Part shown: piece by piece, positions 1-64,000 of the stretch
Layout of the letters: the number at the start of each line of letters is the position of its first letter
Position numbering within the stretch: position 1 is the first letter of the stretch
From: Candidatus Altimarinota bacterium
GTDB taxonomy: Bacteria; Patescibacteriota; Gracilibacteria; BD1-5; UBA6164
NCBI GenBank assembly: GCA_027019405.1
Contig: JALUWO010000078.1
Span: 1-64,000, forward strand
Direction of reading: 5' to 3'
DNA: 64,000 nucleotides
Program-made: the position numbers and the translations under genes
Notes under the pieces: generated by a model
Databases searched by the model: none
What the model was told of the DNA's origin: nothing
Seen by the model: the letters and a program-made list of their open reading frames with translations, nothing else

Positions 1-1550
1 AAAGAGTTGAATGATTGTATGTAAATACAGTTGAAAAATGAGTTAGATTATGAAGAGATTTATTTTCTTGAGATATTGAGGAAAAAATAAGAAATATATC
101 TTGAAAAAAAGTTATAGGTTGAAAAGAATATTTAAAAATTATATACAATAATAGAGAACATAAATATTTAACAGATATAAAACCAAGTAGTTCAAAATCA
201 TATATAGATAAAAATTTTGCAATAGATGTTTTATGAATATCTGATAAAGATTTAAAACAATGATATATAAGAGTTGAATGATCTTTACTTTGAGAAAAGA
301 AAAAATTTAAATTAATTTTAAAAGAATTATGAAGTATAAATTTTATACTTTGATTTAATTCTTTGAAGTGATTTTTAATTGATCCATATAAATATAAAAA
401 ATGAGAACTTCCAGTTTCAGAAGTAGATAAAATAGTTAAGTGAAAAAATGTAGCAATAAAGAGAAATCAACAAGAACAACTAAAAAAATTGGATAAAGCT
501 TTGATATGAATTGATAAGAAATTATTAATTTTAAAATATTTTTCTCCTGTTAATTTAATATCTGAAAAACAAAAATTTATTGAATCAAAATGAAAATATA
601 TTCCTGAATTAGAATATAATGATATAAATTTAGATTTAGATAGATTTGAAAAAGAGTTGGAAAATATTGAAGTTCCAGATATTCCTTTGTCTGATATTTA
701 TAAAAGAAAAAAAGAAGAAATAATAAATAAAATTAATTTATTAAGAGCATTTAAAAATAAAAATTCAAAAGATATAACTTTATATTCTCAAAAGATTTAT
801 TGAATGGTAGATAAACAAAATTTAGATTATTGTAATTCTATTATTGAAAATAAAGCTGAAATAAAAGATGAAGAAGAATATTTAAGTTTTGATGAAATAA
901 AAGATTTTATAAATAAATTTAATCATATATATGATATTAAAATAAGTTTAAAACTTTCAAATAAATCTGCTAGATTTGTTATGAAATGAGATGTTTTATT
1001 TATGAGAGAATGAGCTAAAGTTTGAAAAAAAGAAATGAGATCTATTATTGCTCATGAAATAGAATGACATTACTTAAGAAAAATAAATTGAAAAAAATTG
1101 GATTATTTAATTTTTTGACATTGAACTGCTTGATATTTAGAAATTGATGAATGAATTGCTATTTATAATCAAAATAGATTTTTATCAAAAACAGATAGAA
1201 AATATTATGGTATTTTTGAAAGATATTATTTTGTAAATTATGCTTTAAATCATTCTTATCAAAAATTACTTGAAAAAATGCTTGAGTATTATAATAATGA
1301 TTATGAAAGAGTATTTACTTATTTAGTTAGATTAAAAAGATGATTATCAAAATTCTCTGATGATTGAATTTTTACAAAGGATTTAGTTTATGTAAATTGA
1401 TATTTAAAATTGGATAATTTTATAACTAACTGATGAAATCTAAAAGAATTATATTTATGAAAAATAAATATAAATGATTTAGAAGAGATAAAAACTAGTT
1501 ATTTTTTAAAAATTGATTTTAATGAATTAAAAACTCCATTTTTCTTGTAA
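1..1550 (+). CDS. DUF1704-type metallopeptidase-like protein, 5' end outside window
   Basis: The reading frame is open from the window edge to TAA at 1548, at least 515 residues. From about base 1053 it reads HEIEGH, and about 30 residues later EIDEGIA, which matches the HExxxH plus QEGLA-like pair of the DUF1704 family (the family of the tubulin tyrosine carboxypeptidase MATCAP). By family knowledge these residues bind zinc and form the active site; the bacterial substrate is unknown. The N-terminal 250 or so residues are lysine-rich and I do not recognise them. Several glycines, including the one in HEIEGH, are UGA-coded. Family call fairly sure, function unknown. Confidence 0.65.
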
Positions 1551-1554
1551 GATT

Positions 1555-1574
1555 AGCTTTTTTAAAAGCTTTTC
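1555..1574 (+). terminator. Hairpin with T-run after the DUF1704 gene
   Basis: AGCTTT and AAAGCT form a short stem with a 4-base loop and are followed by TTTTC. A second A/T stem (AAAC plus eight T against eight A plus GTTT, 1587-1620) lies directly before the tRNA promoter. Weak but well placed. Confidence 0.4.
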
Positions 1575-1618
1575 TTATAAAGAAAAAAACTTTTTTTTAA
1601 AAAAAACTAAAAAAAAGT

Positions 1619-1646
1619 TTGCATTTTATTTTAGATTTTATATAAT
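1619..1646 (+). promoter_or_regulatory. Promoter of the tRNA-Asp/tRNA-Ala unit
   Basis: TTGCAT at 1619-1624, a 16-base spacer, TATAAT at 1641-1646, about 20 bases before the tRNA-Asp 5' end. The same arrangement recurs before tRNA-Lys and abiEi. Confidence 0.65.
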
Positions 1647-1667
1647 TCCCGAGCTTTTAGAAAATTT

Positions 1668-1744
1668 GGATGCGTAGCTCAGCTGGTTAGAGCGCTGCAC
1701 TGTCACTGCAGAGGTCGCGAGTTCGAATCTCGTCGTGTCCGCCA
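1668..1744 (+). tRNA. tRNA-Asp(GTC)
   Basis: A 77-base cloverleaf. The acceptor GGATGCG pairs with CGTGTCC, the anticodon stem is CTGCA/TGCAG with loop CTGTCAC giving anticodon GTC, the T-loop is GTTCGAATC, and CCA is encoded. Confidence 0.95.
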
Positions 1745-1758
1745 TTTAACTAAAAGTT

Positions 1759-1835
1759 GGGGCCTTAGCTCAGTTGGCTAGAGCGCCTGCCTTGCACGCA
1801 GGAGGTCAGGAGTTCGACTCTCCTAGGCTCCACCA
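1759..1835 (+). tRNA. tRNA-Ala(TGC)
   Basis: A 77-base cloverleaf 14 bases after tRNA-Asp. The acceptor GGGGCCT pairs with AGGCTCC, the anticodon stem is CCTGC/GCAGG with loop CTTGCAC giving TGC, and CCA is encoded. Confidence 0.95.
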
Positions 1836-1841
1836 TTTTTC

Positions 1842-1883
1842 AATACAAAATACAAAATGTTAAATAAAATAGTATTTTGTATT
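1842..1883 (+). terminator. 12-bp hairpin after tRNA-Ala
   Basis: AATACAAAATAC at 1842-1853 is exactly complementary to GTATTTTGTATT at 1872-1883. A T-rich but interrupted tract follows, so it may be a terminator or a processing hairpin. Confidence 0.4.
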
Positions 1884-1910
1884 TTACATTTTATATTTTA
1901 TATTGAGATT

Positions 1911-2120
1911 ATGCCTGCAAACAAAAGACCTAGAAGATTAAATTATGCTGTAAATAAAAAATGACCTAAAAGTGGAGGTAAAGTTGCTAAAGCTATAAAT
2001 CATTATAAAAAATTACAAACAAGAATTAATTTTGAGGGAGAAACAAAATGGTTAAAAAATGCAGTTGAAATAGTTACTGTTAAATTAAAAAAATACCAAA
2101 TAAATCTTAACAAAATTTAA
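1911..2120 (+). CDS. Small basic protein of unknown function
   Basis: 69 residues, starting MPANKRPRR and rich in Lys, Arg and Asn; one UGA glycine. It sits between the tRNA pair and tuf, and its stop is 2 bases before the next start codon, so the two small genes are probably co-transcribed. Charge and neighbourhood suggest an RNA- or ribosome-associated protein, but I recognise no family. Ordinary amino-acid composition and the tight spacing support a real gene. Confidence 0.6.
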
Positions 2121-2122
2121 AA

Positions 2123-2209
2123 ATGCCTAGATTAAGAACACATGCTCATAGAAAATTAAGAAGAGCATTAGAAAGAATTGAAAAAAAGATGGCAAAAAGA
2201 GTTAGATAA
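2123..2209 (+). CDS. Very small arginine-rich peptide
   Basis: 28 residues beginning MPRLRTHAHRK, about half Arg, Lys and His. It starts 2 bases after the preceding stop and ends 74 bases before tuf. Size and charge recall small ribosome-bound peptides such as bTHX, but I cannot show homology. It could be a translated leader peptide or a chance ORF. Confidence 0.4.
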   Translation: MPRLRTHAHRKLRRALERIEKKMAKRVR

Positions 2210-2213
2210 TAAC

Positions 2214-2240
2214 TTGATAATTTTGCAAAATAGATATAAT
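2214..2240 (+). promoter_or_regulatory. Probable promoter of tuf
   Basis: TTGATA at 2214-2219 and a perfect TATAAT at 2235-2240 with a 15-base spacer, 43 bases before the EF-Tu start. The spacer is one base shorter than at the better promoters of the window. Confidence 0.45.
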
Positions 2241-2283
2241 TATCTTACAAATTTATTTTTTATATATTAATAATAAAAATATT

Positions 2284-3474
<1,191 letters not shown>

Positions 3475-3490
3475 TTCTAATGTAATCTGA

Positions 3491-3522
3491 TATTCATTCT
3501 TACTGAAAAGTAAGAGTGAATA
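3491..3522 (+). promoter_or_regulatory. 14-bp GAAA-capped hairpin between tuf and rpsJ
   Basis: TATTCATTCTTACT pairs with AGTAAGAGTGAATA (one T-G wobble) around a GAAA tetraloop. No T-run follows, so it is unlikely to be a simple terminator. It could be an mRNA processing or stabilising element, or a leader element for rpsJ 38 bases downstream. Confidence 0.6.
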
Positions 3523-3559
3523 ATGAGCTTATATTATATTAATTGTTATTTAAAATAAA

Positions 3560-3880
3560 ATGGTTGCAAAAAAAACTACAAAAAAAATTAGAATAAGTGT
3601 TAAATCTTTTGATCATAGATTATTAGATGAAGCTGTTAAAAAAATTGTTATGTTAGCTAAAGATTCTGGAGCTATTGTTGTTTGACCAGTTCCTTTACCT
3701 ACAAAAATACAAAAAGTTACTGTTAATAGATCTACTTTTGTTAACAAAGATGCAAGAGAACAATTTGAAGTAAGAAGACATAGAAGAATTATTGATATCT
3801 TAGAACCTACTTCTAAAACTACTGAGTTATTACAAAATGTAAGTTTACCTAGTGGTATTGGTGTTGAAATTAAAGCATAA
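3560..3880 (+). CDS. rpsJ: 30S ribosomal protein uS10
   Basis: 106 residues with the uS10 pattern [11 protein letters not shown] near the N-terminus, GPVPLPT at the centre and [11 protein letters not shown] in the second half. Component of the 30S head; it also acts with NusB in antitermination in model bacteria. It is separated here from the main S10 operon, which starts at rplC 7 kb downstream, and lies between tuf and rpmB. No Shine-Dalgarno before the ATG. Confidence 0.95.
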
Positions 3881-3906
3881 AAATTTAATTAGTTAATATA
3901 AAAATA

Positions 3907-4104
3907 ATGTCAAGAGTTTGTATAGTAACTGGAAAAAAAACTTCAGTTTGAAATAGAAGAAGTCATTCATTAAGAGCGACTAAAAGAAAATTTTACCCAA
4001 ATTTATTCTATAAAAACATAAAAGATCCTGAAACTGGATTAGTTTATAAAATTAGAGTATCTGCTAAAGGGTTAAGAACTTTGAGAAAAAATTGATTAAT
4101 ATAA
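3907..4104 (+). CDS. rpmB: 50S ribosomal protein bL28
   Basis: 65 residues. SRVCIVTGKKTSVGNRRSHS is the classic bL28 start, with its GKK and SHS motifs, and the C-terminal KIRVSAKGLRTL also fits. One cysteine remains, without a full zinc ribbon. It follows rpsJ by 26 bases and is probably co-transcribed with it; tRNA-Leu lies 38 bases downstream. Confidence 0.93.
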
Positions 4105-4119
4105 AAATCAATAATAATT

Positions 4120-4138
4120 AGAAAGATTACATCTTTCT
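4120..4138 (+). other. 8-bp hairpin immediately 5' of tRNA-Leu
   Basis: AGAAAGAT and ATCTTTCT are perfectly complementary around TAC and end 5 bases before the tRNA. Likely a processing or attenuation structure between rpmB and the tRNA. Confidence 0.4.
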
Positions 4139-4142
4139 ACCT

Positions 4143-4227
4143 GCCCAGATGGTGGAATTGGTAGACACGCGAGACTTAAAATCTCGTTACTTTGGTAGTC
4201 CGGGTTCGATTCCCGGTCTGGGCACCA
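4143..4227 (+). tRNA. tRNA-Leu(TAA)
   Basis: An 85-base class II tRNA with a variable arm. The acceptor GCCCAGA pairs with TCTGGGC, the anticodon stem is CGAGA/TCTCG with loop CTTAAAA giving TAA, the T-loop is GTTCGATTC, and CCA is encoded. TTA is the dominant leucine codon of the window, so this is the major leucine tRNA. Confidence 0.95.
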
Positions 4228-4245
4228 TTTTAAAAAAAGAAACTA

Positions 4246-4300
4246 AAATTGGAAGTTATAGAATTAAAAATAATAATTTTTGATTTCTAACTCTCAATTT
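4246..4300 (+). terminator. Long imperfect hairpin after tRNA-Leu
   Basis: AAATTG at 4246 pairs with CAATTT ending at 4300. Inner segments GTTA/TAAC and ATTAAAAAT/ATTTTTGAT extend the stem with a few bulges. No clear T-run follows. Confidence 0.35.
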
Positions 4301-4327
4301 AAATATATTATAAAAATAAAAACTACT

Positions 4328-4567
4328 ATGTTAAAAATAAGATTATCTAGAGCTTGAAAAAAAGATTCTGCATTCTTTAGAGTTGTATTAACTGATCATA
4401 CTAAAGCTGCAAGTCATGGTTATACTAAAGTATTAGGTTTTTATAATCCTTTTACAAAAGAATTTAAATTAAAAAATCTTGATGAAATAAAAAAATACTT
4501 ATCAAATGGAGTTCAATTTTCACCAAGAGTTGCAAAATTAGTAAAAACTAATAATATTGCATTATAA
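4328..4567 (+). CDS. rpsP: 30S ribosomal protein bS16
   Basis: 79 residues. It opens MLKIRLSRAGKKDSAFFRVV and carries KVLGFYNPFTK, both diagnostic of bS16, a 30S assembly protein. Two UGA glycines. As in many bacteria it is followed closely by the KH-domain gene khpA, but a strong hairpin lies between the two here. Confidence 0.93.
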
Positions 4568-4572
4568 TAATA

Positions 4573-4605
4573 AATCCTTCAAATATATTTGAAGGATTAT
4601 ATTTT
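4573..4605 (+). terminator. Terminator after rpsP
   Basis: AATCCTTCAAAT pairs with ATTTGAAGGATT (4573-4598) and is followed by a T-rich tract. Confidence 0.75.
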
Positions 4606-4625
4606 TATATAATAACTAAAAATTT

Positions 4626-4862
4626 ATGAAAGAAGTTGATTTTTTAAAATTTATATTAGAATGATTAGTAGAAAATAAAGAGGATATAGATATACAAAGA
4701 ACAGAAGATGAATTATGAATTTTACTTACAGTAAAAGTAAATAAAGATGATATGTGAATAATTATAGGTAAATGATGAAATACTGTAAATTCAATTAGAT
4801 CTTTATTAAAAGTTTTGTGATTAAGATTACAAAAGAAAATAAATTTAAAAATTTTAGATTAA
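4626..4862 (+). CDS. khpA: KH-domain RNA-binding protein KhpA
   Basis: 78 residues, the normal size for the YlqC/KhpA family. The KH signature reads GIIIGKGGNTVNSIRSLLK (GxxG loop is GKGG, two of its glycines UGA-coded). In other bacteria KhpA dimerises or pairs with KhpB and binds RNA globally; it commonly follows rpsP, as here. Confidence 0.88.
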
Positions 4863-4877
4863 TTAAATTTTAATATT

Positions 4878-5324
4878 ATGTTTATAGAAACAGTTAATGC
4901 TTTTGCTACATCTCCTACTTCAGGTTCATTATTTGCAGAAAATATGCAATTTTGAGATTTTGTTTTACTTATAATTTCAATATTTGTTTTAGTTTCAGGT
5001 ATTTTTTCAATAGTATTTATATTATATTGAGGATTATTATTAATTTTATCATGATGAAAAGAAGATAAAATTAAACCTGCTATTAATACAATTAGGTATG
5101 CAGTTTTGTGATTAGTTATTACAGTTATTGCTATTTTTGTTTTTCCTATTTTTGGTAGATTATTAGGTATAGATGTGGATAAATATGCTAAACCAGCTAG
5201 GATTTTACAAAAAATAGAACAAATTTGAAATACTATTTTTGGTACTAATACTTCATCTGTTACTGATTTAAAAACAAATGATTCAAATGATTTAAATTCA
5301 AGTGATTTTGTAAATGATTTTTAA
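4878..5324 (+). CDS. VirB2/TrbC-like pilin or pilin-related membrane protein
   Basis: 148 residues. Two hydrophobic segments (about residues 27-57 and 73-95) flank a short cytoplasmic-type loop containing GGKEDKIKPA, the pattern of the type IV secretion pilin family, in which GG(K/D)xxK separates two membrane helices. The C-terminal 40 residues are Asn/Asp/Ser-rich and probably extracytoplasmic. The N-terminal stretch is Ala/Ser/Thr-rich and may be cleaved. A second protein of this type is encoded at 58.5 kb. No secretion ATPase gene lies nearby, so the role is inferred from topology only. Confidence 0.55.
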
Positions 5325-5326
5325 AA

Positions 5327-5364
5327 AAAACTTTATTATGTTTTAACATAATAAAGTTTTTTTA
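5327..5364. terminator. Bidirectional terminator between convergent genes
   Basis: AAAACTTTATTATG pairs perfectly with CATAATAAAGTTTT (5327-5360), with T-runs on both strands. The stop codon of the minus-strand gene (5362-5364) is in its tail. Confidence 0.85.
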
Positions 5365-5778
5365 TCTTATATCTTTTTTAAAAAGAAAATATATCCATTT
5401 TTGATAGTTTGTCATTCAATATGTTAAATCTTCTTTTGTTTTTTTAGGAGTTGTTTCATTTATTATTTCTGCTGTACTTTTTTTAACATATTTATTATAT
5501 TTATCTTCATTGATTAATGTTAGAACTTTTTCTCATTTATTTTTATATCCTAAATCTTGTTTAAGTATTTTATTTTTATATGCTTTTGATTTTTTATAAC
5601 TTATTAAATCTTCAGCTATTTTTATTTGTTTTTGTATATTTTTATTTAGATTTGAAATATATTCTATATGAGAATTGATTTTATATTCTTTATACTTATA
5701 TTCTATAATAGAATAAAGAATATAAAACATTATAAGAATTATTATAAATATTATATATGGATAGTGTTTTTTTATCAT
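5362..5778 (-). CDS. Single-pass membrane protein of unknown function
   Basis: 138 residues. MIKKHYP is followed by one strongly hydrophobic helix (about residues 8-26) and then a charged, probably coiled-coil region rich in Lys, Asn and Glu, with a Trp/Tyr-rich C-terminus. The fold is unrecognised; the topology suggests an N-in bitopic protein. It is convergent with the pilin-like gene and divergent from the FecR gene. Confidence 0.6.
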
Positions 5779-5852
5779 TTATTGAAAAAATTTAAATTTT
5801 AGTGTAAAATATATTTAATTTTAGTTTTATTTTATAAAAATCAAGTTTTATT

Positions 5853-7109
5853 ATGTTTAAATTATTAAAATCAAAAAAAATTATTTTATTTGTTTTAGCT
5901 TTAATAGTTTTAATTTTTTCTATACAAATATTTCAAAAACCAAATATTGATAGAAATAGTTATGTGACATTAGTTCAATGAAAGGCTATGCTTAATAATA
6001 TTCCTTTAAATTTTAAACAAAAAGAATTATTAAAGGTAGATGATATTATAAAAACAGGAGGATCTTGAAGCTTAGCTATTATAGAATGGTGAGAATGAAG
6101 TATTACTAGAATATGAGAAAATACAACTATTAAAATATCAAAAAATAATATATCACCTGATTTAACATCTATTCAAATTTTATTTAAGATAATTTGAAAT
6201 ACTTGAAAAACTTGGTCAGATGTAGTTAGTTTTATATGAGATAAATCATATTTTAAACAAGATTTTGTTGATACAGAAGCAGCAGTTAGGGGAACAACAT
6301 TTGAAGTAAATTTAGATAAAAATTATTTATATGTAAAAAAACATGCTGTTTGATTAACAGATATAAAGACAAATAAAACTATTTTAATTACTCAAGATAA
6401 ACCTTTTGATTTAAAAACTTTTAATTTTATAGCTCTTGAAAAATTTATATTAGATTTTCAAGATAAGCTTTGGGAATGAGTAAATAAAAATTTAGATAAA
6501 CAATTTTTTAGTTTTTTAAATAAAAATTTAGATTCTTTTATAGAAAAACAAAAAGATTTATTACAATTAGATAAAATTGATTTTGAGAAATTAAATGATG
6601 TAGATAAAAATAAATTATATAAACAATTATTAACTTCTTATCAAGAATTAAAACCTTCAACAATCTCTCCAAATAATACAAAACTTTATGATATAAAATT
6701 AAAATATCAAAAAGCTTTATTGTCTGTTGCTCCAATATCAGAGAAAAAAGATTTACTTCAAACTACTTTATATGATTTAAATGATTCAATAAATTCAAAG
6801 AATTTTTCTTCTTTTAAACAAATAGTTACTCTATTATGAAAAAATAAAGAATATATAAATATGGATCAATTAAATGATATAATTAATTTTAATCAATTTT
6901 GAGAATCTTTTAAAAAGAATTTTGATTCATTTATAAAGAATTTTAATTTTAATAAAAATATAGATTATAATAAATTTTTTTGAGATAATTTTGAAAGTTT
7001 TTGAAAATCAATGAATTTTATGTTTGATAATATAACTTGATGATTAAAAGATAATTTTAATAAATTTTCAGATACTATTTGATGAGAGATAAATAATTTT
7101 ACTAAATAA
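5853..7109 (+). CDS. FecR-domain protein with N-terminal membrane anchor
   Basis: 418 residues. A membrane anchor (about 9-28) precedes a FecR-type beta domain (about 35-165) with KTGGSGSLAIIEWGEGSITR and later EAAVRGTTFEV, the family hallmarks. The rest is a Lys/Asn/Asp/Phe-rich, probably helical stalk. The stop is 15 bases before the CHASE2-cyclase gene, so the two form an operon. FecR domains facing outward next to CHASE2 proteins are a known pairing; a sensory partnership is my inference. Confidence 0.75.
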
Positions 7110-7123
7110 AGTATTAAATAATT

Positions 7124-9199
7124 ATGCTAGATAAGAAAAAAATATATAAACTTTTAAAAAATAGATTATTTTCTACTTTATTTTTATCATTAATAATATT
7201 TTTATTTATCTATAAAATGATATTATGAACATATTTTTATAATATAGATAAAACTGTTCAAAATAATTTATATGATAGAATAAATTCTATACATAATAGA
7301 CATACTACAAAAGATGTAGTTTTATTAAAGATAGATGAACAAACTATTAAAAAATTATGAAGATTTCCTTTTAATAGAGATGTTTATTGAAAACTAATAA
7401 AAAATTTAAATAATTTATGAGTATGAGTTATTTGATTTGATATAATATTTGCAGATAGGTCTAATCATAAAATAGATGAAGAGTTTGCACAATCAATAAA
7501 AAATGCTTGAAATATAGTATTGGGTACTTCAATATTAGATTGATGAATGATTGAAAAACCTTTATCTATATTAGCAAAATGAGCTTTAACTTATGGATAT
7601 TTCAGACCAAATGTTGATACTGATACAAATATAGTTTATACTTTTACTCCAAAAGCAAGATTAAGAAATTGATATTTTAATGCTTTTGCTATTTGATTAT
7701 TAAAAGCTTATTATTATAAATTATATAAAGATAAAAGTTATTTAACTACAACTTGAGAATATAGTAATAAATTTTTTAGATTAAAAGATATAAAAATTCC
7801 TTTAGCTAGAGAAAACTCACATAAAGTATTGATAAATTATTTTTCAAATGATAAATATAATTCTTATTCCTTTATAGATTTATATGATAGAAATTGAGAA
7901 AAATATAAACAATTAGAAAAATCTTGATTTTTAAAAGATAAAATAGTTATAGTATGAGCAACAGCTAAATGAATCAAAGATATATTTTTTACACCATTAT
8001 GAATAACTTATTGAGTTTATACTCATGTAAATATATTAAATACTATATTAACAAAAAATTATTTAATCTATTTTAATAAAAATCTAGAATTATTAATTTT
8101 ATTTTTATTAATTATTTTATGAACATATTTTAATTTAAGTAGGTCAAATTTTGTATTAGTTTTAAGTAATTTTGCTATTATAACTATTTTTATTGTTATA
8201 ATTCCTGGTTTTTTAGTATTTAATAGCTTATTTTTAAATTATCCAACTGAATTAGTTTTAGCTTTATTATTATCATTAACATTCTCAAATATTTTAAAAT
8301 ATTTACTTGAAAATAGAAATAAGACTGTATTAGTAAAAGCATTAAGTGAGTATATAAGTGAAGATATTGCAAAAAAAATATTATCAACTACATGAGACAT
8401 AAAACTTGATTGAGATAATAAAAAAATATCTATTTTCTTTTCTGATATAGCTTGATTTACAACAATTTCAGAGAAAATGGATGCTCAAAGATTAGTAGAA
8501 TTTCTAAGAGAATATCTTTGAGAAATGTCTAATATAATTATGGATGAAAAATGATTTATTAATAAATATGAATGAGATGCTATTATGGCATTATTTTGAG
8601 TTTTTTGATATGAAAGTACTTCAACATATGATAATTGTAAAGCTGCACTTATTCAACAATTAAGGTTAAATATATTAAATAAAGCTTGGGAAAAACAATT
8701 TTGACAAACATTAAAAGTAAGAATGTGAATTCATACTTGATATGCAATTGTTTGAAATATTTGAGCAAAATGAAGAAAAATGGAATTTACAGCTCTTTGA
8801 GATTCTGTAAATTTGGCATCAAGACTTGAATGAGTAAATAAATTTTATTGAACATATATTTGTGTTTCACAAGATGCAATGCTTGAAGTAAAAGATAAAT
8901 TTGAATTTAGGAAACTTGATAAAATAAGAGTAAAGTGAAAAGATATTCCTATTGAAATATATGAGTTATTATGAGAAAAAGGAAAAATTTCAGATTTAAA
9001 AAAAGATATAAAAGTATGATTTGAAAAAGCTTTGGAACTTTATTTTAATAAAGATTTTAAAAAAGCAGCAGATATTTTTAAAAAATTATGAGAAATTTGA
9101 GATCCTGCTTCTTTAGTTTTTACTAGAAGATGTTTAAAATTTGAAATTTCTTGAGTAGAAGATGATTGGGATTGAGTTTGGACTATGGAAGAAAAATAA
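7124..9199 (+). CDS. CHASE2-domain adenylate/guanylate cyclase
   Basis: 691 residues. One N-terminal membrane helix, an extracytoplasmic CHASE2 sensor (about 45-305, including DVVLLKIDEQTIKKLGRFP), three more membrane helices (about 315-395) and a class III cyclase domain (about 415-610). Catalytic motifs include FFSDIAGFTTISE (metal Asp), YEGDAIMA (second metal Asp) and FTALGDSVNLASRLE (transition-state Asn and Arg). The pattern favours adenylate cyclase, but nucleotide choice is unproven. A short helical region follows. It is the partner of the FecR gene. No cAMP-binding regulator is encoded in the window. Confidence 0.88.
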
Positions 9200-9200
9200 A

Positions 9201-9232
9201 AAACTATTAAGTTTAATAACTTAATAGTTTTT

Positions 9233-9234
<2 letters not shown>
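9201..9234. terminator. Bidirectional terminator between the cyclase gene and pheS
   Basis: AAACTATTAAG and CTTAATAGTTT (9201-9230) form an 11-bp stem followed by T's. The pheS stop codon begins in its tail. Confidence 0.8.
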
Positions 9235-10300
<1,066 letters not shown>

Positions 10301-10333
10301 AGTTTTAATTATATCTTTTATAAATTTTAAAGA

Positions 10334-10361
10334 ATTATATAAAAAACAAAAAATAAATCAA
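10334..10361 (-). promoter_or_regulatory. Promoter of pheS
   Basis: On the minus strand TTGATT (10356-10361), a 16-base spacer and TATAAT (10334-10339), about 34 bases before the start codon. Confidence 0.6.
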
Positions 10362-10396
10362 TTTATAAAAAAGATTTTATGAAATCAAAAAAACTT

Positions 10397-10424
10397 TTGA
10401 CAATATAAAGCTTTTTAATACAAT
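10397..10424 (+). promoter_or_regulatory. Promoter of the ribosomal protein operon
   Basis: A perfect TTGACA at 10397-10402, a 16-base spacer and TACAAT at 10419-10424. This leaves a leader of roughly 110 bases before rplC. Confidence 0.7.
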
Positions 10425-10465
10425 ATGCAGGCTTTTTACATATATTTTGTAGAAGTTTTAATGAA

Positions 10466-10510
10466 GAGGTTAAGTTAAACGGCTTGTTTTACACAAGATG
10501 GTTTAACCTC
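10466..10510 (+). promoter_or_regulatory. Structured mRNA leader upstream of rplC
   Basis: GTTAAAC (10474-10480) pairs with GTTTAAC (10501-10507) and encloses CTTGT/ACAAG (10483-10497). An alternative pairing GAGGTTAA (10466-10473) with TTAACCTC (10503-10510) uses the same 3' strand, so the two are mutually exclusive. In model bacteria L4 binds the S10 operon leader. Here rplD is the second gene, so autoregulation is plausible but inferred. Confidence 0.5.
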
Positions 10511-10540
10511 TAGCTTTAATTTTATAATCATTTTTATAAC

Positions 10541-11146
10541 ATGGCTGGACTTTTAGCTAGGAAGTTGGAAATGACTAGAATTGTAAAAGGAGATAAATTT
10601 ATCCCTGTTACTTTACTTGAAATTCCAGAAATGAGAGTTGTTTGATTTAAAACAATCGAGAAAGATGGATATGAAGCTTTAATTGTTGGTATGCTAGCAA
10701 AAAAAGCTGATTGAAAACTTAAAGAATGAAATACTACTTTAAGTAAAAATGAATTTACTAATATTAGTGAATTTGAGTTAAATGAAGGTGAATTAGAAAA
10801 ATTTAATGTATGAGATATTGTTGATATTAATACATTAGAAGGTGTTGAAAAAGTTACTCTTGTTGGATTTTCTAAATGAAAATGATTTACTTGAGCAATG
10901 AAAAAACATAACTTTCATGGTTGACCTGCTTGACATGGTTCAAAATTCCATAGAGCACTTGGTTCTATTGGTAATAGAAAACCTACTAGAACTCATAAAG
11001 GTAAAAAAATGCATGGTCATCATGGTAATATAAAGGTTAACCTTAAAAAAATTCCTGTTGAATTAGTCAATAAAGATATTAATGTAATAGGTGTAAGATG
11101 AGGTGTTCCTGGTTGAAGAAATTCAATTGTAAGTATAATTTTTTAA
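10541..11146 (+). CDS. rplC: 50S ribosomal protein uL3
   Basis: 201 residues, first gene of the operon. It has the uL3 central signature FTGAMKKHNFHGGPAGHGS (Gly mixed GGT/UGA), and GKKMHGHHG and GVPGGRNS near the C-terminus. uL3 starts 50S assembly near the peptidyl-transferase centre. The operon begins here rather than at rpsJ, which is located near tuf. Confidence 0.95.
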
Positions 11147-11165
11147 TTGTTAAAGTTTTCTAAAA

Positions 11166-11786
11166 ATGGAAATCAAATTATATAACCAAGAAGGTAAGGA
11201 AACTTGAGTAATAGAATTACAAGAATCTATATTTGGTTTAGAACCAAATGAGAATCTTATTCATAGAGCTTTAGTTTACCAACTAGCAAATGCTAGAACA
11301 AATGTTGCTCATACAAAAACTAGAGGAGAAAGAAGAGGTTCAACTAGAAAAATCTACAGACAAAAAGGTACAGGTAGGGCTAGAATGGGTTCAAATAGAT
11401 CTCCTATTAGAAAAAAAGGTTGAGTTGCATTTGGTCCAAGAAATAATAGAAATTTTACAATTTCTATGAATAAAAAAGAAAGAAGATTAGCATTATTTTC
11501 AGTGTTGTCTGCAAAAGCTAAAAATAATCAAATTATTGTAGTTGATGACATTAAATTAAAAGAAGTTAAAACTAAATTAGCTGATTTAGTATTTAAATCA
11601 TTACCTTTTGAAAAAACAGCATTATTTGCTATTAATAAAGAAAGAGAAGATTTAGTAAGAGCTACTAGTAATTTAAATTATGTTAAAAATATACAAGTTG
11701 AATATTTAAATATAAAAGACTTACTTAAGTATAACACATTAGTTTTACTTAAAGATTCTTTAGAAAGTATAAACTCAAGAGTTTAA
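11166..11786 (+). CDS. rplD: 50S ribosomal protein uL4
   Basis: 206 residues. The extended loop motif [20 protein letters not shown] and ARMGSNRSP (residues 45-80) line the exit tunnel in known ribosomes, and the globular domain follows. An internal ATG at 11466 is only a mid-gene methionine. uL4 is the autoregulator of the S10 operon in model species, which makes it a candidate ligand of the leader hairpin. Confidence 0.95.
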
Positions 11787-11806
11787 TAGTTATTAATTTA
11801 AGAACA

Positions 11807-12100
11807 ATGAGACTATATAGAATTTTAAAAAAACCTATAGTAACTGAAAAAACTTCTGCTTTAGAATTAACTAATAATACTTATGTGTTTGAAGTTTCTA
11901 AAGATGCTACTAAAATAGATATCAAAAAATCTATATTAGAATTATATGGTGTTGAAGTTGCATCAGTTAATGTATTAAATACTAGAGCAAAATTCAAATT
12001 CGCTAGAAAATGAACTCAAGTAAGAAAAAGAGAAACTAAAAAAGCTTATGTAACTTTAAAAGATTCAAAAGCAAAAATTGATTTCTCTGTAGTAAAGTAA
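11807..12100 (+). CDS. rplW: 50S ribosomal protein uL23
   Basis: 97 residues. The start MRLYRILKKPIVTEKTSAL is typical, with VEVASVNVLNTRAKFK in the centre. It sits at the polypeptide exit and docks SRP and trigger factor in known ribosomes. It is 20 bases after rplD. Confidence 0.93.
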
Positions 12101-12124
12101 TTTAATTCTTTAAAATAAGAAGCC

Positions 12125-12970
12125 GTGGGAATAAAAAAATTTAAACCTACTACTCCTGGTAGAAGATGAATGAGTGTTGTTACTTTTGAACAAATAACTA
12201 CAGACACTCCATATAAACCACTTACAGTTACTTTGAAAAAAAATTCAGGTAGAAATAATACTTGAAGAATTACTGTAAGACATCAAGGAGGATGACATGC
12301 AAAAAAATATAGATTAGTTGATTTTTACTGTACAGATAAAAAAGGTGTACCAGCAAAAGTTGAAACTATTGAGTATGATCCTTATAGATCTGCATTTATA
12401 TCACTTGTTTGTTATAAAGATTGAGAAAGAAGATATGTTCTTGCTCATACAGAAATGAAAGTTGGTGATGTTATATTAACAGATGAAAAAACTGAATTAG
12501 TTTCTGGTAATAGAATGGAAATTTGAAATATTCCAACTGGATTAAATGTATATAATGTTGAAACAATTGTTTGACAATGAGCATCAACTGTTAGATCAGC
12601 TTGATCAACTGCAAAAATTGTATCTCAAGAGTGAGAATATACACAAATTAAATTACCATCAGGTGAAGTAAGATTAGTTCATAAAAAATGTTATGCAACT
12701 TTAGGACAAGTTTCTAATCCTGACCATAATCAAATGGTTATCTGAAAAGCTTGAAGATCTAGATGGATGGGTAAAAGACCTACAGTTCTTGGTAAATCAA
12801 TGAATCCTGTAGATCATCCACATGGTGGTTGAGAAGGTCATTCACCAATTGGTATGAGTGCACCAAAAACTCCATGGGGTATGCCTGCTTTAGGTTATAA
12901 AACTAGAAAAAGAAAAAAATCTACAAATAGATGGATTTTAAAAACTAGAAAAGGTAAATTAATGGTATAA
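12125..12970 (+). CDS. rplB: 50S ribosomal protein uL2
   Basis: 281 residues with a GTG start. An in-frame TAA lies only 9 bases upstream, so no earlier start is possible, and [14 protein letters not shown] matches the family N-terminus. The C-terminal [12 protein letters not shown] contains the histidine implicated in peptidyl transfer. One of its glycines is UGA. This is the only GTG start I chose in the operon. Confidence 0.95.
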
Positions 12971-12995
12971 TTATTTAATATCTAAGATTTAACAA

Positions 12996-13262
12996 ATGGC
13001 AAGAAGTTTAAAAAAATGACCTTATATTGATGAAAGACTTTTAAAAAAAGTTGTAGCAATGAATGAGTCAGGTAAAAAAACAGTAATAAAAACTTGGTCA
13101 AGAGCATGTACTGTTATTCCTGAATTTGTTGGTCATACATTTGGTGTTCATAATTGAAAAGCACATACTCCAGTATTTGTTACTGAAGATATGGTTGGAC
13201 ACAAGCTTTGAGAATTTTCTCTAACTAGAACATTTAGAGGACATGCTTGAAATAAAAAATAA
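12996..13262 (+). CDS. rpsS: 30S ribosomal protein uS19
   Basis: 88 residues. [19 protein letters not shown] and the C-terminal [15 protein letters not shown] are diagnostic. A head protein of the 30S that contacts A-site tRNA and uS13. 25 bases after rplB. Confidence 0.95.
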
Positions 13263-13281
13263 TTTTTAACAATTAAGTATT

Positions 13282-13608
13282 ATGAAAGCTTACGGGAAAA
13301 ATATCAGAATTTCTCCTAAAAAATTAAGAGTTGTAGCTGTGGTAATTAGATGACAAAATGCTTCTGAAGCATTAAAATTTCTAAAATTTGCTCCTAAAAA
13401 ATGAGCAGATATTTTATATAAAATATTACACTCTGCAGTAGCTAATGCTCAAAATAATGATGGGCAAAAGTTAGAAAATCTTTATATAGATACTATTTCT
13501 GTTAACAAAGGTATTGTTTACAAAAGAGGTAATCCTGTATCAAGATGAAGAATGCATCCAATTTTGAAAAGAACTTCTAATATTATATTAGAATTACAAG
13601 TAAAATAA
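13282..13608 (+). CDS. rplV: 50S ribosomal protein uL22
   Basis: 108 residues. RISPKKLRVVAVVIRG opens the protein and GNPVSRGRMHPILKRTS forms the beta hairpin that reaches the exit tunnel. 19 bases after rpsS; a 73-base gap with a weak bulged hairpin follows before rpsC. Confidence 0.94.
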
Positions 13609-13681
13609 ATATGTGAGAGGTTATTATTCCATTGAATAAATAGATAATAATCCGTATTAATTAATAATTTAAATAAAAAAT

Positions 13682-14320
13682 ATGTGACATAAAGTAAGTC
13701 CTATATCATTTAGAATTCCTTATATAAAAACTTGGAAAGGTTCTTGGTTTTCAGATAAAAAAACATATAAAGATGAATTATCTTTAGATTTAAAAATCAG
13801 AAAACTTTTAGATGGACAATTAAATGATATTCCTGTTTGAGATACTCTTATTTCAATAGATTCTGACTTAATAACAGTTGTAATTTATACAATTAAAACT
13901 GCATTAGTTGTTGGTAAAACAGGAGAAAATCTTGAAAAAATTCAAAACTTACTATCTAAAAAAACAGGTAGAAAAGTTGTAGTTGAAGTAAAGGAAATAA
14001 AAAGACCAGATTTAAATGCAAAAATTGTTGGTTTTGCTATTAAAAATCAAATTGAAAAAAGAATGCCTTATAAAAGAGCTATTAAACAAGCTATTTCTAA
14101 ATCAATGGAAAAGTGAGCTAAAGGTATAAAAGTTAAAATTTGAGGTAGATTAAATGGTGCTGAAATAGCAAGAAAAGAAACTTTTAAAGAAGGAAATATT
14201 CCAACTCAAACAATTAGATCAGATATAGATTATGTTTCAATGAGAGCTGAGACAGTTTATGGTACTCTATGATTAAAAGTTTGGATTTATAAATGAGACA
14301 TTTATAAGAAAAGTAAATAA
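13682..14320 (+). CDS. rpsC: 30S ribosomal protein uS3
   Basis: 212 residues. [18 protein letters not shown] (second codon UGA), a KH domain with [13 protein letters not shown], and the C-terminal domain with [18 protein letters not shown]. It forms part of the mRNA entry tunnel. The position in the operon is the usual one. Confidence 0.95.
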
Positions 14321-14364
14321 AAGCTTGACTAATAATAAAAATTTATATACTAATTGTACTTAAA

Positions 14365-14769
14365 ATGTTACAACCAAAGAAAACTAAGTATAGAAAAACC
14401 TTTAGGGGAAGACTAAAAGGTAAGGCTATAAAAGGTTCTACAATAGCATTTGGTGATTATGCAATGAAAGCTACGACTAGAGGATATATTACTTCTAGAC
14501 AAATAGAATCAGCAAGAAGAGCTATGGTAAGATACATCAAAAGATGAGGTAAAATTTGGATTAGAATTTTTCCTGATAAAGCTTATACAAGTAAACCATT
14601 GGAAGTACCAATGGGTTGAGGTAAATGATCATTAGAAGGTTATAGAGCTCCTGTAAAACCTGGAAGAATCATGTTTGAAATTACATGAGTTGCACCAGAA
14701 ATTGCAAGAGAAGCTTTTAGGCTTGCTTCTTACAAATTACCTGTAAAAACTAAAATATTAGTTGATTAA
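14365..14769 (+). CDS. rplP: 50S ribosomal protein uL16
   Basis: 134 residues. [19 protein letters not shown] and [19 protein letters not shown] are diagnostic; the first glycine of that GG is UGA. It binds near the A-site and central protuberance. Confidence 0.95.
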
Positions 14770-14778
14770 TAAATAATC

Positions 14779-15003
14779 ATGAAAGCAATTAAAGATTTAA
14801 AATTAAAGCAAATTGAAGATTTAAGAAAAATGGATGCAAAAGGTTTTAAGGCAGAATTAGAATCTACAGCTAAAAAACTATTTGAATTAAAAATGAAAAA
14901 ACAATTAAATGAAATGAAACAAACTCATTTAATTACTGCTTTAAGAAAACATATAGCTGTTATTAAGACAGTTGCCTTAGAACAAGGTGTTAATTTAGGA
15001 TAA
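14779..15003 (+). CDS. rpmC: 50S ribosomal protein uL29
   Basis: 74 residues, a two-helix hairpin with LESTAKKLFELKMKKQL and the C-terminal RKHIAVIKTVALEQG. It lies at the tunnel exit beside uL23. 9 bases after rplP. Confidence 0.9.
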   Translation: MKAIKDLKLKQIEDLRKMDAKGFKAELESTAKKLFELKMKKQLNEMKQTHLITALRKHIAVIKTVALEQGVNLG

Positions 15004-15022
15004 TTAACTTATAAAAAATATT

Positions 15023-15253
15023 ATGAGAACAATTAAAGGTATAGTTACAAGTACAAAAATGGATAAAACTATTGTTGTATCAGTACATACATATAAAAGC
15101 CATTCTAAATATAAAAAAAGATATAGAGTTACTAAAAAGTTTTATGTTCATGATGAAAATAATACTTGTAAAGAAAACGATGTTGTGGTTATAAAAGAAT
15201 CTCAACCATTATCTAAATTGAAAAGATGGGCTTTAGTTGAAAAACTTAGTTAA
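15023..15253 (+). CDS. rpsQ: 30S ribosomal protein uS17
   Basis: 76 residues. The OB fold opens MRTIKGIVTSTKMDKTIVVS and contains HSKYKKRYRVTKKFYVHDE and ESQPLSKLKRW. Primary 16S rRNA binder. Confidence 0.94.
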   Translation: MRTIKGIVTSTKMDKTIVVSVHTYKSHSKYKKRYRVTKKFYVHDENNTCKENDVVVIKESQPLSKLKRWALVEKLS

Positions 15254-15274
15254 TTTAATTTTTTAAGAATTAAT

Positions 15275-15643
15275 ATGATACAAACAGAATCAAGACTGCT
15301 TGTTGCTGATAATTCATGAGCAAAAGAAGTACTTTGTATAAAAGTACTTGGATGATCTCATAGAAGATATGCTTCAGTTTGAGATATAATTGTGTGTACT
15401 GTAAAAAAAGCAGATCCAAATGGTCAAGTAAAAAAGAAAAAAGTTGTTAAAGCTGTTGTAGTTAGAACTTCTAAAGAAGTTAGAAGAAAAGATGGATCAT
15501 ATGTTAGATTTGATGATAATGCTTGTGTTATTATTGGTGATGATTGAAATCCAAGAGCTACAAGAATTTTTTGACCAGTTGCAAGAGAATTAAGAGCAAA
15601 AGGTTACCAAAAAATAGTAAGTTTAGCTCCAGAAGTATTATAG
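15275..15643 (+). CDS. rplN: 50S ribosomal protein uL14
   Basis: 122 residues. [19 protein letters not shown] (UGA glycine) and [18 protein letters not shown] are diagnostic. It forms an inter-subunit bridge and is the binding site of RsfS. Ends with TAG. Confidence 0.95.
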
Positions 15644-15677
15644 TACTTCACTAATAATTAATATTTAATTTATACTT

Positions 15678-16025
15678 ATGAAAATAAGAACTTGAGATAA
15701 AGTTGTTGTAACTTCATGAAAAGATAAATGAACTATTGCAGAAGTTTTAAAAGTTATAAAAGATAAAAATGCAGTTGTAGTTAAATGAGTTAATGTGGTA
15801 ACAAGACATGTTAAAAAACAAGGTACTACTCCATGACAAAAACTTCAATTTGAAAAAGCTATAGATGCTTCAAATGTAATGCTTATTTGTCCTTTTACAG
15901 ATAAACCTACAAGAGTTGGTTATATCATTATTGAAGAAAAAGGAAAAAAGAAAAAATTTAGATTTTCAAAAGTTGCTGTTAAACAATGAGCAAAAAAAGA
16001 TGCTAAAGACGCAATAATAAAATAG
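15678..16025 (+). CDS. rplX: 50S ribosomal protein uL24
   Basis: 115 residues. The KOW motif lies at the N-terminus (MKIRTGDKVVVTSGKDKG), and GVNVVTRHVKKQGTTPGQ follows. Assembly initiator at the tunnel exit. Nearly all early glycines are UGA. Confidence 0.93.
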
Positions 16026-16052
16026 TAAATTTATTTTAGTAAAAATTATAAG

Positions 16053-16592
16053 ATGTCTCTTAGAGAAAAATATAATAAAGAAATAATACCTGCATTACAA
16101 AAGAATTTAGGTATAAAAAACATCATGGATGTACCTAAACTTGAAAAAGTTGTGCTTAATATGTGAATTTGAACATATATTAGAACAGGTAATAAAGATT
16201 ATTCTTCTTTAAAAGAACACTTAGCTTTAATTGCAGGACAAGCTCCAACTGTTAGATATGCTAAAAAAGCAATTTCTAACTTTAAACTAAGAGCTTGAAT
16301 GCCAGTTGGTTTAAGTGTTACACTTAGAGGAGAAAAAATGTATGACTTCTTAGAAAAACTAATTCATGTAGTATTACCTAGAGTTAGAGATTTTAGAGGA
16401 GTAAGTAAAAAAAGTTTTGATTCAGAAGGTAATTATAACTTTTGAATAAAAGAACACTCTATATTCTTAGAAGTTCCTCAAGATGATGTTGTTAGAGCAC
16501 ATGGTTTACAAATCACTGTTAAAACAACTGCAAAATCTAAAGAAGCTGGAAGAGAACTATTAGAACAAATAGGTTTCCCTTTTTCTAAGTAA
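16053..16592 (+). CDS. rplE: 50S ribosomal protein uL5
   Basis: 179 residues, the usual length. It contains the motif [16 protein letters not shown] and the central ITGQ-type segment [17 protein letters not shown]. It binds 5S rRNA and P-site tRNA. Confidence 0.94.
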
Positions 16593-16618
16593 TATTTAAT
16601 TTTTAAAAATTTTAAAAA

Positions 16619-16843
16619 ATGGCTAGAAAATCAAAAATAGCTAAAGCAAATAGGTTAAAAAAGCAATTTTTGCAAGCAATCAAAGATGGTAGAAAACCAA
16701 AAGAAGCTACAAAAGTATTTAATATATGTAGTGTATGTGGTAGAACAAGAGGTTATCTATGAGCTTTTGATATCTGTAGAATTTGTTTTAGAGAAAAAGC
16801 CAATGCTTGAGAATTACCAGGGGTTAGAAAATCTAGCTGGTAA
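16619..16843 (+). CDS. rpsN: 30S ribosomal protein uS14, zinc-ribbon type
   Basis: 74 residues. CSVC and CRIC form a CxxC-x15-CxxC zinc ribbon, and the C-terminus is LPGVRKSSW. It lies in the 30S head. The N-terminal half is basic and slightly longer than in the 61-residue zinc type. Confidence 0.92.
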
Positions 16844-16881
16844 AAAATTAAAAAATGTTTTAGTTCTATAATTATATTGTT

Positions 16882-17274
16882 ATGATAATAGATCCAATAG
16901 GAGATTTATTAACAAGAGTTAGAAATGCTTATTTAGCTAGATTAAATAACTTTACAGTTCCTTATTCTACAATGAAAGCAAATATATTAAAAGTTTTGAA
17001 AAAAAATAAATATATATCTGACTTTGAAATCCTAGAAGAAAATAATAAAAAATCATTAGTTGTTACTTTAAATGATGTTAAGGTTACTAAGTATATTCCT
17101 ACTTTAAGAAGAATATCTAAACCATGACAAAGACTTTATGTTGCTGCTAAAGATATTAAAAAATCTAGAAATGGTAAAGGTATTTATATAATATCTACTC
17201 CAAAGTGAATTATTACTGGATATGAGGCTAGAAGCTTAAATGTTGGTGGTGAATTACTTTGTGAGGTATACTAA
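16882..17274 (+). CDS. rpsH: 30S ribosomal protein uS8
   Basis: 130 residues. It opens MIIDPIGDLLTRVRNAYLA and has GKGIYIISTPKGIITGYEA in the C-terminal half; the family C-terminus GGELLCEVY is intact. Primary 16S rRNA binder, the autoregulator of the spc operon in E. coli. Confidence 0.95.
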
Positions 17275-17341
17275 TTATTAGATTAGAATAAATGAGAAAT
17301 GCTTTTGCATTGATCCAGTTTATATATTTAACATAAAAACT

Positions 17342-17884
17342 ATGTCAAGAATAGGTAAACAACCTGTTGTTATTCCTGAAGGAGTAGAGGTTTCTATAAA
17401 AGATAATACTATTACTACTAAAGGTAAACTTTGAACATTAGAATTTTCTTTTTTAGAAAATGAGGTTGAAGTAAAAATAGAAGATAAAGAAATAATTGTT
17501 GCTCCAAAAACTGAAAAATCATGAGCTTTTTGGGGAACAACAAGATCTGTTATTAATAATATGGTTGAATGAGTTTCAAAAGGTTTTCAAAAATCTTTAG
17601 AAATAAATTGAGTAGGTTATAAATTTGAAGTTCAAGGTGAAAAATTAGTACTAAGTATTGGTTATTCACACAAAGTTGAAATGCAAGTTCCTGCTTGATT
17701 AAAAGTTCAGCTTGATGAAAAACAAAAAAATGTTTTACATATTTCAGGTTTTGATAAACAATTAGTTTGAGAATTTGCTGCTAAAGTTAGAGCAAAGAAA
17801 AAACCTGAACCATATAAAGGTAAAGGTATTAAATATGTATGAGAACATATTATTAGAAAAGCTGGTAAAACTGGTGCTAAATAA
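17342..17884 (+). CDS. rplF: 50S ribosomal protein uL6
   Basis: 180 residues. MSRIGKQPVVIPEGVEVSI opens two similar domains; GVGYKFEVQG marks the second, and the C-terminus reads KPEPYKGKGIKYVGE. It binds near the sarcin-ricin loop. A 67-base gap separates it from rpsH. Confidence 0.95.
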
Positions 17885-17920
17885 TAAAAAACTTTTTAAC
17901 ATTAACATTAAATTTAAAAT

Positions 17921-18265
17921 ATGTTAGCAAAAAACTTAAAAAGATTTAGAAGACAAGTTAGAATCAGAGCAAAAGTAAATGGTACTGCTTCAAGACCTAG
18001 ATTATCTATTTTTAGAAGTAATACTAATATTTATGCTCAATTAATTGATGATAATGCTGGAGTTACTCTAGGTGCTACTTCTGATCTTAAATTAAAAAAA
18101 GAAGGTACTAAGACTGAAATGTCTAAAAAAGTAGGTGAAGCAATTGCTAAAATTGCAGCTGAAAAAGGTATCAAAGAAGTTGTTTTCGATAGAGGATGAT
18201 TTGCATATCACGGTAGAGTGAAAGCTTTAGCAGATGCAGCTAGAGAAGCTGGATTACAATTTTAA
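17921..18265 (+). CDS. rplR: 50S ribosomal protein uL18
   Basis: 114 residues. [20 protein letters not shown], then [19 protein letters not shown] at the C-terminus (one glycine of the pair is UGA). It binds 5S rRNA with uL5. Confidence 0.94.
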
Positions 18266-18283
18266 TTAAATAAATTTATTCGT

Positions 18284-18760
18284 ATGGCTAATGATTCTAG
18301 AAATCCTAGAAGAGGATGAAAATTCCAAAAACCTAGAAAAGAATTTAGAGAAGAACTATTAAGTATAGATAGAGTTACTAGAGTAACTGCTGGTTGAAGA
18401 CAACTTAGATTTAGAGCTGTTATGCTTTTAGGTAATGGTAAAGGTAAAGTTGGTCTTTGAACTGGTAAATCATGGGAAGTTGTTGATGCAATAGCAAAAG
18501 CTGTTACAAATGCAAAAAAGAACATGGTTGATGTAAAAATTGAAAATGGAAGTGTTCCTTATGATGTTAAAGCTAAATTTAAAGCTGCAAATGTTATGGT
18601 TCACCCAGCTTCTGAAGGTACATGAATTATTGCAGGTGGTGCTATGAGAAAAGTTCTTATGGTTGCTTGATATAAAGATGTATTAGCAAAAAGATATTGA
18701 TCTACTAACTTAATAAATAATGCTAAAGCTACAATAAAAGCTTTAACTTCTTTTAAATAG
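18284..18760 (+). CDS. rpsE: 30S ribosomal protein uS5
   Basis: 158 residues. The double-stranded RNA-binding N-domain (SIDRVTRVTAGGRQLRF) and the second domain (GTGIIAGGAMRKVLMVAGYKD) are both complete. It acts in mRNA unwinding and accuracy. The next gene is rplO: rpmD (uL30), which normally sits between them, is absent. Confidence 0.95.
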
Positions 18761-18804
18761 TATATTAATATAATTGAACTTTTAGAATTTAAAAAAATAT
18801 TTGT

Positions 18805-19260
18805 ATGTTTACTTTAAACACAATTAAACCAAATGCTTGATCAAGAAAAAAATTTAAAAGATTAGGTAGAGGTAATGGTTCTGGTAAATGAACTTATTCT
18901 ACAAGAGGTTGTAAAGGTCAAAATTCTAGATCAGGTGGTTGAGTACCAGATTGGTTTGAATGAGGACAAACACCTTTATTTAGAAGATTACCAAAATTAA
19001 AAGGTTTTTCAAATGCATTATTTAAAAAACATTATAATATAATAAATTTATCAGATTTAGAAAATCTTGCTTCTAAAGGTATTTCAGAAGTAAATAAAGA
19101 AATTCTAGCTGAAAAAGGTTTATTATCTAAAAAAACTTTAGATGTTAAATTACTAGCAAAAGGTGAATTAAAATCAAAAGTAAATGTTGTTTTATCTAAA
19201 GCATCAAAAACTGCTATTGAAGCTGTTGAAAAAGCTTGAGGTAAAGTAGAATTAGTATAA
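18805..19260 (+). CDS. rplO: 50S ribosomal protein uL15
   Basis: 151 residues. KRLGRGNGSGKGTYSTRGCKGQ near the N-terminus is the family's glycine-rich signature, with GQTPLFRRLPKLKGF after it. A 44-base gap follows rpsE with no room for rpmD. A hairpin terminator follows. Confidence 0.94.
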
Positions 19261-19270
19261 ATTCAATATA

Positions 19271-19302
19271 AATCCAGGCTTAAAAAGAGTTTGGATTTTT
19301 TA
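19271..19302 (+). terminator. Terminator between rplO and secY
   Basis: AATCCAGGCTT pairs with AGAGTTTGGATT (two G-T wobbles) and is followed by TTTTTT. It would end or attenuate the operon before secY. Confidence 0.65.
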
Positions 19303-19358
19303 TTGATTTTTTATAATTATATGTATAATTAATAAAATTATTTATTTAATAAAATTTT

Positions 19359-20624
19359 ATGATAAAAAGTGTAAAGGCTGTCTTTTGAGTTAAGTCTATT
19401 AGAAAAAAAATAATTGCTACTTTATTATTAGTATTAGTTTATAAATTATTATCAGTAATTCCTGTTCCAGGAGTTAATACTGATGGTTTAAAAGCTATAA
19501 TGGAACAAAATCAATGATTATGATTCTTTTCTGCTTTGATGTGAGGATGATTAAAAAGATTTTCTATAATTTTGTTATGATTAGCTCCATATATTAATGC
19601 TGTTATTATTATTCAATTACTTTGAGTAATTATTCCAAAAGTATGAGATTTACAAAAGGAATGAGAAGCATGACAAAAAAAGATTAATAAATATACAAGA
19701 TGGTTAACACTACCTTTAGCTTTTGCTCAATCTTATTGAATGATTGTTTTATTAAATTCTTTGGCTGGTTGAACTATTATAGATACTTCAGATATAAAAA
19801 CAGTTTTAATGGCAATGACAATTGTTACAGCTTGAACTATGTTTTTATTATGGTTAGGTGAAATAATGACAGAGATGTGAATAGGTAATGGTATTTCTAT
19901 AATAATCACTGCATGAGTATTATCTGCAGTTCCATGAAATATAATGACTTATGCAGCTCAACAAGATTGGTCTTTATTTACATGAATAGTATTAATAACA
20001 TTAGTTATTATTTATGTAATTATTAAATTTACAGAAGGTAATAGAAGAATTCCAGTTATTTATACTAGAACTTGAAGAGAAGAAAAATCTTATTTTCCTA
20101 TAAGAATTAATCAAGCATGAATGATTCCAATTATCTTTGCAGTTTCTTTAGTTACTTTTCCTGCAATTATAGGTCAGTTATTAGTAAATTCATCATCACA
20201 AACTGCTCAAAATATAGGTAATTGGTTAATGACTAATTTGTCTATGAATAATCCAACTTGGTTATTAATAGCTATTTATTTTTTACTTGTTTTAGCTTTT
20301 TCTTTCTTTTATGTATCAATTACTTTCAATACAGATAATGTTGCAGAAAGTATACAAAAAAGATGAGGATATATTCCTTGAGTAAGACCAGGAGCTGAAA
20401 CATCAAGTTATTTAACTAGAGTATCTGCTCATTTAAATTTATTTGGGTGAAGTTTTTTAGCTTTAATTGCTGTTTTACCATATGTTATTTCAAAATTTTA
20501 TGGTCAATCAATTAGATTTATTTTATCAGGTGCATGATTAATTATTATAGTTTCAGTTATTCTTGATTTGATTAGAAAAGTTGATACTGAAATGAAAATG
20601 TATGATTATTCAAAATTTAAATAA
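19359..20624 (+). CDS. secY: Preprotein translocase subunit SecY
   Basis: 421 residues with ten predicted membrane helices. It forms the protein-conducting channel with SecE and SecG. Signatures include the N-terminal PVPGVNTDGL plug region, the GEIMTEMGIGNGIS motif and the GVRPGAETSSYL loop between helices 8 and 9. adk, map and infA, which often follow, are missing; trxA follows instead. Confidence 0.95.
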
Positions 20625-20650
20625 AAATCTCTTTTATAGAGATTTTTTTT
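20625..20650 (+). terminator. Terminator after secY
   Basis: AAATCTCT and AGAGATTT around TTTAT, then a run of at least eight T's. Confidence 0.8.
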
Positions 20651-20728
20651 TTACATTTTTAAAAAATATATATAATATATATCAGAAGAAATTAATATTT
20701 CTTATTTTATAATTTAATAGTTAAAAAT

Positions 20729-21040
20729 ATGGCAATTGCATTAAATGAATCTAATTTCCAAAGTGAAATTGAATCTGGTGTTACTTTAGTTGATTTTTGG
20801 GCTGAATGGTGTGGACCTTGTCAAATGATGTTACCAATTTTAGATGAAGTTACAACTAAAATGGAATGAAAAGCAAAAATTGCTAAGGTAAATGTAGATG
20901 AAAATCCTAGTATAGCAGCTCAATTTAGAGTTATGAGTATTCCTACTTTAATTGTATTTAAAGATGGACAAGCTGTTGAACAAATGGTTTGAGTTCAACA
21001 AGCAGATGCTTTAGAAGCTATTTTAAATAAATATTTATAA
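20729..21040 (+). CDS. trxA: Thioredoxin
   Basis: 103 residues, full length. The active site is WCGPC in [12 protein letters not shown] (about residues 26-37), and the cis-proline loop is SIPTL. Reduces cytosolic disulfides. A TATAAT at 20671-20676 lies 53 bases upstream with a weak TTTACA at 15 bases. Single gene between two terminators. Confidence 0.95.
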
Positions 21041-21041
21041 T

Positions 21042-21073
21042 AAAAAGTTCCTTTAATAAGGAACTTTTTATAT
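21042..21073. terminator. Bidirectional terminator between trxA and hrcA
   Basis: AAAAAGTTCCTT pairs perfectly with AAGGAACTTTTT around TAAT. The minus-strand hrcA stop codon (21068-21070) is inside the 3' arm. Confidence 0.85.
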
Positions 21074-21763
21074 TATTCATTTTATAGCACTTATATTAAA
21101 ACTATAATTCATTTGTAGAGTTCATAATATTCATACATATCATATTTCTCAATTTATATATATAGGTTTTATTATTAATGAATAATCTTTTAAATAATCT
21201 ATAATATTTTCTTCTCATATAAATATATTTACTCAATAATCTAATTTTAGATTTTTTATAAATTCTATAAAACTAAATTTATCTTCTAGCATATCAATTA
21301 TAGGATAAATATTATCTCACATTTTTTGATAATTTTTTCTTAAAAAATTTGTTATTCATGAATATTCAAAAATATTTTTTTCAGGTAATATTAAAAATGA
21401 TATTTCTTTTGTATTTTTTGCTAATTCAGTTGTTATTTTATGAATATAATCTTCTATAGTTTTTATATTTTTATCTTTTAATTCAATATTTTTATCTTTT
21501 AATAAATGAGTAGGTGTTATACTCATTAGATAATCTATAAAGGCTCTTAATCATTTTGATGTAGGAAGTCTTCAAGCTGAGTTATATGGTTGAAATATTA
21601 AATCTAGTTTTTCTAGTTTTGCCATATCTCATCTAACAGTTGCAGGACTTACTCATAAATCATATTTTTTTAGTAGCATTTTACTTCATATAACTTCTCA
21701 AGTTTGAATATATTCTTCTATTATTATTTTTAATATTTTTATATTTCTATTAGTAAGTTTCAT
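21068..21763 (-). CDS. hrcA: Heat-inducible transcription repressor HrcA, short form
   Basis: 231 residues. The N-terminal winged helix is typical: EEYIQTGEVIGS, LGVSPATVRGDMAKLE and SAGRLPTSKGLRAFIDYL. HrcA represses heat-shock genes by binding CIRCE elements. Usual length is about 340; here the C-terminal part is reduced and the usual GPTRM-like end is missing. A CIRCE-like site lies before clpB at 56.0 kb, a likely target. It is 40 bases downstream of the glycosyltransferase gene on the same strand. Confidence 0.8.
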
Positions 21764-21803
21764 AATATATATTTAGTTTTATTATTTTTCTTATATATTA
21801 TAA

Positions 21804-22862
21804 TTACTTTATAATATTATTCAACATTTCAGTAGTTTTTTGGATATTATATTCTTTTATAATATTAGTATAGTCTATGTTGTTTTGTTGATTTTTTTGA
21901 ATTTTATTATATATATCTTTTGTATCAGTTTGATTAAAATAGATTATTTTATTTCAAAAAATATTTTTTATATTTTCTAAATTAGATGAAAAAATTTGTG
22001 AATTATAGTTTATGGCATTAGAAAACATAAAAGGAAAAACTGTATACAATACAGGATAAATTACTCATAAGGAATGTTTAAAAAATAGTGTTTTTTCACT
22101 TTCAGAAACATCTCATATAAAAAATATTTTATCATTTAGATTTTTTTGTATAACTTTTTTTCTTAAAGATACATCAGAAACTGTAAATTTATCTAAAATA
22201 ACAAGAGATTTATTTATATTTTCTTTTTTAAAAAAATCAAAAACTTCAATTAATCTATCAAGATTTTTACTTTCTCATTCTCAAAAATAATATATAAAAT
22301 AATTATCTTTTATATTGTATTTTGTTCTTATATCTATATTTATATCTTTTGATTCAACTTGCTTTATATTAAAAAATGGAGTAATTATTTTTATATTATC
22401 TTCAAAAATATTTAGTTTATCATTTATTTCATTTTTTATATTTTCATTGAAACAAATTATCTTATTTGCATTTTTTGAATTTTCTGATAATAAATAATTA
22501 TCAAAATATTTTTTAAAAATATTTTTTTTAGGAGTAAAGTGGAATTCTTCTAAATCTGGAATAAAAATAATATAATTACATTTATATTTTATAGGTTTAT
22601 TATACCAAAAAAATATAGCATTATCTAGTTTTTCTTTTTGTAAAATTTTATTAAATTTGATTTGTTCATCAAAAAAATTTCAAGTATTTACTATTATATT
22701 TTTTGTATTTTCTCAGAAATTTGTTTGAGAATATAGTATATTTACAAATATAATAAAATTATCTAATTTTTTTTCTTTTATTATATTTTTAACTAATTCT
22801 AAAATAAATTTAGAATAATAATCTCATTGTTTTAGAAATCTTAAATCTATACCAATTTTCAT
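21804..22862 (-). CDS. Glycosyltransferase (GT4-like fold)
   Basis: 352 residues. It opens MKIGIDLRFLKQG as GT-B glycosyltransferases do, and the C-terminal half has FIYYFGEGESKNLDRLIEVF followed by a segment like the donor-binding domain. The usual EGFGLP-type motif is degraded to VLYTVFPFMFSNA, so activity and substrate are uncertain. It precedes hrcA on the minus strand and is divergent from the HD-domain gene. Codon use is typical of the window. Confidence 0.6.
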
Positions 22863-22965
22863 AATATTTTCTTTTAGTTTTTTATTTTTAAATTTATCAA
22901 ATACTATTATAATAATTTTATTAGAATTTAATAATTTTTTTATGATTTGAACTTTATTAAAATTA

Positions 22966-24090
22966 ATGTTTTCAAAATGATTATCTATTAAGAGGTGGAA
23001 TAATTTTCCTAGGGTAGAAGATATTACACCATTAGATAATGCTTGATTTGTAATACATATATCACTTTTTTTAGCTCAAATAGAAGAAAAACAATGAAGA
23101 GAAATTGATAAAGATTTTATAATTAAAAAAATTTTATTTCAATTATTCAATGCATTAATTTTATCTGATATAAATTCTTGAACTAGAGATTATATTTTAA
23201 AAATAGATTCTAAGATAATGTGAGAATTAGAAAATAAGGTTTTAGAATTTATAAATTGATTTAGTTGAGCTGATTTTATAAAAGAAGATATGCAAAAAAT
23301 CTTATCTGACAATTCAAAAAAAATAGAAGATGAAATAATTTTATCAGCTAAAAAGTTTGCTTGATATCAAGAATGTGTAATAAATTCTAGAGTTTTTCTT
23401 TATGCATATGATGTGGCAATGGAACAAATAAAAGAATATTTAGAATTACATAAAAAGAATTTATTTTCTTTAAGAGAATTATTAAAAAATGATAATTTTA
23501 AAATATATTTAAGTCATATTAGAAGATTAAGTCATTCAATGAGATGGTCTTGAAAACAAAGAAAATATCCAATTTCAGTTATGTCTCATTTAACTATTGT
23601 AACTTTTATATCATATATAATGTGAACTTTGGAAAATAAAAATGGATGAGATTATGATGTATATAATTTAATGGTTAGATGAGTTTATCATGATATTCCT
23701 GAAGCTATTACTTGAGATATAATTACTCCTATAAAAGATGCTGTAAAAGGATTTAGAGATGTTTTGGAACAAGTAGAAGAAAATATGCTAAATGATTATT
23801 TTTTCATTTATGTATGAGAAGATTATAGAGATGAAATAAAAAAATGTATGCTTGATCCTTTTTCTTGAAAAGCTTGAGAAATAGTAAAACAAGCTGATAT
23901 TATATCTGCTTTACTTGAAGCAAAAATAGAAAGAGATAATTGAAATATGGAATTTTGAAAAATATATAGAAATATAAAGAAAGTTGTTAATGAATTTGAT
24001 ACTTATTCAGCTAATTATTTCTTAAAAGATGTTTTGTTAGCTTTTTGAGAAGATTTATGAGATATTAATTTAGAAAAATTGTGAAAATAA
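22966..24090 (+). CDS. HD-domain hydrolase (YfbR/HD_3-like)
   Basis: 374 residues. The start at 22966 gives RWNNFPRVEDITPLDNAGFV, a conserved opening for this subgroup. HD residues: His190 (LSHSMRW), His242-Asp243 (VYHDIPEAITGDI) and a late Asp in KQADIISALLEA. Such proteins bind a divalent metal and hydrolyse phosphate esters, often 5'-nucleotides; the substrate is unknown here. An A/T-only palindrome after the stop (24101-24131) may terminate it. Confidence 0.75.
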
Positions 24091-24100
24091 GACTTACTTT

Positions 24101-24131
24101 AATTAAAAAATAAAATTTTTATTTTTTAATT
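24101..24131. terminator. A/T-only palindrome after the HD-domain gene
   Basis: AATTAAAAAATAAAA and its reverse complement are adjacent. It could be a weak terminator or simply low-complexity sequence. Confidence 0.3.
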
Positions 24132-24154
24132 ATAATATAAATAATATTAAAATT

Positions 24155-24424
24155 ATGAAAATAATTGATTATATAAAAAAAGATTGAAATACAGGATTAT
24201 GTAGAATAAAAGTTACAGCAAAGCAGCCTAAAACTGAAATTTTTTCTGTTTTGGATGATGGTACAGTAAAGATAAGATTAAAAGCTGTTCCAGAGAAATG
24301 AAAAGCAAATAAAGAATTAATTAGTTTTTTGAGTAAACAATTAGATGTATCAAAAAATGATATTGATATAATAGCATGAGCTTCTGATCAATTAAAACTT
24401 GTGAAATTTAAAAACTTAAAATAA
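24155..24424 (+). CDS. DUF167/YggU family protein
   Basis: 89 residues. The family core is visible: VTAKQPKTEIFSVLDDGTVK, then VPEKGKANKELISFLS and IIAGASDQLKLVKF. A small alpha/beta protein of unknown function widespread in bacteria and archaea. It is 5 bases from the cutA gene and likely in one operon with cutA and mnmA. Confidence 0.8.
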
Positions 24425-24428
24425 AAAT

Positions 24429-24734
24429 ATGAAAATAATAATGACAACATATCCAGCTAAACCAAAAGAATTAAGGCAATTTATATATAGAATTTTAGGT
24501 TCTAAATTAGCTATGTGTGTAAATAAAATAAATTATGTAAAAAGTTATTATATTTGGGAATGAAAAATTAAAAATGATAATGAAAAGATTTTACTTATAA
24601 AAACAAGTGAAGATAAAGTAAAAAAATTACAAGCATTTTTAGATAAAAATCATCCTTATGATGTTCCTGAAATTCTTATATTGGAACCAAATGAAGTTAA
24701 TGAATCTTATTTAAATTGGGTTAATAATAATTAA
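24429..24734 (+). CDS. cutA: CutA1-like divalent cation tolerance protein
   Basis: 101 residues. It carries CVNKINYVKSYYIWEGKIKND in CutA style, with YDVPEILILEPNEVNESYLNWV near the C-terminus. CutA forms a trimer; a role in copper tolerance is reported but unclear. 4 bases after the preceding gene and 5 before mnmA. Confidence 0.85.
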
Positions 24735-24738
24735 AAAA

Positions 24739-25782
24739 ATGAAAAAAGTATTAGTTTGATTGTCTGGTTGAGTTGATTCTGCTGTATCTGCCTATTTATT
24801 GAAAAAACAAGGTTATGATGTTACAGCAGGTTTTATGATTAATTATAGAGATCCTGAAAATCCAAATTGTCCTACAAAAATAGATAAAATTGAAGCTCAA
24901 AAAGTAGCAGATTTTTTAGATATTCCTTTTGTTGTTCTTGATTTTGTTGATATATATGAAAAAAAAGTTCTAAATTATATGTATGAATGATATCAAAAAT
25001 GAATTACTCCAAATCCAGATATAATGTGTAATAAGGAAGTAAAATTTAAGGTTTTTTTACAAGAAGCTGAAAAAAAATGATTTGATTATATTGCAATGGG
25101 ACATTATGCTAAAACAAAAGACTGAAGATTATTTAAATGAATTGATAATAATAAAGATCAATCATATTTTTTAGCATGATTATCTAATAAACAATTAGAA
25201 AAAGCATTATTTCCAATATGAGATTTAGAAAAGCCAGAAGTTAGAAAAATTGCTGAAGAAATTTGACTCCCAAATGCTAAAAGAAAAGATTCTCAAGGTA
25301 TTTGTTTTGTATGAAAGGTGAATATGGCAGATTTTTTGGAAAAAAAGATAAAACCTAAAAAAGGATTAGTAAAAGATACTTCAGGAAATATTTTGTGAGA
25401 ACATAAATGAGTTTTTTATTATACTATATGACAAAGAAAAGGTCTTGATATTTGAGGGCAAGCTGAACCAATTTTTGTAGTAAAAAAAGATTTAGAAAAA
25501 AATGAAATTATAGTTTGAACTGCTTCAGATTTGGAACTTTATGATGATAAATTAAATATGAATAATATAAATTATTTAAATCTAGAATACAAAGAATTAG
25601 ATAATTTTAAAGCAAAAGCAAAAATAAGATATAGGCAAGCAGATCAAGATTGTATTGTAAAAAAACTTTGAGAAGATGAATATAAAGTAGAATTTGTAGA
25701 ATCTCAAAGAGCAATATCTTCTTGACAAATTTGTGCTGTTTATGTTTGAGATGAACTAGTTTTAAGTTGAGTAATAAAATAG
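24739..25782 (+). CDS. mnmA: tRNA-specific 2-thiouridylase MnmA
   Basis: 347 residues. The P-loop is SGGVDS (residues 9-14), the catalytic cysteines are Cys97 (PDIMCNKEVKF) and Cys189 (SQGICFVG), and FYYTIGQRKGL marks the tRNA-binding part. It thiolates U34 of tRNA-Lys, -Gln and -Glu; tRNA-Lys(TTT) of this window is a substrate type. Its stop is one base before the next start. Confidence 0.94.
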
Positions 25783-25783
25783 T

Positions 25784-26815
25784 ATGCAAAAGAAAGCCCT
25801 ACAAGCAACAAAAGATATATTAGAAAATAATTTAGAAATATTAAAACAACCTTATAATGAAAATAAGGTTATTTTAGTATATGATAATGATTCACAATTA
25901 GCTTGAATTTTATCAGAAGCTTATATTCAAAATTTGAAAAATTATAGTAATTTAGATATAGAAATAATTGATTTTAATGAAATACAAAAAGATAAATTAA
26001 AAGAAAAATTAATTAACTTAAAACAAAATTCAACTGTTATTTTAGTTCAATCAACAAATTTTAGGCTTGAAAATTTTAGAATAAGGTTAACTTTACATAA
26101 AACATGAATAGGATGTTTGGAGCATAATCATTTAGTATATATAGAGGATAATCAAATAGAAAATTATATTGATGCTATAGAGTATAAAACTCCATATTAT
26201 GAAAAGCTATCTAATAAATTGAAAGAAATTTCTGATAATTCTAAGCTTTTAAAAATAGTTTCAAAATCTTGAGAGGAACTTATTTTGGAATGATGATTTG
26301 AAGACATGAAACAAAATACTTGATATTATAAATGAAAAAATAGATGATGAACTTTTCCTATATGAGAAAATTTTACAGAGATAAAGAATTTTAAAAAAGC
26401 TAATTGAAAAATATCTATTAGAGCTTATCCAGATACAAAAATGCTTGTGCATTATTGTGAACCTTTTACTCTTGAAATAAAAGAAAGTTTAGTTATTTTT
26501 TGGAGTGATAATACTCCAAAGGAATTTATAGAAATTTTACAAAAAATTAAAGATAGTGAAGATAATGAAATTTATTTAAGAGAATTATGATTTTGATTAA
26601 ACAATTGAATAAGTTGGGATAAAAAGTTGGCTGATGTAAATGCTTTTGAGAGAATTGCAGGTTTTCATATGTCCTTATGAAAAAAACATTGAATTTATAG
26701 AAAAAAGTTTAATAGAAAAATTATTCAAAGGTATCATATTGATATATTTTCAGATACAGATAAAATATATTTTGATAATAAATTGATTTTTGAAAATGAA
26801 GAGTATGTTATTTAA
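25784..26815 (+). CDS. M29-like aminopeptidase (AmpS/AmpT family)
   Basis: 343 residues. The C-terminal half carries the family's metal-site motifs: GGTFPIGENFTE, YLRELGFGLN, FHMSLGKKHGIY and YHIDIF. M29 enzymes are dimeric two-metal aminopeptidases of the cytoplasm. The N-terminal half is divergent. Translationally linked to mnmA with one base between. Confidence 0.75.
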
Positions 26816-26832
26816 AAAGTTATTACTAAAAT

Positions 26833-27621
26833 ATGCACAGTTATAGATTTTTTACAAAATATTATGATCAAATAGTTAGGTGATCAGGTTATGATTTAGA
26901 TTGAGAAATAGAGCTTATTGATAATTTAATTAATAGGTTTACTTTACATAGAAAAAATATTTTTGAACTTGCTTGTTGAACTTGAGTTGTAGCTAAGCAA
27001 TTAATTAAACTTTGATATAATGTAAATTGACTTGATATAAGTAGACATATGTTGGAAAAAGCTAAAGAAAATATTTGAGAAAATAGATGTTTTTATGGTG
27101 ATATGACAAATTTTTCTTTAGAAACTAAACAGGATGTTATTTTATGTAATTATAATAGTATTTGTCACCTTATTAATTGGGAAGATTGGTTAAAAATGTT
27201 TGAATGTAGTTATAATTCTTTGAGAAAATGATGATTATTAATTTTTGATATAAATACAATTTGGGAATTTGAAAATATTAATAGAGATTTTTCAGCATTT
27301 TTTAATATCTGAGAAGATACTATATGTTTGGAAATGGAAAAAAAGAATTTTTTAGATTCTTGAGTAAAATTATGACTTGAAGAATATAAAATTAGATGAG
27401 ATTTTTCTTTCTATAGATGGCTTGTAAAAATGTTTATAAAGCTGGAAGATAATAGATATGAATTAGTTGAGGAGGTAGTTGATGAAAATAGTTTTGAAAT
27501 AACTGATATAAAAAAATCTTTAGAGGATATATGATTTGATATTTTACATCTTGAAGATTTTCATAAATGAGATGTTGATAATGAAAGTGAAAGAGTATAT
27601 TTTGTTGCAAAAAAAAGGTAA
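26833..27621 (+). CDS. Class I SAM-dependent methyltransferase
   Basis: 262 residues. The SAM-binding motif is FELACGTGVVAKQL (about residues 48-61), then NGLDISRHMLEKAK for motif II and ILCNYNSICHL for motif IV. Resembles small-molecule methyltransferases of the UbiE/ubiquinone type. The substrate is not evident from the sequence or neighbours. Confidence 0.82.
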
Positions 27622-27688
27622 AATATGATTATTTTACTTTTTTTTATATTTATGTTAATATTTTATTAATATATATTTAAAATATTTT

Positions 27689-29377
27689 ATGGATGATAAT
27701 TTATCAAATAAAACAGATAAAATAACAATTAATTCAGAAAAAACTAAAAGTTCAATTGAGGATATTATAAATAAAAAATCTTCTGATTGGACTGATAAAA
27801 TAACTATTTTTTTTAAAAAAATAGAATTTTTAGATTTAGAACCAGAAAAAAAAGCAGAAGTAGCAACAAAAGTAAAGTTTAATTCAACACCAGATAAGTT
27901 ATTTCGGATAGAGATATTTTTATCATGAGTTATTGCATCTTTATGATTATTACAAAATTCAGTAGCTGTTGTTATATGAGCAATGCTTATTGCTCCATTT
28001 TTGAGACCTATGAATGGAATTTGATATGCTATTGCTAGGTGAGAAAAATCATTTTTTTGGATTCCTGTAAAAGTTTTAGTTTTAAGTATTTTGATGTCTA
28101 TTTTTACAGGATACATAGTTACTAAAATAATTTGATTAGATTTAGAAACAACTGAAATTTTAGCAAGAACTTCTCCAAACATAATTGATTTATTTATTGC
28201 AATTTTTTCTGCAATGGTAGCTGTACTGTCTTTATGATTTTCTAGATTATCAGAAAGTATTGCCTGAGTTGCAATGGCTGCAGCATTAATGCCACCTTTA
28301 GCTGTTGCAGGTATAGAATTAGCTTTTTGAAATTATTCACTTGCTTGGTGAGCAATGATGTTATTTTTAGCCAATTTAATTTCAATAGTTTTAGTTGCAA
28401 CTATATTTTTCTGGCTTTATTGATTTACTCCACATAATGATACAAAACAAAAATCAGTTGTTAAAAGATTTTTGTTTTTAATAACTGTAATTATAATTAT
28501 TTCAATTCCACTTATTCATTCTTTGATATTAATTAAGCAAAAAGTTAATATTTCAAAAGAATCAAATTTATATTTATCTACTATATTAAAGCAAAAAACA
28601 AGTGATTTTACTATTGATAAATTGGAAGTAAAATCTTTTAATGACCAAAAAATAGTTTTATATGCAGTGATAAAAATTCCTGAATGATTAAATTTTTATA
28701 ATACTTTTAAGAAACAACTTGATTTTGAATTATCAAAGAAATTTTGAAGAAAAGTTGAGTTGGAGGTTGAATTGATTAGAGTTGCAAATATTGTTTCAGA
28801 TAAACAAACTTTGAGTACAAAAGATATTATGTATAATTTTATTAAAAATTATTTTAAAACAAATTATAAAAATTATAATATTTTAAGTTTAGATATAGAA
28901 AATAATATTGAAAAATGATATATTATAAAAATAGTATTTTGAGTTAAAAAAAATTATAATAAAGATGATTTTAAAATATTGGAAAATGCTTTTAATAATA
29001 AGTTTAGGTTAAAAGGTAGCTTTGTATTTATTCCTTTGTCTGAGTATTCAAAAGTTAAGGAGGATCAAGATACATTAGAAATAAAAGAGAAACAAGATGA
29101 AATAAAAAAACAATTTGAAGATTTTATAGAGATAAATAAAATTTGAGAAATGTGAGTATCTAAAATAGAAGTTGATTATGATTTACTTACTAAAAAATCA
29201 GTTGTATCAATTAATTTTAATGTAGAGTACAATTCAAGAATTTGATTTAATAATTTTTTAATAAAATTCAAAAAATTTGTAAATAATTTAAAAAATATTG
29301 AATTAAAAATGAAAGTATTTATTTATAAAAAATATGAATTTAACAAGAAAACATCTACTTGAGTTATTAATGAATAA
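27689..29377 (+). CDS. DUF389 membrane protein with long C-terminal domain
   Basis: 562 residues. A soluble N-terminus (1-70) precedes the DUF389 block of five or six membrane helices (about 76-270), with NSVAVVIGAMLIAPFLRPMN, the family hallmark. A charged, probably soluble C-terminal domain of about 290 residues follows. Function unknown. Codon 73 (27905) is CGG, one of only two CGN codons I saw in frame in the window, in LF-x-IEIF just before the first helix; it may not mean arginine here. Confidence 0.75.
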
Positions 29378-30008
29378 AAGAAAAATAATTAAATATATTT
29401 TATATATTTTTTTATTTTTTTTAGTTATTTTATTTTTGATTAATTTTTATATTATTTTTAGTTCAAAAAATAAAGTTGTTAGTTTAGATAAATTGAATTA
29501 TAATTATAAAATATGACTTGTTTTATGAGCATCAGTAAAGTCTAATTGAATTCCAAGTGATATTTTAAAAGATAGGTTATATACAGCTTATTTAGCATAT
29601 AAAAATAACAAAATAATTAAGATAATTGTTTCTTGAGATAATTCAAAAAAAAATTATAATGAACCTCAGGCTATGAAAAGATATTTAGTTTTACTTTGAG
29701 TAAGACCTAGAGATATATATTTAGATTATGCTTGATTTGATACTTATGATTCTTTATATAGGGCAAAATATATTTTTTGAGTTAAAAAACTTGTAGTTTT
29801 TACTCAAAAATATCATCTTTTTAGGACAGTTTATATTTGAAATTGATTATGAATTGATGCTATATGAGTTATTTCAGGTAGGCATAAATATTTAAATATA
29901 TTAAAATTTAAAATAAGAGAATTTTTTTCAAGAATAAAAGCATTTTTTGAAGTAGAAATTTTTAAATCAAAACCAAAGTTTTTAGGTAAGAAAATAGAAA
30001 TTAAATAA
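29370..30008 (+). CDS. SanA/YdcF-like DUF218 membrane protein
   Basis: 212 residues from the ATG at 29370, which overlaps the previous stop by 8 bases and gives MNKRKIIKYILYIFLFF, a positive-then-hydrophobic anchor. An upstream ATG at 29334 in the same frame is possible. The soluble domain has GLVLGASVKSNGIPSDIL, IIVSGDN, TYDSLYRA and FTQKYHLFRTVYI, as in SanA proteins linked to envelope barrier function in enterobacteria. Here the role is inferred. Confidence 0.8.
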
Positions 30009-30016
30009 TAAAAAAT

Positions 30017-30469
30017 ATGTATAGAATAATAATAACTTGAGATTCATATAAACATTTTGATAGTCCAATAAAAGAATATGTTAAAAGGCTATGAAAAACT
30101 TGTGAAATTGTTAAATTAAAACCTGTAAAAAACTGAAGTGCCAAGCAGATAATAGAAAAAGAGACAGATAATTTAATAAAAGTTTTAGAAAAGCAAAATG
30201 CTTTTAAAATAATTTTAAATCCAGACTGAAAATCTTTTAATACAAGTGATTTTTTTAATTTTATAGAACAAAAAAAATCTTTACATTGAAATATTATTTT
30301 TATAATTGGTTGAGCATTAGGACTTGATTATAATAAATTGAAAAGTTATATAGATTTTGAACTAAATCTATGAGAAATGACTATGCCTCATAGTCTTGCT
30401 TTGCTAGTATTGTTAGAACAAATTTATAGAATTGAAATGATAAAAAAATGAACTAGTTATGATAAATAA
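30017..30469 (+). CDS. rlmH: 23S rRNA pseudouridine-1915 N3-methyltransferase RlmH
   Basis: 150 residues, a SPOUT-fold protein. Motifs: FDSPIKEYVKRLGKTCE near the N-terminus, NPDGKSFNTSDF, IIFIIGGALGLDY (SAM knot) and the C-terminal MTMPHSLALLVLLEQIYR. Modifies helix 69 of 23S rRNA. 8 bases after the DUF218 gene. Confidence 0.92.
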
Positions 30470-30540
30470 TTCATTTTTTTTATTGCTTTTGTTTTTATTT
30501 ACATAAAATGTATTAATCTTTTAGTTAAAAAATAAAAAAT

Positions 30541-32541
30541 ATGAGAAATATAAAACAAAAAGTATTTTTAGAGTTAGAAAAAAAGAATTTTCCAAATTTA
30601 AAGTTTTTGTATAGTAAAGAAGTTTTAGATATAACTTTAGAAGTATTAAGAGATTTATTAATACAAGAAAAACAAAAATTTGAAGAAATACTTAAAACTC
30701 CAAAAGAAAAGATTACTTTTGAGACTTTTGAAGATGAAGAAAAACTTTGATATTTTTGGAATTTGTTAAATCATCTTCAATGAGTAAATAGAAGTGATAA
30801 AATAGATAAAATAATAGAAACTTTTGAACCTGAATATCTTGATTTTGCAAATGAAATAAGTTTTAGTAAACCTTATTTTGAAATGCTTGTTTATTGTTTA
30901 TATAAGTGTAAATTGGATTGGGAACAAGAAAGGATTTTAAAAGAAAGAATTAAAAATTTTAAATTAAGATGAATTGATTTAGAAAAAGATAAACAAGAGC
31001 AGTTAAAAGAAATTACAAAAAAATTAGCAAAATTAAGCCAAGATTTTACAAATAATATAGTAAAAGATCAAGCTAAATGGTCTTATCACATTACAAATTT
31101 TGAAGATATAAAAGATCTACCTGCAAATACTTTAAAAGCAGCTAAAAAACAAGCTAAAGAAAAAGGTTTAGAATGATATCTATTTTCAGCTGATCCAACT
31201 GCTAGGGGAGATTTACTTTCATATTGTCATAATCCTAAAGTTAGGCAAGAAGTTTCAAAAGCTTGACTTAGATTTGCAAGTTCAGGAGAATTTGATAATA
31301 GAAAAAATGTTTTAGAAATATTAAAATTAAAAAGACAAAAAGCTAAAATTTTAGGTTATAATAATTATGTTGAACTTTCTTTGGTAAATAAAATGGCTGA
31401 ATCTCCAAAACAAGTTACAGATTTAATAGAATGAATTTCAGCTAAAGCTAGAAAAAAAGCTAAAGAAGAATTGGAAACATTAAAAAAATACTTTAATTTA
31501 AAAGAAATAAATTCTTTTGATGTTCCATATTATTCTAGAATTTATAAGGAAAAAGAATATAAAATTGATTCAAAAAAAATTAAGGAGTATCTAGAATTTG
31601 AAAATGTTTTAAATTATTTACATTCTCTTGTTTGAGAACTTTATGATGTTAAGTTAAAACAAATAAATATAGAATCATATAGTGATGATGTAAGAGTTTA
31701 TAAAGTTTATAAAGATAATAAATTAGTAAGTTATTATTTACTTGATCCTTTTTATAGAGAAACTAAAAGACCTTGAGCTTGGGCTGATAATTTGAGAAGT
31801 AAGGATTATATAAATGATAAACTTCCTATAGTTGTAAATGTTTGTAATTTTCAAAAAGTTGAAGGAAGTCCTGTATTATTAACTTTATGAGATGTAGAAA
31901 CTTTATTCCATGAGTTTGGACATGCTTTACATGAAATGCTTTCTGAAAGTAAGTATAGTGAACTATCTTGATTTAATGTAGAATGGGATTTTGTAGAATT
32001 GCCTAGTCAATTGCATGAAAATTGGGTAAGTGATAAAGAAAGTTTGAGAAAATTATCTAAACATTATAAAACTTGAGAAGCTTTAAATGAAGAGATTCTT
32101 GATAATTTAGAAAAACTGGAAACTTATATGGCTTGAAATTTTGTAGCAAGACAAAATGAATTTGCTTTACTTGATATGTATTTATATAGTGAAGAAGTTC
32201 CTGAAAATGTTGAAGATCTTGATAAAAAAACTCTTGATTTAGCTAATAAATATTGAGTATTCTCTAGATGAGAAGATTACAAAATGTATGCTTCTTTTAA
32301 CCATATTTTTGGATGAGGTTATGCAGCTTGATATTACTCTTATATGTGGGCTGAAATAATAGAAAAAGATATTTGGGAAGAAATAAAAAAACACTGAATT
32401 TTTAATAAACAAATTACTAAAAAATTTCTAGATACTATTTTATGACAATGAACTAGAAAAGAAGCTTCAGATTTATTTAAAGATTTTATGTGAAGGGAAG
32501 TAGATAGCAAAGCTTTTATGAAAAATAAATGATTGATATAA
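30541..32541 (+). CDS. M3-family oligopeptidase (thimet oligopeptidase-like)
   Basis: 666 residues, full family length. The zinc site HEFGH is at residues 457-461 in [14 protein letters not shown], with the third ligand Glu in [14 protein letters not shown] about 25 residues on. The C-terminal [15 protein letters not shown] binds the peptide in known enzymes. A cytoplasmic peptidase that degrades short peptides; closest to the OpdA/Dcp group by motifs. Confidence 0.92.
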
Positions 32542-32572
32542 AAAAGACTTAATTTAAAATTAAGTCTTTTTT
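32541..32572 (+). terminator. Terminator after the M3 peptidase gene
   Basis: AAAAAGACTTAATT and AATTAAGTCTTTTT form a long stem ending in T's, starting at the stop codon. Confidence 0.8.
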
Positions 32573-32663
32573 ATATACACTTATTATATACTTTTATTTT
32601 AAAAACTTTTGATTTATTTTTGAAAATTAATATATTTTAAAGTAATAAAAGTAATAAAAAATT

Positions 32664-33620
32664 ATGACAACACTTATTTTAAATAATCTTGCTTTAAAAT
32701 TTGGTTTAACAGTTCATATTGTTAAATCTTGGTGGGAGCAACTAAATTTTTCTTCTGAAAAAGAAGCAGAAGTTTTTTTTGAGGAAAATATTGAAATGAT
32801 AAAAGCAAAACCTTTTATTAAATGGGTAGGTTGAAAAAGACAATTAATAGAACAATTTCAGGAACTTTTTCCAAAAGATTTTAATAATTATCATGAGCCT
32901 TTTTTGGGAGGTTGAGCAGTATTTTTTAATTTACAAAAAAAACAAAGTTTTTTATCTGATGTAAACAAAGAGTTAATAAATGTTTATAAAATTATAAAAA
33001 CTAATCCTAAAAAACTTATAGAATTTTTAGAAACTTTGGAATATAGTAAAGAAAAATTTTTAGAAATTAGAGCTTGGGATAGAGAGGATAATTGGCAAGA
33101 AAAATATTCTAATGTGCAAAGAGCTTGAAGGTTTATTTATCTAAATAGAACTTGTTTTAATGGGCTTTATAGAGTAAATTCTAAATGACAATTTAATGTT
33201 CCATTTGGAAAATACAAAAATCCAGATTTTATACAAAAAGAAAATATTTTAAATGTAAGTAAACTTTTAAACAAAACTCAAGCACAAATCAAACTTGCTA
33301 GTTTTGAAAAAGTTTTAGAAAATGCTAGCCCCTGAGATTTTATATATTTTGATCCACCATATGATGTTTTAACAGATTCTGCAAATTTCACTTCTTATGA
33401 CAAGTCTTGATTTTGAAGAGATATGCAAAAAAAACTAAGAGATATTTTTGTAGAGCTTGATAAGATGTGATGTAAAGTAATGCTTAGCAATCACAATACA
33501 CCATTTATTAGAGAAATTTATTCTTGATATAAGTTTGATATTGTAAAAGCAAGGAGAAATGTGAATAGTAAGGGAGATAAAAGAGGGGAAGTTGAGGAGA
33601 TAGTGGTGAGGAATTATTAG
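32664..33620 (+). CDS. Dam-type DNA adenine N6-methyltransferase
   Basis: 318 residues. SAM site [16 protein letters not shown] (about 51-66) and EPFLGGGAVFFNL, and catalytic DPPYDVL at 230-236 in FIYFDPPYD. The order is that of the alpha class (DpnM, Dam, M.DpnII). About 48 N-terminal residues precede the normal start and look like a small helical domain. It opens the defence region and could protect against the nuclease at 35.7 kb or act alone. Confidence 0.88.
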
Positions 33621-33643
33621 TAGTATTGAAATAATAAAAGAAA

Positions 33644-33667
33644 AACTCTACCTAAAGCAGTAGAGTT
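33644..33667. other. Hairpin after the Dam-type gene
   Basis: AACTCTAC pairs with GTAGAGTT around CTAAAGCA. No T-run follows directly. It may be a terminator of reduced efficiency. Confidence 0.45.
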
Positions 33668-33763
33668 AAAACATTTTTACAAATGTATTTTAATAACCTA
33701 GGTTGTATGAATTTTTATTACTCATAGAACCTATATGTACAATATTATATTATTTTTTAAAAA

Positions 33764-35677
33764 ATGTCAAAAAAAAATTTAATTAATTATAGAAAAATTT
33801 TTATTACATTATTATGGGAATATTTAAATAATGATTGTAATGCTTATTACAGAGGAATTTGAAATAATAATATGTTCTTTTTATTGAAAGATTTTTTATA
33901 TTATTTGAATTTAGAAGAATCTTTAATTAGAAAATCACAAATTAGTATTTTATTAGAAGAATTTTTTTACTTATCAGAAAATGATATAGTTTTTAATTCA
34001 AAATTTAAAAAAAATTCTAGAGAACTTATTTTAGAGATAAGAAAAGAAGAAAAAAATTTTGATAGTTATAAATTAAGAAAAAACTTAGAAATTATTTTAA
34101 AAAATCTTACTGTTAATGATTCATATCAAAAAGCTTTATTATGACTATTAAAATCATATTTAGATAACAATAAATATAATGATGATTATGATAAAGATTA
34201 TCAGAAAAATTTAAAAAAAATAAAAAAAATAACATTTATTTTTTTAGATTTTTTAAAATATGAAAAATGAATATCAAGAAGATATTTAGAATTTTTAAGA
34301 GATCATTATTTAAATAATATTGATTTAAATAATGATTATAAATTTTTAAATTGATTTTATCAATTTAGTAAATTATTTTTTAATTTAAATAAAGAATTTT
34401 ATGTTTATTTTAAAATTAATATTTGAGAAATTCAAGCTAATAAGAGAAAGTTAGAAAGAAATGATATAAGTTATATTATTAATAGTATTTGAAGTGAAAA
34501 TATTTATTATATTGATAATATAAGTGAAAATATTAACTGAAAAGAGTTTGATAAAAAATTTTTAAGTCAAAGGAAAGAATTTGAAGAAAAAAAAGAAAAT
34601 ACTTTTTATATTTGAATAAAGTTAGAATGAAAAGATATTCATTCAGTTTTTAAGATTGCTAAAAATCTTTTAAATAGGTTATTTGATACTTTTTTATTTG
34701 AATTTAATGCTTTAAAATTAAAAATAAATAAAATTTCTTTAATTGTAGATGTAAATAGAATATATATTATAGATGCTTGATATATAGAATATGTAAATAG
34801 AAAAAAATGAAATGAAAAAAATATTATTTCATTAAATAATATTTTAAATAATAATAAATATAATTTAGATACAAAAAATAAAATAATTAATAGTTTGAAG
34901 TATTATAAATTATTTTTAGATAGTTGAAATTGAGAAGTAAAACTTTTAAATTTATGGATTGCTTTGGAATCTTTATTTTCTAGTATAGACAATTCAGATA
35001 GTGCTTTTGATAAATTAAAGTCATTTATTCCAAAATTAATTTCTATGAATTTAATGAAAAATTATTTTGATGAATTTCAGGAATATATATTGCATAAAAT
35101 TGATATGGAACTAGAAAATAAAAGTAAATATAAAAATCATCATAAAATAAAAGAAATAATTTCTGAAAATAATAAAGTTAGTAATAGTTTATGAGTGAAG
35201 GAGTGAAAGTTTAATAATGTATGAATACTAAAAGCTTTATCTAGTAAGGAAATTTTTTCTGAAATTGAAAAATTGTTACATAATGAATATTTTATTCAAA
35301 AATATCAAAGATTAGTAAATTTAATAGAAAAAGATGATAATTGAGAATATAAAAATTTATTAACTTTTTTAAAAAGATATGAAAATAAAATGAAATGGTT
35401 ATTAACTAAAATTTACAGATATAGAAATTATATAGTTCATTGATGAAAGAAAATAAATACAGAAAAGGTAATTAATGATTTAGAATTTTTTTATTTAGAA
35501 TTAATAGAGGATATTTTAGATAAAATTTGAAATAAAAAAATAAATATTAATTCTTTAAATGAATATTTTTTAAGAATTAATAGAAGTTACAATGTATATG
35601 AGAAATGAATAAATAATAGAATTAAAGATAATAAAATTCCTGATAAAAATGTAGTATTACCTTTTATTGTTTATTAA
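33764..35677 (+). CDS. Large protein with C-terminal HEPN-like domain
   Basis: 637 residues, rich in Lys, Asn, Ile and Leu. The C-terminal half has LNLWIALESLFSS (near residue 400) and RNYIVHG at 554-560, the arrangement of Apea-like HEPN domains, in which RxxxxH is the ribonuclease motif: here Arg554 and His559. The N-terminal 380 residues are helical and unrecognised. It lies between a DNA methylase and a candidate restriction gene, so a role in abortive infection by RNA cleavage is my inference. No start-site Shine-Dalgarno. Confidence 0.55.
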
Positions 35678-35702
35678 AATTATAATATGTAATAATTAAA
35701 CC

Positions 35703-36296
35703 ATGCAAAATATACTAAAAAATAAAGAATTTCTTGATTGGTGTTATTGATGAATAACAGAATTAACTCTTATTTCAACAAGTAATTCTAAAAAATTAAA
35801 GCCTTTTGTGAAAGAAGAAAATGAATGGTGAAATAAATTAATTTGACAAGAAAATAATAATCAATGGACTACATTGCTTTGTGAGTGAGCAGTAAAAGAA
35901 CTTTTGGAAGAACTTTGATATAAGAATTTAAGAAATGCTAGAAAATTACAATCTTCACATTCAAAGAAAAAATATAATCCTGATTGGGAATGTGATGACT
36001 TTGTTTGGGAAGTAAAATGAAGAAATTGGACAACTCCTTGAACAGCTTGAGAAAAAATTCTTTGAACTCCTTTGAAATATTCAGAGATTCCTAGATTATA
36101 TTGAAAACCTTTGAGAATTGTTTGTGTTTGATATCAAGAAAGGGAAGCTAAAAATTGATTTGCTTGTGGAAATTTGATAAATCCAGAAAAAAGATGAACA
36201 GAAGAATTAGCTAAAATGCTTTTGTTATTCAAAAAACTAAAAATTGAATATGTAGGTTTTACAGATTTATTAGAAAAATTAAAAAATAAAAAGTAA
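35703..36296 (+). CDS. Candidate type II restriction endonuclease (PD-(D/E)XK)
   Basis: 197 residues. The catalytic-looking core is PDWECDDFVWEVKGRNW: an Asp at 94 or 98/99 and Glu103-x-Lys105, followed by TTPGTAGEKILGTPLKYSE, a block I associate with restriction enzymes. It begins 26 bases after the HEPN gene and 42 bases before a small XRE regulator, then a second methylase: a classic restriction-modification layout. Cleavage site cannot be read from sequence. Confidence 0.65.
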
Positions 36297-36338
36297 ACTA
36301 AAATAGTTGACTTATTTTAAAAAATTAATAGAATAAGA

Positions 36339-36542
36339 ATGTTAGAGAAACAAATTAAAGAATTTTTAAAAAAACAAAATTTGAAACAAAGTGATGTTTA
36401 TAATAAATTAGATATTTCTAAACAAAATTTTTATAAAGCAATTAGAACAAAAAATTTTGATAATCCAACTTTGCAAAAAGTTCTTGATTTTCTTTGACTT
36501 GAAATTCTTATTTTATTAAAAGAAAAAAAATGAAAATATTAA
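36339..36542 (+). CDS. Small XRE-type helix-turn-helix regulator
   Basis: 67 residues. The helix-turn-helix reads LKQSDVYNKLDISKQNFYKAI, followed by a short dimerisation-like helix. Size and position between a nuclease gene and a methylase gene resemble the controller (C) proteins that delay nuclease expression. Its end overlaps the next gene by 13 bases. Confidence 0.65.
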
Positions 36543-36931
36543 AAAAAGTTTATTATCATCAACTTGAAAAAGTTAAAAATATTTTGAAAGTAAAAGAAAT
36601 TTATAGAATGCCTTGATTAATTGAGGAAGAAGAATGAGATAATTTAAATATGGATAATTTTATTTTTCCTTGAAAAAGAAATTGGGATTGGTATTTTTCT
36701 GATGATAATTGAAATGAATGATTAGAGAAATTAGAAAATGTTTATTTTTCAAAAGAACCTTTGGAAGACTTATTATATGAATATATAGATTATTTTCCTG
36801 ATGTTGATTTATATATGTATGTTAAAATTTGAGAAAAAAATAATATTTTACTTGATTCAAAAGATTATTTTAAATTATTTTTAGAACCAAATTCATATTC
36901 AATAAAATCTGATTTAAAAACTTATGCCTAA
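36530..36931 (+). CDS. Acidic protein of unknown function in the restriction cluster
   Basis: 133 residues. It starts inside the regulator gene (13-base overlap) and its stop lies 5 bases inside the following methylase gene, so all three are translationally coupled. Rich in Asp, Glu, Tyr and Trp, including KRNWDWYFSDDNG. I recognise no family. Its acidity fits a regulator or inhibitor, but that is only a guess. Confidence 0.55.
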
Positions 36932-37706
36932 AAAACTAAAACTCTCACCAGAAGATTTTGACCAAGAATGCACCACTGTTTGGTCTTTTCCTAGAAGATG
37001 AAACTGGGCTACTCATAACAGTAAATACAGATGAAATTGGTCTCCTGAAGTTGTTAGAAACCTTATTTTAAGATATTCTAAAGAAGGAGATTTTTTGCTT
37101 GATCCTATGATTTGAGGAGGAACAACTGCTATTGAAGCAAAACTTTTGAATAGAAATCTGCTTTGCTATGATATAAATCCAGAAGCTATAAAATTAACTG
37201 AAAGTTTACTTGATTTTGAAATAGATTCTGAAACAAGTTCAGAATGACAAGTTAAAATAAAAGTTAAAAAACATAATGCTACAAAGAAAAATAAAGATTT
37301 AAAAGATGAAAGTATTGATTTTGTTCTTATGCATCCACCTTATGTTGATATAATAAAATATAGTGATTGAATTAAATGAGATTTATCACAAATCCATGAT
37401 ATTAATAAATTTTGTGATGAAATGGAAAAAGTAGCAAAAGAGAGTTATAGAGTTTTGAAAACTTGAAAATTTTGTGCTGTTTTGATGTGAGATACTAGAA
37501 GAGAAAAAATGTACCAACCTTTAGCTTTTAAAGTAATGGAAAGATTTTTAAAAGTAGGTTTTGCTTTAAAAGAAGATATTATTAAAGTTCAGCATAATTG
37601 TAAAGCAACTTGATTTTGGGTACAAAAATCCAAAGATTATAATTTCCTGCTTATCATGCATGAACACTTATTTATTTTTAAAAAACTCCTACAAAAAAAG
37701 ACTTAA
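36924..37706 (+). CDS. DNA methyltransferase, N4/N6 amino type
   Basis: 260 residues. WSFPRRGNWATHNSKYRGNW opens it, the SAM motif is DPMIGGGTTAIEAKLLNR (from 60) and the catalytic motif is HPPY at 137-140. Motif I before IV and the HPPY variant suggest a beta- or gamma-type cytosine-N4 or adenine-N6 methylase. Probably the cognate partner of the nuclease at 35.7 kb. Overlaps the unknown gene by 8 bases. Confidence 0.82.
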
Positions 37707-37732
37707 TTTAAATTTTAAATTAAGTCTTTTTT
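37693..37732. terminator. Bidirectional terminator between the methylase and ssb
   Basis: AAAAAGACTTAATTTAAA and its reverse complement form an 18-bp stem around TTT, with T's on both strands. The methylase stop codon is inside it. Confidence 0.85.
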
Positions 37733-37737
37733 ACTAC

Positions 37738-38184
37738 CTAAAATGGTAAATCATCAATTGAAATTTCTTCTTCTTCTTTTATATTAGTTTTTTTAACTGC
37801 TGGAGTAGTATTTCCAGGAGTAGAAGAATTAGGAGTAAAATCTCCTCAAGAATTTGTATTTGGAGAAAGCATAATCATATTTTCACCAACTATTTCTGTT
37901 CTATATCTTTTAGTTCAGTCTTGAGCTTCCCAAGACCTAGTTTGAAGTCTACCTTCTATGTAAACTTTTTTTCATTTTGATAAATATTGACCAGCTATTT
38001 CAGCTAATTTTCACCATAAAACAACATTATGAAATTCTGCTTGTTCTTGCCTGTTTCCAGAGCTATCTGTCCAATTTCTATTTGTTGCAATTGATATTGT
38101 TGTAACATTTTGACCATTTGGAGTTTGTTTTAATTCAACATCTTGTGTTATGTTTCCTATAAGTTGTACTTTATTTAAATCCAT
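37738..38184 (-). CDS. ssb: Single-stranded DNA-binding protein
   Basis: 148 residues. The OB fold opens MDLNKVQLIGNITQDVELKQ and has FHNVVLWGKLAEIAGQYLSK and KVYIEGRLQTRSWEA. A Ser/Thr/Asn-rich linker leads to the acidic tip ISIDDLPF, the motif that docks partner proteins. Convergent with the methylase. Confidence 0.95.
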
Positions 38185-38239
38185 ATCTAATATTATGTAA
38201 AGGGTTAAAATATGTTAAATTATTTTATTTAACATTGTT

Positions 38240-38267
38240 ATTATAATTTTTATAAAATATAAGTCAA
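38240..38267 (-). promoter_or_regulatory. Promoter of ssb
   Basis: On the minus strand TTGACT (38262-38267), a 16-base spacer and TATAAT (38240-38245), about 55 bases before the ssb start. Confidence 0.65.
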
Positions 38268-38359
38268 ATTATTTTTGTAATTAAGTATATAAAGAGTGTA
38301 TAAAAATATTTAATTTAATAAAAAGTCAAGAGTTTTTATTAAATTAATAAGCTTATTTT

Positions 38360-38388
38360 TTGCACTAAAAAATTAAATATGTTATCAT
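38360..38388 (+). promoter_or_regulatory. Promoter of the PKD protein gene
   Basis: TTGCAC at 38360-38365 and TATCAT at 38383-38388 with a 17-base spacer, about 36 bases before the ATG. Confidence 0.5.
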
Positions 38389-38424
38389 TTTTATGAATAA
38401 AACTAACTTAGTAAATATAAATTT

Positions 38425-41400
38425 ATGAAAACTTTATTTATAAAAATAACATTGATATGTATTTTAATGTTTAATTTAACCACTTTTTGAGCTTGAGCAG
38501 ATAGTTTCTCAAGATATAGAAGTGTTGATACTTGAACTTTTAAAGAGTATTGATTTCAAATTACAAAAGAATTTTTTGTATTGAAAAATTCTCATGAAGT
38601 AAATGGTAGTTTAAGTGTACCAGCTCTTTCTAAATTGGAAGTTTTAGTAAAACAATCTTTTAATTATCTTCCTGATGACATTAAAAATCAATCTTATTAT
38701 ACTGAATTACTTTCTTCTTTACAAAGAGCAATAAAATATCCAGATAATGATTCAGTTTATAGTGATGTTACAAAAAAATTAGCTAATTATTTAGGTAAAT
38801 CTCAGATTTCATCTATTTCTTGAAAAGTTTCTGCAATTCCTTCAAAATGAAATGCTCCATTGGTTGTTACTCTAAAAGCTGATGTTGTAGATCCTGAATG
38901 AACATTAATTCCAAAAAATAATTATGTTTGGTGGATTGATTTATGAGGTAGAAAGAAAATTTTAGGTAATTGACCAAGTATAAATTATACTTTTAGAAAT
39001 CAATGAAAATATTGAGTTTTTGTTGATGTTAGATCAAATCATAAAAATAAAAAAGGTTATACAGATGTTTTGTCATATAGATGAAAAGTTAATATAGATG
39101 TTTTATCAAAGATTGCATCTGTTATTGTAAAAGTAAATTGAGAAAGGGTATGAGATAAAAAAGAATTAAAATTTACTCCTGATGATGCAAAATATTGACT
39201 TATATTTGATGCAACTTCAACAGTTCCAACACAAGATGCAAAAATAATAAAAACTTCATGGGATTTTGGTAATGGTATAAAAAAGACTTATAATAATTCT
39301 CCAAAAGTTGAAAGAGTTTCATATTATAAAGAATGAAATTATAAAGTAACATTAAATATGGAGACAAATCTTTGAGATGTTATAACTAAAGAATTTGATT
39401 TATTTATAAATGATCCAATTGCAACAATAAATGTAAAACCTTTAGAATGATATTTATGAGATAAATTTACTTTTTCAGCTAAAACAGCAGCAAATGCAGA
39501 TGAACTTACTTATAATTGGGAAATAGTTGATATAGTTGATGATAAAGTTATTTTTAAAAAACAAGCAAAAGTATTTACTTATTCATTCCCTAAAAAATGA
39601 TATTTCAATATAAAATTGAAAGTAAATTCTGCTTATGCTCAAACTGATGACATTGATAGTAAAATAATATATATTAGTTCTAGGCCTCCAATAGTTAGTT
39701 TTAAAACAAGTATTCCAGAGAAAAATAAACCAAATAGAGTTTTATTTGATGCAACAGATACTTTTGATCCAGATTATATAGATAATTGAAAATTGAAATA
39801 TTCTTGGTTAATTGATTGAAATAGAGTAAATCTTAAAGATTCAAATAAAAATGGTTCATTATGATATTTTACATTTGATTCAATTTGAACTCATGATGTT
39901 AGTTTAGAAGTTACTGATCCAGATAATGTAAAATCAGTTAAGACACAAAAAGTTAAAATAAATTCAATACTATCTGTTGATTTTTCAGCAAGTCCAAGAG
40001 CTATTTCTAGAGGTTCTGATATAGAATTTATTGCTGTTTCAAAAGAAGCTATATTATATGAATGGGATTTTTGAGATTGAGATGTAGAATGAGGTAAAAA
40101 ATCAAATATAAGACATACTTATGACAAATCTTGAAAATATAATGTTAAATTAAGTGTTGAAGATGCATCTTGAAATAGAAATTCTTATTCACAAGTTATA
40201 TATGTTTGAGATTGAAAAAATCCAGTTGCAATATTGGATATTACTTCTTGAGCTAATTGAATTCCTCCAATAGAAAAGAGTGTATGTAATTGAAATGATG
40301 CATATATAGTAAATAGAATTGATAATATTCAATTAAATGCAGGTTCAAGTATTGATGTTACTTGAGATGAAACAGGATTAGATTATTCAATTAAAATATG
40401 AAATTGAAAATATTATACAGCAAGAACTGTATCTTATAAATTTGATGAATTATGATGTTATCCTATAAAATTAACTGTAACAAGTAGAAAATCTAGAACT
40501 TCTGATTCAAAAGCAATTTGGGTTAAAGTAAAAAATTTAAAACCTAGTTTAAGTGCTTTATCTACAAAAATGGAAAATCCAGATTCAGATCCAGTTATAG
40601 TAGATGTTTCTGCTGTTTGAGCAAAAGATAAGGATTGAGTTATTACTTCATATTTATGGTATTATTATACTGATATAGATCCAGAACCACAAGGTTTTAG
40701 AGTTACAACTTCTCCTAGTACAAAATTTGTATTACCTAAAATAACAGGAAATTATTATTTTGTTTTAGTTATGACAGATGATAATTGAGAAAAAGTAAGT
40801 TCAAAAGATTTATGAAAAGAAGCAATAATTACTTTGGCTTGAAATAATATAAATGTACCTCTTGTAAATTTAACTGTAAATGATAATTCTGTTTATATCT
40901 GAGAAGATGTTGTATTTACAGCAAAAGTAAAAAATATTTTATGAAGAAATATTTCATCAAAATCTAAATATTACTGGGATTTTGATTGAGATTGATTTTA
41001 TGATCAAGAATCTACAACAAATACAGTTAGTCATGTATATAAGAAATCATGAACTTTTTATGCAAAAGTAAAAGTAAAACATAAATGATATAGTAATACA
41101 AGAATAGTTGAAATAGATGTTGCAAATAGATTAACTCCTGATTTTAAATATATATCAATTTGAAATACATTTCTATTTTTAAATACTTCAAAATGAGTTT
41201 ATAATTCTATTATTTGGGATTTATGAGATGGAAAAAAGATACAATGAAAAGATGATTTTAAACATGTATATACTGATTGAAAAGTTACTCATTTAGTTGT
41301 ATTGAAATTGGTTGAAGGAACAAAAATAAAAACTAAAAAGTTTTTAGTTAGAAAAAATATGAAAAATTTACTTGAAACAAAGAAAAATAATTTTTTTGTA

Positions 41401-43317
41401 TTGAGTTATCCTGAAAATAAAGATTGAAAAATAGATGTAAAAGAATCAATGGATTATATTTATATTTATCCTTCAGTTAAAAATTATGATGTTGCATTGT
41501 ATGCTATTGATACAAATGCAGATGTAGATAGTGATTTAAATTGATGAAAAGATGATGATGAAAATGTAAAAGCTAATAATCAAGAGATATTAAAAGTAAA
41601 ATTAAATAAAAACAGAATTCAAAATATTGTAGTTTTTATAAAAGATAAAGATTGAGTTGTTCTTGATTCAAAGAAAATAGAAATAACAAAAGAATATCTT
41701 GAGGTATCAAATGAAGATATATCAAAAATAAAATTTTTAAATGTTTCTATGCAACAGAAACAACAAATTGAAAAATTAAAAAAGATTATTTCTGGAATGC
41801 CTTCTGATGAAAGGTTAAAATCTATGAAATATCTTCAAAAACTTAAAGAAGAATGGTCAGATGATACTGAAAAAACTAAAATTATTTTAGAATTTGAATG
41901 ATATTTAGATGAAACAACTTTAACAAATAAAGATGATATAATAAATCTTTTAGAATGATTACTTGTTACTAATCAAGAAGATAAATCTGAAAAAAATATA
42001 TCATATAATGCTTTAAAAAATTTAATTCCAAATGATATAACTTGTAGTTGAAGTTGAACTACAACTAGTAATTCTAAAGATAATAATTTAGATTCTTGAT
42101 TTAGTGATTGTAAAAAATTATTAATTTCAAAATTGGATGCTATAAAAGTTAGTGATGATACTGAATTAAATAGAAAATTATGAAAAGAAATATTATCTGA
42201 AATAGTATCTACAAAAGAATTAACAACAAAGGAAAAATTGAACTTCAAAGCTATTTTATCAACTTTTGTTTATTGATGAGTTAAAAATATTCCAAAAACA
42301 GAAAAAGATAATATAGAAAAAGATACAAAAACTCAAATTAATGAATCTAGTACTTTTGATATAATATGAATATTAAAAAAAGTTTTTTATATAATTTGAT
42401 GAATATTATTAATATTATTAGTTATAACATGATTATTTTTTATTTATTATAAGATTGCAAATAAAGATAAAAATATTTGATTTAGTGATTTTATATTAAA
42501 AAAGACAAAACATAATGATGATATTATTGAAAATAATACTGATAGTTTATTAGATGATTTAAATATAGAAGATAAAAAGGAAGATATTTTATGATCATTA
42601 GATAAAGATAAATATGAAGATGAAAATAAAATAGAGGATAATGTTGAGATAAAGGATACTTCTTGAGAAACTGTACCAAATTGGTTAAGATGAGCAGAAG
42701 CAAATATAAAAAATAATAATGAAGATGAGATTAATAAAGAAGAAGAGTCAAAAGGAGATAAACAAGAAGTTAGTGATGAGAAAATAGAAAAAGAAACATC
42801 ATTAGAAGCTGAACAATGAGATGTTCCAGATTGGTTAAAATGAAGTATATCAGAGGATAATGAATCTGAAAGAGAAGAAGAAAAAAATAAATCAGAGATA
42901 CCAGATTGGCTAAAAGATTCATTAATTGAGGATAATAAAGAAGATAAATCAATACAGGAAGAAGAAGTAAAAGAAGAACAAAAAGTTAGTGATAAAGAAG
43001 AAAAAGTAGGTAAAAAACCAAGAAGAAAGACTACTAGAAAATCTAAAACTAGTAAAAATGAAGTAGTTAGTGATAATAAAAAAGATATTCAAGAAAAGAA
43101 AGTTACTTCAAGAACTAATGAGAAAACTGTAAAAGAAGCAACTAAAGAAGATAAAGAAAAAATAGAAAAAGATAATAAAGAAGAAAAAAAACCAAGAAGA
43201 AAGACTACTAAAAAAACTAAAATTAGTAAAGTTGAAGAAAATAATGATAATAAAAAAATAAAGGAAGAATTGTGGGATGATTGAATGGAAATTCCTGATT
43301 GGTTAAAATCTGATTAA
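38425..43317 (+). CDS. Giant PKD-repeat surface protein with C-terminal anchor and motif-rich tail
   Basis: 1630 residues. Signal peptide about 1-22 (ending TTFGAGA). A long extracytoplasmic region carries at least four PKD-type domains marked by WDFGNG, YEWDFGDGD, YYWDFDGDGFYD and IIWDLGDGK. A DKDGKIDVKE-like loop (about 1000) and DTNADVDSDLNGG resemble calcium-binding loops. One membrane helix lies at about 1318-1340. The tail of about 290 residues is highly charged and repeats (V/I)P(D/N)WL(K/R) at 1417, 1467, 1492 and 1623, the last at the very C-terminus, plus two KKPRRKTT(R/K)K blocks near 1531 and 1589. Surface adhesion or cell-contact role inferred; the tail motifs look like docking sites. 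Confidence 0.8.
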
Positions 43318-43355
43318 AAAAAATAGAGTAATTTATAAATTATTCTATTTTTTTT
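43317..43355 (+). terminator. Terminator after the PKD gene
   Basis: AAAAATAGAGTAATTT pairs with AAATTATTCTATTTTT (one G-T) and is followed by T's. Confidence 0.75.
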
Positions 43356-43412
43356 AATTGATTTTTTTAATAATTATATATAATTTATTAGATTATTTTT
43401 TAAAAATATAAA

Positions 43413-44135
43413 TTGAATAAAATTAATAAAAAAGATATTATAGATTTTTTAAAAGATTTAATAATTATTGCAGTTGTAGTTTTGATAATTAGAACATTTA
43501 TTGCTGAACCTTTTCAAATAAGTGGTCAATCAATGTATAAATCATATTATGATAAAGATTTTATTATAGTAGATAGATTTTCTTATTTAGATATTCCTTG
43601 AATAAAACATTGAGAAGTAAAAAGATGAGATGTTATTGTTTTTAAGCCTCATGTAAGTAAAAAAAGAGAGTATTATATAAAAAGAGTTATTTGATTACCT
43701 TGAGATAAAATAAAATTTGAAAATTGAGAAGTTTATCTTCAAAAAGAATGAAAATGACCTTTTCTAAAAATAGATGAGCCATATTTAGATAAAGAAAATA
43801 AAGGACATACTTATGTGAGATGAATAGAAAAGGAATTTGATGTTCCAAAATGAGAATATTTTGCAATGTGAGATAATAGAAATCATTCTGATGATTCAAG
43901 AACTTGTTTTGATATAAGTTGTTCTTATTCTCCAAGAGATAGTTATATTCCTAAAAAAGATATAGTTTGAAAAGTATTTTTAGATTTATGATATTTTAAT
44001 ATAAAAAAGCTCTCTTTTATTCAACCAAATTTATGAATAGATACTAAACCTAGATGGTTATCTTCTCCAAGTCATTTTGATTATAAAAATCATTTTATTA
44101 ATACATCTACAGGAATATTAAATAAAACTAACTAG
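43413..44135 (+). CDS. lepB: Type I signal peptidase
   Basis: 240 residues with a TTG start; no in-frame ATG lies close upstream and the next in-frame methionine is inside the catalytic motif. One N-terminal membrane helix (10-28). Catalytic Ser40 in SGQSMYKS and Lys90 in YYIKRVIGLPGD; box E is GDNRNHSDDSR. Cleaves Sec signal peptides such as that of the upstream PKD protein. 5 bases before truB. Confidence 0.9.
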
Positions 44136-44140
44136 TGAAT

Positions 44141-45010
44141 ATGAATTGATTTTATTTTATAGATAAACCATTAGAATATAGTAGTTTTGATATTGTTAAA
44201 ATATTAAGAAAAAAACTACAAATAAAGAAAATAGGTCATACTTGAACATTAGACCCCCTTGCAACAGGGGGGCTTTTAATAGCTGTTTGAAATTATACAA
44301 AATTGATACCATATTTGGAGAAAGATACAAAAGAATATGAATTTACTATAAATTTTGATTGAGAAACAGAATCATTTGATTTATGAACTCAAGTTAATTA
44401 TTTTTGAGAAGATATAATTTCTAAATTTAAAACAAATGTTGATTTATATAAAATAAAACAAATTTTAAAAGAAAAATTTACTTGAAAAGTTTCTCAAGTA
44501 GCACCTAAAAATAGTGCAAAAAAGATAAATGGTCAAAGAGCATATAATCTTGCTAGAGCATGAAAAGAATTTGAAATAAAAGCAAATAATGTAGAAATTT
44601 TTAATATAGATATTATTGATTATACTTTTCCTAAATTAACTTTAAAAGCAAAAGTATCTGCATGAACATATATAAGAAGTATAGCTTATGATTTGGCTGT
44701 AGAATTATGATTATCAGGTAGTTATGTATCTTTTTTAAGAAGAATTAAAATTTGAAATTTAAATATAAAATATGCTCAAAAATTAGATAATTTTGATAAA
44801 AATATTAAAATTGATCCTAGAAATATTTTAATATCTGAAAATTTTATTGTTTTAGATGATAAAATAAAAGAAAAAATTGATAATTGATTAAAAGTTGTTT
44901 GAGATTTTGATTATAAAAGAGGAGAAGATTTGTTTGTATTGATTGAAAATAATATAACAAATATTATTGAATATGATTGAATTAAGCTTATCCCAAAGAG
45001 AAAAATATAA
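44141..45010 (+). CDS. truB: tRNA pseudouridine-55 synthase TruB
   Basis: 289 residues. The catalytic Asp38 lies in KIGHTGTLDPLATGGLLIAV and the later SAGTYIRSIAYDL is the second family motif. Makes the T-loop pseudouridine of tRNAs. A GTG two codons upstream (44135) is an alternative start. A short C-rich run at 44253-44270 codes for DPLATGG and is high in G+C compared with its surroundings. Confidence 0.93.
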
Positions 45011-45036
45011 AAAAATAAAAAAAGTATAAAAAAAAT

Positions 45037-45064
45037 TTGCATAATCAATTTTTTTTTATACAAT
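45037..45064 (+). promoter_or_regulatory. Promoter of tRNA-Lys
   Basis: TTGCAT at 45037-45042, a 16-base spacer and TACAAT at 45059-45064, 20 bases before the tRNA. Confidence 0.6.
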
Positions 45065-45083
45065 GCTCAAGCATTAGAGCAAT

Positions 45084-45159
45084 GGGTAATTAGCTCAGTT
45101 GGTAGAGCAGCGCCCTTTTAAGGCGAAGGTCCTGGGTTCGAGCCCCGGATTACCCACCA
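45084..45159 (+). tRNA. tRNA-Lys(TTT)
   Basis: A 76-base cloverleaf. The acceptor GGGTAAT pairs with ATTACCC, the anticodon loop CTTTTAA gives TTT, the T-loop is GTTCGAGCC, and CCA is encoded. Confidence 0.95.
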
Positions 45160-45194
45160 TTTAGTGAAATCCAAATTATAAAGAATATCAAAAG

Positions 45195-45226
45195 GGTGTT
45201 TAATGTCTACATTAAGCACTTTTTTG
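45195..45226 (+). terminator. Terminator after tRNA-Lys
   Basis: GTGTTTAATGT pairs with ACATTAAGCAC (one G-T wobble) around CT, then TTTTTT. Confidence 0.8.
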
Positions 45227-45240
45227 TTGGTCAAAGTTAG

Positions 45241-45288
45241 GTTCATAACTATGCTAAAAAGGGCAGATAGTACTTGTGAACTTTTTTT
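45241..45288 (+). other. Second terminator-like hairpin, possible small RNA end
   Basis: GTTCA pairs with TGAAC and ACTAT with ATAGT across bulges, followed by TTTTTTT. The roughly 110 bases from 45289 to the abiE promoter at 45399 hold no gene that I can see. Confidence 0.35.
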
Positions 45289-45398
45289 AGTTTTTACTTC
45301 TATATTCAGCTTTTCAAGGGTTTTAATAAAATCTATAGTTTTTTAATTTCATTTTTTATGTTGTAGTATTTTTTATAGAGTTTTTTTATAAAAAATAT

Positions 45399-45426
45399 TT
45401 GCATTTATTTTTAGAATAACTATAAT
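45399..45426 (+). promoter_or_regulatory. Promoter of the abiE operon
   Basis: TTGCAT at 45399-45404, a 16-base spacer and TATAAT at 45421-45426, 40 bases before the abiEi start. Confidence 0.65.
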
Positions 45427-45448
45427 TTTATGGGTATTCTAAAAATAA
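45405..45448. promoter_or_regulatory. Operator-like inverted repeat over the abiE promoter
   Basis: TTATTTTTAGAATA (45405-45418) and its exact reverse complement TATTCTAAAAATAA (45435-45448) flank the -10 box with a 16-base centre. One arm fills the spacer, the other covers the likely transcription start. AbiEi antitoxins of known systems bind inverted repeats in their own promoter, so this is the likely autoregulatory site. Confidence 0.65.
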
Positions 45449-45465
45449 TTTATAAGCTAATTTAT

Positions 45466-46056
45466 ATGAATATAAAAGAAAAACTAGCTAATTTAGATAG
45501 TATTTTTTTGAAAAAACAATTTTTACAAAAAATAATTAAATTATCTTGAAAAAAGTATGAAATTAATGATTTAATTGAATTATGATATATTTCTGCTATA
45601 AAAAAATGAGAGATATATTATAATAATATGTTATGAAAAACTAAAAATCCATATTTAATATGATGAGCATATATGGATTTTAAAGATTTTATATTTTGAG
45701 GCTTTGATAGATATAATAAAGAATGATTTATAACCCAAGTATCAAATATTTTTACTATTTATAATTTAAAATATTCTAGAGAGTTAGAAATATTATGATT
45801 AAAGTTTAAATTTAAAAAAGTAAAAAAAGAGTTTTTTTATTGAAAATATAGAAAAATGATAATGTGAAAAAATATTTATTTTATGGAAAAAGAAAGATTG
45901 TTTTTAGAATATATTAGAGATTATATAAAATATGATAATTCAAAGTTTATTGAAATTTATAAAACATTAAATCAAGAAAAACTAGAAAAATATGCTAAAA
46001 AATATCCAATTAAGAGAGTTATTTTAAAATTAAATAAAATTAAAAAATGTATTTAA
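45466..46056 (+). CDS. abiEi: AbiEi-like antitoxin and repressor
   Basis: 196 residues. The N-terminal winged-helix-like part has KKYEINDLIELGYISAIKKG and YLIGGAYMDF; the C-terminal half is strongly basic. In type IV AbiE systems this protein represses the operon and counteracts the nucleotidyltransferase toxin. The call rests on the partner gene, which overlaps it by 10 bases, and on the inverted repeat upstream, more than on the sequence alone. Confidence 0.65.
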
Positions 46057-46907
46057 AAAATATAAAGAAATTTTTATGAAAATATGATAATTTATCAAAA
46101 ACTAAATTTATAAAAATTTTAGGATGGAGTAATAAACTTAATTTTGATGACTATAAATTAGAAAAAGATTTTTTACTAACATTAATTTTAATAAAATTTT
46201 GAGAAAAATATTCAGATTTGATTTTTAAAGGTTGAACTTGTTTAAATAAAGTATATTTTCCATATTTTAGATTAAGTGAGGATTTGGATTTTGTTTTAGA
46301 TGATAGTAGTTTATGAAGAACTGCTAGAAAAACTTTGTTAAAGAAATATGAAGATGATTTTATAAAAGATTTATGACTTTTAGGATTAAAATTACAAGAG
46401 TGAAGAACAAAATATGATGAACATAAACTAGCTATGTTTACTTTTGAATATAATTCAATTTTTGATAATAATACTCAAACTATAAAAATAGATATTTCAC
46501 TAAAAAATGAATTACAATTAAATCCTGTATATTGAGAGATAAAATCTATATTTGTTGATAAAATCTTGGAAGAAAATCTTTTCTGAAATCACAAAATAAA
46601 AACAATGGATTTAAAAGAAATGCTTGCAGAAAAAATAAGAGCAGCTTTAACTAGAAAAGAGCCTGCAATTAGAGATTTATTTGATATTTGGTATGTAAGA
46701 AATTTTAGTGATTTTGATTTTGAAGATGAAGAATTTAAAGATTTAGTAAATCTAAAATTAAAAGAAGTAAATTATGTTTATACCTTAGAACAAAATTATG
46801 AGCTACTAAAGCAACAAATACAAACAGATTTAAAGCCAGTATTAAATGAGATTTTTGACTTTGATTTTGATAGTAGTTTTGAGTTTGTTAGAAAGTTTGA
46901 GGTGTAA
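46047..46907 (+). CDS. abiEii: AbiEii-like nucleotidyltransferase toxin
   Basis: 286 residues. Motif I of the family is intact: FKGGTCLNKVYF followed by RLSEDLDFVL, giving GG and the two metal-binding aspartates of the DNA polymerase beta fold. Later EKIRAALTRKEPAIRDLFDIW matches the conserved helical motifs III-IV. Toxins of this group use a nucleotide to stop growth upon phage attack, some by modifying tRNA. Overlaps abiEi by 10 bases. Confidence 0.85.
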
Positions 46908-46972
46908 ATTATTTGATAATTTATAATTTTAAAGTAATATAAATATATATTTTATATAATAAAAATATATTT

Positions 46973-47383
46973 ATGGAATTAAATTTAACTGATAAAAATT
47001 TAACATTTGATTTATTAAAAAAATATTTATCTAAAAATTATAATGAAGAAAATATTTATTTTAATGATAATGATAAAATTGTAAGATTTTATAATATTAA
47101 TGTTAATATTTTATTAAATGATTTATTTGATGATTTTTCTTGAAATAATATAGTTGTTTTCTCTGGTATGTTTATTTTTAATGAATGTAATATTACTATC
47201 AATAATTCAATTTGTTCTGAATGGTGATTTATTAAATTTAATCAATGTAATATTTTTAATAAAAAAAATATAGAATTATCAACTGATTGAGATGAATGAA
47301 CTATTATTTTATCAAATTGCAGTTTGAATTGATGAGAACTTAAGGTTTTTTCTAGATGAAAATGAAATAATGTTATTGTATAA
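46973..47383 (+). CDS. Small beta-rich protein of unknown function
   Basis: 136 residues. The second half repeats short strands with Asn and Cys, such as FNECNITINNS, FNQCNIF and LSNCSLNGG, about every 25-28 residues, which looks like turns of a right-handed beta helix. No signal peptide. It sits between the abiE operon and the Panacea gene with its own 65-base upstream gap. No family recognised. Confidence 0.5.
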
Positions 47384-47411
47384 TAATTATAACATATAAT
47401 ATAAGTCAATT

Positions 47412-47903
47412 ATGAATAATAATAAGAAAAAAGAGCTTTTTGAAGCTTTTTTACTTGAATTGTTAGAATGGTATAAAGAAAAATGATTAGATGTAGATAA
47501 TAATGATTTAAGTAGGTTAAAAGTTTTAAAACTCTTATTTTTAGGTGTATCTAAAAATAAAAAAGCATTAGATATTTTTAATAATTTTCAAGCATGGGCT
47601 TTATGACCAGTTGAAAAAGATATATATGATTTAATAAAAAAAGATAAACTTGATATTGGTATTATTAATAATGTAAATTTGAAGTTAAAAAATAGAAAGA
47701 AGAATTTTTCTAAAGATATAAAAGAGCTTGCAAAAGATATAGTAAATACATTGAAAGAAAAAAATAATAACTTAATTAAACTATCAGCTTCTACCTTAGT
47801 AGATATAACTCACAAATGGAATTCTTGGGAATTGTCTAGGTCTTTTAATATGGATAAAATTTCTAAGAAGTTAATTTTAGAAGATGATTGATATTTTAAT
47901 TAA
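47412..47903 (+). CDS. Panacea-domain (DUF4065/SocA-like) antitoxin candidate
   Basis: 163 residues. The core LKVLKLLFLGVSK, FNNFQAWALGPVEKDIYDLI and, near the C-terminus, LVDITHKWNSWELSR follow the Panacea pattern of a buried helix, a GPV motif and a T-H-x-x-x-W end. Panacea domains neutralise unrelated toxins encoded next to them. The gene downstream begins 11 bases after the stop and is the obvious toxin candidate. Confidence 0.65.
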
Positions 47904-47914
47904 AAATTAATGTT

Positions 47915-49873
47915 ATGACAGAAAAAGAGCAAAAAGAAAATTTATTTAACAAAATATTTAATTTTTTAAAAAGTAAGAAAAATAATAAAAAGGAAGAGTT
48001 GAATAATACTAAGAGTAATAAAATTATTGATAATATTATTTCAGAAATAGACAAACAAGATACTTTTTCTTTTAATAAAGAAAATTTAGATAAAATCTTA
48101 AAAGCTGAAAAATTTATTAAAGAATTATACTTATTTTTATCTGATTATATTATAAGTTGAGAATTTTTAGATACTGATGTAAATAAGATATTGTCTAAAA
48201 TAACAGAATATAGAGATAATTTAAATGAAATTAATGATACTAGTGATGATGAATATAATAGTAAAGAATTTTTAAAGTTTGATGATAATTTACAATCTTT
48301 ATTTCATGATTTAAGGGTATTACAAGATTTAAAAAATGAAATATGATTTAAAAGAAAAAAAGATATTATTAAGATTTTTAGTAATGATAATATTTGAAAT
48401 AATAGGACAAGTGAAAGAAAAATATTTATTCTTTTACTTGAGTTAATAAATATTCAAATTTCAATATGAGATGATTTAAATAATTCAATATTAGAATTTT
48501 TAATACATTTATATGAAAGTGTATTAAAAATTAATAATAAATTACACCAAAAGTATATTAAATTTATTAAAGATACAATAATTCTAGATTTATTTAAAAT
48601 ATCATTAGTATCATGAAAAAATAAATTTGATTATTATAATGAATGAGAAATAAAAACTTTAAATATAGAGAAATATATTAAAGACACTATATATAAAGAA
48701 TATATAAATGAATTAAGATTTATTAGTTGAAAAAAAACTAATAATAATTTTATTAAAAAATATATAAGAAATTTTAAAGAAAATAAAATTTCTTCATTGA
48801 GCATATATGTATTGCTAAAAAATTACAAAGATATTAATAGGTCAGGAAAGAAATTGAAAAATATTTATGATTTATTTACTTATGATATTAAAGAGGAAAA
48901 AGATGATATAAAATTAAATCAAATTTTTATATGAAATCATTATTTATCATATTTAATAGAAAAATATAATAAAACAGGAGATGAAAAATTAGTTTTTAAA
49001 ATAGATGAATTTTATAAAGAAATTATAAATTTATCAAAGGAACTTTCAAATAAATGATATGAAAATTATTTTAGTTATTATAAATATGCTCATTTTAAAA
49101 ATATAGAATATAATAAAAAATTTTTATGAAAGATTAAATCTTATAAATATCTTAATTGAATTATAGATACTGCAGAAAAAAGTATAGAAAAGGCTATAAA
49201 ATTATTTAAAGATATTGATTATCATAGTTATTATGAATTTGATAAAAAAGATTTTTTTATTAATTATGAATGAGAATATATATATTGTCATAATTTATTT
49301 TTATTTCCTTTTGATAGAGATAAAAAGTATAGATTATTAGAAATAGAGCTTGATAAAGTTAGAGAAAATAAAATAGATATTAAGTATAAGGAAAATTTTT
49401 GAAAAATTAGTGAAAGTCTTGAAAAAAATAAATTAGAAGCAATGGCTATAATATGAATATTTACTTGAATAGTAGTGTATTCTATTTGAACCATTCAAAT
49501 TTTTTCTGTCATTGAAGATATATGAAGTGCAATTATGTTTGCTTGAATATTTTTATCAGGTTTACTTATTTTAGTTTGAGGAGTATTTTTTAAAGAATGA
49601 TATGGATTTAAATATAATAAAGGATTACAACTTATTGTATTATCATTAGTTATTTTATTTTTATCTTTTTTAGGGAAATACTATTTTTCAGAAAATAAGT
49701 GAATATTAAATTGAAATAGATGACAATTAATATATTCTAAATTAGAGTGAAAGATAATAGAATGAGAAAATATTAAAGATTATATTGATGAAAAAATAAA
49801 AAAATATGAAAAGATAAATAAAGAATTAAAAGAAAAATTAAATAAGATAGAAAAATATAATAAAAATAATTAA
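47915..49873 (+). CDS. 652-residue membrane protein, possible Panacea-linked toxin
   Basis: 652 residues. About 500 Lys/Asn/Asp-rich, mostly helical cytoplasmic-type residues precede three membrane helices near the C-terminus (about 510-535, 540-562, 570-590), then a short coiled-coil-like tail. No enzyme motif is visible. It is in one transcript with the Panacea gene and ends at a terminator. Known Panacea partners include membrane-acting toxins, but most are smaller, so the link is inference. Confidence 0.55.
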
Positions 49874-49924
49874 GTTTTATAACTTTTACCTTATAAATAA
49901 AAATATAATTAAATCTTTTAAACT

Positions 49925-49958
49925 AAATAAGAAGCTAGTATTAGCTTCTTATTTTCAT
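49925..49958. terminator. Terminator after the Panacea operon
   Basis: AAATAAGAAGCTA pairs perfectly with TAGCTTCTTATTT around GTAT. Confidence 0.8.
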
Positions 49959-50080
49959 TTATATTTCCAAAAATTTTTATATCTAAAGAAAATTATATCA
50001 TCAATATAATAATTAGGAAACTTAATAAAAAAAGTTCTCAACTTGCTTGCTGTGCTCCACCATTGACAATTTAAAAAAGT
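49949..50080 (-). pseudogene. Possible remnant of a minus-strand gene
   Basis: The minus frame is open for about 40 codons and reads NCQWWSTASKLRTFF, then FPNYYIDDIIFF, before TAA at 49949. It has no start codon, and its upstream side runs into a hairpin. The segment 50036-50070 is richer in G+C than its surroundings. It looks like the C-terminal end of a lost gene, but chance is possible. Confidence 0.3.
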
Positions 50081-50112
50081 AGTAATTGATTTAATTAATT
50101 ACTACTTTTTTT
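50073..50112. terminator. Strong hairpin before the redox cluster
   Basis: AAAAAAGTAGTAATT pairs with AATTACTACTTTTTT, with T-runs on both sides. No intact gene precedes it; it may have ended the lost gene or an RNA from 49958-50072. Confidence 0.65.
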
Positions 50113-50202
50113 ATTTTTAGAATTATATGATTAAAAAGATAATATTAAATTTTTTAAATTATATATTATTTATATAATAGTTAAGTTATATAATTAAAAT
50201 AT

Positions 50203-50646
50203 ATGAAGAAAATAATAATATTTATATTGTTACTTACATTGATTTCTTCTTGTAGTGATAATTTAAAAGATAAAAATAATAATATCTATAATAAAATAAA
50301 GATGAAGAATTTTAGTGAACAATTTTTTTGACAAATATGAGTTGAAGATTTTAAAAAAGAATTGACTGATTCAGATATAACATTAATAGATGTCAGAACT
50401 CCATGAGAATTACCTGTATATTGAAAAATAAGAGAAAATCAATTGCTTATAAATATAAGTGATCCAAATTTTGTAAATGAGATTTTGAAACTTGATAAAA
50501 AGAAAAAATATTTATTATATTGTTGGCATTGAAATAGATCAGAAGTTGCTAGGCATTTTATGCAACAACAATGATTTTCTTATGTAAAAGATTTGAGATG
50601 ATGAATAGAAGCTTGGGTTATAAAATGAGAAAAAGTTATAAAATAG
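50203..50646 (+). CDS. Rhodanese-domain lipoprotein
   Basis: 147 residues. A short signal peptide ends in a lipobox-like LISSC. The rhodanese fold has LIDVRTPGELP and the active-site loop LLYCWHGNRSEVA with Cys107, then YVKDLRGGIEAW. It transfers sulfane sulfur or guards thiols at the outer face of the membrane. First gene of a thiol-redox cluster on the same strand. Confidence 0.82.
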
Positions 50647-50717
50647 ATTTTTTAAATTTGAATAAAAAGTCTTATTTTTTATAATATATACTAATTTTAA
50701 TTTATAAATTTTATTAT

Positions 50718-50945
50718 ATGAAATATATTGCAATAGTATTAAGAATTTTGATAATAATTGTTTGAATAAAACTTATGTCTTTATCTTGATGGAAACCATT
50801 AACTCCTCCTTTTTGTAGTTGATTATGATTTATTTTAATTTGATTATATTTAGCTTTACAAGCTTTATTTGGACCAAGAGCTATGACTTGTCCTTTTATA
50901 CAATTAAAATGTCCAATGAATAAAGATGGAGTATGTGAAAAATAA
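50718..50945 (+). CDS. Small membrane protein with a cysteine-rich end
   Basis: 75 residues. Two membrane helices (about 4-16 and 28-44) are followed by TCPFIQLKCPMNKDGVC, three cysteines in 16 residues, possibly metal-binding. Small membrane proteins often accompany rhodaneses; I do not recognise this one firmly. Not linked to a neighbour by overlap, but co-directional. Confidence 0.6.
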
Positions 50946-50962
50946 TTTTTAACTTAAAAAAA

Positions 50963-51820
50963 ATGAAAAATTATCAATTTATAACAATTATAGTTTTGAT
51001 TCTAGTTTGAATAGGTTCAACTCATTATGTGATTTCTAAAGTTCCTGAGAAAGTTACAGCAAATATGCTTGCTATAGAATATAATAAAGTTGGTTGAATG
51101 GAAAATTATATAAAATTAAATAAAATTCAAAAACAACAAATAATTGCTTGATTGAAACAATATGAAGCACAAAATTGAACTATAAAAACTAATAATGAAG
51201 TTAAACAACAAAATACAGTAGATAATAATATGGCTAAATGAAATATTATATCACAAGATACTATTTCAAAAATTGAAGATGGTTCTTATGTTTTATGAAA
51301 TAAAGATGCTGAAATATCTTGGATTGAGTATAGTGATTTAGAATGTCCTTATTGTAAAAGATTACATGAAAGTGGTAGTATAGAAAAAATTTTAAAACAA
51401 TATAATTGAAAGGTAAATTTTATATATAAGCAATTTCCTTTAAGATTTCATCCAAAAGCTCAAATAGAAGCAGAAGCAGCTTTATGTGTTTGAGAATTGG
51501 CTTGAGATACTAAATATTATGATTTTATACAAGATGTCTATAAGAATTCTTTATCAAATGGTAATTCTTATACAAAAGAAATGCTTATAGATTTAGCAGA
51601 AAAATTATGAGTAGATAAAAATAAAATGTCTTCTTGTATAAATTCAGGGAAATATACTGCTGAATCAAAAAGACAATTACAAGAATGAAGTAGTCTATTT
51701 GGTATTACTTGAACACCATGAAATGTTTTTATAAATAATAAAACAGGGGAATGGAAAAAATTACCTTGAGCATATCCTTATAATTCATTTAAGTCAGTAG
51801 TAGATAGTTTATTAAAATAA
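50963..51820 (+). CDS. DsbA-like disulfide oxidoreductase, membrane anchored
   Basis: 285 residues. A membrane anchor (5-22), a linker of about 90 residues, then a DsbA-like domain with the active site ECPYC (Cys128, Cys131) in EYSDLECPYCKRL, and the cis-proline loop GITGTPGNVFI. Oxidises thiols of exported proteins. Its natural re-oxidant, VKOR, is encoded 470 bases downstream. Confidence 0.88.
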
Positions 51821-51827
51821 TTAATAG

Positions 51828-52286
51828 ATGATAATCAAAAATTTAATAAAAGTATTAAAGTCAAAAGTATCATTATTTTGAGTATTTTTTTGAATGCTTT
51901 TAATTGCTATACCTACATATTATTTTTTGGATTCTCAGATAATAATATGAAATAAATGATATACATATTATTATTTTGAAATGAGTTTAGATTTTTTAAT
52001 AATGCTATTATTTTGAATTTTTCTTTGAGCAACTTTGTATAAAATGACTTATTTTAGTACTTGAAAAACTTGAGTATGATTTTTATGATGATTTTTAGGA
52101 ATTTTAGTTTCTGGTTGTCCTAGTTGTACAATAACATTAGCTTCATATTTTTGATTGGCTTGAATAGTTTCAGTACTTCCTTTTTGATGAATAGAATTAA
52201 AAGTGATTTCAGTTTTGATTTTATTATATGTTTGTTATTCTACACTTAAAAATTTAGAAGTTTGTAATTTAAAAATAAAAAAATAA
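51828..52286 (+). CDS. Membrane protein with a CPSC motif
   Basis: 152 residues with four hydrophobic segments (about 16-34, 51-70, 82-110, 118-137). A CxxC, Cys97-Pro-Ser-Cys100, lies in SGCPSCTITLASYFGLAG at a helix start. It may pass electrons or metal between membrane and DsbA-like partner; I do not recognise a named family. It starts 7 bases after the dsbA-like stop and ends 3 bases before the VKOR gene, so the three form one operon. Confidence 0.6.
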
Positions 52287-52289
52287 TTT

Positions 52290-52763
52290 ATGAAGACTAT
52301 ATTAAATAAAGTATTTTCAATACTTGTTGTATTATGATTGATTATAAGTAGTTATTTAACATATGCTCATTATAATATTGATATAGAAACAGCAAAAAAT
52401 TTCTGTTCAGTTTGATGAACTTTAAATTTTTTAGAGCAAAATAATCCTACTAAAAATAGTTGTGCTTCTGTTTTGCAAAGTGATTATTCTAGTATATTTT
52501 GAATTCCTACATCAATACTATGAATTATTTTTTATATTTTTGTTTTAATATTTTTTATTTTAAAGAGAATTAAAAAGAATAATTTTTATATAAAAAATAT
52601 TTTATCAATTTTTATAATTATATGATTTTTAGAATCATTTTACTTTACTTATTTACAATTTTTTGTTATTGATTGATTTTGTATATATTGTTTTAGTTCA
52701 GCTGTAATTGTTACAATATTATTAATTTTAGATATATATTTTAGATTAGAGAAAAAGAATTAG
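52290..52763 (+). CDS. Vitamin K epoxide reductase (VKOR) family protein
   Basis: 157 residues, four membrane helices. The loop cysteines are Cys39 and Cys58 (NSCASVLQSDYSSIFGIP), and the CxxC by the quinone site is FCIYC (131-134). Bacterial VKOR re-oxidises DsbA-like proteins and hands electrons to quinone. With the upstream DsbA-like gene this is a complete disulfide-forming pair. The stop codon lies in the terminator stem. Confidence 0.88.
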
Positions 52764-52790
52764 TTTATTTTAAACTAATTCTTTTTCTTT
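52751..52790. terminator. Bidirectional terminator between VKOR and def
   Basis: A 17-bp stem (52751-52767 with 52771-52787) holds the VKOR stop (52761-52763) and the def stop (52770-52772, minus strand). Confidence 0.85.
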
Positions 52791-53276
52791 ATTGTCTAAT
52801 AATATATCATCATTTACTCTATCTGTAAATAATACTCAATTTAGATGATCTATTTCATGTTGAACTATTCTTGCAGATAATCATTTTAGATATAATATTT
52901 TTTCTTTACCTTTATGATCAATATATTTTAATTTTATTTCAGAAAATCTAGCTACTTTTCATTTTTCTCAAGGAACAGATAAACATCATTCTATATCTTT
53001 TTCTAAAATACTACTATGTTCTAATATTTCAGGGTTTATCATCATTAAAGTAGGGAAATCTTCATCATCCCGATCTTTTAGTAAACTAACAATTATTAAT
53101 CTTTTATTATGTCATACTTGAGGTGCAGCAAGTCAAACTCAACCATTATCAGGATTTTTTATATATTTTATCATTTCTTTTCCTAATTTTATATGTTGTT
53201 TTAATTCATTCTTTTTTATTTTTTCACTTACTGTTCTAAGTATTTTATTTTGTTTTCAGGTTTCTATATGAAGCAT
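52770..53276 (-). CDS. def: Peptide deformylase
   Basis: 168 residues. All three motifs are present: GVGLAAPQVG, EGCLSVPGEKG (Cys ligand) and VQHEIDHLNG (HExxH). It removes the formyl group of nascent proteins. The codon at 53070-53072 is CGG (minus strand) in LLKD-x-DDED, one of only two CGN codons in the window. Convergent with the VKOR gene. Confidence 0.93.
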
Positions 53277-53318
53277 TATTTGATTTACTATTAATTAATA
53301 TTTATTATTTATTATAAT

Positions 53319-53348
53319 AAAAAAGACTAGTTTGACTAGTCTTTTTTT
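53319..53348. terminator. Terminator of clpB
   Basis: AAAAGACTAG and CTAGTCTTTT around TTTGA, with T's on both strands, located right after the clpB stop codon. Confidence 0.85.
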
Positions 53349-53352
53349 AAAA

Positions 53353-55944
53353 TTATTTTTTATTTGCTATTAATTTTCATGATTTATCAATATCAAGTTC
53401 TACATTATCTCAAGAATCTATTTCTCATGATAAAATTTTTGTAGAAAGTTGATTTGAAATTACATTTGTTATGGCTCTTTTCATTGGTCTAGCACCAAAT
53501 TCTCTATCATAACCAACATCCATTAGATGTTTTTTAAGATTATCTGAAAAACTAACTTTTATGTTTCTATTTTCTAATCTTTTAGCTACATCTTGTAATA
53601 ATATGTTAATAATTTCTTTGACTACATTTTCTCCAAGAGGATTAAATACAATTATATCATCTATTCTATTTAAAAATTCTGGTCTAAAATGATTTTTTAA
53701 TTCTGGTTCTATAGCTTTTAGTATTTCTTCACTATCTTTATTTTCTTTAGCTAAATCTTGAATTTTGTGGCTTCAAATATTACTTGTAAGAATTATGATA
53801 GTATTTTTAAAATCAACAGTTCTTCATTTACTATCAGTAAGTCTTCCATCATCTAAAACTTGTAATAAAGTATTAAAAACATCTTTGTGAGCTTTTTCTA
53901 CTTCATCAAAAAGTATTACACTATAAGGTTTTCTTCTAACTGCTTCAGTTAATTGTCCACCTTCTTCATGTCATACATATCCTGGAGGACTACCTATAAG
54001 TCTTGAAACAGCATGTTTCTCCATATATTCTGACATATCTATTCTGATAAAAGCATTTTTATCATTGAATAGTTGTTCAGCTAATGCTTTTGCTGTTTCA
54101 GTTTTACCAACTCAAGTAGGTCCTAGAAATAAGAAGCTTCAAAGAGGTTTATTTTCTTCATTTAATCAAGCTCTTGCTCTTCTTATAGCATTGCTTACTG
54201 CAGTTACTGCTTTATCTTGTCCAACAACTCTTTTTTTAAGAATATCTTCCAAATGAAGAAGTTTTTCTTTTTCTGTTTCAAGTAATTTATTTGCTGGAAT
54301 TCAAGTCCATTTTGAGATTATTCCTGCTATATCTTCAGCAGTTACTTTTTCTCTTAAAAAGCTTTGTCCATGAGAGTGTAGATCATCTAATTTTTTTTCA
54401 GTTTCTTCAATTTTCTTTTCAAGTTCTGGGATTTGTCCATATTTTATTTCAGCAACTTTTCAAAAATTACCTTCTCTTTCATAGTTTTCAGCTTCTATTT
54501 TTAAGCTATCAATTTTTTCTCTAATAGATTTCAATTCATCTATTAAATCTTTTTCTTTTTTCCAAGCTGATTCTAAACTTCTTGCTTCTTCTTCTTTTGA
54601 AGCTAGATTTTTTTCTAATTCTTCAATTTTCTCTTTTGGAGTATCTTTTTCAGCTTTTTTAGCTTCCAATTCTATTTTTATAGTTCTTATTTCTTTTTCT
54701 AAAGTTTCAAGTTCAACAGGCTTTGAAATAGAAGACATTTTTACTGAAGCTAAAGCTTCATCAATTAAATCAATAGCTTTATCTGGAAGTTTTCTATCAG
54801 GTAAGTATTTTATACTTAGTTCAACAGCAGCTTCAATAGCTGGATCTGTTATTTTTATTCAATGATGAGATTCATATTTATCTTTTATTCATCTTAAAAT
54901 AGCTAAAGCTTCATCTTTACTAGGTTCATCAACTATTACCATAGCAAATCTTCTTTCAAGTGCTGGATCTTTTTCAATATATTTTCTATATTCATTTATA
55001 GTTGTAGCACCAATAAGTCTTAAATCTCATCTAGCTAATTCTGGTTTTAATAAATTACCAGCATCACCTTGCCCTTCAGATGCTCAAGCTCAAACAATAG
55101 TATGAATTTCATCTATAAATAATATAATATTTCCATTTGATTTTTTAACTTCATTTACAACTGCTTTTAATCTTTCTTCAAATTCTCATCTATATTTTGC
55201 TCAAGCAAGTAAAGCTCACATATCAAGAGTTACTATTCTTTTTCCTTTTAAATTATCAGGAACTTCTTTATTGGCAATTTTTAAGGCAATTCATTCTACA
55301 ATTGCAGTTTTACCAACTCATGGTTCTCATACTAATACAGGATTATTTTTAGTTCTTCTACTTAAAATTTGTAGAGTTCTTCTTATTTCTTCTTCTCTAC
55401 CAATAACTGGGTCAATTTTACCTTCTAAAGCTCTCTCTACTAAATCAATTCAATATTTTTTCAAAGCATTCATTTTATTTTCTGGATCATTATCTGTTAC
55501 TTTTTCTCCATTTCTCATATTTTCAATAATACTTAAAATATTTTGGTAAGTAATTCCAAAAGCACTTAAAATATCTTTTGTTTTATAATCAGAATATTCT
55601 ATTAAAGCTAAAAATAAATGTTCTTCAGTAATATACTGATCTTTCATTCTATCAGCTATTTTTTCAGCTTCAATAAAAACTTGGTTTAATTCTGGGCTTA
55701 AAGTTAATTGGTAAGCTCAACTAACTTTTGGTAAGCTTTCCAAAGCTTTTCTTATATTTCAAGCTAAAAGTTGAATATCAACTCAAGCTTCAAGTAGTAT
55801 TTCTTTTACTAGTGAATCAGAAGCAGTAAGCATAACAAATAATAAATGCAAAGGAGAAATTGTAGAATTTCCACTTTTATTTGCTAAATCTTGAGCTTCC
55901 TGAATTCTTTTACTAGAATTTAGTGTAAATTTTTCCATGTTCAT
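53353..55944 (-). CDS. clpB: Disaggregase chaperone ClpB
   Basis: 863 residues from the ATG at 55944, which leaves a leader of about 35 bases from the -10 box; in-frame ATGs at 55974 and 55938 are alternatives. N-domain, first AAA module with GEPGVGKT, coiled-coil middle domain (about 400-530, rich in Lys/Glu), second AAA module with GPTGVGKTETA, and a normal C-terminus. It dissolves aggregates with DnaK. Preceded by promoter and CIRCE-like operator. Confidence 0.95.
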
Positions 55945-55986
55945 AATCTTTGTAGTTAATAAATAAATTAACATTTCACTACAAGT

Positions 55987-56014
55987 ATTTTATTTATAAA
56001 AAAATATTTGTCAA
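55987..56014 (-). promoter_or_regulatory. Promoter of clpB
   Basis: On the minus strand a perfect TTGACA (56009-56014), a 16-base spacer and TAAAAT (55987-55992). Confidence 0.7.
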
Positions 56015-56020
56015 AAGTTT

Positions 56021-56047
56021 TTAGCACTTTTTAAATAAAGGTGCTAA
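56021..56047. promoter_or_regulatory. CIRCE-like HrcA operator
   Basis: TTAGCACTT, nine bases, AGGTGCTAA: the CIRCE consensus is TTAGCACTC-N9-GAGTGCTAA, so 16 of 18 arm bases match. It ends 7 bases upstream of the clpB -35 box and 4 bases upstream of the ruvB -35 box, so HrcA bound here could affect either. Confidence 0.8.
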
Positions 56048-56050
56048 TTT

Positions 56051-56078
56051 TTGAAAGAATATATATTTTTTATACACT
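56051..56078 (+). promoter_or_regulatory. Possible promoter of ruvB
   Basis: TTGAAA at 56051-56056, a 16-base spacer and TACACT at 56073-56078, about 67 bases before ruvB. The -10 is weak. Confidence 0.4.
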
Positions 56079-56144
56079 TTTTCTTTACTTTTTAATTGCT
56101 TTGTTTAAACTAAATATTAATTAATATTAATAAAAAATTTTTTA

Positions 56145-57164
56145 ATGATAGAATCATCAAAAAAACAAAAAATAGATAGGGTAGTTACTCCAACAGAGGT
56201 AAAAGAAGATAAAACTCAGAATTTTTCAAATATTCTGAGACCTTTAAAATTGGAAGATTATGTATGACAAGAACTTATAAAAAAACATTTATCAGTTTGA
56301 ATAGCAAGTTGTAAAATAAGAAATTGTAGTTTAGATCATATATTATTTTATGGCCCTCCTGGTCTTTGAAAAACAACTATTTCAAATATTATTTCAACTG
56401 AGATGTGAGTTTGATTAAAGTCTACAAGTTGACCAGCAATAGAAAAACAATCTGATTTAGTTAGTATATTATCAAATTTAGAAGATGGAGATATATTATT
56501 TATTGATGAAATACATAGACTTAGACCTCAAGTTGAAGAAATTTTATATACTGCAATGGAGGATTTTGTTATTGATATAATGGTTTGAAGTGGAACATGA
56601 GCTCAATCTGTAAAAATGCCTTTGAAAGAATTTACTCTTGTTTGAGCTACAACAAGACTATCTGCTTTATCTAGTCCATTGAGAGATAGATTTTGAAATG
56701 TTTTAAAACTGGATTTTTATAGTGATGATGATTTATCATTAATTATTGAAAAAAATGCTAAAAAATTATGATTGATATTAGATAAAGAGGCATTAAAAAT
56801 AATTGCACAAAAATCAAGAGGAACACCAAGGATAGCAAATAGATTATTGAAAATTGTTAGAGATTATTATACTATTTGAAAAGATATTAGTAATAAGGAA
56901 GTTTTAAAAGATATATTTACTTGAATTTGAATTGATGATTTGTGACTTGATTATTTAGATAGAAAATATTTAGAAACATTATATTATACTTTTGGTTGAA
57001 AAGCTACCTGATTAAATACTTTATCAAGTGCTATTTGAGAAGAAGAGGCTACACTAGAAGATGTAGTTGAACCTTATTTACTTCAAATTGGTTTTATAGA
57101 AAGAAGTCCAAGATGAAGAATTATTACTATGAATTGAATTAATCATTTGTTATCTATGAAGTAA
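56145..57164 (+). CDS. ruvB: Holliday junction helicase RuvB
   Basis: 339 residues. Walker A is GPPGLGKTT (70-78), Walker [10 protein letters not shown], sensor [20 protein letters not shown], and the C-terminal winged helix has [17 protein letters not shown]. It drives branch migration with RuvA. Neither ruvA nor ruvC is in the window. Confidence 0.95.
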
Positions 57165-57199
57165 ATTATAGTATTTTTTTAATAATTAATAATTATTTA

Positions 57200-58138
57200 A
57201 TGTCTATTTGGCAAAAAAAAATATGGCAAGGAATGCTTAGAAAATCTGGACAAGTTTCAGATTATTTTGAAATCCCCCTATCTAAATCTTTTCCCCAAAG
57301 GGAGAAAGACTTTTTGTATGTAGAAAAAAGAAGTTTATGACTTTGAGAATATTGATTATTTGTTATTTGAGTTGAAAAAAATAAAATAGATAAAAAAGTT
57401 TTAGAAGAATTAAAAGATTTATGTAAAAAAGAAAAATGCTTATTTGTTCAAATAGAGTTTATTGATTATAAAAATAATAATTTTTATTTAGAAAATAATA
57501 ATTGATTTGATAAATGATATTATAAAAAATTTATAACACCATATACTGCAATTATTAATTTAGAAAAATCAGAAGATGAGATTCTTGCAAATATGAAACC
57601 AAAATGAAGATATAATATAAAAGTTGCAAGAAAAAAATGAGTTGAAGTTGAAATTGTTGAAAAAACTAAAGAAAATATAGAAGATTATTATAATTTAATG
57701 CTTGATACTACTTCAAGAGATTGATTTTCATGAAATAGTTTGGAGTATTATAAAACTTTTTTAGAAACTTTAGAAAATTCAAAACTTATTTTAGCTAAAA
57801 AAGATTGAGTTGTAATTGCTGGTTGAATATTTGTTTTTGATAAAAATGTTTCAATTTATTATTATTGAGCTAGTACTAGTAAAAAAGAATATAGAAATTT
57901 AATGGCTCCATATTTAGTTCAATGGGAAGCAATAAAATATGCTAAATCTATTAATTCTAAAATTTATGATTTTTTATGAATAGCAATTCCTTGAGATAAA
58001 AATAGTGAACTTGCTTGAGTTACAGATTTTAAAATGAAATTAACAAAATATAGCTTAAAAGTAAGTAAAAGTTATATTTTTATAAATAAATGAATAAAAT
58101 ATTTTTTTATTAGCTTATTAAGGAAAATGAAAAAATAA
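57200..58138 (+). CDS. FemAB-like aminoacyltransferase
   Basis: 312 residues, GNAT-type fold. Family features: MKPKGRYNIKVARKKGVEV, LARKK-type basic patch, GGIFVFDKNVSIYYYGAST and APYLVQWEAIKYAKS, with YDFLGIA near the C-terminus. FemAB enzymes add amino acids to the peptidoglycan stem peptide using aminoacyl-tRNA. The presence of such a gene implies a cross-linked wall. Confidence 0.8.
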
Positions 58139-58206
58139 ATATATTTTGATTTTATGATAATATATTTATAATGTTAGTATATATTAAATAATAATAAGAT
58201 TATATT

Positions 58207-58428
58207 ATGAAAATAGATAAAATTTTAATATTAGTTTGAATTTTACTTTGATCAGTATTAGTTATAGAAAATATTGTTAGTTGATATCCTGCTTATTTAT
58301 TTCTGGATACTTGAGCAGATTTATGAATGACAATATTAGTTGCAATTTTGATATGAATAATGATTGGTTATTGATTTAGATGAAAAATGACAAAAGAAGA
58401 TAACAATTCAGATGATTATGATTTTTAA
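58207..58428 (+). CDS. Small two-helix membrane protein
   Basis: 73 residues. Two hydrophobic helices (about 5-22 and 34-52) with an acidic C-terminus DNNSDDYDF. A TTGATT-15-TATAAT promoter-like pair lies at 58146-58172. Function unknown; it resembles small LapA/DUF1049-like proteins in size and topology only. Confidence 0.6.
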
Positions 58429-58433
58429 TAAAT

Positions 58434-58467
58434 AAAAAAATGTGATTTTTAAAAATCACATTTTTTT
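58434..58467. terminator. Perfect palindromic bidirectional terminator
   Basis: A 17-base arm of AAAAAAATGTGATTTTT is followed at once by its reverse complement. It separates two convergent genes. Confidence 0.85.
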
Positions 58468-58478
58468 ATTTATTACTA

Positions 58479-58829
58479 TTATTTTGTAATGAATGTAAAA
58501 ATCCAGTTTACAATACTATAAGCTAAGAATATAATAACTATTCAAATTAAAGCTTGTATTATAATTGATTTACCTTTTTTAACTTTTTCATCATCTCAAC
58601 CAGCAGTTAAAATCATAAAACCAGCATAAATAATGAATAATACAGCAACTACACCTAAGAATGCTAAAGCATTTGTTATAAGTGTTTGTATAGCTCAATC
58701 TGCTGATTCAGTAGAACCTGTATCTTGTCTAACTTTATCTAAACCATAATTTGCAGCATTAACACTATTTAATCCAGCTAATGCTAATCAAGTACTAGTA
58801 TAAAAAGCTTTTTTTGTTAAGTTTTTCAT
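58479..58829 (-). CDS. Second VirB2/TrbC-like pilin-type protein
   Basis: 116 residues. It has a signal-peptide-like start (MKNLTKKAFYTSTGLALAG), an acidic and polar stretch, then two hydrophobic helices around GGDDEKVKKGK, the same topology as the protein at 4.9 kb (GGKEDKIKPA). This is the VirB2/TrbC-like pattern. It may be a surface pilin or a secretion component. Single gene with its own promoter. Confidence 0.6.
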
Positions 58830-58864
58830 AATATTTAATTTGTTATTTATTAAAAAACATCTTT

Positions 58865-58893
58865 ATTATAAATAAAAATATTATAAAATGCAA
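58865..58893 (-). promoter_or_regulatory. Promoter of the pilin-type gene
   Basis: On the minus strand TTGCAT (58888-58893), a 17-base spacer and TATAAT (58865-58870), about 36 bases before the start. Confidence 0.6.
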
Positions 58894-58960
58894 ATTTTTT
58901 CTTTAAAAAAGATAAAAATTAAGTATACTCAGTTAAATAATATATTAATTAAAATATATA

Positions 58961-59551
58961 ATGATAAAAAGACAAGAATATATAAAAAAATTAAGACAAT
59001 ATTGAATACAAAATGAAGTTCCAAATATTACAGATGAAAATGCTAGATTTTTAAGAGACTTAATTAAAATTCAAAAAACTCAAAATATGCTTGAAATTGG
59101 TTCAGCAAATTGATTTTCAGCTATACAGTTTTGACTTGAACTTGAAAAAATTTGATGAGAATTAACTACAATAGAATTTTCTGAACCATCTCAAAAGCAA
59201 GTTTTAGAAAATATAAAAGCTATGTGATTAGAAAATATTATTACTTCAATTAGAGGAAATGCATTATTTGAAATTCCAAAAATAAATGAAACTTTTGATT
59301 TTGTTTTTATAGATTGAATGAAAAGAAGAACAAAAGATTTTTTTGATTTAGTTTATGATAAAGTTAAATTAAATTGAATTATTGTTGTAGATGATGTAAT
59401 AAAATTTAAAGAAAAAATGTGAGACTTTTGGGAATATTTAGAAAAGAATAAGCTTGAATATAGTATTTTACCAATAGATAAAGATGATTGAATTTTATTT
59501 ATGGTAAAAACTAAGGAGGATTTAGAGTATAGAATAGAGAAAGATTATTAG
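58961..59551 (+). CDS. O-methyltransferase-like SAM enzyme
   Basis: 196 residues. MLEIGSANGFSAIQF (about 46-60) is motif I, LTTIEFSEPSQKQV motif II, and FDFVFIDGMKRR and GIIVVDDVIKF resemble family 3 O-methyltransferases and the TrmR type that methylates tRNA wobble uridine. Substrate undetermined. Followed at 22 bases by the pseudouridine synthase gene. Confidence 0.75.
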
Positions 59552-59573
59552 AGATATTTAATCAATAAAAAAT

Positions 59574-60584
59574 ATGAAACAATTTAAAATAACAGAGAAT
59601 GATGCAAATCAGAGGCTTGATAAATTTTTAAAAAAACTTTTTCCAAGAGCAACTAGAAGTTTGATTTATAAATTTAATAGAAAAGATAAAATAAAGATAA
59701 AGTTTAATGGAAGTGAATGAAAATTTAAAAAAAGAGACAATGAATATAAACTTCAATTTTGAGATGAAATAAAAATTTTTTTAAGTGATAAAGATTTTGA
59801 TGAGTTAAGTAAAAAAGAAGAAGTAAAAAAAGTGAATAAAAATGATAAATTTAATAAAAAAGATATAGTTTATGAAGATAATGATTTGCTTGTAATAAAT
59901 AAAAATTCAGGAATAAATGTTCATCCTTGAGATCATAAAACAAAAGAATCAAATGTAATAGCTCAAGTACAAGATTATCTTTGAGATAAATTAAATAGTC
60001 TTACTTTTAAACCTAGTTTGATTCATAGAATAGATAGAGATACTTCAGGGATTTTAATGATATGAAAGACTAAAAATTTATTAACTAGACTTGTTAATGA
60101 TTTTAAAGATCATAAAAAAGTAAAAAAGACTTATTATGCTATTGTTTTATGAAAATTACCAAAAAGAAAAGGAACAATAAAAGATAAGCTTTTAAGAATA
60201 GAAAATGCTAAAAATGAAAATAAAGTAAAAATAGATAATGATTTAGGTCAAACAGCTATAACTCATTATCATACATTAAAGGAACATATATTTCAAACAG
60301 AACAATGAGTTTTGATTTTAACTGAAGTAGAAATAGAAATAGAAACTTGAAGAATGCATCAAATAAGAGTTCATATGGCTAGTTTATGAAATCCTATATT
60401 GTGAGATAAAACTTATTGAAATAAAAAATTAAATAGTTTTTTTGAAAGAAATTATTGATTAAAAAGACAGGCTTTACATGCATGGAAAATAGAGTTTTTA
60501 CACTATGGTAGGGATAAAAAAATGAAGTTTGAAGCCAGAATAAAAGACGATTTAGTTAAGTTTATAGAAAAAATTAAAAGTTAA
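59574..60584 (+). CDS. RluC/RluD-family pseudouridine synthase
   Basis: 336 residues. An S4-like RNA-binding domain (1-75) precedes the catalytic domain with Asp154 in HRIDRDTSGI and LGDKTYGNKK and RQALHAWKIEF near the C-terminus. RluC and RluD act on 23S rRNA; the exact target here is not decidable. Confidence 0.9.
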
Positions 60585-60622
60585 GATATTTATATATTAT
60601 TGAATTAATTAAAAATTACATT

Positions 60623-61384
60623 ATGTCAGTATTTTTAGAAACATTAATTGGAACTTTTATAGTAGCATTTTGAATAATTTGACTTTTATTTGTTGTTAAA
60701 ATTTTTAGAGAAAAAACTTTAAATTATTTAGAATATATTACTGCTATAACTATTTGATTATTATTAGCTATAGTTTTTTTAGGTTTTATTCCAGAAATGA
60801 CTGGAGAATGATTTGTTTGACCTAAATTAGGTATTACAATTATGTCAGGATTACTGTTATTTTATTTACTTGAGTTATTTTTGCATTGGCATCATTGTAG
60901 AGATCTAGAACATAATTCTTGTTGTAATAATGAACATAATCATGATAAGCATAAATCTTGAATTTTGATGTTTGGTTCTACTATTTTACATAATAGTTTT
61001 CATTGAATAGTAATATTCTCAGCTTTTTCAGTTAATATTCATTTTTGAATAGCTATTACTATTGCTGTATTATTACATTCAATTCCACAAAATATTGTAA
61101 ACTATATTATGAATCACAATAGTCCAAAATATGCTTATTTTGCTGCTATTTGAACTATACTTTGAGCTTTGATTCTATTTCCTTTTACAAAAGAAATTTT
61201 AAGTATAAAATTTTATATTTTATGAATAATATCTGGAGGGCTTTTATATACAGCCTTAGCTGATATATTTCCAGAATTTAAAGAAAAATGAAATATAAAA
61301 CAAAAAATTATTTATTTATTATTTATAATTCTTTGAATATTTATGTTTTTAGGTTTTGAAAAATTATCTGAATTAATTAAATAA
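60623..61384 (+). CDS. ZIP-family metal transporter
   Basis: 253 residues, eight predicted helices. The metal-binding motifs of helices IV and V are LHNSFHG and LLHSIPQN, and LYTALADIFPE occurs near the end. A cytosolic loop HWHHCRDLEHNSCCNNEHNH is packed with His and Cys and probably binds zinc. Imports zinc or iron. Confidence 0.85.
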
Positions 61385-61386
61385 AA

Positions 61387-62502
61387 ATGACAAAATATAT
61401 ATTATCAACAATAGCTTGAGTTGAATCAATAGCAAAAAAAGAAGTAGGAAAACAATGAGGAAAAATAGTTGAAGTAAGAGATAGAATGATAGAATTTGAG
61501 GGAGATAGTAAAACTATGATAAGAGTAAATTTATGGTCAAGAGTAGGAAATAAAGTTTATCAAGTTTTAGCTGAGGACAAAAATATAGATAATTTTGATA
61601 AACTATATGATTTAGTACAAAAAATAGATTTTAAAAAATATTTTCATCATGATTATCCAATTATAGTAAAAGTAAAATCAATAAATTCTAAACTTGATTC
61701 TACTCCAGCAATTCAAAAAATAGTTAAGAAATCTATTATTGATAAAATTACAGATAAATCTTGAAAAAAAGTTATTGAAAATAGAGATTTAGAAAAATTT
61801 GAAATAATGGTTTTATTGATTGATGATAAAGTAAAAATTCTTTTAAATACTACATGAGAGGCTCTTCATAAAAGAGGTTATAGAGATGAAACTTGAGAAG
61901 CTCCTATAAAAGAAAGTTTAGCTGCTACATTAGTTTTATTGTCTGGTTGGAGATTTAAGGAAACTTTTTATGATGTATTTTGTTGAAGTTGAACAATAGC
62001 TATTGAGGCAGCTATGATAGCAAAAAATATTGCTCCTGGACTTGATAGATATTTTGTATTTGAAAATCTTATTTTGGTTGATAAAAAAATAGTAGAGGAA
62101 GAATTAAAATTAGCTAAAAGTAAAACTTTTGATTGAAATTATAAAATAATAGTTTCAGATATTGATAGTGAGATTTTACAAATAGCAAAACAAAATGCAA
62201 AAAATGCTTGAGTAGATGATATTATAAGATTTGAACAAAAAGATTTTAAGGAATATTTAAAAGAAAATTTAGCTTGAACTTTAGTTTCAAATCCTCCTTA
62301 TTGAGAAAGATTGAAAGTTGAATTTTTGGATGAATTATATGAAGATATAGATAAATTATTTAAGCAAAATAAAAATTTAAATTGATGAATTATTACAAGT
62401 TATTTTGAGTGATTTGATAAAATAATCAATTTAAAAAATTATAAAAAAAGAAAATTATATAATTGATGAGAAAAAACTTATTTTTATAAAAAAGTTTCTT
62501 AA
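61387..62502 (+). CDS. THUMP-domain class I RNA methyltransferase (RlmL-type)
   Basis: 371 residues. An N-terminal THUMP-like region (about 60-165) is followed by the Rossmann domain with GEAPIKESLAATLVLLSG, DVFCGSGTIAIEAAM and SNPPYGER. Probably 23S rRNA guanine-N2 methylation; length and the single domain fit the short RlmL/RlmK-less forms. Its TAA overlaps the start of the cytosine methylase gene by one base. Confidence 0.85.
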
Positions 62503-63659
62503 TGACTAGCAAAAAATGAAAAATTAAGAAAAATAATATTAAAATAAATCTATTTGAGGCTTTTAGTGGTATTGGAAGTCAGCATCAAGCTTTGAAAAAT
62601 ATTGGTTTTGATGTAAATGTTGTTTGAATAAGTGACTGGTATATTGATGCAATAATTGCATATTGAATCACTCATTTATTTTTAAAACCTATAGAAATTG
62701 ATAAACTAAAAGTAATAGAATTTTTAAAAAAATATTCATTAAGTAGGGATAGTAAAAATCCTTTGAAAAGTTTTTGATGATTATCTGATGATAAACTTTC
62801 AATTTTGTATCAAGTAATTAAGAAATTTTGAATTTTGGATATTAGAGATATTACTTGAGAAAAATTAGCTACTCAAAAAATAGATTTATTTACCTATAGT
62901 TTTCCTTGTCAAGATATTTCTCAGCAGTGAAAAAGATCTTGATTTTCAAAAGATTCTTGTTCTAGAAGTTGATTATTATGGGAAATAGAAAGAATTCTTT
63001 TTGAAATTAATAATTTAGGAAAAGAAAAATTACCAAAGGTACTTTTAATGGAAAATGTAAAAGCTATTTTAAATAAAGAATTTAGTAAAGATTTAGGTTT
63101 ATGGATTAATCAGTTAGAAAAATTATGATATAAAAGTTCTAAGCCATTTATTGTAAATTCTAGTGATATTTGAAGTCCACAAAATAGACAAAGAGTTTTT
63201 ATGATTAGTAAATTACAAGATAGTGATTTAAAAGATTTTGAAATAAATTTTAAAAATAAAAAGAAATATTTAAAAGATATATTACAAGAAGATAGGGATA
63301 GAGTTAAATTAGCAAAAGATAAATATGATTTTTTAGAAAGTTTAAATATCAATAAATGAATAAAAAAGTGAATTTTGAGATGATATACAACTTTTAATTC
63401 TGAAAATTATGTATATTATAAAGATTGACAATTACCAACAATTACTGCTTCTTGAGCTCAATCTAGAATAAAATTTTTATGAGAAGATAATGAAATTTAT
63501 TTTTTAAATGCTTTGGAACATTTACTTTTACAATGATTTGATGAAAAATTTTATAATAAATTAAAAGACTTTTGATTTACAGATACAAAAATTAAGTTTT
63601 TAGCTTGAAATTCTATAAATGTGTGAGTTTTGGAAGAAATTTTTAACTTTTATTTATAA
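62502..63659 (+). CDS. DNA cytosine-5 methyltransferase
   Basis: 385 residues. Motif I NLFEAFSGIGSQ, motif IV YSFPCQDIS with catalytic Cys136, motif VI MENVKAIL, motif VIII QNRQRVFMI and motif X region LAGNSINVGVLEEI. No restriction gene adjoins it, so it seems an orphan. It lies between housekeeping genes and overlaps the THUMP gene by one base. Confidence 0.88.
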
Positions 63660-63664
63660 ACATA

Positions 63665-64000
63665 ATGAAAATATTAGCATTTGAAACATCTTGTGATGAC
63701 ACTTCAGTAGCAATTTTTGAAGATAATAAATTGCTTTTTATGGATACTGATAGTCAGATAAAAATTCATAATATTACATGATGAGTAGTTCCAGAAGTTG
63801 CAGCAAGAGAACATGCAAATTCTATCTTTTGAGTTTTGGAAAATGTATTAAAAAATGCAAAAGTTTCTTTAAAAGATATAGATTATATAGCAGTAACAAA
63901 AACTCCAGGACTTATGCCTAGTTTATTAACTGGTCTTACTGTTGCTAGAAGTTTATCAAATATTTTAGATAAAGATTTGTTAGAAATAAATCATATTCAA
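63665..64000 (+). CDS. tsaD: tRNA threonylcarbamoyladenosine synthase TsaD, 3' end outside window
   Basis: 112 residues are visible. MKILAFETSCDDTSVAIFED is the classic start; GGVVPEVAAREHA and IAVTKTPGLMPSLLTGL follow. The metal-binding HxxxH is AREHA plus residues beyond. Makes t6A37 in tRNAs reading ANN codons. Starts 5 bases after the methylase gene. Confidence 0.95.

Follow-up and report, generated by a model that had tools for sequence, protein, structure and literature searches.

The window analysed here, a 64,000-nucleotide stretch of contig JALUWO010000078.1 from a Candidatus Altimarinota bacterium, encodes a large PKD surface protein whose tail repeats the short motif (V/I)P(D/N)WL(K/R), and the question raised by this locus is what such a tail does. 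The ultrasmall bacteria of this group are probably host-dependent, and to our knowledge little has been established about how their surface is linked to the cell interior. A preliminary description had read the repeated motifs as docking sites for a cytoplasmic partner. This reading stands as an inference, carried by the conservation of the motif, the predicted inside location of the tail, and disorder of the tail with order at the motifs. We consider it likely that the product is a single-pass envelope protein with a PKD stalk outside the cell and a disordered cytoplasmic tail that acts as a multivalent docking platform.

The frame at 38425-43317 is open under NCBI table 25 and closed under table 11, with 77 in-frame TGA codons read as glycine. 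This is the code of SR1 and Gracilibacteria. Profile searches recovered five PKD stretches (PF00801/PF18911), with PF00801 at E 6.5e-47 (157.9 bits, compared with a curated cut-off of 23.5) and PF18911 at E 1e-39. All Pfam matches of the window protein were to PKD-type and similar extracellular domains; neither a chemoreceptor signalling domain nor T4SS_pilin (PF18895) was found among them. The polycystin cation channel model TIGR00864 reached 56.5 bits against a curated cut-off of 1861, a score that came from the PKD repeats only. A PDB fold search with the membrane-proximal part of the protein was set aside, as all its matches were generic Ig/PKD-like ones that superposed poorly. Hydropathy marked a signal-like helix at the N-terminus and one further helix, the latter also present in the AlphaFold model, giving the following layout:

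38425..43317, + strand: gene for the 1630-aa PKD surface protein (open frame under NCBI table 25; strong match in 40/40 genomes of the order)
38425..38499, + strand: signal peptide, about residues 1-25, MKTLFIKITLICILMFNLTTFGAGA (sequence; N-terminal hydropathy peak)
38500..42360, + strand: ectodomain, PKD domains followed by a PKD-like and about nine-helix membrane-proximal part (Pfam; AlphaFold)
42361..42459, + strand: single transmembrane helix, about residues 1313-1345 (hydropathy; model helix 409-441)
42460..43314, + strand: cytoplasmic tail, predicted to be disordered, about 285-290 residues (pLDDT 38-52 outside helices and motifs)
42481..42507, + strand: conserved juxtamembrane GFSDFILKK, consensus GFQDFII (alignment consensus; short model helix)

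The predicted order of signal peptide, ectodomain, one helix and tail puts the tail inside the cell, and relatives with two extra N-terminal helices have the same parity, their tails again being predicted inside. Topology prediction thus agrees with the cytoplasmic placement given in the preliminary description and speaks against a tail outside the cell. AlphaFold modelled residues 905-1400 with a mean pLDDT of 81. In the model a PKD-like part leads into a bundle of some nine helices, and the membrane helix and a short juxtamembrane helix follow; beyond them confidence is low. The tail, earlier described as disordered, was modelled as such, with order only at the motifs: pLDDT lies mostly at 38-52 per ten-residue block and rises to 60-68 at the four copies. 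Taking the model at face value, such peaks would be expected of short linear motifs that fold on binding; local alignment conservation alone could also raise pLDDT at these positions.

The window holds several other genes of note. On the 3' side of the PKD gene are signal peptidase I-like and truB-like genes, as read from sequence. Two adjoining ORFs at 45430-46907 resemble, by the look of their sequence, an AbiEi/AbiEii-type pair of antitoxin and nucleotidyltransferase toxin. Restriction endonuclease-, small regulator- and DNA methyltransferase-like ORFs at 35703-37706 stand beside ssb and look likely to form a restriction-modification set. The assembly from which the window comes has 504 contigs and totals 2.7 Mb, whereas relatives have 0.6-2.1 Mb, mostly 0.9-1.5 Mb; more than one strain may be mixed in it, or some of its contigs may be foreign.

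All four motif copies of the preliminary description were located past the single membrane helix, together with its two near-identical basic KKPRRKTT blocks, one in each unit of a 125-nt direct repeat situated between copies 3 and 4:

42673..42690, + strand: motif copy 1, VPNWLR (pattern search; pLDDT up to 68 in its block)
42823..42840, + strand: motif copy 2, VPDWLK (pattern search; pLDDT 63)
42898..42915, + strand: motif copy 3, IPDWLK (pattern search; pLDDT 64-61)
42959..43083, + strand: basic block 1, GKKPRRKTTRKSK, first half of the direct repeat (most basic 40-residue stretch of the tail)
43133..43257, + strand: basic block 2, KKPRRKTTKKTK, second half of the direct repeat (78% identical to the first)
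43291..43308, + strand: motif copy 4, the C-terminal IPDWLK, within ELWDDGMEIPDWLKSD (pattern search; pLDDT 60-65)

After the last copy come just S-D and the stop (IPDWLKSD), and the extended form around it, ELWxDGMxxPDWLK, is the family consensus in the alignment. Shuffled versions of the window tail held a mean of 0.006 P[DNSE]W[LMI] motifs, compared with the four observed. Could the copies nevertheless be functionless, the outcome of low-complexity drift or of a recent repeat duplication? The 125-nt repeat would fit such an origin, as would near-identical copies in some relatives, where EKVPDWLKGSF occurs three times. However, the four window copies differ in codons, which argues that constraint at the protein level, and not recent DNA duplication, keeps them alike. 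The motif is moreover conserved across the order and turns up again in a second protein family, at counts well beyond those of shuffled sequences (see below). On this sequence evidence the conservation largely refutes drift or duplication, which we find hardly credible.

Conservation among orthologues, on which the preliminary description had made its reading depend, was surveyed across the order in 40 genomes, 39 of them from relatives and one the window's own. Those relatives that were retrieved under public names mostly bear the label Candidatus Gracilibacteria, and they include the complete chromosome 28_42_T64. In a few genomes the match to the PKD surface protein is split over frames or contigs. 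Every readable orthologous tail carries the motif: the 39 tails hold 197 copies of PxW[LMI], with D at x in 158, I, V or L before P in 178 and L after W in 185, and the aliphatic position is mostly preceded by D, E, K or N. The slightly stricter pattern P[DNSE]W[LMI] occurs 174 times in 40 orthologues, compared with a shuffle mean of 0.5. A copy near the C-terminus is kept in most orthologues and occurs in each of the order's two larger families, in the form ELWDDGMKIPDWLK or ELPDWLK-stop. C-termini of family f1 mostly read ELWDDGM(K/E/D)(I/V)PDWLK plus a few residues, and most of those of family f2 read (E/D)(L/I)P(D/E)WLK-stop. Among the few orthologues that lack the terminal copy are L018, L020, L029 and L041, in which internal copies are present. 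One further orthologue (L021) ends at a contig edge, and on another contig that genome has a frame whose last residues are ...DDLPEWLKP. The extent of TGA recoding to glycine seems, from the sequences, to vary within the order, with none to few in-frame TGA codons in several f2 members (L021, L022-L025 compared) as against 77 in the window gene.

The basic blocks behave differently from the motif. The most basic stretch of the tail stands after most of the motifs in the majority of orthologues, and its sequence varies. A tail that binds nucleic acid or the nucleoid through a K/R/P/T-rich block, with PxWL in a secondary role, would account for the basic block found close to the end of the tail in most orthologues and for a block of different sequence, KRRKRQRYRENLKKR, in several tails of family f8 (below). 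Yet the sequence of the block varies freely, whereas PxWL is nearly invariant, and we regard nucleic-acid binding as a very unlikely main role of the tail.

A tryptophan motif might also be conserved because it binds the membrane surface. W-L pairs inserted in the inner leaflet, together with the basic blocks, would then hold the tail along the membrane with no protein partner, and the combination of an aromatic residue, an aliphatic residue and Lys beside basic K-rich stretches would suit such an anchor. An invariant P, a preferred D at x and acidic surroundings would, however, be odd in a segment that faces anionic lipids, and the precise C-terminal copy is kept as well. We therefore consider membrane anchoring unlikely.

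The spread of the motif within genomes was judged by DNA pattern searches. An 18-base motif pattern occurs five times in the window's own genome, four times in the tail and once in an aminotransferase-like enzyme. Across the 40 genomes, the DNA pattern for [VIL]PDWL[KR] falls almost exclusively in this PKD gene; readable matches elsewhere fell in an aminotransferase-like enzyme (three genomes), in a frame resembling a phosphoribosyltransferase, in frames that were short or spurious, and where contigs continued the gene. Other motif-bearing genes were accordingly rejected as co-clients, the readable outside matches being folded enzymes, short or spurious frames or continuations of contigs. A PDB sequence search with the motif array gave no meaningful match, and PDWL was not found as a motif in the open-access literature, in which a single paper names PKD alongside Absconditabacteria or Gracilibacteria. 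The suggestion that other membrane proteins might carry the motif thus failed within a genome, where it is nearly absent elsewhere, and held between clades, where it is found on other PKD-membrane proteins.

In a sample of 287 genomes of the phylum, ectodomain homologues outside the order (E below 1e-30) were present only in the same class, and these have no cytoplasmic tail; tail and motif are both missing from the homologues of several other class families. Interaction with the partner would therefore be dispensable for some versions of the ectodomain. In f8, a second family of the class, PxWL occurs in 12/12 tails of a PKD-membrane protein whose ectodomain differs from that of the window protein, one tail for each of the 12 genomes that gave a match. 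These proline-rich tails hold 29 PxWL motifs, compared with a shuffle mean of 0.33, and 29 of their 32 tryptophans lie inside the motif. In some of the MAGs labelled Peregrinibacteria (records L169, L171, L186 and L206), a separate PKD-membrane protein is encoded directly downstream of the tail-less homologue. It has PDWLK or PEWLK in its tail or at its C-terminus, and its juxtamembrane segment, PDLTFDELI, resembles that of the window family. That this protein is a simple orthologue of the C-terminal half of the window protein was rejected: profile comparison gives PKD-level similarity only, and we therefore do not claim orthology of the ectodomains. A gene fusion of a separate protein of this Peregrinibacteria type with the window family is possible. 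The presence of PxWL tails on PKD-membrane proteins of other clades makes the motif older than, or independent of, the window's protein family.

Further elements were seen in the f8 tails. The basic stretch mentioned above is common to several of them, and many have a C-terminal motif like DDEPVAFIxADSI besides PxWL; both KRRKRQRYRENLKKR and DDEPVAFIxADSI are possible further docking or nucleic-acid-binding elements.

The motif also invites comparison with the C-terminal peptide of FtsZ, whose partners include FtsA, ZipA and several further proteins (PMC8669495). In the surveyed genomes of the order, FtsZ ends D(V/I)P(A/T)FLRKK (for example, VPAFLRK), an aliphatic-P-x-aromatic-L-basic sequence in an acidic context, and one tail copy has the same extreme C-terminal placement. 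PxWL might then imitate the FtsZ peptide, bind FtsA and tie the surface protein to the division machinery. FtsA was found in 39/40 genomes and SepF in 0/40, so that FtsA would be the obvious reader; SepF was rejected as a partner. However, this resemblance was spotted after the fact, and the tails depart from the core D-[IV]-P-x-F-L-[RK], with W in every tail copy counted and F in every FtsZ read. Moreover, in a comparison of 22 FtsZ C-termini across the class, the peptide reads FLR in the order, FIR in f4, f5, f7, f9, f10 and f11, and FMR in f8. The FtsZ peptide thus varies across the class while the tails stay PxWL, with no covariation between the two, and we judge mimicry of FtsZ to be quite unlikely.

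The genomic context of the orthologues suggests an assembly across the envelope that is related to components of pili or of secretion. Most f2 and f3 orthologues have an N-terminal T4SS_pilin segment (PF18895; TrbC/VirB2-like) or are preceded by a T4SS_pilin gene, and at the four f8 loci tested such a gene is found immediately upstream. PKD2, a second membrane PKD protein with a predicted cytoplasmic N-terminus, is encoded in 40/40 genomes (loci L117-L146, for example L139:1072-3696); its gene adjoins the window-type gene in f2 and f3 and lies elsewhere in f1. When PKD2 copies were tested as whole proteins, the cytoplasmic part of some f1 members matched PF00437 (T2SSE): one member exceeded the curated cut-off, and two others stayed below it. 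This T2SSE-like domain stands without the rest of the ATPase and is apparently, from its sequence, a repurposed N-terminal domain of a secretion ATPase. It was considered as a reader of the motif and found unlikely, since the domain occurs in some f1 members only and the motif is order-wide. A gene that looks like PKD2 also follows the gene of a 2071-aa surface protein in an unclassified bacterium (C24_maxbin.053; L172:1-6213), which has a single C-terminal IPDWLKG past one membrane helix.

The tail motif is thus repeated, conserved and placed in a region predicted to be disordered, at a frequency far above chance. From its conservation throughout the order, its near-restriction to PKD-membrane proteins, and disorder with order at the motifs, we infer docking, and the tail is best explained as a multivalent docking array, a reading well supported as far as sequences and models reach. 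In this mechanism, a long stalk of PKD domains would be displayed outside the cell, where it might touch a host, as the preliminary description suggested. Each [VIL]P-x-W-L-[KR] copy inside would be a short linear motif, probably a helical turn once bound, and a cytoplasmic partner would receive it in a single conserved pocket. With several such copies strung along a flexible acidic chain that has a basic block towards its end, avidity would be high, and the partner would be clustered or anchored under the surface structure. Because T4SS_pilin is fused or adjacent in relatives and PKD2 is always present, the most likely setting would be a surface assembly that spans the envelope and is coupled to a scaffold or motor inside the cell. 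No partner was found among the candidates weighed (FtsA, SepF and the T2SSE-like domain of PKD2).

More tentatively, it is possible, if somewhat less than probable, that PxWL is a class-wide docking code. Such a code would be read by an undescribed peptide-binding domain of the Gracilibacteria/Peregrinibacteria group and, on at least two different PKD-membrane families, would connect a surface assembly of PKD and T4SS_pilin-like parts with a motor, scaffold or division protein in the cytoplasm. The interest of the locus lies in a surface protein that is present in every sampled genome of the order and bears a peptide code, predicted to face inside, that recurs across the class. A motif this short and defined is a direct bait for the cytoplasmic partner, and if that partner is a motor, a cytoskeletal protein or a regulator, it would show how surface contact is coupled to the interior of these probably host-dependent cells.

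Long membrane-anchored chains of PKD domains outside the cell place the window protein with other PKD-domain surface proteins (PF00801/PF18911), from which it differs in its conserved cytoplasmic PxWL array. Large PKD surface proteins have been reported in Vampirococcus lugosii (PMC8080830), and the passage of that report on PKD proteins mentions no cytoplasmic tail or motif. The T4SS_pilin/TrbC-VirB2 proteins (PF18895, PF04956) are related through context, being fused to or beside orthologues in relatives, whereas the family is absent from the window's own protein. The FtsZ C-terminal peptide (PMC8669495) has in common with the tail its residue pattern, its place at the C-terminus and an acidic disordered surrounding; the tail differs in having W for F, multiple copies, a membrane surface protein as carrier, and no covariation with FtsZ across clades. 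In chemoreceptors, the C-terminal pentapeptide NWETF tethers CheR and CheB (PMC7390727), and there, as we propose here, a short W-containing C-terminal motif of a membrane receptor recruits a cytoplasmic protein over a flexible linker. The window family, in contrast, has another motif, up to eight copies of it and a PKD ectodomain; by analogy, the window protein may work like these CheR/CheB-tether docking peptides, yet it is not a member of the chemoreceptor family. What is unusual, set against these systems, is the number of copies, their presence throughout the order, and the recurrence of PxWL in another clade, where a different PKD-membrane protein carries it.
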